Source: Verrucomicrobiota bacterium
GTDB lineage: Bacteria > Verrucomicrobiota > Verrucomicrobiia > Verrucomicrobiales > DEV007
Assembly (NCBI GenBank): GCA_030625775.1
Contig: DAOUQC010000054.1
Coordinates: forward strand, 1 to 35,587
DNA: 35,587 bases
Direction of reading: 5' to 3'
The notes beneath the pieces were generated by a model. That model was not told the DNA's origin and did no database searches. It worked only from the letters and a program-made list of their open reading frames with translations. A program made the position numbers and the translations under genes. This document shows positions 1 through 35,587 of the stretch, in pieces. Numbering within the stretch: position 1 is the first letter of the stretch; the number at the start of each line of letters is the position of its first letter.

Positions 1-273
1 AAGGCCATTGAAAAAATTGTCAAGGAAGCCGCCTGCCGTTTAGGCAGTGGAGTGGCAACGGTGGTTCAGTTGATGGCTCCTGAAGTGATCGTATTGGGCG
101 GTGGCTTGATAGAAGCGATGCCTGAGTTGTTCCTCAAGACACTTGAAAAATCCGTGGATGAGAAAGTTCTGGCACCGTTCAGGGGCCAGTATCGAATTGT
201 GGAGGCAAAACTCGGTGATGACGCGGGTGTTCAAGGCGCTGCAGCCTGGGCCGCTAAATCGGTGGAGGGGTAG
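1..273 (+). CDS. ROK-family sugar kinase/regulator, C-terminal fragment
   Basis: The reading frame is open from the first base, so this is the last 90 residues of a gene that starts before the window. The fragment has the C-terminal ROK signature: a helix leading into PEVIVLGGGL, then KLGDDAGVQGAA close to the stop. In ROK kinases (glucokinase, N-acetylmannosamine kinase and fructokinase types) this part belongs to the second lobe of the ATP-binding fold. The N-terminal phosphate loop, catalytic Asp and zinc-binding cysteines lie outside the window. Substrate, and whether it is a kinase or a NagC/XylR-type repressor, therefore cannot be decided. Family membership is fairly certain. Confidence 0.85.
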   Translation, partial: KAIEKIVKEAACRLGSGVATVVQLMAPEVIVLGGGLIEAMPELFLKTLEKSVDEKVLAPFRGQYRIVEAKLGDDAGVQGAAAWAAKSVEG

Positions 274-310
274 GTTCCGCTTCGCGGAAAATCAGAATTT
301 AGGAAGAGTA

Positions 311-757
311 ATGAAATGGGTTCCGAGGAGTTTAGGGGGGAAATTGGGATGCCTCGGCTGCTTTGGTATTGCTGGACTTAGTCTGGTGGTATGTATTTTT
401 TTAACCGGAGTAGCAACTTTTCCACTTTGGCTACCAGGGCCGATTCTACAGCAGCACAAAACAGATGTTGCCTGGGAATGGGGGCAATTCGCACCTCTTC
501 CAGAGAGTGCAGCCAACTTTCACATCGACACGTCAGGAAGTCCTTTTACACGAACTTTTAGCGGGTCATTTTCAGCAGATCGTAAAATACTTGAACAATG
601 GATTAAGGATTCTCCAGGGCTTGAATTTGAAAATGGCGAGAAGCTTGGGTCTGGAAAAATCAAATATGTGATCACTCCCGGAGGAGGAGCGGGCTTTGGT
701 TATGTCGAGTTTGATTCTACTGCAAAAATTATTATTTTTACTATTTCATGGAGTTGA
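311..757 (+). CDS. Hypothetical single-pass membrane protein
   Basis: Not recognised. I chose the ATG at 311 because AGGAAG lies a few bases upstream and the gene then starts just after the ROK stop. The longer in-frame version from 143 would overlap the ROK gene by about 130 bases. The 148-residue product has a basic, glycine-rich N terminus, one hydrophobic segment at about residues 10-38 containing two cysteines, and a soluble C-terminal part of about 100 residues that would face outward. There is no lipobox, catalytic motif or repeat. It is AT-richer than the genes further along, especially near its end. It lies co-directional between the ROK gene and a phosphatase-like gene. Confidence 0.6.
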   Translation: MKWVPRSLGGKLGCLGCFGIAGLSLVVCIFLTGVATFPLWLPGPILQQHKTDVAWEWGQFAPLPESAANFHIDTSGSPFTRTFSGSFSADRKILEQWIKDSPGLEFENGEKLGSGKIKYVITPGGGAGFGYVEFDSTAKIIIFTISWS

Positions 758-785
758 TAAGTGAAGTTGAGTTTTTTATAGGGAA

Positions 786-1112
786 ATGAAAAAGAGGCTG
801 CTCTTTGTTTGTTCGCAGAATAAATTGCGAAGCCCTACTGGAGAAGAGGTCTATGCTGATCACCCAACAGTCGAGGCTGATTCGGCAGGTTTAAATAATA
901 ATGCAGAGCTACCGCTTGCTCCTGAGCAAATTGAATGGGCTGATGTGATTTTTGTGATGGAGAAGGCTCACCGCAGTCGACTGAACCAAAAATTTCAGAA
1001 ATACCTGGCAGGGAAGCAGATCGTGGTTCTGGGTATTCCAGACAATTATTCCTACATGGACCCAGAACTGGTTAAGCTGATCAAGTCTCGCTGTGAGCCT
1101 TATCTGCCATAG
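786..1112 (+). CDS. Small low-molecular-weight tyrosine-phosphatase-like protein
   Basis: A 108-residue protein opening with a beta strand and the phosphate-binding loop VCSQNKLRS. This gives the Cys-X5-Arg signature of low-molecular-weight protein tyrosine phosphatases (Cys9, Arg15). A later segment, WADVIFVMEKAHRSRL, matches the second conserved block. The P-D-N-Y-S-Y-M-D-P stretch near residue 85 could supply the general-acid aspartate. At this length it fits the small group of predicted phosphatases (COG4551 type) rather than the classical 150-residue enzymes. The substrate is unknown; arsenate reductase is a less likely alternative. It follows the preceding gene by about 30 bases, so co-transcription is plausible. 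It converges on amtB across a terminator. Confidence 0.8.
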   Translation: MKKRLLFVCSQNKLRSPTGEEVYADHPTVEADSAGLNNNAELPLAPEQIEWADVIFVMEKAHRSRLNQKFQKYLAGKQIVVLGIPDNYSYMDPELVKLIKSRCEPYLP

Positions 1113-1148
1113 AAAAAACCCCCGCCCGGCTTGCGCCAGACGAGGGTT
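1113..1148 (-). terminator. Rho-independent terminator of amtB
   Basis: Read on the minus strand this is a 13-pair stem with three G-U wobbles, a six-base CGCAAG loop and a run of six T. The mismatches on the plus strand become wobble pairs only in the minus transcript, which fixes the orientation. It lies about 35 bases past the amtB stop codon. Confidence 0.8.
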
Positions 1149-1181
1149 CTAACCATTAGGAAACAAAGGTTAATCTGCAGA

Positions 1182-2615
1182 CTACATATGCAGGTGATAG
1201 GCCGGTGAACCGTGCTCTGCCACATCGAGGCCTTCATGCTCTTCTTCAGAGCTGACACGCACTCCCATGATCAGTTTGAGGATGAAGAACGTTCCTCCCG
1301 CTGCGACAAAAGCAAAAGCACTGATGGCAGCTGTACCGATAATCTGGGTCCCAAGACTGTGTTCCGGGTTGAAAGAGAAGATCCCCACCGCAATCGTTCC
1401 CCAGACACCGCCGATACCATGAACGGAAATCGCACCAACCGGATCATCAATTTTGAGTTTATCGATGACCAAGATGGCAGCAAAGATCAGCAATCCGGAA
1501 ATCGCACCGATGATGATGGAGTTGGCTTCAGAAACAGTGTCCGCACCAGCGGTGATTCCCACCAGCCCCGCAAGAATTCCGTTGAGAGCCATCGATAGGT
1601 CGGGCTTTTTAAGCACCAGCATAGAAGCAAAAATGGCTGCCACTGCACCACCACAAGCTCCGAGTGAAGTAGTAACAAAGACGTAGGAAACCGCTTTTGG
1701 ATCGGCACTGAGAGCGGAACCCCCATTAAAGCCAAACCACCCGAGCCAGAGCAGGAACACTCCGATTGTCGCCAAGGGCATGCTGTGACCGATGATCGGT
1801 TTGATACCATTTTTGGTATATTTGCCCTTACGGGGTCCTAGAATCAATACGCAGGCCAGAGCTGAAAAACCACCAAACGCATGCACCACTGATGATCCGG
1901 CAAAGTCATAAAATCCCATGTCATCAAGCCAACCACCTCCCCATTTCCAATAACCGGTGATAGGGTAGAAAAATCCAACCAGAATCACGGCGAAGACCAT
2001 GAATGTAGAAAGTTTGACCCGTTCGGCGACTGCACCGGAAACGATGGTTGCAGCCGTTGCTGCAAACATGGCCTGGAAGATGAAATCACCCCACCAGGTG
2101 TAGCCTACATTATAGGCTGCTGAAGCATTGGCAGGGTCATTGAGATCCATTCCAAACCAGCTGCCCATAGCAAAATAATTTTCAATCAAGCCATTGCCAT
2201 CGCCAGGGTACATCGAATTGAAACCCCAGAATGCATAAAGCAATAGACCACTGGTAATGATCCAGACGTTCTTGAAGAGAATATTGACCGTATTTTTAGA
2301 CTGAGTCAGGCCACTTTCCAATGTGGCAAAACCCAGGTGCATGATGAATACCAAGGCGGCGGCAATACAAATCCACAAATTGTTCACAGTAAAGAGAGCT
2401 AAAGACTCAACTGCTTCAGTGGCTTTGTTATCAGCTTCAGTACTATAAGCGCTAGTAACTACCTCTTCGGGTGTTGCCGTGCCAGTTTCAGCCTTGGCCG
2501 CTGCTTCGGGAGCTTTTGCCGCTTCGGCTGCATCCTGGGCAATTAAAGTTCCGACCGGCATCAATAAGAGAGCCGCCATTGTGATCCAAAGCCACGTTCG
2601 TGCTGTGATTATCAT
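1182..2615 (-). CDS. amtB: Ammonium transporter with signal peptide
   Basis: A member of the Amt/MEP/Rh family that conducts ammonium/ammonia through the inner membrane as a trimer. The ATG at 2615 gives 477 residues: a signal peptide (about 1-27), an Ala/Glu-rich linker to about residue 70, then eleven predicted membrane helices. The pore histidine pair is present: His245 in AGSSVVHAFGG and His399 in SVHGIGGVWGT, with Asp237 before the first. The C-terminal cytoplasmic tail keeps the EEEHEGLDVAEHG block that communicates with GlnK. The longer reading frame reaching 2756 is rejected because a sigma-54 promoter lies inside it and the added residues are not signal-like. No glnK gene is adjacent. 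Expression is probably nitrogen-regulated. Confidence 0.93.
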   Translation of the reverse strand: MIITARTWLWITMAALLLMPVGTLIAQDAAEAAKAPEAAAKAETGTATPEEVVTSAYSTEADNKATEAVESLALFTVNNLWICIAAALVFIMHLGFATLESGLTQSKNTVNILFKNVWIITSGLLLYAFWGFNSMYPGDGNGLIENYFAMGSWFGMDLNDPANASAAYNVGYTWWGDFIFQAMFAATAATIVSGAVAERVKLSTFMVFAVILVGFFYPITGYWKWGGGWLDDMGFYDFAGSSVVHAFGGFSALACVLILGPRKGKYTKNGIKPIIGHSMPLATIGVFLLWLGWFGFNGGSALSADPKAVSYVFVTTSLGACGGAVAAIFASMLVLKKPDLSMALNGILAGLVGITAGADTVSEANSIIIGAISGLLIFAAILVIDKLKIDDPVGAISVHGIGGVWGTIAVGIFSFNPEHSLGTQIIGTAAISAFAFVAAGGTFFILKLIMGVRVSSEEEHEGLDVAEHGSPAYHLHM

Positions 2616-2710
2616 AGTTTTTCTTAGTTTGTGTTTTTGAGATAGTTGATTCAAAGCTACGCAAGCTATTAGGTCGCAGACGAAGGCCGTGAGTTCGCCT
2701 CTAGGAAATA

Positions 2711-2726
2711 GCAGGGGCCGTGCCAA
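2711..2726 (-). promoter_or_regulatory. Sigma-54 (-24/-12) promoter for amtB
   Basis: On the minus strand the sequence reads TTGGCACG-GCCC-CTGCT. The -24 half is a perfect match to YTGGCACG. The -12 half matches four of five bases of TTGCW. The essential GG (2723-2724) and GC (2711-2712) are separated by exactly ten bases. A start near 2700 gives a leader of about 85 bases to the amtB ATG. No clear NtrC palindrome was seen upstream. Confidence 0.72.
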
Positions 2727-2822
2727 AGTTGGGGAAAAATGAAAAAATTCTATCAACCCCTATTGCAAAGGGATTCAAAGCTCCCTCATTCTCAAATAAA
2801 TACACCGGGAGGAGGATCAGAA

Positions 2823-3644
2823 TCAGAGAACATTAAACTCAAAGGCCGCATACCCCACCACCCGGTCTTTGCCACCTGCCGTGTCTCCGGAGTTACGCAA
2901 ATCGAGCTGCTTCGCTTGTAGCCCATGCCGCCTGGCGGCAATTAACAAGGCTTGAATGGCCTTTTGCCCGCAAGCCTGGTCACTGCTGAGTTTTTCTGGC
3001 GCAAGCTCTTTGATGGCTTGTACCGCCTGCTGGTCCATCACAGAGGCTTCTGAATAATTGTGGAAGTGGCTGAGATCGGAACTCACCACAATGAGCGTTT
3101 CTGGCCCACCCCAAATTTGTTCGAGAACTTCAGCAATAGCTTCTGCGCTGCTGCATCCGAAGACCAGCGGTACCAGGGTGAAGTCATCGATTAGCTCTTG
3201 CAGGAAAGGCAGCTGGACTTCGAGTGAATGTTCCAGGCGATGAGCCTCATCGAGTTCACCCACCTGCGGAAGTAGCAAAACCTGCCTGATGGCCTCGCGG
3301 TCAAGCGGCACTTCTCCCAAAGGCGTGGCAAAATTTCCTGCACTACTGGAAGCGATGCCCTCTAGAGGAACCCGATGTGAAGGGCCGAGCAGAATCACCC
3401 GCTTGATCACCTCGTGCCAGGGGCGCAGCTGCGCATACACCGAAGCCGCAACCGGGCCTGAATAAATGTAACCTGCGTGAGGGACAATAATGGCCTTTGG
3501 CGGTGTAGTCCCCGGTTCCTCAGTTTGAGTTGGAGGATCGACAGCTTCTCGTAAATAGGCTTTCACCTGGTGCTTCAGTGCTTCAGGGTCTGCCGGGTAA
3601 AAAGATCCGGCCACAGCTGCCGGACGCGTAAAGGGAGTGTCCAT
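2823..3644 (-). CDS. AmmeMemoRadiSam system protein B (MEMO family)
   Basis: A 273-residue protein of the MEMO family, whose fold resembles non-haem iron class III extradiol dioxygenases. The three histidines of the metal site are visible: His56 in PHAGYIYSG, His90 in LLGPSHRVPL and His193 in SSDLSHF. The family cysteine (Cys225, in ACGQKA) is also present. Bacterial members are commonly encoded near AMMECR1 and a radical SAM enzyme, together called AmmeMemoRadiSam; the pathway is not established. The radical SAM partner lies on the other strand about 390 bases away. No AMMECR1 gene is in the window. The start lacks a strong ribosome site but begins the conserved N terminus directly. Confidence 0.9.
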   Translation of the reverse strand: MDTPFTRPAAVAGSFYPADPEALKHQVKAYLREAVDPPTQTEEPGTTPPKAIIVPHAGYIYSGPVAASVYAQLRPWHEVIKRVILLGPSHRVPLEGIASSSAGNFATPLGEVPLDREAIRQVLLLPQVGELDEAHRLEHSLEVQLPFLQELIDDFTLVPLVFGCSSAEAIAEVLEQIWGGPETLIVVSSDLSHFHNYSEASVMDQQAVQAIKELAPEKLSSDQACGQKAIQALLIAARRHGLQAKQLDLRNSGDTAGGKDRVVGYAAFEFNVL

Positions 3645-3656
3645 GGGTAACTCATT

Positions 3657-3990
3657 TTACAAAGCTTTCAGGTATTCCACCAGACTCTATTTTTCGTCGT
3701 CGCTGAGTTGCATGCCAAATTCATGGCCCTGGTTCTCATTTCCTCGAACTTTGACATCAAATCGCCAGCCCCCCCGTGACAGGCTGATTGACTGAATCAA
3801 TGCCCACCTTCTTTGGCTTCCGTTCACGGCCCACCAGGAATTCTTTTGGCCGTCTGTCTACATTTTTATATGATGTTGTTCCACCACATTGCACGACGGG
3901 ACGGGATAAATCCCTGGAAAAATTGTGAGCTGGTTTTTGCCGACGGTAGCATTCTGCATTCTGTTTTCTCTGGGCACAACCTTCGAACAA
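3657..3990 (-). pseudogene. Broken remnant of a cytochrome-like secreted protein, C-terminal part
   Basis: The minus strand between the two AmmeMemoRadiSam genes reads as decayed coding sequence. One frame carries KEFLVGRERKPKKVGIDSVN and ends in PVTGG. After a one-base shift inside a run of seven C (about 3768-3775 on the plus strand) it continues as WRFDVKVRGNENQGHEFG, then MQLSDDEK. It then meets an in-frame amber codon and resumes SLVEYLKAL before TAA at 3657-3659. The ending GNxNxGHEFGxxLSDxEKxxLxEYLKxL resembles the C terminus of di-haem cytochrome c peroxidase-like proteins (from memory). No haem motif or start is left. Two independent lesions argue for a true pseudogene rather than a sequencing error. 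The upstream limit is uncertain. Confidence 0.6.
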
Positions 3991-4031
3991 CCCGGATGCC
4001 CGGCTTGTCTAACAATTGAAGGGATTTGATA

Positions 4032-5114
4032 ATGAATGCTCAAGAAGGCACAGTAAAAACTCACTACTGGCACAAGCTGGAGGACGGCCGGGTGCAGTGT
4101 GATGTCTGTCCACGTGAGTGCAAACTGCAGGAAGGCCAACGAGGTTTCTGTTTTGTGCGTGCCAATCAAAATGATGAAATCGTGCTCACCACTTACGGGC
4201 TTTCGAGTGGCTTCTGTATCGACCCAATTGAAAAAAAACCGCTGAGCCATTTTTTGCCCGGCACCTCGGTGCTGTCATTTGGGACGGCGGGTTGCAATCT
4301 GGGCTGCCAGTTCTGTCAGAACTGGGATATGAGCAAGTCGCGGGAGATGGCAACCCTGGCAGATCAGGCATCGCCAGAGCAACTGGCACGAACGGCCAAG
4401 GAACTGAGCTGTCGCAGTGTGGCGTTCACCTACAACGACCCAACCGTGTTCATGGAATATGCCGATGATGTGGCGGATGCCTGCCGCGAACAGGGTATTC
4501 GATCCGTGGCGGTTACCGCGGGTTACATGTGCCCCGAACCGAGACGAGAATTCTATTCCCATATGGATGCGGTGGATATTGATTTCAAAGGCTTCACCGA
4601 GGCCTTTTATTCCAAAATTTGTTCAGCCCATTTGCAGGAGGTGAAGGAAACCCTCATTTATGTAAAAAATGAAACTGATGTCTGGTTAGAGATCACCACC
4701 CTGCTCATTCCGGGAGAAAATGACTCCGACAAGGAATTGCACGACATGAGCGCCTGGGTGGTCGAGCAACTCGGGCCCGACGTCCCCTGGCATTTTTCCG
4801 CTTTTCATCCTGATTGGAAAATGAAAAATCTGCCGGCAACGCCTCCGTCAACCTTGCGGAGGGCACGCGAGATCGCCATCGCCAGTGGCATTCGTCATGT
4901 TTATGTAGGAAACGTGCATGACGAAGAGGCTGACAGCACTTATTGTCACAACTGCGGCAAACGTTTGATCGGTCGGGATTGGTATGAACTGACCAAATGG
5001 AATCTTACCGCCAAGGGAACTTGTCCAGATTGTGGCACCCTGTTGCCAGGTGTTTTTGAAAAAAAGCCCGGCAACTGGGGAAGAAAACGAATGCCGGTTA
5101 AAATCAGTCAGTAA
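4032..5114 (+). CDS. AmmeMemoRadiSam system radical SAM enzyme
   Basis: A 360-residue radical SAM protein. The N-terminal domain has four cysteines (23, 26, 30 and 40; CDVCPREC, then GFC). Next is the cluster-binding loop CNLGCQFC (Cys88, 92, 95; CX3CX2C), followed by a partial TIM barrel. At the C terminus is a zinc-ribbon-like pair, CHNC (305, 308) and CPDC (331, 334). This order matches the AmmeMemoRadiSam radical SAM family, related to pyruvate formate-lyase activases. The ATG at 4032 has AAGGGA at suitable spacing; a TTG two codons earlier is less likely. It is divergent from the MEMO gene and directly followed by a methyltransferase five bases on. The reaction is unknown. Confidence 0.9.
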   Translation: MNAQEGTVKTHYWHKLEDGRVQCDVCPRECKLQEGQRGFCFVRANQNDEIVLTTYGLSSGFCIDPIEKKPLSHFLPGTSVLSFGTAGCNLGCQFCQNWDMSKSREMATLADQASPEQLARTAKELSCRSVAFTYNDPTVFMEYADDVADACREQGIRSVAVTAGYMCPEPRREFYSHMDAVDIDFKGFTEAFYSKICSAHLQEVKETLIYVKNETDVWLEITTLLIPGENDSDKELHDMSAWVVEQLGPDVPWHFSAFHPDWKMKNLPATPPSTLRRAREIAIASGIRHVYVGNVHDEEADSTYCHNCGKRLIGRDWYELTKWNLTAKGTCPDCGTLLPGVFEKKPGNWGRKRMPVKISQ

Positions 5115-5119
5115 ATATT

Positions 5120-5809
5120 ATGAAAATACAAAGTTTAATTGCAGTATCACTTGCCTGCGGATGGATGGTTTCCCTGCAAGCACAGGAAAAAAGTGTCAAC
5201 CCAGGTATCAATAAATCCTTTCAGGATCCGAGTGTTGCCAAATTCGAAAAACGCTTCGAAAAAGAAGGCCGTGAGGTCTATGACAAACGACAGACGATCA
5301 TCAAGGAACTGGGCTTGAGGCCTGGCATGACGGTGGCTGACATCGGTGCGGGAACAGGGCTGTTCACTCGTTTACTGGCACCAGCTGTGGGCAAGGAAGG
5401 CAAGGTTTACGCGGTCGATATCGCCAAGTCCTTTGTCGAACATGCGACGAAAAGCGCCAGGGAACAGGGATGGTCCAATGTGGAAGGCCTCGTCTGCAAG
5501 GCTGATGATGCCTTGCTCCCCGCAGCTTCTGTAGATCTCGTTTTCATCTGTGCGACCTATCATCATTTTGAGTTTCCCTCAAAAACCATGGCCTCCATCC
5601 TCAAAGCTCTGCATCCGGGCGGCAAACTGGTAGTGATCGATTTTGAGCGCATCGAAGGCAAATCCCGTGAATGGTTGCTCAAACATGTTCGAGCGGACAA
5701 AGCTCTGGTCACAAAAGAAATCAAAGCGAGCGGTTTTGATTTTGAAAAGGAAGTTCCTATGTTTAAGGAAAATTATTTCCTGATGTTCAAAGCGGGTGGG
5801 AGTAAATAA
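5120..5809 (+). CDS. Class I SAM-dependent methyltransferase with signal peptide
   Basis: A 229-residue protein with a Rossmann methyltransferase core. Motif I is VADIGAGTG (72-80), the acidic residue ending strand two is in VYAVDIA, and a DLVFICATYHHF block lies where motif IV is expected. The first 22 residues look like a Sec signal peptide: Lys, a hydrophobic core, then LQAQ as a cleavage region. Export of a SAM-dependent enzyme is unusual, although signal-bearing predicted methyltransferases are known in the database family COG4798. It begins five bases after the radical SAM stop, so the two are almost certainly one transcript. The substrate is unknown. The N-terminal segment could instead be an uncleaved anchor. 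Confidence 0.85.
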   Translation: MKIQSLIAVSLACGWMVSLQAQEKSVNPGINKSFQDPSVAKFEKRFEKEGREVYDKRQTIIKELGLRPGMTVADIGAGTGLFTRLLAPAVGKEGKVYAVDIAKSFVEHATKSAREQGWSNVEGLVCKADDALLPAASVDLVFICATYHHFEFPSKTMASILKALHPGGKLVVIDFERIEGKSREWLLKHVRADKALVTKEIKASGFDFEKEVPMFKENYFLMFKAGGSK

Positions 5810-5855
5810 TAAGCAGCGCATTGTCCTGATGGCTTTTGTAAGAGTCCTATAACTC

Positions 5856-6719
5856 ATGTTGGGGAGTTTCCTGGTAGCAGCCCAGATGGGTTTGATCGCA
5901 GTTCTGATCTGGCAGTCAAGGGCAGCACTGGAGTCACCTTGGTTTATAGCGGGATTGGCGATTTCCGGGGCTTGGATGTTGTGGGCCGTATGGTCGATGC
6001 CACACAAGACTTTGAAGATCCATCCGTCTCCAGCGGAGGCAGGAGTGCTTTGCCGCAACCGGGCTTATCGATGGGTGCGGCATCCGATGTACGGAGCGGT
6101 TTTGTTGGGCGGTTTGATGCTAGCCTGGGCTGAAGGCGGGTGGCTCACTCTGCTTTGTTGGCTGGGATTGATCCTAACACTGTGGGTAAAGAGCAGCTTG
6201 GAGGAAAAATGGTTGAGTGAACGGTATCCGGAATATGAAGAATTTAAGCGCATCACACCGCGTTGGATTCCTCTCTGGCCTATGGGAAATGATACTCTGC
6301 CGCAACGATGGGGCAGGCGTGTGCTTTGGACTTGTTTGCTTTTACTCTTGGCTACTTTGCTTTGGCAATCCTATGAAGGTGCTTGGGATACAAACTTGTT
6401 TGATGGCAAATCAGCACACAATATCCGGACCAGACAAGCTGCGCAGTTGATCGACACAACCCCGGATCTACTGGTTCTGGATGTTCGTTCCGAATGGGAA
6501 TATTCGGGGCAACGCTTGCCCGGGGCAGTGAACATTTCGATCAATGATCCTGATTTTGATGATAAATTCAGTCACGAGCTCACTGGGAAATCGGCTATTC
6601 TAATCTACTGTGCTGGCGGCTACCGAAGCCGGCAGGGAGTCGGGCGCATTCAGCAGCTGGAGAACACCCTGCCCGTCTATCATCTGCATCGCGGTATGAT
6701 GGAATGGTGGTGGCGCTGA
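5856..6719 (+). CDS. ICMT-like methyltransferase fused to a rhodanese domain
   Basis: A 287-residue protein of two parts. Residues 1-170 are a membrane domain with about five hydrophobic segments. It carries the isoprenylcysteine carboxyl methyltransferase/phospholipid methyltransferase signature YRWVRHPMYGAVLL (71-84) and the downstream EEKWLSERYPEYEEFK block. Residues 185-287 are a rhodanese domain with LLVLDVRSEWEY and an active-site loop CAGGYR (Cys252, Arg257) that would carry a persulfide. Rhodanese fusions to this methyltransferase type are not something I know as common. The gene follows the signal-bearing methyltransferase by 46 bases in the same direction and may belong to its operon. 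The methyl acceptor and the role of sulfur are unknown. Confidence 0.82.
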   Translation: MLGSFLVAAQMGLIAVLIWQSRAALESPWFIAGLAISGAWMLWAVWSMPHKTLKIHPSPAEAGVLCRNRAYRWVRHPMYGAVLLGGLMLAWAEGGWLTLLCWLGLILTLWVKSSLEEKWLSERYPEYEEFKRITPRWIPLWPMGNDTLPQRWGRRVLWTCLLLLLATLLWQSYEGAWDTNLFDGKSAHNIRTRQAAQLIDTTPDLLVLDVRSEWEYSGQRLPGAVNISINDPDFDDKFSHELTGKSAILIYCAGGYRSRQGVGRIQQLENTLPVYHLHRGMMEWWWR

Positions 6720-6771
6720 AATCCTGTGTCCTGCGCTTGAATTTCCCTGTAGGATTGTGTATCAATATGGA

Positions 6772-7917
6772 GTGAAAAAAATTGCGAAAACAGGATTATT
6801 TCTATTTGGAGTCTTAGCCTGGTTTAGTTTTTTTTCGTCGGCGGCCGGCAAAGAAATTCCCCTGGCTTTGATCCCCATCGAAGGGGCTCAAGCAGCCAGC
6901 GCCAACCAGATCCTGACTTACGAGATCAAGAGAAGTGCTTTTTTTTATCTGGCACAAGCCCAGGCGGGAGCCTTTGTGATGAAAGGGCGTTTCGTAAAAA
7001 AGGGTTTGCAAGGTGAGCTATTGCACCCGGATGGACACCTGCTGTTCAAACGAGTCTACAATTCAGGAGTATTAAAAGCTGATCTGCGGCAGTTGGCCGA
7101 TGATATCGTTTTTGCCGCTACTGGTCGACCGGGCATTGCCACCAGTCAGATCGCTTTTATAGGAACCCGAAATAGTAAGCCTGATATCTTTATCTGTGAC
7201 TACGATGGCAAGAATATCCGTCAGATCACCCGTGACGGCCTGCCCAAACGACACCCCTGCCTGAGTTCAAACGGGAGGCTTCTTTTTTTTACCGGAATGG
7301 CCCGACCAGGCGGAGGAATATACAAAATTGATCTAAGCACCGACCAAACAAAACGAATTGCACCAAGCCACGGTATCCCCAGTGAAAGAGCGGTGATTTC
7401 ACCTGACGGAAAACAGTTGGCCATGGTCCTTTCGGAAAACGGCAACAGCGATCTTTATATCAGCCGCAGCTCGGGAAAATCCCGCCGCCGCCTGACCGAT
7501 AGCTCTATCGCGGAATTTCAACCTTCGTGGTCAGCAGACGGGAAATCACTGGTTTATACTGCTGTGACCGGTCCCGGGAAAACCCAGCTATTCATTGTCA
7601 GCACCAAAAGCGGCAAACACCCCACAGCTCTGGCCATCAACTTACCCACTCCAGCCCAAGCAAATTGGTCTCCCGACGGGCAGCGTATTGCTTTTGTCAG
7701 CGGTGGCTCTAATAACCCGAGTATTGCGATTCATGATCTGCGTGATCGATCCAGCCAGATTCTCACCCAGGGACAATCACCCGTTTGGGGTGCGGACTCC
7801 CGCCATTTGATATACACCAACAAAGGAGCTCTATATCGCATCGATGCCAATACGGGTGAAAAAGGACAGATTCTGAGCAGCAGTGCCCAGGTTTATGATC
7901 CCAGCTGGACGAGATAA
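6772..7917 (+). CDS. TolB-like secreted beta-propeller protein
   Basis: A 381-residue protein with a signal peptide (about 1-27). An N-terminal mixed domain (about 28-115) follows, then at least five propeller blades with the WD40-like TolB pattern. Examples are DIFICDYDGKNIRQITRDG, SPDGKQLAMV, SADGKSLVY, SPDGQRIAFVSGG and ADSRHLIYT. TolB is the periplasmic propeller of the Tol-Pal envelope complex. No pal, tolA or tolQR gene is adjacent, so true TolB function is inferred only. ExbB and ExbD genes lie about 9 kb away. The GTG at 6772 gives the cleanest signal peptide. Another GTG at 6757 adds five residues and neither has a good ribosome site. Confidence 0.82.
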   Translation: MKKIAKTGLFLFGVLAWFSFFSSAAGKEIPLALIPIEGAQAASANQILTYEIKRSAFFYLAQAQAGAFVMKGRFVKKGLQGELLHPDGHLLFKRVYNSGVLKADLRQLADDIVFAATGRPGIATSQIAFIGTRNSKPDIFICDYDGKNIRQITRDGLPKRHPCLSSNGRLLFFTGMARPGGGIYKIDLSTDQTKRIAPSHGIPSERAVISPDGKQLAMVLSENGNSDLYISRSSGKSRRRLTDSSIAEFQPSWSADGKSLVYTAVTGPGKTQLFIVSTKSGKHPTALAINLPTPAQANWSPDGQRIAFVSGGSNNPSIAIHDLRDRSSQILTQGQSPVWGADSRHLIYTNKGALYRIDANTGEKGQILSSSAQVYDPSWTR

Positions 7918-7954
7918 CAATAGAGAGTAAGCACTGCCCTTCCTCATTAAAACT

Positions 7955-7985
7955 AAAACCCGCATTACAAACGAATGCCCGTTTT
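7955..7985 (+). terminator. Possible imperfect terminator after the TolB-like gene
   Basis: Two five-pair stems (AAAAC/GTTTT and GCATT/AATGC) are separated by a CC/CC internal mismatch and enclose a seven-base loop. The hairpin ends in TTTT. It lies between the TolB-like stop and the next gene. The interior mismatches make it a weak candidate. Confidence 0.3.
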
Positions 7986-8042
7986 ATAATCGCCTATCAA
8001 GAAGCTGCCCTGTATTCTTGTTGAACTGACAAAAGGAACGGT

Positions 8043-9107
8043 ATGGACATCATCGATCAACTGAGCATTGCTCTGGGATTCGCCACGCTGGCAGGCTTGA
8101 ACCTTTATCTGACAGTTTTTGTCACCGGCCTGGCGGTGCGTTTTCACTGGATCGTATTGTCTGCGGACTACCAGGATCTGGATGTACTGGCACACCCTGC
8201 AGTACTGGTAGCCGCCGGAATATTTTTCCTGCTGGAATTTTTCTCCGATAAAATTCCCTGGGTGGATTCGCTCTGGGACACTGTGCATACAGTGATCCGT
8301 CCCGTAGGGGGAGCCTTTCTTGCCGTCCAGACTCTGGGTGAAACCGAGCCTGCCTTCGATGTGATCATTGCTTTACTGGCCGGCAGCGCGACGCTGGCTT
8401 CCCATGGATTCAAAGCAAGCACCCGTCTGGCAGTCAATGCATCGCCCGAACCCGTTTCCAATGTAGCGGTGAGCGTCACCGAAGACGTGGTGGTACTGGG
8501 TGGTCTAAGCTTGATGACCATTTCTCCCAAGCTGGCAGGCCTGCTCGCTTTGATTTTTCTGAGCCTGGTGATATTTTTTGCCCCGAGATTGCTACGGCGG
8601 ATAAAAGCCTTCACCTCTCTGCTCTATCACAAACTGGCCACTCCCGCTTCCGACGCCGAGGCTTGTTTCAAACAACACTCTAAACTTAGCCCCGATGAAG
8701 ATGTGGTTTTGACCCGGGTTCTTGATGGCAGCCGTCCCGATATCCTTTGGGCGGTAACCTGCATCACAGGCCGGGTGAAAAAAATAACCGGCCTGCGCCC
8801 CAACTTTCGAGTGAAAATATCTGGAGAATCAAGCTCTCCCGGCCAATTGCATTTTCTCATCAATCGTCGGGGGGGGATCGTGCATCAGGCTCTTTGCCTG
8901 AATGGTCTCGAAATTGTACACGAAGCTCGATTCCTCAGTGAAGACGTGGTTCTCTACAGCCTTGAAGACAAACACAAACTGGTGCTGCGTTTTCACCGGG
9001 GAGAACGAAAGGTAGCCGAAGAAGTGGTTCGACGGATAAAGGGATTGCGTACGACGAATGGAAAAGGCGCTACAATTGAACAAGGAGTGATGAGTATTGA
9101 ATCCTGA
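8043..9107 (+). CDS. DUF4126 membrane protein with long C-terminal extension
   Basis: A 354-residue protein. The first 190 residues match the DUF4126 pattern: GLNLYLTVFVTGLA, then LEFFSDKIPWVDSLWDTVHT and IRPVGGAFLAV, with about five membrane segments. Function of the family is unknown. Residues 200-354 form a soluble extension containing ISGESSSPGQLHFLINRRGG, which I do not recognise; it reads as a beta-rich cytoplasmic domain. Many family members end after the membrane part, so this tail is a possible lineage feature. GGAAC precedes the ATG at good spacing. It converges on the cobA-hemD gene with 25 bases between the stops and no clear terminator. Confidence 0.8.
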   Translation: MDIIDQLSIALGFATLAGLNLYLTVFVTGLAVRFHWIVLSADYQDLDVLAHPAVLVAAGIFFLLEFFSDKIPWVDSLWDTVHTVIRPVGGAFLAVQTLGETEPAFDVIIALLAGSATLASHGFKASTRLAVNASPEPVSNVAVSVTEDVVVLGGLSLMTISPKLAGLLALIFLSLVIFFAPRLLRRIKAFTSLLYHKLATPASDAEACFKQHSKLSPDEDVVLTRVLDGSRPDILWAVTCITGRVKKITGLRPNFRVKISGESSSPGQLHFLINRRGGIVHQALCLNGLEIVHEARFLSEDVVLYSLEDKHKLVLRFHRGERKVAEEVVRRIKGLRTTNGKGATIEQGVMSIES

Positions 9108-9132
9108 TTCAATACGTAAAAAAAGCGGGTGA

Positions 9133-10674
9133 TTACTTCTTCGCAATCTTCTTCACCGCCTTTACCAGGCCATCGATATTGTGCTCTCTGGCTTCGATAT
9201 CAACATCGAGCCCGGCAGCCTTCAAGGTTTGGGATGTCGATGGGCCAATGCTGACAATTTTCAAATGCTCGGGCAGTTCCAGCTTCAGTTTCAGAAAGCC
9301 CTCGACTGAAGAGGAACTGGTGAAGGTAATGATGTCGGCCCCTTCGCGTTTGAATCGCTCCAGTGATCCCGTGATGTCATCTGCGCCTATCACCGTTCGA
9401 TAGGCGATACCCTCATCGAGGATCACCCCGGCAGCCCCCAGCCGTTCGGCCAGCACCGGGCTGGCTTTTTCCGGACGGACCCAGAGCATGGTAAGATTTT
9501 CGATACTCTCGTCCATTTTTTCAAAAGCTGCGGCCAATGCCTCGCCAGTCGATTTTTTAGGTATCAAATCGACACTCAGATGATATTCCTTGAGCTTGTC
9601 AGCTGTTCCCGGCCCGACTGCCGCAATTTTAGCCCCGCCGATTTCCCGTGCGTCTTTGTAAAGTTTGTAAAAAATATTAAAGAAGCGCTCCACTCCGATG
9701 GGACTGGAGAAAATCAGCCAGTTATAACGATGACAATCCATCACCATCTCAGCAAAAGCCATTTCATCACTGGGCTTTTCCGTTCGTGTGACCGGTATTT
9801 CAATAATTTCTGCCCCAAGTTCTCTCAATCTGCCACTCAATTTGCCTGCCGTGCTACGGGTGCGGGTGACGATAATCCGTTTGCCTGACAAGGGTCGGTT
9901 TTCAAACCAGGAGAGCTCAGCTCTCAAATTCACCACTTCTCCAATCACCAGAACGGCAGGGGCCCTAAACTGGTTTTTTTCAGCCAGAGCTGCTATCGCA
10001 TCCAGAGACTCTGTCAAAGTCTCCTGCCCACCGGTGGTCGCCCAACGAATCAAGGCGCAGGGTGTATTGGATTTGGTCCCATGCTTGATCAGCTGCTCAC
10101 AGATCTGGCTCAAATTTTCGATTCCCATCACCACGATTTTAGTTCCATCTGCTGCGGCGATTTTTTTGTAATCGATCGCCGACGCATCTTTCGATGGATC
10201 TTCGTGTCCGGAAAAAATTGTCAGACTGGAATTGGAAAGCCGATGAGTGACCGGAATGCCTGCATAAGCCGGAGCTGCAAAAACAGAACTGATGCCGGGC
10301 ACAATTTCAAAACGGACACCTGCGGCTTTTAATTCTGCAGCCTCCTCTCCGCCGCGACCAAATACAAACGGATCGCCCCCTTTCAAGCGGGTCACTATTT
10401 TGCCCTCACCGGTTTTCGCTACCATCAGTTGATTGATCGAATCCTGTTCTGATTTGCCAGCACGGGCTATTTTACCCGCATAGATCAACTCGGCATTGGC
10501 ATTAGCCCAGGTGAGTAACTCAGGGTTGCAGAGGTAGTCATAAATCACCACATCAGCAGACTCGATGCACTCACGACCACGAACAGTAATCAAGCCCGGG
10601 TCTCCAGGACCAGCGCCTACGATGTAACAAATTCCCGGTTTTTCCTTTTGCTGTTTTCCCTTTTTAATCGCCAT
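9133..10674 (-). CDS. CobA-HemD fusion: uroporphyrinogen III methyltransferase and synthase
   Basis: A 513-residue bifunctional protein. Residues 14-255 are the SAM-dependent uroporphyrinogen III C-methyltransferase (CobA/SUMT), with VGAGPGDPGL (19-28), RLKGGDPFVFGRGGEE (96-111) and VPGISS (125-130). From about residue 262 comes the HemD synthase: GKRIIVTRTRS, FSSPIGVERFF, TFTSSSSVEGFL and VSIGPSTSQTLKAAG. HemD closes and inverts ring D of hydroxymethylbilane. CobA then methylates the product to precorrin-2 for siroheme or cobalamin. The start overlaps the end of hemC by 11 bases, so translation is probably coupled. Fusions of this type occur in several phyla. No chelatase or precorrin-2 dehydrogenase is nearby. 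Confidence 0.94.
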   Translation of the reverse strand: MAIKKGKQQKEKPGICYIVGAGPGDPGLITVRGRECIESADVVIYDYLCNPELLTWANANAELIYAGKIARAGKSEQDSINQLMVAKTGEGKIVTRLKGGDPFVFGRGGEEAAELKAAGVRFEIVPGISSVFAAPAYAGIPVTHRLSNSSLTIFSGHEDPSKDASAIDYKKIAAADGTKIVVMGIENLSQICEQLIKHGTKSNTPCALIRWATTGGQETLTESLDAIAALAEKNQFRAPAVLVIGEVVNLRAELSWFENRPLSGKRIIVTRTRSTAGKLSGRLRELGAEIIEIPVTRTEKPSDEMAFAEMVMDCHRYNWLIFSSPIGVERFFNIFYKLYKDAREIGGAKIAAVGPGTADKLKEYHLSVDLIPKKSTGEALAAAFEKMDESIENLTMLWVRPEKASPVLAERLGAAGVILDEGIAYRTVIGADDITGSLERFKREGADIITFTSSSSVEGFLKLKLELPEHLKIVSIGPSTSQTLKAAGLDVDIEAREHNIDGLVKAVKKIAKK

Positions 10675-11674
10675 AAACTTCTCGCATCAACTGGTCTGCC
10701 AAATCTTCAGGGGAACAAGTAGCGGGTGCGCTCACTTCGCCTTCACGAGGGGCAGCATCCAGATTTTTTTCATCAAAAATACGCGTTCTCATACTCAGCA
10801 CCTCCTGCTCGTCATCCCACCAGGTCAATAGACCCACCGGTGTCTGACAACCCGCCTGCAGACGCGCCAGAAAGGCTCTCTCAGCACTCACGCGAACAAA
10901 GGTCGCTTGGTGGTTGATCAATGCCAATGCTGCAGAAGTCTCGGTGTCTGCATGCCGCGATTCGATGCCGATCGCTCCCTGGCCGGCAGCGGGAAGAAAT
11001 TCGCCTGCATCCAGCACACAAAATCCTACGCTTGAATCCTGATCAAAATTCAAGCTTCCACTCCGGTCATCCGTCTCAAGAAAACCGAGCCTCTTCAGGC
11101 CTGCCCGGGCCAACATGATGGCATCCCATTCCTGCGTCTGCAATAGCTTGCGAATGCGGGTCGGCACATTGCCGCGAATATCTACCAGCTTGAGGTCCGG
11201 CCTCAGCCAGCTCAACTGCCGGGCACGACGCACACTGCTGGTAGCAACCGTGCCCCCCTGAGGAAGGCTGGCAATGTCGTAGGGTGCGCCCGCATTTCGG
11301 CAAAGCAATACATCCTCTATGGCTTCGCGCTCCAAGGTCGCGCTGATGGCAAAGCTTTCATGCAATTCAGTGGGCACATCCTTAAGGCTATGCACCGCCG
11401 CATGAATCTCTCCGGCCAACAGGGCTTCTTCGAGTTCTTTGGTGAATATTCCCTTGTCCAGAATGGCTTCACCACCAGAAGCTGCGGGATCACTGAATTC
11501 CGAAAGCTTCAGGTCCGGACGTTTGTCACCAACCGTATTGATGATGCGCACTTCCACCTGTGAGTGCCCAGCCTGGATCAAGCAAGCCTCAGTCTGCCTG
11601 ACCTGGGTCACTGCCAAATCGCTACCGCGACTGCCCAGAATTAGTGTCGCTACACGGTGTGTTTCACTGCTCAT
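10664..11674 (-). CDS. hemC: Porphobilinogen deaminase (hydroxymethylbilane synthase)
   Basis: Joins four porphobilinogen molecules into hydroxymethylbilane on a dipyrromethane cofactor in the cytoplasm. The 336-residue protein shows GSRGSDLAVTQ at the N terminus, VHSLKDVPT (94-102), SSVRRARQL, VDIRGNVPTRIRKL, LPAAGQGAIGIE and the cofactor-attachment cysteine (Cys276) in LQAGCQTPVG. Length is slightly above the usual 310, with the excess in a C-terminal domain containing WWDDEQEV. Its ATG overlaps the hemA stop by four bases and its end overlaps cobA-hemD by 11, so the three are one translationally linked block. Confidence 0.96.
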   Translation of the reverse strand: MSSETHRVATLILGSRGSDLAVTQVRQTEACLIQAGHSQVEVRIINTVGDKRPDLKLSEFSDPAASGGEAILDKGIFTKELEEALLAGEIHAAVHSLKDVPTELHESFAISATLEREAIEDVLLCRNAGAPYDIASLPQGGTVATSSVRRARQLSWLRPDLKLVDIRGNVPTRIRKLLQTQEWDAIMLARAGLKRLGFLETDDRSGSLNFDQDSSVGFCVLDAGEFLPAAGQGAIGIESRHADTETSAALALINHQATFVRVSAERAFLARLQAGCQTPVGLLTWWDDEQEVLSMRTRIFDEKNLDAAPREGEVSAPATCSPEDLADQLMREVYGD

Positions 11675-12774
11675 GATTCAGGTAAAGCTTCAGTGGAACC
11701 CGAATCCATGTCAGGCTTCCGGGTGGATTCAAGTGTTTGCGGAGGCCGTCCACCCGAAGATGGAACCAAAGCCTCTATGCCTCTTTCTTCGATAAACTGG
11801 TCGAGAACCTGCTCACAAAATGCGACCTGTTTTTTCCGGTCATTACGAGTTCCTGCGGCAATGCCTTCCAAGGCATCGATATCATAAAGATAAACATTTT
11901 CAATATCGCCCACCGCCGGATCCACATCGCGGGGAACAGCGATATCAATCACAAATAAAGGCTGGCGGCCGCGTCGCGGCATGGCGGAGCTGATCATTTC
12001 TGCGTGAATCACATGATGAGGGGCCGCTGTCGAGCTGACGATGATGTCCACTTCATCCAGCGAATCACTCCAGTTATCAAAATGAACCGCCTTCCCATCC
12101 ATTTGTTTAGCTAGTTCCACCGCATGATCGTACGAGCGATTCGAAACAATTATGCTTTTTGCTCCCCTTGAGTGCAGACTCTGCGCTGTCCGCCGACTCA
12201 TATCTCCAGCTCCAATCAACATGACACGGCAGCTGGTCAGGTCACCAAAAATTTTCTCAGCCAGATCGACAGCCACAGAACCCACCGAAGTGGCCCCGCG
12301 GGTCAGTTCGGTGCTTGAACGTATGAGCTTGCCAGCTCGAAAAGCCTGCTGAAACAACTTGTTCAACATCCGTGCAGTCGCACCTGCCTTCTGTGAATCC
12401 GCATAAGCTTGTTTGACTTGCCCAAAAATCTCAGTTTCCCCCAACACCATGGAATCCAGGCCCCCGGCGACAGAAAACAGATGGCGTGCCGCCGATTCGT
12501 TATGCAATTTGTAAAAATCGACCAGCTCTCCAACCTGCATTTCAAAGTGCCGGTCCAGATATTCCTTCAGCCGGTCAAAACCATGTTCCAACTTTTCGGC
12601 AACGGCATAAATCTCCACTCGGTTGCAAGTCGATAAAACCACGACTTCATCGATGGCTTCAATGGCTTGGATCTCATGCAGGGACTCCGCCAGATGTTTG
12701 TGGGCAAACGCCATGCGCTCCCGCACTTCAACGGGCGCAGACTCATGATTCACACCTAGACAAAGAATATTCAT
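11671..12774 (-). CDS. hemA: Glutamyl-tRNA reductase, shortened dimerisation domain
   Basis: Reduces glutamyl-tRNA(Glu) to glutamate semialdehyde, the entry step of C5 tetrapyrrole synthesis. The catalytic domain has GVNHESAPVEVRE and the nucleophilic Cys50 in STCNRVEIY. The LGETEIFGQVK block follows, then the NADPH-binding domain with VMLIGAGDMSR and FVIDIAVPRDVDP. The usual protein has about 420 residues, ending in a helical dimerisation domain of roughly 100 residues. Here, after YDIDALEGIAAGTRNDRKK, only about 50 residues remain, the last part low-complexity (Pro, Ser, Glu). No frameshift is evident, and hemC starts in a four-base overlap with this stop. Regulation by haem-dependent turnover cannot be judged. 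Confidence 0.94.
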   Translation of the reverse strand: MNILCLGVNHESAPVEVRERMAFAHKHLAESLHEIQAIEAIDEVVVLSTCNRVEIYAVAEKLEHGFDRLKEYLDRHFEMQVGELVDFYKLHNESAARHLFSVAGGLDSMVLGETEIFGQVKQAYADSQKAGATARMLNKLFQQAFRAGKLIRSSTELTRGATSVGSVAVDLAEKIFGDLTSCRVMLIGAGDMSRRTAQSLHSRGAKSIIVSNRSYDHAVELAKQMDGKAVHFDNWSDSLDEVDIIVSSTAAPHHVIHAEMISSAMPRRGRQPLFVIDIAVPRDVDPAVGDIENVYLYDIDALEGIAAGTRNDRKKQVAFCEQVLDQFIEERGIEALVPSSGGRPPQTLESTRKPDMDSGSTEALPES

Positions 12775-12783
12775 CCGAAAAAA

Positions 12784-13563
12784 TTACAGAACCAGTAAAA
12801 TAAGCACGGGCAGCAAAAACAGACCCATCGCTCCCTGGGACAGCTTGGTAGCGCCTATCCGTTTAGTGGCATAGAGAACGAGCAAGGCTATATAAGCCAG
12901 CCAGGCCAACATCGATAAACCTTGATGCAAAGGAGCTGGCACATTTTCCATAAGGAAAGCAGAAATAATACCGACCGTCAACAGGATGACCCCGATCACG
13001 ATCAAGCGAATCACAGCGATGGTCAGATATCGAATCGGAGGCAAATTGTAAAAAAGTGCTTTCAACTGCCTGCGCTTCAGTTGCCGGTCTTGCACCAGAA
13101 ACATCAAACCTGCAACCCCCGCCAAAGCAAGCGAACCAAAGGAAACCAGTGAAACCGAAGCATGCAGCTCCAACCAACCGTCCATTTTATCTGTATGTTC
13201 ACTTGTTGTTTCGGGAGCACCTTCTAAAAAAAATCCCGCCAGGGCAAACAATTGAAAAACCAGCACCAGGGGAGCAATAAAAACACCAAGCAAGGACAGC
13301 CGGAACGATTTGCCGAGAATAAAATAGAGCAATACCATGCTCCAACTCAGAAAAATGAGTACCTCCTGCAAAGAAGTAATCGGACAACGGTGATGCATTT
13401 GTCCCCGTAAATATAGTGTCGCACTCAGAAACAAAAAGCCGAACGCCATCACCAGCAGATTGGCCCGACTGTCGTGGTGCCTGCCTGCACGCAATCCATT
13501 GACAGCATATACAAAGCCGCCAAAAAAACACAGAGTTGACACTACGAGGAAAAATTTGTCCAT
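12784..13563 (-). CDS. hemX: HemX/CcsA-like cytochrome c assembly membrane protein
   Basis: A 259-residue integral membrane protein with about eight hydrophobic segments. It resembles the HemX/CcsA branch of haem-handling proteins: a GQMHHRCPITSLQEVLIFLSW stretch after helix three, HASVSLVSFGSLALAG near the middle, and a C-terminal pair of helices. The histidines in these segments could bind haem. In several bacteria hemX lies beside hemA and affects GluTR level or haem export. Here it is first in the hem operon, ten bases before hemA, with GGTGGGAG ahead of its ATG. A role in c-type cytochrome maturation is the main alternative. Confidence 0.82.
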   Translation of the reverse strand: MDKFFLVVSTLCFFGGFVYAVNGLRAGRHHDSRANLLVMAFGFLFLSATLYLRGQMHHRCPITSLQEVLIFLSWSMVLLYFILGKSFRLSLLGVFIAPLVLVFQLFALAGFFLEGAPETTSEHTDKMDGWLELHASVSLVSFGSLALAGVAGLMFLVQDRQLKRRQLKALFYNLPPIRYLTIAVIRLIVIGVILLTVGIISAFLMENVPAPLHQGLSMLAWLAYIALLVLYATKRIGATKLSQGAMGLFLLPVLILLVL

Positions 13564-13670
13564 CGGGCTCCCACCTTAAGTGAATGGTGCCGCCATTGCA
13601 AACGCCAGCAAGTCCTCAAAATTTGGCCCCTGCCAAGCTGCTTTTCTGCTTTCACCACCAACTTGACGCC

Positions 13671-13685
13671 CAGGCAGGCTGCCTG
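13671..13685. repeat. Perfect short inverted repeat ahead of apt
   Basis: CAGGCA-GGC-TGCCTG is a perfect six-base inverted repeat with a three-base centre, 14 bases before the apt GTG and inside the hemX-apt divergent region. It has no T run. It could be an operator or a leader hairpin. Only the symmetry is seen. Confidence 0.4.
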
Positions 13686-13699
13686 TTAAGTCTGCAAGC

Positions 13700-14233
13700 G
13701 TGAGCACTCATACGATAAAAAAACTGGATGCGGCAATTCGTGATATTCATGACTTCCCGAAAGAAGGCATTGTTTTTAAAGATATCACCCCGCTTTTACT
13801 GCAACCCGACACCTTTAAGCTGGCGATCAGCGAGCTGATCAAAACTGCTGCCGGCCAGAAAGTGGATAAAATCATCGGCATCGACGCCCGCGGCTTTATC
13901 TTCGGTGCTGTGGTGGCCCATGAAATGGGCATCGGTTTCATCCCGGTCAGAAAACTTGGCAAACTGCCCCATGATACGGAATCCATCTCCTATTCCCTGG
14001 AATACGGTGAAGCGGAGATAGAAATCCATCGGGATTCGATTTTACCGGGAGAAAACGTCTTGATCATCGATGACCTGCTGGCCACCGGAGGAACAGCTGC
14101 GGCAACAGTTCAACTCGTCCAACGCCTTGGCGGCAATTTGATCGGAGCATCCTTTTTGATCGAACTGACCTTTCTCAACGGGCGTGAAGTCCTGGGCAAG
14201 GATGTGCCGATCCATTCTCTACTTACCTACTGA
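13700..14233 (+). CDS. apt: Adenine phosphoribosyltransferase
   Basis: Salvages adenine with PRPP to AMP. The 177-residue protein matches the family in length and motifs. These are IRDIHDFPKEGIVFKDITPLL at the N terminus, GIDARGFIFGAVVA, the flexible loop PVRKLGKLPH, and the PRPP-binding loop VLIIDDLLATGGTAAA (120-135). The start is the GTG at 13700. The nearest downstream ATG is out of frame, and the conserved N terminus requires this start. The ribosome site is weak. It is divergent from hemX and converges on fabF with nine bases between the stops. Confidence 0.96.
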   Translation: MSTHTIKKLDAAIRDIHDFPKEGIVFKDITPLLLQPDTFKLAISELIKTAAGQKVDKIIGIDARGFIFGAVVAHEMGIGFIPVRKLGKLPHDTESISYSLEYGEAEIEIHRDSILPGENVLIIDDLLATGGTAAATVQLVQRLGGNLIGASFLIELTFLNGREVLGKDVPIHSLLTY

Positions 14234-14242
14234 CAGGGAGAT

Positions 14243-15490
14243 TCACCCCTTGTATCGTGTGATCAGCAAAGAAGCGTTGTGGCCACCAAAACCAAACGAA
14301 TTACTCAAAGCCGCATCAATTTGAACCTCTCTGGCCACATTCGGCACGTAATCGAGGTCACACTGCGGATCCGGATTATCAAGATTAATCGTGGGAGGAA
14401 TGATTCCTTCATTCAAAGCTTTGATACACGCCGCCAGTTCTACACCACCAGCCGCACCCAAGAGGTGGCCTGTCATGGATTTGGTTGAGCTCACCAGCAA
14501 ACCGTTTTGGGCATAATCACCGAAAGTTTTTTTGATTGCCTTCGTTTCACACACATCACCCAAACCAGTGGACGTTCCGTGAGCATTCACATAGTTTACG
14601 TCTTCAGGATTCAAATGTGCATGTTTCAAAGCCATCTGCATACAACGCTTGGCTCCCTCTCCTTCCGGATGGGGCGAAGTCAAATGGTAGGCGTCGGCAG
14701 ACACGCCGTATCCTGCCAGCTCACAATAAATGTGTGCTCCACGTTTTTTGGCATGTTCCAATTCTTCGACCACCACGGTACCCGCTCCTTCGCCCATGAC
14801 AAAGCCATCGCGATCCTTGTCAAAAGGGCGAGAAGCTTTTTCGGGTGCGTCGTTGCGGATGCTCAGGGCTTTCATGTTGCCAAAACCCGATAGCCCCATC
14901 GGCGTAATCGATGCCTCGGATCCTCCCGCGACAAACATGTCGGCATCGTCAAATTTAATCATTCTCCACGCCTCGCCAATATTATGATTGGCCGTGGCAC
15001 AAGCCGTGACGATACACATATTCGGTCCACGAAGGTCGAAATCGATCGAAATGATACCGCTGGCAATATTGGCAATCATCATTGGAATCGTAAAAGGCGA
15101 CACCTTGGATGCCCCACGATTAAGCAAAACCGCATGTTGTTTTTCCAGTGTGCCCAAACCACCGATGCCACTGCCTACCATGACCCCAAAACGATCACGG
15201 TCGACTTTATCAAAATCCACCCCACAGTCCTCCAAAGCCATCTTGGCACCTGCAACGCCCAGCTGGGTGAAGCGATCCGCCCGCCGGGCATCCTTGTGGG
15301 ATACGAAAAAAGGTGCCGGGTCAAAATCCTTCACCTGTCCCCCGATCTTGCAGGCAAACGCCTCAGTATCGATCGCGTCGATTAACTGAATACCGCTTTG
15401 CCCGGTGATCAGATTTTCCCAGAAAGTATCCAGATGATTTCCTATTGGTGACAATACACCGATGCCTGTGATGACGACTCTGCGTTCCAT
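14243..15490 (-). CDS. fabF: 3-oxoacyl-[acyl-carrier-protein] synthase II
   Basis: Condensing enzyme that elongates acyl-ACP with malonyl-ACP in type II fatty acid synthesis. The 415-residue protein has the catalytic triad of the family: Cys164 in VTACATANHN, His304 in VNAHGTSTGLGD and His342 in MTGHLLGAAGG, with Lys337 in SSTKS. The N terminus RRVVITGIGVLSPIG and the C-terminal SFGFGGHNASLL are typical. No acpP is adjacent upstream, which differs from the common acpP-fabF pair. It lies at the end of a long minus-strand series, 90 bases after the small zinc-ribbon gene, so co-transcription is possible. Confidence 0.96.
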   Translation of the reverse strand: MERRVVITGIGVLSPIGNHLDTFWENLITGQSGIQLIDAIDTEAFACKIGGQVKDFDPAPFFVSHKDARRADRFTQLGVAGAKMALEDCGVDFDKVDRDRFGVMVGSGIGGLGTLEKQHAVLLNRGASKVSPFTIPMMIANIASGIISIDFDLRGPNMCIVTACATANHNIGEAWRMIKFDDADMFVAGGSEASITPMGLSGFGNMKALSIRNDAPEKASRPFDKDRDGFVMGEGAGTVVVEELEHAKKRGAHIYCELAGYGVSADAYHLTSPHPEGEGAKRCMQMALKHAHLNPEDVNYVNAHGTSTGLGDVCETKAIKKTFGDYAQNGLLVSSTKSMTGHLLGAAGGVELAACIKALNEGIIPPTINLDNPDPQCDLDYVPNVAREVQIDAALSNSFGFGGHNASLLITRYKG

Positions 15491-15580
15491 GATAATACTA
15501 TCGTTTTCCGGTCGGGGGAGTGTTTAACCTTCACCACGCTTTTAGTCCCTTTGCAAGACTAATTTACCAGACAAGGACCA

Positions 15581-15820
15581 TCAAATTTCACGAACACTGC
15601 CACGCTCGTTCAGACGTCCACAACTGGGGCAGGCTAACAGTTCGCGCTCGGACGGATCCTCAAAACTATGCCCACAAATATCACAAACCACCATTGAGCG
15701 TCGTTTGCGGTTGTCCTGACGAAACCTGAGTAATTCTCCAACCACCCAGGCAAAACAGAGAATCCCCAGCAGAACTGCCATGTAGATGAGAATTAAATGG
15801 GTAAGTGTGACTCGAAACAT
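15581..15820 (-). CDS. Small membrane-anchored zinc-ribbon protein
   Basis: Not recognised by name. A 79-residue protein with one N-terminal membrane helix (about 7-30), then a basic stretch RFRQDNRKRRS, then a zinc-ribbon pattern of two CXXC knuckles, CDIC (46, 49) and CPSC (64, 67), 14 residues apart. The positive-inside rule places the ribbon in the cytoplasm. It follows the TonB-like gene by 26 bases in the ExbB/ExbD series, which suggests a partner role there. The two well-spaced knuckles and the operon position support a real gene. Confidence 0.68.
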   Translation of the reverse strand: MFRVTLTHLILIYMAVLLGILCFAWVVGELLRFRQDNRKRRSMVVCDICGHSFEDPSERELLACPSCGRLNERGSVREI

Positions 15821-15846
15821 ATCAAATCAGTGCTGCTTTGCGGAGA

Positions 15847-16377
15847 TCATTGTTTCTTCTCTGGTTCCCCAATAGAGGAATCCTTCGCCTCTGGAGACTC
15901 AAGTTCAAGAAAATCCTCTGTGCTGAATGGTGGGAATATACTTAATTCAGCCGGTAGAGTCAGCGATGCAGAGCTGTCCACAACAGCTTCCCCTAAGGCA
16001 GGTTTTTTAAAGGGAGGAGTCCTGTCAGCAAATGAAGGGCGAAACATAATTGCAAACCCGTCCATGACATTGCGACTTTCCGAACCATTCGAAGCAGGTT
16101 GCAGAAAAATCAGGCGATCATTCAATTCTTGCAAAAGAATGGCATTGCCGGGGTTTTTTTCATCGAGAATCAATACCCGGGCTGGAAAGGGCTCAACTCT
16201 CCCGGACGAAGGATAGACCACTTGGAAAAGATAAAACCCGGTAGCATGCAGGATTAACGACAGGACAACAAAACCCCACAGCCAGAACGATCCGGAATAG
16301 CGCTGGCTCCAGGAAAAAACAAACCCATCCATCTCCTCCACAGAGGCGGCCAGTCTTCTGTTGGCTTTGCCCGGCAT
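15847..16377 (-). CDS. Short TonB/TolA-like membrane protein
   Basis: A 176-residue protein with a 30-residue cytoplasmic N terminus and one membrane helix (about 31-54), then a periplasmic tail. The helix carries Ser40-x3-His44 (LSLILHATG), the SxxxH signature by which TonB contacts ExbB/ExbD. It begins six bases after the ExbD stop, the place expected for a TonB or TolA gene. It lacks a long Pro/Lys spacer and I see no TonB C-terminal domain. The tail is instead partly acidic and ends in GEPEKKQ. It may be a minimal energy transducer or a divergent TolA; the assignment rests on the helix motif and gene order. Confidence 0.66.
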   Translation of the reverse strand: MPGKANRRLAASVEEMDGFVFSWSQRYSGSFWLWGFVVLSLILHATGFYLFQVVYPSSGRVEPFPARVLILDEKNPGNAILLQELNDRLIFLQPASNGSESRNVMDGFAIMFRPSFADRTPPFKKPALGEAVVDSSASLTLPAELSIFPPFSTEDFLELESPEAKDSSIGEPEKKQ

Positions 16378-16382
16378 GGCTT

Positions 16383-16796
16383 CTAATTCTCCTCTTCCGA
16401 GCTGGTGGCATAGACCAGGTCGTACCCGTGCCGCAATACAAGGTTTGAAATTTCGATGACCGAGCCAAATGCGGCAGATTGATCTGCTCGAATGATTACC
16501 TGGTGAACTTTATCAGTGCTGGCATTATTCTCAAGACGCTCGCCCAGTTCATCAAGGGTGACTCGATCTTCATTGAGATAAATACGCAGATTCTCTCCCG
16601 GAGCCAAGGTGATGATGTGGGAGCGATCGATCGAGGGTAGACTGGAATTGGAAAATGGCACCTCAACGGAAATGCCCGATTTGAGGATGAAGTTAGATCC
16701 AAGCAGAAAAAAGATAAGTAACAACAGGACAACATCCAGAACGGGAGCCGAATAGAGAAAATTCGCCCGTGTCGGTAAAGTGGATTCGAGTTTCAT
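16383..16796 (-). CDS. exbD: ExbD/TolR-family proton channel subunit
   Basis: A 137-residue protein with one N-terminal membrane helix bearing the family aspartate in APVLDVVLLLLIFFLL, followed by a periplasmic domain ending in VIRADQSAAFGSVIEI-type sequence. This Asp is the proton-carrying residue of ExbD/TolR. The start is taken as the ATG at 16796, which shares one base with the exbB stop (TGATG) and has GGAG upstream. A TTG one codon earlier is less likely. ExbD/TolR and MotB-like roles are not separable from sequence alone. The TonB-like helix encoded next favours ExbD. Confidence 0.88.
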   Translation of the reverse strand: MKLESTLPTRANFLYSAPVLDVVLLLLIFFLLGSNFILKSGISVEVPFSNSSLPSIDRSHIITLAPGENLRIYLNEDRVTLDELGERLENNASTDKVHQVIIRADQSAAFGSVIEISNLVLRHGYDLVYATSSEEEN

Positions 16797-17527
16797 CAAT
16801 GACTCCCTGATTCGCGATGGCCGTCAGCATCACTGCTTCCAGCTTTTTTTTCGCTCTCACTGGCAGACTTTGCTGCGGCATCGCTGCCCGGCTCGAATTC
16901 GATAATCTCGGAATGGTGATCTCGATTTTCGGCAATGATGTTTACAATCTCGATACCCCCACGCTCCATGTCATGCATCAGGGTTCTGGCATAGGCGAGC
17001 AGAAAAGAATAGATCACAAAAGTCGGCACGGCAACCATCAGCCCGGCGGCAGAGCTGATCAGGCTTTCATACACACCTTTGGAAATCTCAGTGGCCGTGG
17101 CATAACCACCGGTGGCATTCACCTGGACGAAAGTATTAACCAGTCCCAGAATAGTTCCCAACAGACCAATCAGCGGAGCGACGTAGGCAATCGAAAGCAA
17201 GACAGCAAGATGCTTCTCCAGCTTGGGCATCTCAAGCTGACCCGTTTCCTGCACAATTTCTTTCAGATCGGTACGCGGCGCCCCATGATGAAGGATGGCT
17301 GAATGAATCACTCGTGCAACCGGCCCGGGAGTACCAGCACATTCATGTATAGCTTCGGCAAAATTCTTTTTCCGGATCAGGTTCCTCAAGCCGTATAGCA
17401 GGTCTCCTACATCAATCCGCGAGCGGTGAAAGTGAAAATAGCGCTCCAAAGCAATGGCAATCGCCAAAATGCTGCATCCAAGGAGTAACCACATCAACGG
17501 CCCTCCCTTGAAAATCAGATCCATCAT
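16796..17527 (-). CDS. exbB: ExbB/TolQ-family proton channel subunit
   Basis: A 243-residue MotA/TolQ/ExbB protein. An N-terminal helix (about 9-28) precedes a cytoplasmic domain with LERYFHFHRSRID. Two helices follow, containing AYVAPLIGLLGTILGLVNTF and SLISSAAGLMVAVPTFVIY, the most conserved family blocks. With ExbD it forms a proton channel that drives a TonB/TolA-type protein. The last 40 residues are a hydrophilic Ala/Ser/Glu tail not found in E. coli ExbB. It is the first gene of the exbB-exbD-TonB-like-zinc-ribbon group, and 89 bases separate it from the preceding roadblock-like gene. Confidence 0.9.
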   Translation of the reverse strand: MMDLIFKGGPLMWLLLGCSILAIAIALERYFHFHRSRIDVGDLLYGLRNLIRKKNFAEAIHECAGTPGPVARVIHSAILHHGAPRTDLKEIVQETGQLEMPKLEKHLAVLLSIAYVAPLIGLLGTILGLVNTFVQVNATGGYATATEISKGVYESLISSAAGLMVAVPTFVIYSFLLAYARTLMHDMERGGIEIVNIIAENRDHHSEIIEFEPGSDAAAKSASESEKKAGSSDADGHRESGSH

Positions 17528-17616
17528 AAGTCTAAAAAATACGCGCCGCCGGACACCCTAAGCCCCTCGAACAACGTTGATGGAAATCTACCACAAGCCC
17601 CCTCGATTTCAAAGAA

Positions 17617-18435
17617 TCAAATGCCAGACTTTATTTTGGCGGCCGCCTGGGTGATGAGCAGTAATTTTTCCCACAGCCCCGGCTGCGGATTTTCATCGGG
17701 ATGGCGTGCCATCAGAGAAAGCCCGACACAGGAAAAACAGCTGACTGAAGAGCTGCCCGAACGCAGTAAAACCCCATCTGACTGATCCAAACCAAGAAGA
17801 GTGAGACCAGATTGCAAAAATTCTGGCGAGGGGGAATTTGGTGCCAGTTCAACGGTTTGAACACTTCCCGACTCTGCACTAGCCAACAAGGCACGGTCAG
17901 AATTTTGAATGAGGCAAGACGTAATGCCCGGAAGCCTGGCCGTCAGGGCAACAATGCTTTCGAGGGTGAAGGGTTCTGTCACGCTAAAAACTGCGCGCAG
18001 TTGAATTTCCGCATCCCGCTGCCCATCAACAGATGGATTCGAACCGGGGCTGCCGTTTGAGGAATCTGTCTCCGTAGAGACAAACGGCTCAAGCTCGTCA
18101 AGGCTATCGAGTTGCGACGACTTGCCTACACTTTCCCGGGCAGAAGGTTCCGGCTCTAGTGAATCCAGAGCATAGACAACAGCTTCATCAGATTGAAATT
18201 CTACCTCTTGCCCACTGCATGCAGGCGTTGCAGTCAGGGCCACCTGATCGGGAGATTGAGCCGTCAGTGGTCCCGGAATGCCAGATCTGAAAGAGGCCGA
18301 CGTTGCCTCTTTAGCCTTTGCGGGGGGAACAGGCCTCGTCCGGCGCTCGGATGCCCCGCGCTGCAGCAGATTCGCAGATCCAGCCTGCGCTGGCTGATCA
18401 TCATCGGTGTAGAGACTGCGAAAAGAAAACCCCAT
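17617..18435 (-). CDS. Unknown protein with possible roadblock-like C-terminal domain
   Basis: Not firmly recognised. The ATG at 18435 gives 272 residues beginning MGFSFRSLYTDDDQP; earlier in-frame starts add an unlikely basic segment. The first 140 residues are low-complexity, rich in Ser, Glu, Pro and Ala, and probably disordered. The last 125, from about LRAVFSVTEPFTLESIVALT, alternate helix and strand in the order of a roadblock/LC7 or longin-like domain: amphipathic helix, LPGITSCLIQNSD strand pair, then GVLLRSG strands and a final helix. Such domains bind small GTPases or dimerise. There is no signal peptide. The gene lies between moxR and exbB in one orientation. Confidence 0.62.
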   Translation of the reverse strand: MGFSFRSLYTDDDQPAQAGSANLLQRGASERRTRPVPPAKAKEATSASFRSGIPGPLTAQSPDQVALTATPACSGQEVEFQSDEAVVYALDSLEPEPSARESVGKSSQLDSLDELEPFVSTETDSSNGSPGSNPSVDGQRDAEIQLRAVFSVTEPFTLESIVALTARLPGITSCLIQNSDRALLASAESGSVQTVELAPNSPSPEFLQSGLTLLGLDQSDGVLLRSGSSSVSCFSCVGLSLMARHPDENPQPGLWEKLLLITQAAAKIKSGI

Positions 18436-18581
18436 GTTTATACTGTCTCTTACAAGTAAGATCCTTGTCCGGAATACGAACGAATCAATGGCCATCTATC
18501 CTGGAACCGTAACCACTAAGGCCGATTATGCCTTAATTTATCCAGATAGTCAATATATACGAATCACCAGTTTTTGATCTT

Positions 18582-19595
18582 TCAGGCTTTTTCTGGAACC
18601 GCCTCTATCAGGCGTTCTATTATTTGATCAACCGTGACATTCTCTGCTTCCGCCCGATAATTGATCAGAATGCGATGCCTGAGTACCGGTTGAGCCAAGG
18701 ATCGAATGTCATCAAAAGTGACATGGGTATTTCCTTCCAATAAAGCCCGGGTCTTGGCGCCGAGGACGAGGAATTGCCCGGCTCGTGTACCTGCCCCCCA
18801 GTTGACCCACTCGTTGATAAAATCAGGTGCCCCCTCTTGTCCGGGACGCGAGGCGGCCGCCAGACGGACTGCGTAGCGAACCACTTCTTCCGCCACCGGC
18901 ACCTGACGCACGATTTCGTGACACTGAATCAAGTCCTCTCCGGAGTATAAGGGCTGCACGGATTCATTCGAGCCCCCCGTCGTTTTTGCCACCACCGTCA
19001 CCTCTTCATCTTCACTGAGGTATTTGACAACAATGTTGAACATGAAACGGTCAAGTTGTGCTTCAGGCAAAGGATAAGTGCCTTCCATTTCGATCGGGTT
19101 TTGAGTCGCAAGCACAAAAAAAGGTTCCTCCAGAGGCATGGTTTGCCCCGCCACGGTCACCTGATGCTCCTGCATCGCCTCCAGAAGAGCCGCCTGGGTT
19201 TTGGGGGGGGTGCGATTGATTTCATCTGCCAGTACGATATTGGCAAAAATTGGCCCCTTGCTGAATACCAGTTCCCGTTTCCCGTCACTGCGGTCCTCGA
19301 GAATTTCCGTGCCAGTGATATCGGATGGCATCAGGTCGGGGGTGAATTGAATACGATGAAAGGACAGGTGAAAGACCTGGGCCAAGGTCCTGACAAGTAA
19401 TGTTTTGGCCAGACCGGGAGCCCCGGTGATCAGACAATGCCCTCCCGATAACAGCGCGATCAACAGTTGCTCCACCGCCTCCTCCTGGCCAACGATCACT
19501 TTGCCAAGTTCCTTACCGATGGCACTGTGTGCCTCGGCAAGTTTTTCAACCAACTCACGCTCCGACACAGGGGGTTTTTCCGACTTTGTAATCAT
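18582..19595 (-). CDS. MoxR-family AAA+ ATPase
   Basis: A 337-residue ATPase of the MoxR/RavA branch. It has Walker A GAPGLAKT (58-65), Walker B VLADEIN (121-127, Asp124 Glu125), the MoxR block RTPPKTQAALLEAMQEHQVTV, sensor-1 LATQNPIEMEGTYPLPEAQLDRF and the C-terminal lid. MoxR proteins act as chaperones for maturation of partner proteins, usually encoded beside DUF58 and von Willebrand A genes. Those partners are not here. The neighbours are a DUF4159 protein 48 bases upstream and a roadblock-like protein downstream. This departs from the usual MoxR-DUF58-Bat order and may mean a different client. Confidence 0.93.
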   Translation of the reverse strand: MITKSEKPPVSERELVEKLAEAHSAIGKELGKVIVGQEEAVEQLLIALLSGGHCLITGAPGLAKTLLVRTLAQVFHLSFHRIQFTPDLMPSDITGTEILEDRSDGKRELVFSKGPIFANIVLADEINRTPPKTQAALLEAMQEHQVTVAGQTMPLEEPFFVLATQNPIEMEGTYPLPEAQLDRFMFNIVVKYLSEDEEVTVVAKTTGGSNESVQPLYSGEDLIQCHEIVRQVPVAEEVVRYAVRLAAASRPGQEGAPDFINEWVNWGAGTRAGQFLVLGAKTRALLEGNTHVTFDDIRSLAQPVLRHRILINYRAEAENVTVDQIIERLIEAVPEKA

Positions 19596-19643
19596 GATAA
19601 ATGTGATGAATTCAGAATTTTCTCCTAACTCCTAACTTGCTCT

Positions 19644-20567
19644 TCAATGCGTCATCGCATAAAAAATAATATTTATACCGAGAGGATAAGCGTATTTCTC
19701 TGAAAATGTTTTGAAATACCAGGGATCGGTTCCCTCTTCCTCCCAGCCATCACCCAGGTCGGTGTTAAAACAGATGACCATGCACATGCGGCCGTCATCG
19801 TCATAGACGGCACGATAGTGCGGAGTTTCGGTGCCGGGTTTATCCCACTCATAGGTAATCCCCCGCTCACGTCCCATCATCGCAATGCCTACCGCAGGAA
19901 TTTGAGGTTTCATATCAATCTGGAAGACCATGTTAAAAATAGGGTGATCCAGTTCCAATTCCACCGGCTCCCGATCGGGGAAAATCTGTTTGAGTCCTTG
20001 ATAAAACACTTCCCATTCATCTGTGCCCCAGAAATCATCAACCATGATGAATCCTCCATTGAGCAAATACTCGCGCAAAATTCGGGCCTCCTCATCCGTC
20101 AGGTAGATATCACCTGGCTCGATCATGTAAACGAAGGGGTAGTGCCTCAGCTGTTCCTCATCGATATCTACGATCGCCCCTTTGGGGTTCACTTCCATTG
20201 AGGTCAATTGCTGCAGGCGATAGGAAAAATTCAGATCAGCATCAGGATAATCGATCAGCCATTTTGGCCGGCGCCGCTGCCACATGCCCGAGTTATACCG
20301 CAGACGCGCAAAGGTAAATACGTCATTAGGCAATTCAGCACTGGTTTTCCAAGTGGGGAAGTCCTGCAATTGCCCCCCAAAAGCATCACGCGGATCTTCC
20401 GGCACCTCTGCATCCTTGACTCCAAAATTAGTGGGGCCAGAACCAGATGGCGATGAGGAAAGCGGCAACGAAGGCTCTTTCGCCCACACCCACCACCCTG
20501 CTCCAAAAAGCACAAGCACAAGCACAAGCGGGGTTAGCGCTACTGTTCGCAGTTTATTACTCATCAC
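19644..20567 (-). CDS. DUF4159 domain protein, membrane-anchored
   Basis: A 307-residue protein with an N-terminal hydrophobic segment (about 10-29) as signal or anchor. A DUF4159 domain covers about 80-307: FTFARLRYNSGMW, then LRHYPFVYMIEPGDIYLTD, LREYLLNGGFIMVDDFWG and a terminal YPLGINIIFYAMTH. The DUF4159 fold is thought to resemble glutamine-amidotransferase/ThuA-like domains; the function is unknown. The family is frequent near MoxR operons in Verrucomicrobiota and Planctomycetota (from memory). Its start overlaps the end of the upstream TPR protein by four bases, so translation is coupled. Confidence 0.87.
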   Translation of the reverse strand: MMSNKLRTVALTPLVLVLVLFGAGWWVWAKEPSLPLSSSPSGSGPTNFGVKDAEVPEDPRDAFGGQLQDFPTWKTSAELPNDVFTFARLRYNSGMWQRRRPKWLIDYPDADLNFSYRLQQLTSMEVNPKGAIVDIDEEQLRHYPFVYMIEPGDIYLTDEEARILREYLLNGGFIMVDDFWGTDEWEVFYQGLKQIFPDREPVELELDHPIFNMVFQIDMKPQIPAVGIAMMGRERGITYEWDKPGTETPHYRAVYDDDGRMCMVICFNTDLGDGWEEEGTDPWYFKTFSEKYAYPLGINIIFYAMTH

Positions 20568-23203
20568 TTGGCGGGCACGCTATCTGCATCATGCATGTTT
20601 TTGTTTTTTGCCATTTCGAGCAACAATTTTCTGGCCTCTCTGTATCTCGGAGCATCAGCCAAAGAGTCGAGCACACGACGTTTTGCCTGCAAGGGGTCAC
20701 TGGCCTGTAGATTGCTTGCCAGGGCAAAGTTTACCTCGGCTGGATTCGCCGGTTGAAGAGTTAATAAGCGTTTGTAGGAGGCAACTGCTTTTTCATTTTC
20801 GCCAAGCCCCTGCCAGGCACGCCCCCGGCTCCAATGAGCCTGTTTTAAAAATGGGTTGATGGCGAGGGCTCGACTGGTGTTTAGCAGCAGCCCTTGCCAG
20901 TTGCCCAATGCCAGATCAATATCAAGAAGCCGCAAGTAAGTATTCAAAGCCTCCCCCGAGCGCCAGGCCAATTCGCGTAAAGCGGCGGCTTCCTTTTTCG
21001 GCTGGTTCAAGGCCCGGTGAGCCACCGCCTTCATCACGTAGGCGTTGTCTCCCTCAACATACTCCGGGAAAAGCTCGATCATCCAGAGTGCTGATTCGAT
21101 AACTTCTTTCCAGCGCTTCGCCGCCAGCAAATTCGAAGTGTGGATCTGAAGAATCCTGAAATTATCCGGATTAACTTTGGTGTAAGCTTCAACCATATCA
21201 GGAGCTGCCAGATCCACTTTTTCCGGATCCGGATCCATCCAGTCAACACCCGGGCCAAGATTGATGGCCAGCAACCTGACTTCCTCCGCAAAGCCTTCTT
21301 CCAATTCCTCCATTGCCCCCGTCTGCCGGGCGATGGCATCATTGATCAACACGCCATTTCCAAGATCATTGAGGATTTTTCGCAAGGACTCCATACCAAA
21401 AGTGCGGACGAGATAATCGACAAACAAATACGATTCAAAATAAGCAAACATCAGATGCTCCCCATCCTTGGCATTCAAAAAAGCACTGCTCAAGTTGCCG
21501 ACCGGAGTCAGTGCATCCTCTTCCAGAATCATTTTTCGGTAGCGGGGCGTCATGCTCTGGCCCCAGGCCGGATTGTGTTGCCGCTCTTCGTAAACGGAAA
21601 TGCCTTCACTCAACCAGCGTGGCATGCGGTTATTGGTCAGGGTCAAAGTGACCACGTGGCAAAATTCATGCCAGAGAGTCGCTTCCCAGTTATTTCGCTC
21701 AGCAGTGAGCCCGCCCGGGCTGTTGACGGTGATGACCGATCCAAAACACGCACCAAGAATTCCGGCACCACCAAGATTACCCAGGGTGCGAATGGCAAAA
21801 TCCTGCTGGTTGGGAAAAAATTCAACCAAAATAGGCTTATTCAGTTCAAGCCCATACTTCTGACAGAGAACTTGTTTGGCTTCATTCAACAGCAAAAGCG
21901 CCCGGTCACCGTAAATCCCCACTTCGTTTTCCGGCATGCGAATGGTGAAGTCCCTTGTCTCGATAGTGACAAATTTTTGCATTTCCTCCTGCAGCAATCC
22001 CAGGTTATATGCCGCCACGTTGTAGGGATCTGCATCAGCCACCGCAGCAGCCAGTTTCCAGGCATCCTCTTCATCTCCCAGACGGAGAAGGTCGTCAGCC
22101 AGTTGCAGGGTGGCATTTTGAAAATTTCCGTCCAGGGAAAGGGCCTGACGTTGGTACTCAGCTCCCTTGCTGAAACGATATGCACGGGTCAGCACTTTGC
22201 CAATAACATGATCAACCTGTGGATTTTTTGCCCACAGCTTCAGCCCGTTTTTGCGATACATGGCCGTGGTCTTGACGTCAGCCGCAGTCAGCTCTGCCAG
22301 TGCCGCCTTCATCGCCCAGGCCTGTGGGCTGCTTTCATTGACAGACAACACTCGATCCAGGTAGGTTGCTCCTTCGATAAAATTTTCCGCACCAATCGCA
22401 TGCTGTGCCAGCAATAACAACGCCCCTTCATGCGCGGGGTTTGTCTGCAGGGTTCGGTTGAGATACTGCAGTGATTTCCTCTGATCGTCCGGGTAAAAGG
22501 ATTGGGCGAGACCAAAGCGCAGATCGGGATGATTGGGTGCCAGTTTCAGACCTGCAGAAAATTCCCTGGCGGCTTTGGCATAATCAGATTTTTCCAGAGC
22601 CAGATTGCCTACCGCCTGATAAGCCGCCACCACATCGTAAGGAGTTTGATTCTTGAACTGGGGAGCGGATTTTTTCTTTTTGGCCGGCTCATAATACTGG
22701 CTGATCACTTTTCCCGGATCTGCACCGAGAGCAACAGCCGCTTTTCCCAGAGCAACCAAATCTGATGCCGAGCGCTCTTTCCTGTTTTTTTCCAGAGCCA
22801 CACGATTAACACGCGTTAAAATATCGGCTGCAGCTGAAGTTTCCCCAATTTGCCTCGCCAGCTCATAAGTGACCATCAGGGCCGTCAGGTCTTTCCCCGT
22901 GCGAGTATCCAATCGTGTTTGAGCCAGCTCAAAGGCTGCCACCACACGGCCTTGAAGCGCCAAGGCTTGCCATTGCATCACCTCCCAGTCGGGCGAAGGC
23001 TGGCCTTTTGATTGAGCGTATTCGCAAAGACGTTCGACGAGATCGTATTTGCCGGAAGCTAACAACTCACGTACGGCGGGAATATTTCGCTCATCAAAAA
23101 AACGCTTGTAATCATTCTGTGCCTGGGCCGATGCCAGAGTGAATGCCAAACAGAGCAAAAGCAGCCACCACAGGGATCTGCGATTTTGTAGAGCTGGCGG
23201 CAT
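20564..23203 (-). CDS. Secreted TPR protein with gluzincin-type metallopeptidase domain
   Basis: An 879-residue protein. A signal peptide (about 1-28, ending ASAQAQ) is followed by some 380 residues of TPR-like helices (for example DYAKAAREFSAGLKLAPNHP). A peptidase domain of the MA clan comes next, with the zinc motif HEFCH (512-516) and third ligand Glu533 in WLSEGISVYEE. More TPR-like repeats (ALAINPFLKQAHWSRGRAWQ) lie near the C terminus. Substrates are unknown; the architecture suggests a periplasmic scaffold that cuts proteins. The ATG at 23203 lacks a clear ribosome site; a GTG at 23218 is the alternative. It shares four bases with the DUF4159 start. Confidence 0.84.
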   Translation of the reverse strand: MPPALQNRRSLWWLLLLCLAFTLASAQAQNDYKRFFDERNIPAVRELLASGKYDLVERLCEYAQSKGQPSPDWEVMQWQALALQGRVVAAFELAQTRLDTRTGKDLTALMVTYELARQIGETSAAADILTRVNRVALEKNRKERSASDLVALGKAAVALGADPGKVISQYYEPAKKKKSAPQFKNQTPYDVVAAYQAVGNLALEKSDYAKAAREFSAGLKLAPNHPDLRFGLAQSFYPDDQRKSLQYLNRTLQTNPAHEGALLLLAQHAIGAENFIEGATYLDRVLSVNESSPQAWAMKAALAELTAADVKTTAMYRKNGLKLWAKNPQVDHVIGKVLTRAYRFSKGAEYQRQALSLDGNFQNATLQLADDLLRLGDEEDAWKLAAAVADADPYNVAAYNLGLLQEEMQKFVTIETRDFTIRMPENEVGIYGDRALLLLNEAKQVLCQKYGLELNKPILVEFFPNQQDFAIRTLGNLGGAGILGACFGSVITVNSPGGLTAERNNWEATLWHEFCHVVTLTLTNNRMPRWLSEGISVYEERQHNPAWGQSMTPRYRKMILEEDALTPVGNLSSAFLNAKDGEHLMFAYFESYLFVDYLVRTFGMESLRKILNDLGNGVLINDAIARQTGAMEELEEGFAEEVRLLAINLGPGVDWMDPDPEKVDLAAPDMVEAYTKVNPDNFRILQIHTSNLLAAKRWKEVIESALWMIELFPEYVEGDNAYVMKAVAHRALNQPKKEAAALRELAWRSGEALNTYLRLLDIDLALGNWQGLLLNTSRALAINPFLKQAHWSRGRAWQGLGENEKAVASYKRLLTLQPANPAEVNFALASNLQASDPLQAKRRVLDSLADAPRYREARKLLLEMAKNKNMHDADSVPAK

Positions 23204-23305
23204 GGGGGGTGCAAACACATGATCAATGAAGCGGAGATTGGCCTGCGGGTAAAGCCTGCAGTTTTTTGTTTTTTTGTGAGCGGATTTATTGCGCCGGTTT
23301 TTTAG

Positions 23306-24025
23306 CTATGAAGCGATCTGGTCGGAAACAAAAGTAGCATTCACTCTCCCTGTTTGAAGATACACAGAAATGAGGGCCATAAAATACTGCAGAATGAGCA
23401 GAAGAGAAAGAAGCCCCGAGGAATTGCCAATGTAAAGGGGAATGCTGTAACGCAAAGAGACTACCGCACCTGCGGCTATCATGAAGGCAATGAAAATCCC
23501 GGTGAGGAATACGGGGAGGCTTATCAGGGCAAACAGGATATAAGCTGCAATAAAAGCGGTCAAGGAGCGGTCTTTTTTACGAATGAATACGTAGCGGAAA
23601 AGGCGCGGCAATCCAAGGCCGACAATGAGATAGAGCGAATAAAACACATTAGCTTGAATAATAATCATTCCAAAGATACCCAGAGCATCCTCGAGTGGCT
23701 CTGCTTTGGTGAAATAAAGGATCAGAGCGAGGTGAAACAGTATTGCCAAGACCTCCCTGATTGCAGGAACACGCGCCTGTGGAAAGGTATATGGGAAGTG
23801 ATAAAACATTCGCAGCACATAAAAAGCAATGCCTGCTAACAGACCTAAATAAGCAAAATCTGTCCATCCCGGGTCTAGTTGAAAAAGTCCGTTTTGCTGA
23901 ATTTTAACAGCTGCTATGCCCACAAATATTGCCGGGATAAGGACGGTTATAAAAAATTGAATGAGATAGAGAGTTTTATTAAGCCTGTCCCGGTCGGTAA
24001 ATCTCGTGGCAGTGTATTCTCTCAT
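23306..24025 (-). CDS. Hypothetical multi-pass membrane protein
   Basis: Not recognised. A 239-residue protein with about six hydrophobic segments, a short cytoplasmic N terminus (MREYTATRFTDRDRLNK) and a small polar loop RKKDRSLT between helices four and five. No transporter or enzyme motif is visible. Codon use is AT-richer than that of the following operon. It lies 102 bases upstream of the TPR/metallopeptidase gene in the same orientation, and is divergent from a methyltransferase gene. Whether it belongs to the MoxR/ExbBD series cannot be said. Confidence 0.65.
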   Translation of the reverse strand: MREYTATRFTDRDRLNKTLYLIQFFITVLIPAIFVGIAAVKIQQNGLFQLDPGWTDFAYLGLLAGIAFYVLRMFYHFPYTFPQARVPAIREVLAILFHLALILYFTKAEPLEDALGIFGMIIIQANVFYSLYLIVGLGLPRLFRYVFIRKKDRSLTAFIAAYILFALISLPVFLTGIFIAFMIAAGAVVSLRYSIPLYIGNSSGLLSLLLILQYFMALISVYLQTGRVNATFVSDQIAS

Positions 24026-24045
24026 GAGCGGTGTAATAATTGGAC

Positions 24046-24075
24046 ACTATAGGGTATCAGCTAGAACTTTACCAA
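24046..24075 (-). promoter_or_regulatory. Possible sigma-70 promoter for the membrane protein at 24025
   Basis: On the minus strand TTGGTA (24075-24070) and TATAGT (24051-24046) are separated by 18 bases. This is a fair -35/-10 pair, 21 bases ahead of the ATG. The leader would be very short and shows no ribosome site. Confidence 0.33.
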
Positions 24076-24107
24076 AAACGGCACTATGAAATGAGACTTC
24101 ATTTTGC

Positions 24108-24767
24108 ATGAAAAAATTCAATGATGCCACTCCCGGTCAAGCAGTTTACACAAAACGCATGCTCGGAATTTACGATTTTTTGGTTCTCGGTATTTCCAAT
24201 CAGTGGATATGGAAATGCCCGACATCTCATTTGCTTGAGTTTTATAACCGGCAAATCAGCAGCAATCACCTTGATGTGGGGGTGGGTACTGGATATTTCC
24301 TGGATCACTGTGTGTTTTCTAATACTGATCCGCGGGTGGCGCTGATGGATCTGAATCTGAATAGCTTGGCCAGTGCGGCTGCGCGAATCGAACGCTACAA
24401 GCCGGAGACTTATCGGGCCAATGTTCTCGAGGCGATTGATATTGATGCAGCCGCTTTTGAATCCATCGGGGTGAACTATCTGCTCCATTGTCTGCCGGGG
24501 AGCATGGCAGAAAAAGCGGTCTGTTTTGATCATTTGAGCCCATGCCTCGCTGCTGGAGGCAAGCTGTTTGGCAGTACGATTTTATCCGGGGGAGTGAAAC
24601 GTAACTGGGCAGCCAAACGGTTGATGGCTTTTTATAATAAAAAGGGGATTTTTGGCAATGAAGAGGATGAACTGAAGGGTTTGCATGAGGCTTTGGAAGA
24701 ACGTTTTGTTGAGGTGAAAATAAAAGTTATCGGCTGTGTTGTGTTGTTTTGTGGAAGCAAGAAATGA
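24108..24767 (+). CDS. Class I SAM-dependent methyltransferase
   Basis: A 219-residue cytoplasmic protein. It has motif I LDVGVGTGYFLD (55-66), an acidic residue at the end of strand two (ALMDLNLNS), motif IV VNYLLHCLPG, and a late strand-turn block LFGSTILSGG. A GIYDFLVLGISNQWIWKCP segment precedes the core and is helical; it may form the substrate pocket. No signal peptide is present, unlike the methyltransferase at 5120. It stands alone between a divergent membrane protein gene and a gene-free stretch. The substrate is unknown; small-molecule O- or C-methylation is possible. Confidence 0.82.
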   Translation: MKKFNDATPGQAVYTKRMLGIYDFLVLGISNQWIWKCPTSHLLEFYNRQISSNHLDVGVGTGYFLDHCVFSNTDPRVALMDLNLNSLASAAARIERYKPETYRANVLEAIDIDAAAFESIGVNYLLHCLPGSMAEKAVCFDHLSPCLAAGGKLFGSTILSGGVKRNWAAKRLMAFYNKKGIFGNEEDELKGLHEALEERFVEVKIKVIGCVVLFCGSKK

Positions 24768-24800
24768 ACCGGATGACTTACCTGTGAAGCTGGAGCGCAA

Positions 24801-24853
24801 GGGGAGCCTGGGTGATAAATATCACCTGCGATCAGCTTAGGCTCTGATTCCCC
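24801..24853. repeat. Nested inverted repeat downstream of the methyltransferase
   Basis: An inner perfect repeat GGTGATA-AA-TATCACC (24811-24826) lies inside an outer pair GAGCCT (24804-24809) and AGGCTC (24839-24844). It is flanked by GGGG and CCCC. It could fold as a branched RNA or serve as a binding site. It is not followed by a T run, so a simple terminator is unlikely. Confidence 0.45.
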
Positions 24854-25074
24854 CATACGCACCCTGTGTCGCGAAATCCTTTTTTGCTCAACGGATTTTC
24901 GAAGTGGATTACAACACCCATGGAAGCCACAGTACGGCGGCAAGGCCGGAGTGGTTCGACTATCAGCGACGTGCCGCACCGAAGCTGGAATCGTAGGCGG
25001 ATAGCGTTTGATATTGGAATGTGTAGAAATTTGCGTTTTCCAAGATCTGTTCGCCGCACCCAACGCTTCTCCAC

Positions 25075-25091
25075 ACGGACAGACTGTCCGT
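25075..25091. repeat. REP-like short palindrome
   Basis: ACGGACA-GAC-TGTCCGT is a perfect seven-base inverted repeat with a three-base centre, lying 39 bases past the dehydrogenase stop. Similar extragenic palindromes are often dispersed in bacterial genomes. Only one copy is visible here, so repeat status is inferred. Confidence 0.45.
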
Positions 25092-25129
25092 GCTACAATT
25101 CCGATTATGGCTCGGCCGAACCATGTAAC

Positions 25130-27955
25130 TCACTTCACCACCTTCATCACTCCACGCATGATGCGCCAGTGGCCGGGGAAAGTGCAGATGTAGGGATACT
25201 CACCGGGTTCAGTCGGAGCAAAGAAGTTCAGCTTGAACGAACGCGCAATACCCAGAGTAATCTGCGGGGTGAAATGCAATACATCGGGATCATCGGGTAC
25301 GTAATTTTTATCCAGTCCATCCGGCTGTCCCGCCATCATGTCAGCCTTCAGACCAACCTTGTCGAGGGCCCCCGCATTCACGATCACCAGATTGTGATAG
25401 AGGTTGTCCGGATTGCGAAACAACAACTGCACCGCAGAGCCTGCTTTCACCGTAAACTCCGTGGGTGTGAATTTCAGATCAGGCGTCGCTGACACCGTTA
25501 CATTTGAGAGAATGCGATTGCTGTATTCCGGTGGCCACACATTACTCGGAATTTTTTTCATCGCCTCAAGAGCTGAAAAGGCCAGGGCGATGTTTGTCTC
25601 AGCGTATTTATCGGAAGTTTCCACGAGCAACTTGAGACTTTCCTGGTCCTTCGATGGAAAACTGGCAACTGCCGGCATCATGTTCTTTACCAAACCTACC
25701 GTAGCTTTTTCTCCGGTCATTAATTTGGTGAAGCGCGGATAAAGTGAATCCGATGCTTTTCCCCGTCCCGCTTTGGCGACGGCAAGCGCAAGCAAGGTAT
25801 CACTCTTCAAAAGCTTATCGGGAGTATCTGCCGCACCGGCTCTCATCAGAACCGCCTGGGCCCCGATTCGAATGCTCGACGATTTGCCATCGCCCATCAG
25901 CGCCACAATCTCATCCGAATGTTTTTTTACATCCTCCAGGGACCAGGCAAGCAAGAGGCGCTCCAGAGAGGGCATGGCCGGATCGGGGGTTTTTGTAGTC
26001 GATTTGTCCATGAGCCCCAACAGATACTTGAGCGAATCTTTCTGCCCGGATTTCCCGGCAAGGAAATCCAAAGCGGTGCGCTGTTGGGCAATATCAAGTG
26101 TAGGCCGTTTGAGATATTCACCCGCCACCTCTTTATCCAGCTTCATCGTCAGCAATCGATTTTTACTGGAGAAAGGCAGTAAAAAGTTATCCACCTTCCT
26201 GACCGGAACATCTGTCTGACTGGTCAAATAAGTGAACACATCATATGCGGCGTTCACACAGCCCGCATCCATCTCCTGATCGACCACCAGAGCCGCCACC
26301 GGCAAAGCCTGACCCGGGTCAGAATAATAACTCAAGTCGATTAAAGCCTCGAGCCGCACCCGTTGGGACTTGTCCTGGATCGCCGCCTTGAACAAAACCA
26401 GCACCTCTTTCTGATCCATCTGCGCTTGCCAGTAACGCAATACCCTCAGCGCAGCGGTGCGCACGTGATGATCGGGAGCCGTCAGCAGGGTTTTCAACAG
26501 CTTGAGATCGTAGTTGTTGAAATTTTGATTCAACCACAGAGCTTCGACCATTTTCCGGGCATCTTCCTTTTTATCGACGGAAGCCCCCTCAATCCACTTT
26601 TTAACCACTGGCAACACATCCTCCGATTTGCGCTGGTGCAATTCGTGGCGGGAAAAATAACGCGCGCGGTCATTGCTATGATTCAAGTTGGCCAACAGCG
26701 CCGGAACCGGTTCACCATATATTTTCGGCTGCCAGTCCAGTGGACGGGTTTTGTGAGTGATACGCCACACCCGGCCGTGGGTTTTAATATGACGAGGATC
26801 GCGAAAGCTGTAAGTCGTATGACCAACGATGGGATTGTAATAATCCAGGACATAAAGCGCCCCATCGGGTCCAATTTGCTGAGCGACCGGGCGGAACATG
26901 ATATCCGTTGTGGTGAGTAATTCGTTGTCCTCGCCGTAAGGCTGGCTCGCTTTCACCCCCGAACCACTTTCTTCCAGCTTGTACCAACGCACCCCGTGCC
27001 AACCCTTCATTTGGTTGGTGGTGTACCATCCACGCACTTCGGGTGGGAAGTGATTCGACAAAAGCAGTTCGTTGCCACAGGAAGGACGGCGGCCTGAGGG
27101 CGTAAAAGAAACCTCGTTGCGTCGGCCCATCCAGTTGCCGTATTTGTCCGGCTTGGGATAAGTGAAATTACTCGTCGTATGCGACATGTAATAATTCAGC
27201 GCAGGCGAAGCGTCCGCGAGAAAGGGCTGTCCCCAGTCATCAAAAATAATCCCCCACACATTCGACCAACCAAAACTGGCAAAGACCTCCAACCTGTTGT
27301 CACGGGGATCATGGCGAAACACAGCTGCCTGATGCGCCCTGACCGGACCGTAGGTCGTCTCGACCTGGGTATTCAAAAACAATCCCTGCCCGGAATAGAG
27401 CCTGCCGTCCGGCCCCCACTGAAAGGCTGAGATGAAGTGGTGATTGTCCTCGGTGCCGAAGCCCTCCAGCATGATCTCTTTTTTGTCCGCCTTGCCATCA
27501 CCATCGGTATCGGTCAGTTTCACCAGATTCGGCTCGTCGGTCACGTAAACGGTTTTGCCTCCATCCGCCACCGCAAGACCCAGCGGTAAATACAAACCTT
27601 CAGCAAAAACCGTGTGTTTGTCCGCCTTGCCATCCTTGTTGGTGTCCTCAAGAACGATCACAGAATCCTTCAAAGGCACACCGGGTTTAGCATGCGGCTG
27701 ACTCGGGATGTTGCCCACCCACAACCTGCCCTGCGAATCAAAGGTCATCGCTGCCGGACTGTGCAGAGGAAACTCCACTTCTGAAGCATACAAATTGATC
27801 TGATAATCAGGGTGCAGTTTGAATTTTTTGCGCGATTCCTCAGGCGTCAACAGCGGCGCTTGCTCACCACCGATCAAGTCGGTCGCCTGAGCGGTCTCGT
27901 TTATTCCAACGAGACCCAGAGTAAGAAGAAACAGTGTGGAAAGAACAGATTTCAT
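25130..27955 (-). CDS. PVC-type secreted dehydrogenase: beta-propeller, HEAT repeats, azurin-like copper domain
   Basis: A 941-residue exported protein. After the signal peptide (about 1-24) comes a glucose/sorbosone-dehydrogenase-like propeller (about 40-430) with acidic loops DTNKDGKADK and DTDGDGKADK that look calcium-binding. Alpha-helical HEAT-like repeats follow (about 430-800). The C terminus is a cupredoxin domain with a complete type 1 copper site in azurin spacing: His854 (LYHN), then Cys924, His929 and Met933 in CTFPGHWRIM. Related PVC proteins often end in a haem c domain with CXXCH; none is present here, so copper probably takes that electron role. The start overlaps the end of the SGNH hydrolase gene by four bases. 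Probable role: periplasmic sugar oxidation. Confidence 0.9.
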   Translation of the reverse strand: MKSVLSTLFLLTLGLVGINETAQATDLIGGEQAPLLTPEESRKKFKLHPDYQINLYASEVEFPLHSPAAMTFDSQGRLWVGNIPSQPHAKPGVPLKDSVIVLEDTNKDGKADKHTVFAEGLYLPLGLAVADGGKTVYVTDEPNLVKLTDTDGDGKADKKEIMLEGFGTEDNHHFISAFQWGPDGRLYSGQGLFLNTQVETTYGPVRAHQAAVFRHDPRDNRLEVFASFGWSNVWGIIFDDWGQPFLADASPALNYYMSHTTSNFTYPKPDKYGNWMGRRNEVSFTPSGRRPSCGNELLLSNHFPPEVRGWYTTNQMKGWHGVRWYKLEESGSGVKASQPYGEDNELLTTTDIMFRPVAQQIGPDGALYVLDYYNPIVGHTTYSFRDPRHIKTHGRVWRITHKTRPLDWQPKIYGEPVPALLANLNHSNDRARYFSRHELHQRKSEDVLPVVKKWIEGASVDKKEDARKMVEALWLNQNFNNYDLKLLKTLLTAPDHHVRTAALRVLRYWQAQMDQKEVLVLFKAAIQDKSQRVRLEALIDLSYYSDPGQALPVAALVVDQEMDAGCVNAAYDVFTYLTSQTDVPVRKVDNFLLPFSSKNRLLTMKLDKEVAGEYLKRPTLDIAQQRTALDFLAGKSGQKDSLKYLLGLMDKSTTKTPDPAMPSLERLLLAWSLEDVKKHSDEIVALMGDGKSSSIRIGAQAVLMRAGAADTPDKLLKSDTLLALAVAKAGRGKASDSLYPRFTKLMTGEKATVGLVKNMMPAVASFPSKDQESLKLLVETSDKYAETNIALAFSALEAMKKIPSNVWPPEYSNRILSNVTVSATPDLKFTPTEFTVKAGSAVQLLFRNPDNLYHNLVIVNAGALDKVGLKADMMAGQPDGLDKNYVPDDPDVLHFTPQITLGIARSFKLNFFAPTEPGEYPYICTFPGHWRIMRGVMKVVK

Positions 27956-28986
27956 TTTGAGGATTTTAATTTTTTCGCTTCAGAATAAATCTTTTGTTCC
28001 AAGCCTGCGATTATTTTATCCCACTCCGCCATCTCAGGCGGATAGGAAATGATACCGAAGGGATCCCGGCGACGGCCGTAGACATACTCACCATTGATCG
28101 GACGCCAGCGATACTGGAACTGTTTGTTTTTATCCACGATCAACTTCCGTATCGGCTCAAGTTTGTCGGACCAGGGATCAGTGATTCCTAATCCGGTCGC
28201 CAAAGCTTCCGCAACGATTTTTTGTCCGTGGGCATTGAGCTGCGAACCATCAATGGTCAGATGCTTGCCTTGTGTCTGACTCATCCGGGTGAAGGTCGGA
28301 GCAAAAAGGTCGACGAAGAGCAGACCATTTTTCTTGGCGACCTCTGCGGTTTTAGCCGCGTAGAGCTTGAGATTCTGATTCCGCTCTTTCGGATCTGAAT
28401 AGGGCGCCCCCAGTTTTTCCTGGGCGATAGGCGATACGATGATGAGACGTGCTTTTGATTTGCCATTGAATTTTTTCTTCGACAAATGCTCAATCAGCTT
28501 CTGGTAATCCTCAGCATATTTGTCGAGCCCCGCCTCTCCTTTAAAAGATTCATTGGCACCAAAACACAGCAAAAGAGTATCTGCCTTTTGAGCCTCGAGA
28601 TGCGCCATCAGAGTTTCGTGATCCGCGTCGGACTCAAATGAAAATTTGTACCCAGGATCAGGGTCGTCCTCCGCTCCCGTCCCTGCTGAAATAACAAAGT
28701 TATACGGCCGCGGCATCAAAGCCACTTCATCACCGGGCCAGGCCATATTTCTCACTACCAGATCACGCGCACTTTCATGGCGGGACAGCAGGGATTCAAA
28801 ATAACCAAAATACTGCAGACGTTCGGCGAAGGTTCCTCCCAGAAGGATCACATGTTCGCCTTTGGCTGAGCCAAACGCAGAATCGGCCTGAACAGAAGAA
28901 ATAGACGCAGAGGAAATGAGCAGGCTGATCGCAGCCAGGCAAAATAGCTGACTCTGCCGGATTCGGCTTTTACTAAAGGGGGTCAT
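27952..28986 (-). CDS. Secreted SGNH/GDSL-family hydrolase
   Basis: A 344-residue protein from the ATG at 28986; longer in-frame starts add a weak leader. A signal peptide (about 1-35, ending SVQADS) leads into an SGNH fold. Block I is ILLGGTFAERLQY, where the classical nucleophile Ser is Thr. Block III is LLCFGANESF and block V is IDGSQLNAHG with Asp and His. These enzymes cleave ester linkages, often acetyl groups on polysaccharides. The four-base overlap with the dehydrogenase gene shows one transcript, so sugar deacetylation followed by oxidation is a reasonable guess. Activity is uncertain given the altered block I. Confidence 0.84.
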   Translation of the reverse strand: MTPFSKSRIRQSQLFCLAAISLLISSASISSVQADSAFGSAKGEHVILLGGTFAERLQYFGYFESLLSRHESARDLVVRNMAWPGDEVALMPRPYNFVISAGTGAEDDPDPGYKFSFESDADHETLMAHLEAQKADTLLLCFGANESFKGEAGLDKYAEDYQKLIEHLSKKKFNGKSKARLIIVSPIAQEKLGAPYSDPKERNQNLKLYAAKTAEVAKKNGLLFVDLFAPTFTRMSQTQGKHLTIDGSQLNAHGQKIVAEALATGLGITDPWSDKLEPIRKLIVDKNKQFQYRWRPINGEYVYGRRRDPFGIISYPPEMAEWDKIIAGLEQKIYSEAKKLKSSK

Positions 28987-29035
28987 TATATCAGTGTGGG
29001 ATCTATTTGATAATTCGCAACCCGCTTTGTTCAAA

Positions 29036-29070
29036 GAAAAAAGCCTGCCCGAAATTTCGGGCAGGCTTTA
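29036..29070 (-). terminator. Terminator of the degenerate trypsin-like gene
   Basis: A fully palindromic 30-base sequence (29040-29069), with AAGCCTGCCCG on one arm and its exact complement on the other. On the minus strand it runs into TTTTTT. It lies 19 bases after the stop of the gene ending at 29089 and upstream of the SGNH gene, separating the two transcripts. Confidence 0.85.
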
Positions 29071-29088
29071 AAAATTGTTTAGCGAGAA

Positions 29089-29937
29089 CTATTTCCCTGA
29101 AGTCGCTTTTTCCATCGCAAGGTTGGCCATGACCTGAATGGAACCTGCCGAAAGTGTACCCAGAATTCCCGAGCGTTTGCCATCTACGATACGCTCAAGC
29201 GTCACCCCGATCGGGCTGCCCTCCAAGGTAAAGACGGGAATTCCCTGGGCCGTGCCTGCAGTTGTGACATAATAAGTGCGGTCCCCTTTGAAAACCCCTG
29301 TGATATACCCCATGATCACTGTTGGCATGTAGCTGTAAACCGCTGACGACCTTGACAAGCCCACTACATTGTCTGCCGGTTTGGCGGTTGTCGCAAACTT
29401 TGAAAGATCTATTGCTGTGAATGTTTTTCCCAGTTTTTTGGCGGCACCCGCATCAGGCAAAACAAAAGCCAGATCGATTTCCGGCCGTTGTGCGATCACC
29501 CGGCCGGGCAAGACCACAGCATCCCCATAGCTAATTTCCACTTTGGAAAATTCACTCTTAGCCGAGGCAATCGTTACCAGCTTCGGTTTGCCATCCTTTC
29601 CCTGGATTCGCACTTTCTGCTGAACCAAACCAACACTGGCATCGAGGGCGCTGTTTGAACAGACGATCAAACCATTGGGAAACACGGTTGTGCCCAGCGT
29701 CCGGCGTTGCTGGGATTTGGTCGGCAAAGGATCGGCATCGGTCGTGGTGACCACTTTACTTTCTGCTGTCACTACCACCAGCGCTCCCTTGTATTTCTCC
29801 ATCAGCCCCCTCGCTGCGTCATTCACCTCTTTTTGAGCAGAAAGGTGCTGTGGCAGGCCAAAGGCGAGCAACACTGAAAATAACGCAGTCGTCTTGATAA
29901 GACTGCGAAACGAAAGCAATGAGCTATTTTGTAACAT
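29089..29937 (-). CDS. Trypsin-like (S1/HtrA fold) secreted protein lacking the catalytic triad
   Basis: A 282-residue protein with a signal peptide (about 1-34, LSAQ cleavage). The body follows the HtrA/trypsin layout: TTVFPNGLIVCSNSALD stands where GSGVI...TNxHVV is expected, then DLAFVLPDA (Asp155), then TAGTAQGIPVFTLEGSPIGV where the NSGGPL block lies. His and Ser of the triad are absent (CSNSALD; GTAQGIP), so only Asp is kept. A proteolytic role is improbable. It may be a scaffold, sensor or binding protein. It has its own promoter and terminator between the rpsD terminator and the SGNH gene. Confidence 0.75.
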   Translation of the reverse strand: MLQNSSLLSFRSLIKTTALFSVLLAFGLPQHLSAQKEVNDAARGLMEKYKGALVVVTAESKVVTTTDADPLPTKSQQRRTLGTTVFPNGLIVCSNSALDASVGLVQQKVRIQGKDGKPKLVTIASAKSEFSKVEISYGDAVVLPGRVIAQRPEIDLAFVLPDAGAAKKLGKTFTAIDLSKFATTAKPADNVVGLSRSSAVYSYMPTVIMGYITGVFKGDRTYYVTTAGTAQGIPVFTLEGSPIGVTLERIVDGKRSGILGTLSAGSIQVMANLAMEKATSGK

Positions 29938-29976
29938 TGATCAGAATAAGGTTTAAGGTAATACGAAAGAAGGCAC

Positions 29977-30004
29977 GTTATAACGGGTTTCCCCAGCCTT
30001 CCAA
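29977..30004 (-). promoter_or_regulatory. Likely sigma-70 promoter of the trypsin-like gene
   Basis: On the minus strand TTGGAA (30004-29999) and TATAAC (29982-29977) lie 16 bases apart, about 40 bases before the ATG at 29937. It sits just past the rpsD terminator, where a new promoter is needed. Confidence 0.45.
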
Positions 30005-30056
30005 AGCTTTTTTGTGATTAAGGCTGCGTTTGTGACAGAAATTCGTCGTAAAAATG

Positions 30057-30094
30057 AAAAAAAACTCTCGAACCCGGTTTCCCGAGTGTGAGAG
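30057..30094 (-). terminator. Terminator of the rpmJ-rpsM-rpsK-rpsD operon
   Basis: On the minus strand a five-pair outer stem (CTCTC/GAGAG), a 2x2 mismatch and a six-pair inner stem with one wobble carry a GAAA tetraloop. Eight T follow. It lies about 70 bases past the rpsD stop and shows that rpoA and rplQ do not follow in this operon. Confidence 0.85.
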
Positions 30095-30165
30095 CTCTTA
30101 TCTCTTCCCAGATAGCACACTGCCACACCGGGCAGACACCAAGGGAAATTCTTATTCCAGGATGA

Positions 30166-30780
30166 TTAACGTGAATACAACTCAACAACCAACTGCTCGT
30201 TGACCATCGGATCAATTTCATCGCGCTCCGGTGCCCGGTTAACGGTTCCTTTGAGACTGTCCCGATCCATCGTCAACCACTCTGACTCAGGTCTGGCTTG
30301 AGTTGCATCCAGCAAGCGCATGGCCAATTGCTGGGAGCGATTGTTTTCACACACGGTGACGACGTCACCTGATTTGCATTGGTAAGATGGAATGTCCACT
30401 TTTTTGCCATTCACCAGAATGTGCCCGTGATTCACAAATTGCCTTGCCGCACGACGTGTTGTTCCCATTCCGAAACGATAAACCATATTGTCCAGACGCA
30501 TTTCCAGCAACTGCAGCAAAATAATGCCCGTCACACCACGGCGACGTTGCGCTTCGGCAAAATAACGGCGGAATTGTTTTTCCATCACACCATACTGGAA
30601 ACGCAGCTTCTGCTTTTCAGCCAGTGCGATCGAGTAATCTGATTGCTTGCGACGGCGGCCTCCACGGGGTCCGTGTTGTCCGGGCCCGTAAGGGCGACGT
30701 TCCAACGCCTTGGAAGGGCCAAACAACGGCACTCCAAAACGGCGATTGATTCTTTCAATAGGTCCAGTGTATCTAGCCAT
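30166..30780 (-). CDS. rpsD: 30S ribosomal protein S4
   Basis: Primary 16S rRNA-binding protein that starts assembly of the 30S body; in many bacteria it also represses its own operon. The 204-residue product has the family N terminus RYTGPIERINRRFG and the QHGPRGGRRRKQSDYSIAL block. The S4 RNA-binding domain follows, with MRLDNMVYRFGMGTTRRAA and NHGHILVNGKKVDIPSY. It lies 43 bases after rpsK and is the last gene of the operon, followed by a strong terminator. The usual downstream rpoA and rplQ are missing. Confidence 0.97.
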   Translation of the reverse strand: MARYTGPIERINRRFGVPLFGPSKALERRPYGPGQHGPRGGRRRKQSDYSIALAEKQKLRFQYGVMEKQFRRYFAEAQRRRGVTGIILLQLLEMRLDNMVYRFGMGTTRRAARQFVNHGHILVNGKKVDIPSYQCKSGDVVTVCENNRSQQLAMRLLDATQARPESEWLTMDRDSLKGTVNRAPERDEIDPMVNEQLVVELYSR

Positions 30781-30823
30781 GAGTCTTAGTTAGAAAAAAT
30801 TATAATTAATAGGATACTAGCCG

Positions 30824-31456
30824 CTACACACGACGCGCTTTAGGAGGACGACAGCCATTATGTGGCACCGGTGTGACATCGGTAATCTTGGTGATTTCCA
30901 CTCCGATGGCCTGAACCGCACGAACAGCCGATTCACGACCCACTCCGGGGCCCTTGACTCTAACTTCAGCCTGCTTGAGGCCGTGGCTCATTGCCTGGCG
31001 TAAAGCATCCTGGCAGACCAACTGTCCCGCATAAGCCGTGCTTTTTCTTGATCCACGAAAACCGAGCTTGCCCGAGCTTGACCACCCGATCGAGTTTCCT
31101 TTTTGGTCAGTGATCGTAACAATCGTATTATTGAAGGTCGCCCGCACATGCACAATGCCGGAATGAACATTCTTACTGCTTTTGGATTTGAGAATCTTGG
31201 GTGCATCCGCTTCGCTTGGATCCAGCTCCAGGAAAATATCCGCTGCGGTTTTTTCCTTTTTTGGTTCCTCTGCTACGACCGGCTCATCCGCTTTTTTCTC
31301 CTCAGCAGCGGCAGGGGCCTCGGCAGCCTCTTTCTTCGGCTCTTCGCTGACAGCTTCCGCCGCCGGTGCTTCCGCTGTTTCTGTAGCTTTGTCCGCAGTT
31401 TCTTCCACTGCAGCTTCTTTCACCACTTCTTCTTCTTTTTCTGATTCTTCAGCCAT
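30824..31456 (-). CDS. rpsK: 30S ribosomal protein S11 with long acidic N-terminal extension
   Basis: The C-terminal 120 residues are ordinary S11: [71 protein letters not shown]11 contacts 16S rRNA near the platform. Ahead of this are about 90 extra residues, almost only Ala, Glu, Lys, Pro and Val, in imperfect repeats such as [20 protein letters not shown]. The ATG at 31456 lies 50 bases after the rpsM stop. No better start lies between residue 1 and the core, and the extension is in frame with it throughout. Total length is 210, against about 130 usually. Confidence 0.95.
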
Positions 31457-31506
31457 GATAGATGATCTTTCTCTCGCCTATGAATAATTGATTACAAATT
31501 CGCTGA

Positions 31507-31905
31507 TTAGCTCGCACGAACAACCCCGACGGTTCTACGTTTGCCCTTACGGGTACGACTGTTGGTAGAAGTCCTCTGACCTCGCACCGGCAAGCCTTTA
31601 CGATGACGAATGCCGCGGTAACAGTTGATCGAGGCAATGCGTTTCATGTGGCCCTGTAATTCCCGGCGCAAATCGCCTTCGATCAGCAGCTTTCCACCCT
31701 CACAATTCAGCGTTTCACTCTCAGTGATCACATGGGCAATCTTACTGATCTGCTCATCGCTCAATTCTCCCGTGCGGATATCCGGCTCAACTCCGGCTTG
31801 CTCCAGAATTCTCTTAGCCGTCGTCGGGCCGATGCCGTAAACATAAGGCAATGAAGCCTCAATCCGTTTTTCGTTTGGTATTTCTACTCCTAGCAATCTC
31901 GCCAT
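31507..31905 (-). CDS. rpsM: 30S ribosomal protein S13
   Basis: A 132-residue protein of the 30S head that contacts the 50S subunit and P-site tRNA. The start is the ATG at 31905, which begins MARLLGVEIPNEKR; the reading frame extends further upstream but that part overlaps rpmJ and is not S13-like. AGGAGG lies about 12 bases ahead. Helix-two-turn-helix blocks YVYGIGPTTAKRILEQAG and the basic tail RHRKGLPVRGQRTSTNSRTR are present. Order rpmJ-rpsM-rpsK-rpsD is the standard alpha-operon start. Confidence 0.97.
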   Translation of the reverse strand: MARLLGVEIPNEKRIEASLPYVYGIGPTTAKRILEQAGVEPDIRTGELSDEQISKIAHVITESETLNCEGGKLLIEGDLRRELQGHMKRIASINCYRGIRHRKGLPVRGQRTSTNSRTRKGKRRTVGVVRAS

Positions 31906-31957
31906 TGTATTTCTGTGCCTCCTGAAATGATATTCCGTTAAATAAAACCTGATAAAT

Positions 31958-32071
31958 TCAACCCTGACGCTGTTTGTGGCGTGGGTTGCTACAAATGACG
32001 CGTACAATGCCGTGACGTCGAATGATCCGGCATTCGGTGCACATACGTTTTACAGATGGTCTGACTTTCAT
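31958..32071 (-). CDS. rpmJ: 50S ribosomal protein L36
   Basis: A 37-residue protein found by reading the minus strand: [20 protein letters not shown], followed by a second half ending NPRHKQRQG. It is the zinc-binding (C+) form with CXXC (Cys11, Cys14), a later Cys and a His. AGGAC lies a suitable distance before the ATG. It comes 52 bases before rpsM. The usual infA between map and rpmJ is not present. Confidence 0.96.
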
Positions 32072-32179
32072 AGTTTTGTCCTGTGATTTATTAGCCGCCC
32101 ACTCGTGTGAACCGACTTGATACCTGATTCAAAATCCAAGCATCTGAAATCCTTCCCAACCGCAGCAAATACGGCGGGA

Positions 32180-32224
32180 GGGAATCTGTATCACAACTTT
32201 GCCAAGAGGCAAGCTGTGTTTCCC
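32180..32224 (-). promoter_or_regulatory. Candidate structured leader of the rpmJ operon
   Basis: Three stacked stems share one axis: GGGAA/TTCCC (32180-32184 with 32220-32224), CACA/TGTG (32192-32195 with 32215-32218) and TTGCC/GGCAA (32199-32203 with 32208-32212), closed by a four-base loop. It lies between the map stop and the rpmJ start, about 110 bases before rpmJ. There is no U tract, so it is not a plain terminator. Position fits a ribosomal-protein leader, perhaps one bound by S4, which is inference. Confidence 0.42.
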
Positions 32225-32279
32225 ATTCAGATTGATGATTTTTATAAAATTTCACTAGTTATAAATACTGTTATAGCAA

Positions 32280-33089
32280 TCATTGCGCCGCTGAGGCCGG
32301 TGAAGCGGTCAGATTTGGCACCATCCGCTCCCGAAAAGTAAGGATTTCCGGTTCATCTTCAGTGATCAGCACGGTATGCTCAAAGTGCGCTGAAAGGGAG
32401 CGGTCTGCCGTTTCAACCGTCCATTGATCCTCAAGAACCCGCACCGCAGCACCTCCCGCATTCACCATCGGTTCAATTGCCAGGATCATGCCCGCCCGCA
32501 AACGCGGCCCCTTTCCCATTGAGCTTTTATCCCAATGATTCGGTACTTGTGGCTCTTCGTGCAAATTTTTTCCCACCCCGTGTCCGACAAATTCCTTCAC
32601 TACGGTGAAACCATATTCATCAGTGCATTTTTCCACCGAGGCACACAATTGCGCCAAACGGACTCCATCACGCGCCTGATCAATGGCTGCCTGCAAGGAC
32701 TCCTCGGTTGCGTACAACAAACGCTCGGTTTCCGGTGACATCGAGCCCACCGGCACTGTCAACGCATTATCACCGACCCAGCCGTCTTTCACAATTCCTA
32801 CATCGATTTTGACAATATCCTGATACTGGATCACCCGCTCGCCACCGATGCCATGCACTACCTCTTCATTCATCGAAATGCAAATATGTCCGGGAAAACC
32901 CCGATACCCTAGAAAAGCACTCACACACCCACGCTCGGCAATAAACTGCGCCGCTGCATCATCAACCTCACCCGTCGTCACCCCTGGACGAATTTCCTTG
33001 GCAGTCAATTGCAATACCTCTGCCGCGATCTCACCCGCCCGGCGCATGTAGTCCAGTTGTCGCCCTTTTCGAATCGGTATCGCACTCAT
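32280..33089 (-). CDS. map: Methionine aminopeptidase, type I
   Basis: Removes the N-terminal methionine from new proteins. The 269-residue enzyme has all five metal ligands: Asp96 in KIDVGIV, Asp107 in VGDNALT, His170 in VGHGVGKNLHEEP, Glu206 in LAIEPMVN and Glu237 in AHFEHTVLIT. The substrate-side His79 is in NEEVVHGI. It is 47 bases after secY; the adk gene often found between them is absent. The start MSAIPIRKGRQLDYMRRAG matches the family. Confidence 0.96.
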   Translation of the reverse strand: MSAIPIRKGRQLDYMRRAGEIAAEVLQLTAKEIRPGVTTGEVDDAAAQFIAERGCVSAFLGYRGFPGHICISMNEEVVHGIGGERVIQYQDIVKIDVGIVKDGWVGDNALTVPVGSMSPETERLLYATEESLQAAIDQARDGVRLAQLCASVEKCTDEYGFTVVKEFVGHGVGKNLHEEPQVPNHWDKSSMGKGPRLRAGMILAIEPMVNAGGAAVRVLEDQWTVETADRSLSAHFEHTVLITEDEPEILTFRERMVPNLTASPASAAQ

Positions 33090-33136
33090 GCCTCTTGTCT
33101 CCTCCCGCCAATCCCATCAAAAATACTTCGTCCCAA

Positions 33137-34642
33137 TCAGCCCTTTGCAACAATTGAATAAGTTACTCCAACGATGACCAGCACCGCCACCACCAGATAC
33201 AACCACACCATTCCGCTGCCTGCAGATACTCCGGCGGCCCCCGCGTTGCGATCAAAACGTCCACGGATTTTCCCTTTGCGCAAAAACCCGTCGTAGTGGC
33301 GTTGGATCAAATGGGTTTCCACCTGACGCATGATGTCTAGTAATACCCCGACCAAAATCAGTAAACTGGTGCCACCAAAAAATTGGGCTGCCTGAAAGGG
33401 AACCCCCATTTGCCTGCTCAACATACTGGGCAAAACAGCGATAATGGTGAGGAAAATGGCACCAGCAAAGGTCAAACGACTCATCGTGCGGTCAAGGAAC
33501 TCTGCGGTTGCTTTACCAGGTCGCACACCAGGAAGGTAACCTCCATTGCGCTTGAGATCCTCCGCAATCTGATTGGGTTGGAACATCGTCGCCACCCAGA
33601 AGTAGGAGAAAAAGAAAATCATCAAGGCTGACAAGGTGTAATACATCCAGCCACTGCCACCGAGATTAGCGGCCAGTTTATTCGCCCATGCCTCATCAGG
33701 GAAAGCAAACATCAAAATCTGCGAAGGGAATAAAAGGATCGCCTGGGCAAAAATGATCGGCATCACACCGGCGTAGTTGACCTTGAGCGGCATATACTGT
33801 GTCTGTCCGCCATAGACCTTGCGACCCACCACTCGTTTGGCGTAGTGCACACTGAGCCGTCGTTGCGCCTGGGTGATCGAAATAACCCCTGCAATCACAA
33901 AAAACAGGAAGGCGATCAAAGCCACCAGCATCAACGGTTTCATAGGATCCTCAGCCGCCCCTTCCACAAAAGTCACATAGACCTGCCCAAGTGCTGCTGG
34001 CAGAGCTGAAATGATGTTCGCCGTGATGATCAGTGAAATACCGTTACCAATGCCGCGGTCAGTGATCTGGTCACCCATCCACATCAGCAACAAAGTCCCC
34101 GCCGTGATCACAATGATGGTAACTATAATAAAAGCCGTACCACCATCCGGCACCAGCTCCCGGGTATCATTCTGATCAATAATACCCCTCAGCAAAAAGT
34201 TCGACTGTGGATTGATCAAGGATTTGGCCAGCATGTAGCCTTGGAAAACACACAGCACAATCGCGACGTAGCGCGTATACATGTTAATCTTCTGTCGCCC
34301 TCCTTCTTCCCGTGACAGCTTACCGAGACTCGGCACCACCGCTGTCATCAACTGCATCATGATGGATGCACTGATGTAGGGCATGATCCCCAGGGCAAAA
34401 ATCGCACAGTTCTGCAAACCTCCACCACTGAACACGTTCATCAAGGCCGCCATCGCAGCTACCCCCTGGCTTTCCTGCGCTTTTTCCACGCCCTCTTTCA
34501 GCCAAGCCTGCAGCACCGTCACATCAACACCCGGCAGAGTAATCGAAGCACCGAGCCGGATAATCACCAGCATCAACAGCGTAAACATAATACGCTGCCG
34601 CAGCTCGGGAATTTTGAAGGAGTTTGTAAATGCGGATATCAT
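33137..34642 (-). CDS. secY: Protein translocase subunit SecY
   Basis: Central channel of the Sec translocon, ten membrane helices. The 501-residue product opens with FKIPELRQRIMFTLLMLVII. It keeps ALGIMPYISASIMMQLM (helix two/plug region), GNGISLIITANI, and the C-terminal QFFGGTSLLILVGVLLDIMRQ. It is about 60 residues longer than E. coli SecY; the extra length includes periplasmic loop DQNDTRELVPDGGTA and the LKEGVEKAQESQGVAAM segment. It lies 81 bases after rplO. Helix four and the cytoplasmic arginine loops that contact SecA look intact. Confidence 0.96.
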   Translation of the reverse strand: MISAFTNSFKIPELRQRIMFTLLMLVIIRLGASITLPGVDVTVLQAWLKEGVEKAQESQGVAAMAALMNVFSGGGLQNCAIFALGIMPYISASIMMQLMTAVVPSLGKLSREEGGRQKINMYTRYVAIVLCVFQGYMLAKSLINPQSNFLLRGIIDQNDTRELVPDGGTAFIIVTIIVITAGTLLLMWMGDQITDRGIGNGISLIITANIISALPAALGQVYVTFVEGAAEDPMKPLMLVALIAFLFFVIAGVISITQAQRRLSVHYAKRVVGRKVYGGQTQYMPLKVNYAGVMPIIFAQAILLFPSQILMFAFPDEAWANKLAANLGGSGWMYYTLSALMIFFFSYFWVATMFQPNQIAEDLKRNGGYLPGVRPGKATAEFLDRTMSRLTFAGAIFLTIIAVLPSMLSRQMGVPFQAAQFFGGTSLLILVGVLLDIMRQVETHLIQRHYDGFLRKGKIRGRFDRNAGAAGVSAGSGMVWLYLVVAVLVIVGVTYSIVAKG

Positions 34643-34723
34643 GCTCGCTAGTCAGGTCAAAACGAAAAAATAAGATCGATCGAATACATTCTTCAGGCCC
34701 GCAGGCCGGGGATCATAAGATCA

Positions 34724-35170
34724 CTAGGCCGATACGATTTCGCCACCGGCTTTCTCAATCTTCTCACGTGCAGTGGCCGAGATTTTGTCTGCCTGCACTT
34801 TCAACTTTTTCGACAAATCCCCGTCACCGAGAATCTTGACGCCATCCTGGGTCCCTTTCACCAGGCCAACTGCGCGCAGCGATGCTTCATCCACACTCGC
34901 TCCAGCTTCAAAAAAGACTTCCAGATCAGAGACATTCAGAATCGCATAAGTTTCCTTAAAACGACCATTGGTGAATCCCTTTTTAGGCAAACGACGTGCG
35001 ATGGGCATCTGCCCACCCTCGAAACCAGGTCGGATCGAAGCTCCCGAACGGGACTTCTGACCTTTATGACCTTTGCCTGATGTTTTGCCTTTGCCTGAGC
35101 TTTCGCCACAGCCAAGACGTTTGCGACGGTGTTTGGTGCCGTGCTTGGGTTTTAAATCGTTTAATCGCAT
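34724..35170 (-). CDS. rplO: 50S ribosomal protein L15
   Basis: A 148-residue late-assembly protein of the 50S subunit. The N terminus MRLNDLKPKHGTKHRRKRLG and the glycine-rich GCGESSGKGKTSGKGHKGQK, which threads into 23S rRNA, are typical. The domain RRLPKKGFTNGRF follows. It is separated from rpsE by 54 bases, too few for rpmD (L30), which is normally between them and is absent here. Confidence 0.96.
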   Translation of the reverse strand: MRLNDLKPKHGTKHRRKRLGCGESSGKGKTSGKGHKGQKSRSGASIRPGFEGGQMPIARRLPKKGFTNGRFKETYAILNVSDLEVFFEAGASVDEASLRAVGLVKGTQDGVKILGDGDLSKKLKVQADKISATAREKIEKAGGEIVSA

Positions 35171-35224
35171 GATGCTCGAATTCCTCCAGCTTTATAGTTC
35201 AAATTAATCGGAATCAATCCACCC

Positions 35225-35587
35225 TTACAGAGCAGCATTTTCCTTCATCTTTTTCCCGCGCAGCTTCCAGATCTGCTCTTTGGTGCGCAAAGATTGTAGC
35301 GCTTTTAAAGTCGCTTTCACGACATTGTTGTGATTGTTGGATCCCATCGATTTCGCCAGCACATCTTTGATGCCAGCAGCTTCCACCACTGCGCGGACTC
35401 CGCCACCAGCGATGATCCCTGTTCCCGGAGAAGCCGGACGAAGCAATACGCGTCCGCCACCATGCTCACCGATCACTGCATGTGGAATCGTATTGTCCTT
35501 CAGCGCGACCGACACCATGGATCTCTTGGAGATTTCGCTGCCTTTGCGAATGCAATCCGCTACCTCGTTCGCTTTACCAAAACCGTA
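35225..35587 (-). CDS. rpsE: 30S ribosomal protein S5, C-terminal part
   Basis: The frame runs off the window end and covers the last 120 residues of S5. It begins YGFGKANEVADCIRKGSE and includes the conserved RVLLRPASPGTGIIAGGG and the C-terminal VKATLKALQSLRTKEQIW. The ATG at 35518 is internal, because the upstream sequence continues the S5 alignment without a break. S5 takes part in decoding accuracy and translocation. It is the first gene visible of the spc operon segment in this window. Confidence 0.96.
   Translation of the reverse strand, partial: YGFGKANEVADCIRKGSEISKRSMVSVALKDNTIPHAVIGEHGGGRVLLRPASPGTGIIAGGGVRAVVEAAGIKDVLAKSMGSNNHNNVVKATLKALQSLRTKEQIWKLRGKKMKENAAL

Follow-up and report, generated by a model that had tools for sequence, protein, structure and literature searches.

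The 176-aa protein encoded at positions 15847–16377 of the minus strand (an ORF with an ATG start, stop codon included) of the window, by which we mean the whole 35,587-nt stretch of DNA analysed here, is, judging from sequence comparison, a C-terminally shortened member of a TonB/TolA family of Verrucomicrobiota and not a separate minimal family. It is well supported that the protein belongs to this family, has lost its C-terminal domain (CTD) secondarily and is still selected. ExbBD motors are thought to drive the outer membrane via the CTD of TonB or TolA, which grips the receptor or TolB by β-strand addition. The reading we prefer, to which we give an even chance, is that the short protein is coupled to a motor and does its work through the juxtamembrane module (residues 57–122, approximately), near the inner membrane and not on a TonB-dependent receptor.

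The order of genes on the minus strand is exbB, exbD, the gene of the 176-aa protein, a zinc-ribbon gene and fabF. ExbB/TolQ (16796–17527, minus strand; PF01618, E 1.9e-25) and ExbD/TolR (16383–16799, minus strand; PF02472, E 3.5e-18), the latter with its transmembrane Asp22 present (alignment column 22), are the immediate upstream neighbours on the same strand; the initial annotation had placed the gene directly after exbD. On the other side lies a one-helix protein of 79 aa with a C-terminal zinc ribbon (15581–15820, minus strand), recognised from its sequence, the zinc-ribbon matches being weak and below the cut-off. A zinc-ribbon gene is directly 3′ of the family gene in 74 of the 91 loci covered by the profile scan. 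fabF (14243–15490, minus strand), assigned by TIGR03150 (E 2.7e-193) and synteny, is also found farther downstream at many related loci. The upstream region 17617–23218 of the window encodes a 292-aa protein, a MoxR-type AAA ATPase, a DUF4159 protein and a TPR/peptidase-MA protein, and this gene order is repeated at loci L032 and L033. A profile search of the genome found no receptor plug domain on the contig of the window.

Homologues are widespread among the relatives. At E ≤ 1, a protein search picked up 81 of 95 genomes, the own genome included, and many of the weak matches are noise. By alignment search, the family was found at E ≤ 1e-5 in 65 of the 74 genomes of the taxonomic family and in 40 of the 41 good-quality ones. 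With iterated profiles, the fetched loci yielded 91 ORFs. The 77 distinct ones (own protein included) comprise seven short forms (148–178 aa), 69 long forms (231–318 aa) and one sequence truncated at the end of its contig. The family gene is present in 22 of the 24 ExbB-carrying Verrucomicrobiota loci fetched; L043 is cut at a contig end and the family gene is not seen there, and at L044 neither exbD nor the family gene was found. It was likewise not found at the exbB loci of Algoriphagus (L056) and Bacteriovoracaceae (L057), and a long form used as query gave no match among plasmids. Three alignments were used, A1 with 61 of 68 long forms, A2 with 46 of 75 and A3 with 62 of 68; L071 and L076 are among the rows left out of A3, and L054, which contains X, is left out of all three. 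In the accessible portions of the open-access literature, PMC13274419 included, we found neither this Verrucomicrobiota family nor a naturally CTD-less TonB described.

The 176-aa protein can be divided into three parts. A single transmembrane helix is predicted at residues 29–54 (16216–16293, minus strand) by AlphaFold2 and column counts. It contains both Ser40 and His44, in agreement with the initial annotation, which had placed Ser40-x3-His44 in the only membrane helix. The helix is followed by a family-specific periplasmic module at residues 57–122 (16012–16209, minus strand), made up of a strand-like RVLILD (67–72), a predicted helix (76–92) and FRPSF (112–116); its conserved columns are D87, R88, F112, P114 and F116. 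Residues 123–176 (15850–16011, minus strand) form a poorly conserved, low-confidence tail (pLDDT about 50–60), and it is from the corresponding region that the long homologues continue towards their CTD. In the AlphaFold2 model (mean pLDDT 67.2, pTM 0.28) the helix 29–54 is confident and the helix 76–92 fair, with little else. Conservation along the last 120 residues is uneven, about 57–122 being kept and the remainder much less. These residues contain 13 Pro and 6 Lys, a correction to the initial description, in which the tail showed no Pro/Lys spacer. No Pfam or NCBIfam model matched the protein at E ≤ 1, and a vWA domain was not found (0 Pfam families at E ≤ 1). A TonB CTD is absent from the library matches, from the scan with the CTD profile of the family and from the predicted model. 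The initial view that the protein has no receptor-binding fold therefore stands, and the TonB_C match that was considered as evidence against it did not appear.

A SxxxH motif in a single sequence is unremarkable, because 6.7% of shuffles of the helix of the 176-aa protein have one. In the family, S40 and H44 occur jointly in 46 of the 77 distinct homologues, while after per-row shuffling any SxxxH was present in 3.7 rows on average and in 11 at most; H44 alone is found in 65 of the 77. All seven short forms have both S40 and H44. The motif is thus conserved in orthologues, a point that the initial annotation had singled out for checking. F51 is at the position of the Leu in the SHLS of TonB, which we take to be Leu27 of E. 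coli TonB, and Y55, just past the helix, is at the position of the second Ser. The 176-aa protein thus has the S and H of SHLS; across the family, F is at offset +11 in 76 of 77 homologues and Y at +15 in 54 of 77, where offsets are based on the E. coli TonB helix printed in the available part of PMC9008036. SHLS is described as the motor motif of the membrane helix in an excerpt of PMC12204202. Partial texts of PMC11658791 and PMC10666116 report, respectively, that TonB H20A and ExbD D25N are inactive and that H20A also abolishes colicin activity. It is likely that the 176-aa protein is motor-bound, insofar as conserved residues and gene neighbourhood can tell.

The family gene adjoins exbD in 68 of the 77 distinct homologues, and in all seven short forms the adjoining ExbD has Asp22. 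No ExbD was detected nearby for nine distinct homologues (L070, L072, L083, L085 and L090–L094), and His44 is lost in L070 and L072. The transmembrane Asp is replaced in 17 of the 68 family ExbDs, by Asn in 16 and by Gly in one (e.g. L084, L086, L074, L050, L067). Loss of His44 in the partner is seen in 10 of the 17 cases with a non-Asp ExbD and in 0 of the 51 with Asp (Fisher 6.7e-8). We rejected this link as independent evidence since a single branch of the tree splits Asp from not-Asp. The non-Asp ExbDs may point to a lineage with a motor unable to use protons, with one change on the tree in either direction. Regarding the start of the module, columns 67–72 are successively polar, hydrophobic, mixed, hydrophobic, hydrophobic and polar, and resemble the D-box as presented in a portion of PMC10907165, where this motor box of TonB sits after the membrane helix. 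In column 66, only 34% of the residues are hydrophobic. The full D-box pattern was found in a free scan in 15 of 76 rows (L046, cut by a contig end, omitted) as compared to a shuffle mean of 6.1 and a maximum of 16, i.e. not above the best shuffle.

The long forms terminate in a domain of ~90 residues that we regard as homologous to TonB_C on the basis of profile–profile comparison and predicted fold. At E < 1e-3, the family CTD profile matches 67 of the 69 distinct long forms, five of the seven outside its building set among them; L071 and L076 do not match at 1e-3. In hhalign, the long-form CTD aligned with TonB CTDs from relatives (22 sequences, after omission of one of 23 matches) at 95.8% (E 8.3e-9, 50 columns), as compared to 0.1–0.4% in four controls. 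A PDB profile search with the CTD profile gave TonB in 11 of 17 matches, including all of the first ten (E 0.041–0.54), and the top eleven matches have E values of 0.041–0.63, none of them significant alone. With the whole-length alignment A2, DnaK fragments were at the top (E 0.2 and up) and TonB appeared once (0.47). In the predicted model of the long form L053, the CTD has pLDDT 92–97 from residue 161 on, apart from one block with pLDDT 79. Structural comparison by VIA-align placed TonB, FusB or TolA CTDs in all of rows 1–21 (Z 8.2 to 4.6), followed by RNA polymerase (4.4); the best row (Z 8.2, rmsd 2.7, 77 residues) is the only one to reach Z 8. The top seven Foldseek matches are TonB (E 0.05–0.14), with none at E ≤ 0.001. 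Single-sequence searches hardly detect the relationship: among 61 long forms, Pfam TonB_2 was matched by two (best 0.0082) and TonB_C by one (0.15), the unrelated LPD18 model scoring better than either (0.0023), and TIGR01352 tonB_Cterm was matched by three of the 46 A2 members (best 0.001). The initial annotation had called the 176-aa protein a minimal TonB-like protein. The TonB-like helix and the missing CTD hold, but the protein is better described as a shortened relative of long homologues with a TonB-type CTD.

Since the long homologues carry a TonB-type CTD, the short form is explained by secondary loss, which probably took place three or four times. By profile coverage, the family member is a short form in seven of the 65 genomes of the taxonomic family that gave a match. 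More specifically, short forms occur in 3/3 genomes of the genus of the window, 2/2 of g10, 1/1 of g13 and 1/4 of g12. Repeated loss is suggested because they do not form one clade: in a tree from concatenated ExbB, ExbD and N-terminal sequences (64 rows having all three genes), short forms are nested ungrouped among long forms, with at least three changes. The drawn tree would require four losses, provided that a lost CTD was never regained. A single origin was rejected on this concatenated tree (p-AU 1.65e-5), with caution due to the long branches of L027 and L010. The tree of the N-terminal part alone, which has few columns, needs three changes and is compatible with a single origin. L046 was omitted from both trees.

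Other explanations of the missing domain were considered. A separate CTD gene near the short form was rejected, as scanning the window and a further nine short-form loci with the profile in six frames gave nothing at E ≤ 10 (note that L001 is the window again and L032/L033 repeat L004/L003). CTD searches of the seven short-form genomes gave weak matches only, the best being 4.6e-5 in G014, as compared to 3.9e-16 to 5.4e-27 in three long-form control genomes. The G014 match is not a detached CTD but the last portion of a Pro-rich TonB of the ordinary kind (TonB_C 2.7e-20). The matches in G000, G001 and G002 (about 0.001–0.003) overlap ordinary TonBs there. Remaining weak matches are at 0.00285 and up. 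A frameshift or assembly artefact was also rejected: the two congeners of the window (61–62% identity) are likewise short, so that three genomes of the genus agree, and the zinc-ribbon frame starts soon after the stop.

Substitution rates suggest that the shortened protein is maintained. Comparing the window with its two congeners, dN is 0.18–0.22 over residues 1–122, with dS of 1.93 and 1.81 in the two computable pairs, and 0.68–0.95 over the tail, with dS of 2.8 in the sole computable pair; dS is near or past saturation, which makes dN/dS rough. For ExbD and ExbB dN is 0.06–0.10, so that residues 1–122 evolve at roughly two to three times their rate. These rough ratios point to purifying selection on residues 1–122 and much less on the tail, and they point to a protein in which the helix and the 57–122 module matter most.

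What could the protein do without a CTD? We propose that the helix docks on ExbB via S40/H44, that the strand C-terminal to this helix may pair with the periplasmic domain of ExbD like the D-box of TonB, and that proton flow via ExbBD would move or reshape the 57–122 module. As the CTD that grips the receptor or TolB is missing, the partner of the protein would be something other than a TonB-dependent receptor, close to the inner membrane or the cell wall, with the motor itself, the zinc-ribbon membrane protein and peptidoglycan as candidates. The initial suggestion that the protein may energise something else than a TonB-dependent receptor is plausible: it fits the missing CTD, and the receptor plugs of the genome are on other contigs, two of them with TonB nearby. 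The genome has nine ExbD matches and three receptor plugs, on contigs C14, C19 and C57. TonB_C is matched over the cut-off on C19 and C57 and weakly, below the cut-off, on C70. On C19 the plug protein adjoins TonB, and on C57 the receptor, ExbB, ExbD and TonB_C are within about 7 kb. The TonB receptor plug protein of C14 (L116:508–2442) is on a contig without a TonB_C match at E ≤ 1. A broader version of our preferred reading, which we put forward tentatively, is that the ExbBD motor is used here without an outer-membrane arm, the core job belonging to the juxtamembrane module and the CTD being an optional extra that was dropped repeatedly.

The TonB_C matches on C19 and C57, together with the weak one on C70, would also suit a motor accessory: the protein would sit where TonB normally binds ExbBD and have a regulatory or stabilising effect on the motor, and a canonical TonB encoded elsewhere would serve the outer membrane. 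The conserved portion of the short form consists of the motor-side parts, as such a role would have it. However, the protein has its own ExbB–ExbD, separate from the ExbDs of C57 and C70 that are near other transducers, and there is no evidence of cross-use; we consider this role rather unlikely. It is more doubtful still that the protein remains an outer-membrane transducer whose disordered tail, with a PP motif in the genus of the window, reaches its partner via a short linear motif. An extended tail of 120 residues could span the periplasm, and the genus retains, near residue 150, an FPPF/LPPV-like motif that is common among long forms, but this motif is absent from L005 and L008, and the tail is poorly conserved even inside the genus. 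Finally, a transducer in decay, its CTD gone and the remainder drifting, would match the weakly constrained tail, the recurrent CTD losses and the faster evolution of residues 1–122 relative to ExbB/ExbD, but is very improbable given that dN of these residues is far below dS in two computable pairs of three species and that all seven short forms have exbB and exbD directly upstream and a zinc-ribbon reading frame close behind the stop (that of L027 was missed by the profile scan).

If our preferred reading of a motor-coupled protein working through its juxtamembrane module is true, ExbBD motors can have an inner-membrane purpose. A conserved and selected CTD-less member of the TonB family would then offer a natural way to test the function of the motor-proximal half on its own.

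Three known systems can be compared with the protein. The vWA force transducers reported from Verrucomicrobia (excerpted text of PMC12204202) share motor-gene neighbours and, as to its S and H, a SHLS-type helix, but have a C-terminal vWA domain, which was not found in the 176-aa protein. A cluster on contig C9 of the own genome (L119), with a TPR protein, two ExbDs and a weak-vWA protein (E 0.0053, below the cut-off), resembles these transducers and is separate from the cluster of the window. With TolA the protein shares the architecture class, and similarity to TolA domain III is likewise seen in the CTD of the long forms; in contrast, its downstream neighbours are the zinc-ribbon gene and fabF instead of tolB–pal, and a genome search for TolB_N gave nothing at E ≤ 0.01. 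TonB shares the adjacency of exbB–exbD and one N-terminal membrane helix with S-x3-H, and its CTD has a homologue in the long relatives. Unlike TonB, the 176-aa protein is encoded on a contig without a receptor plug domain, has no CTD, has F and Y in place of the Leu and the second Ser of SHLS, and carries its own conserved module after the helix.
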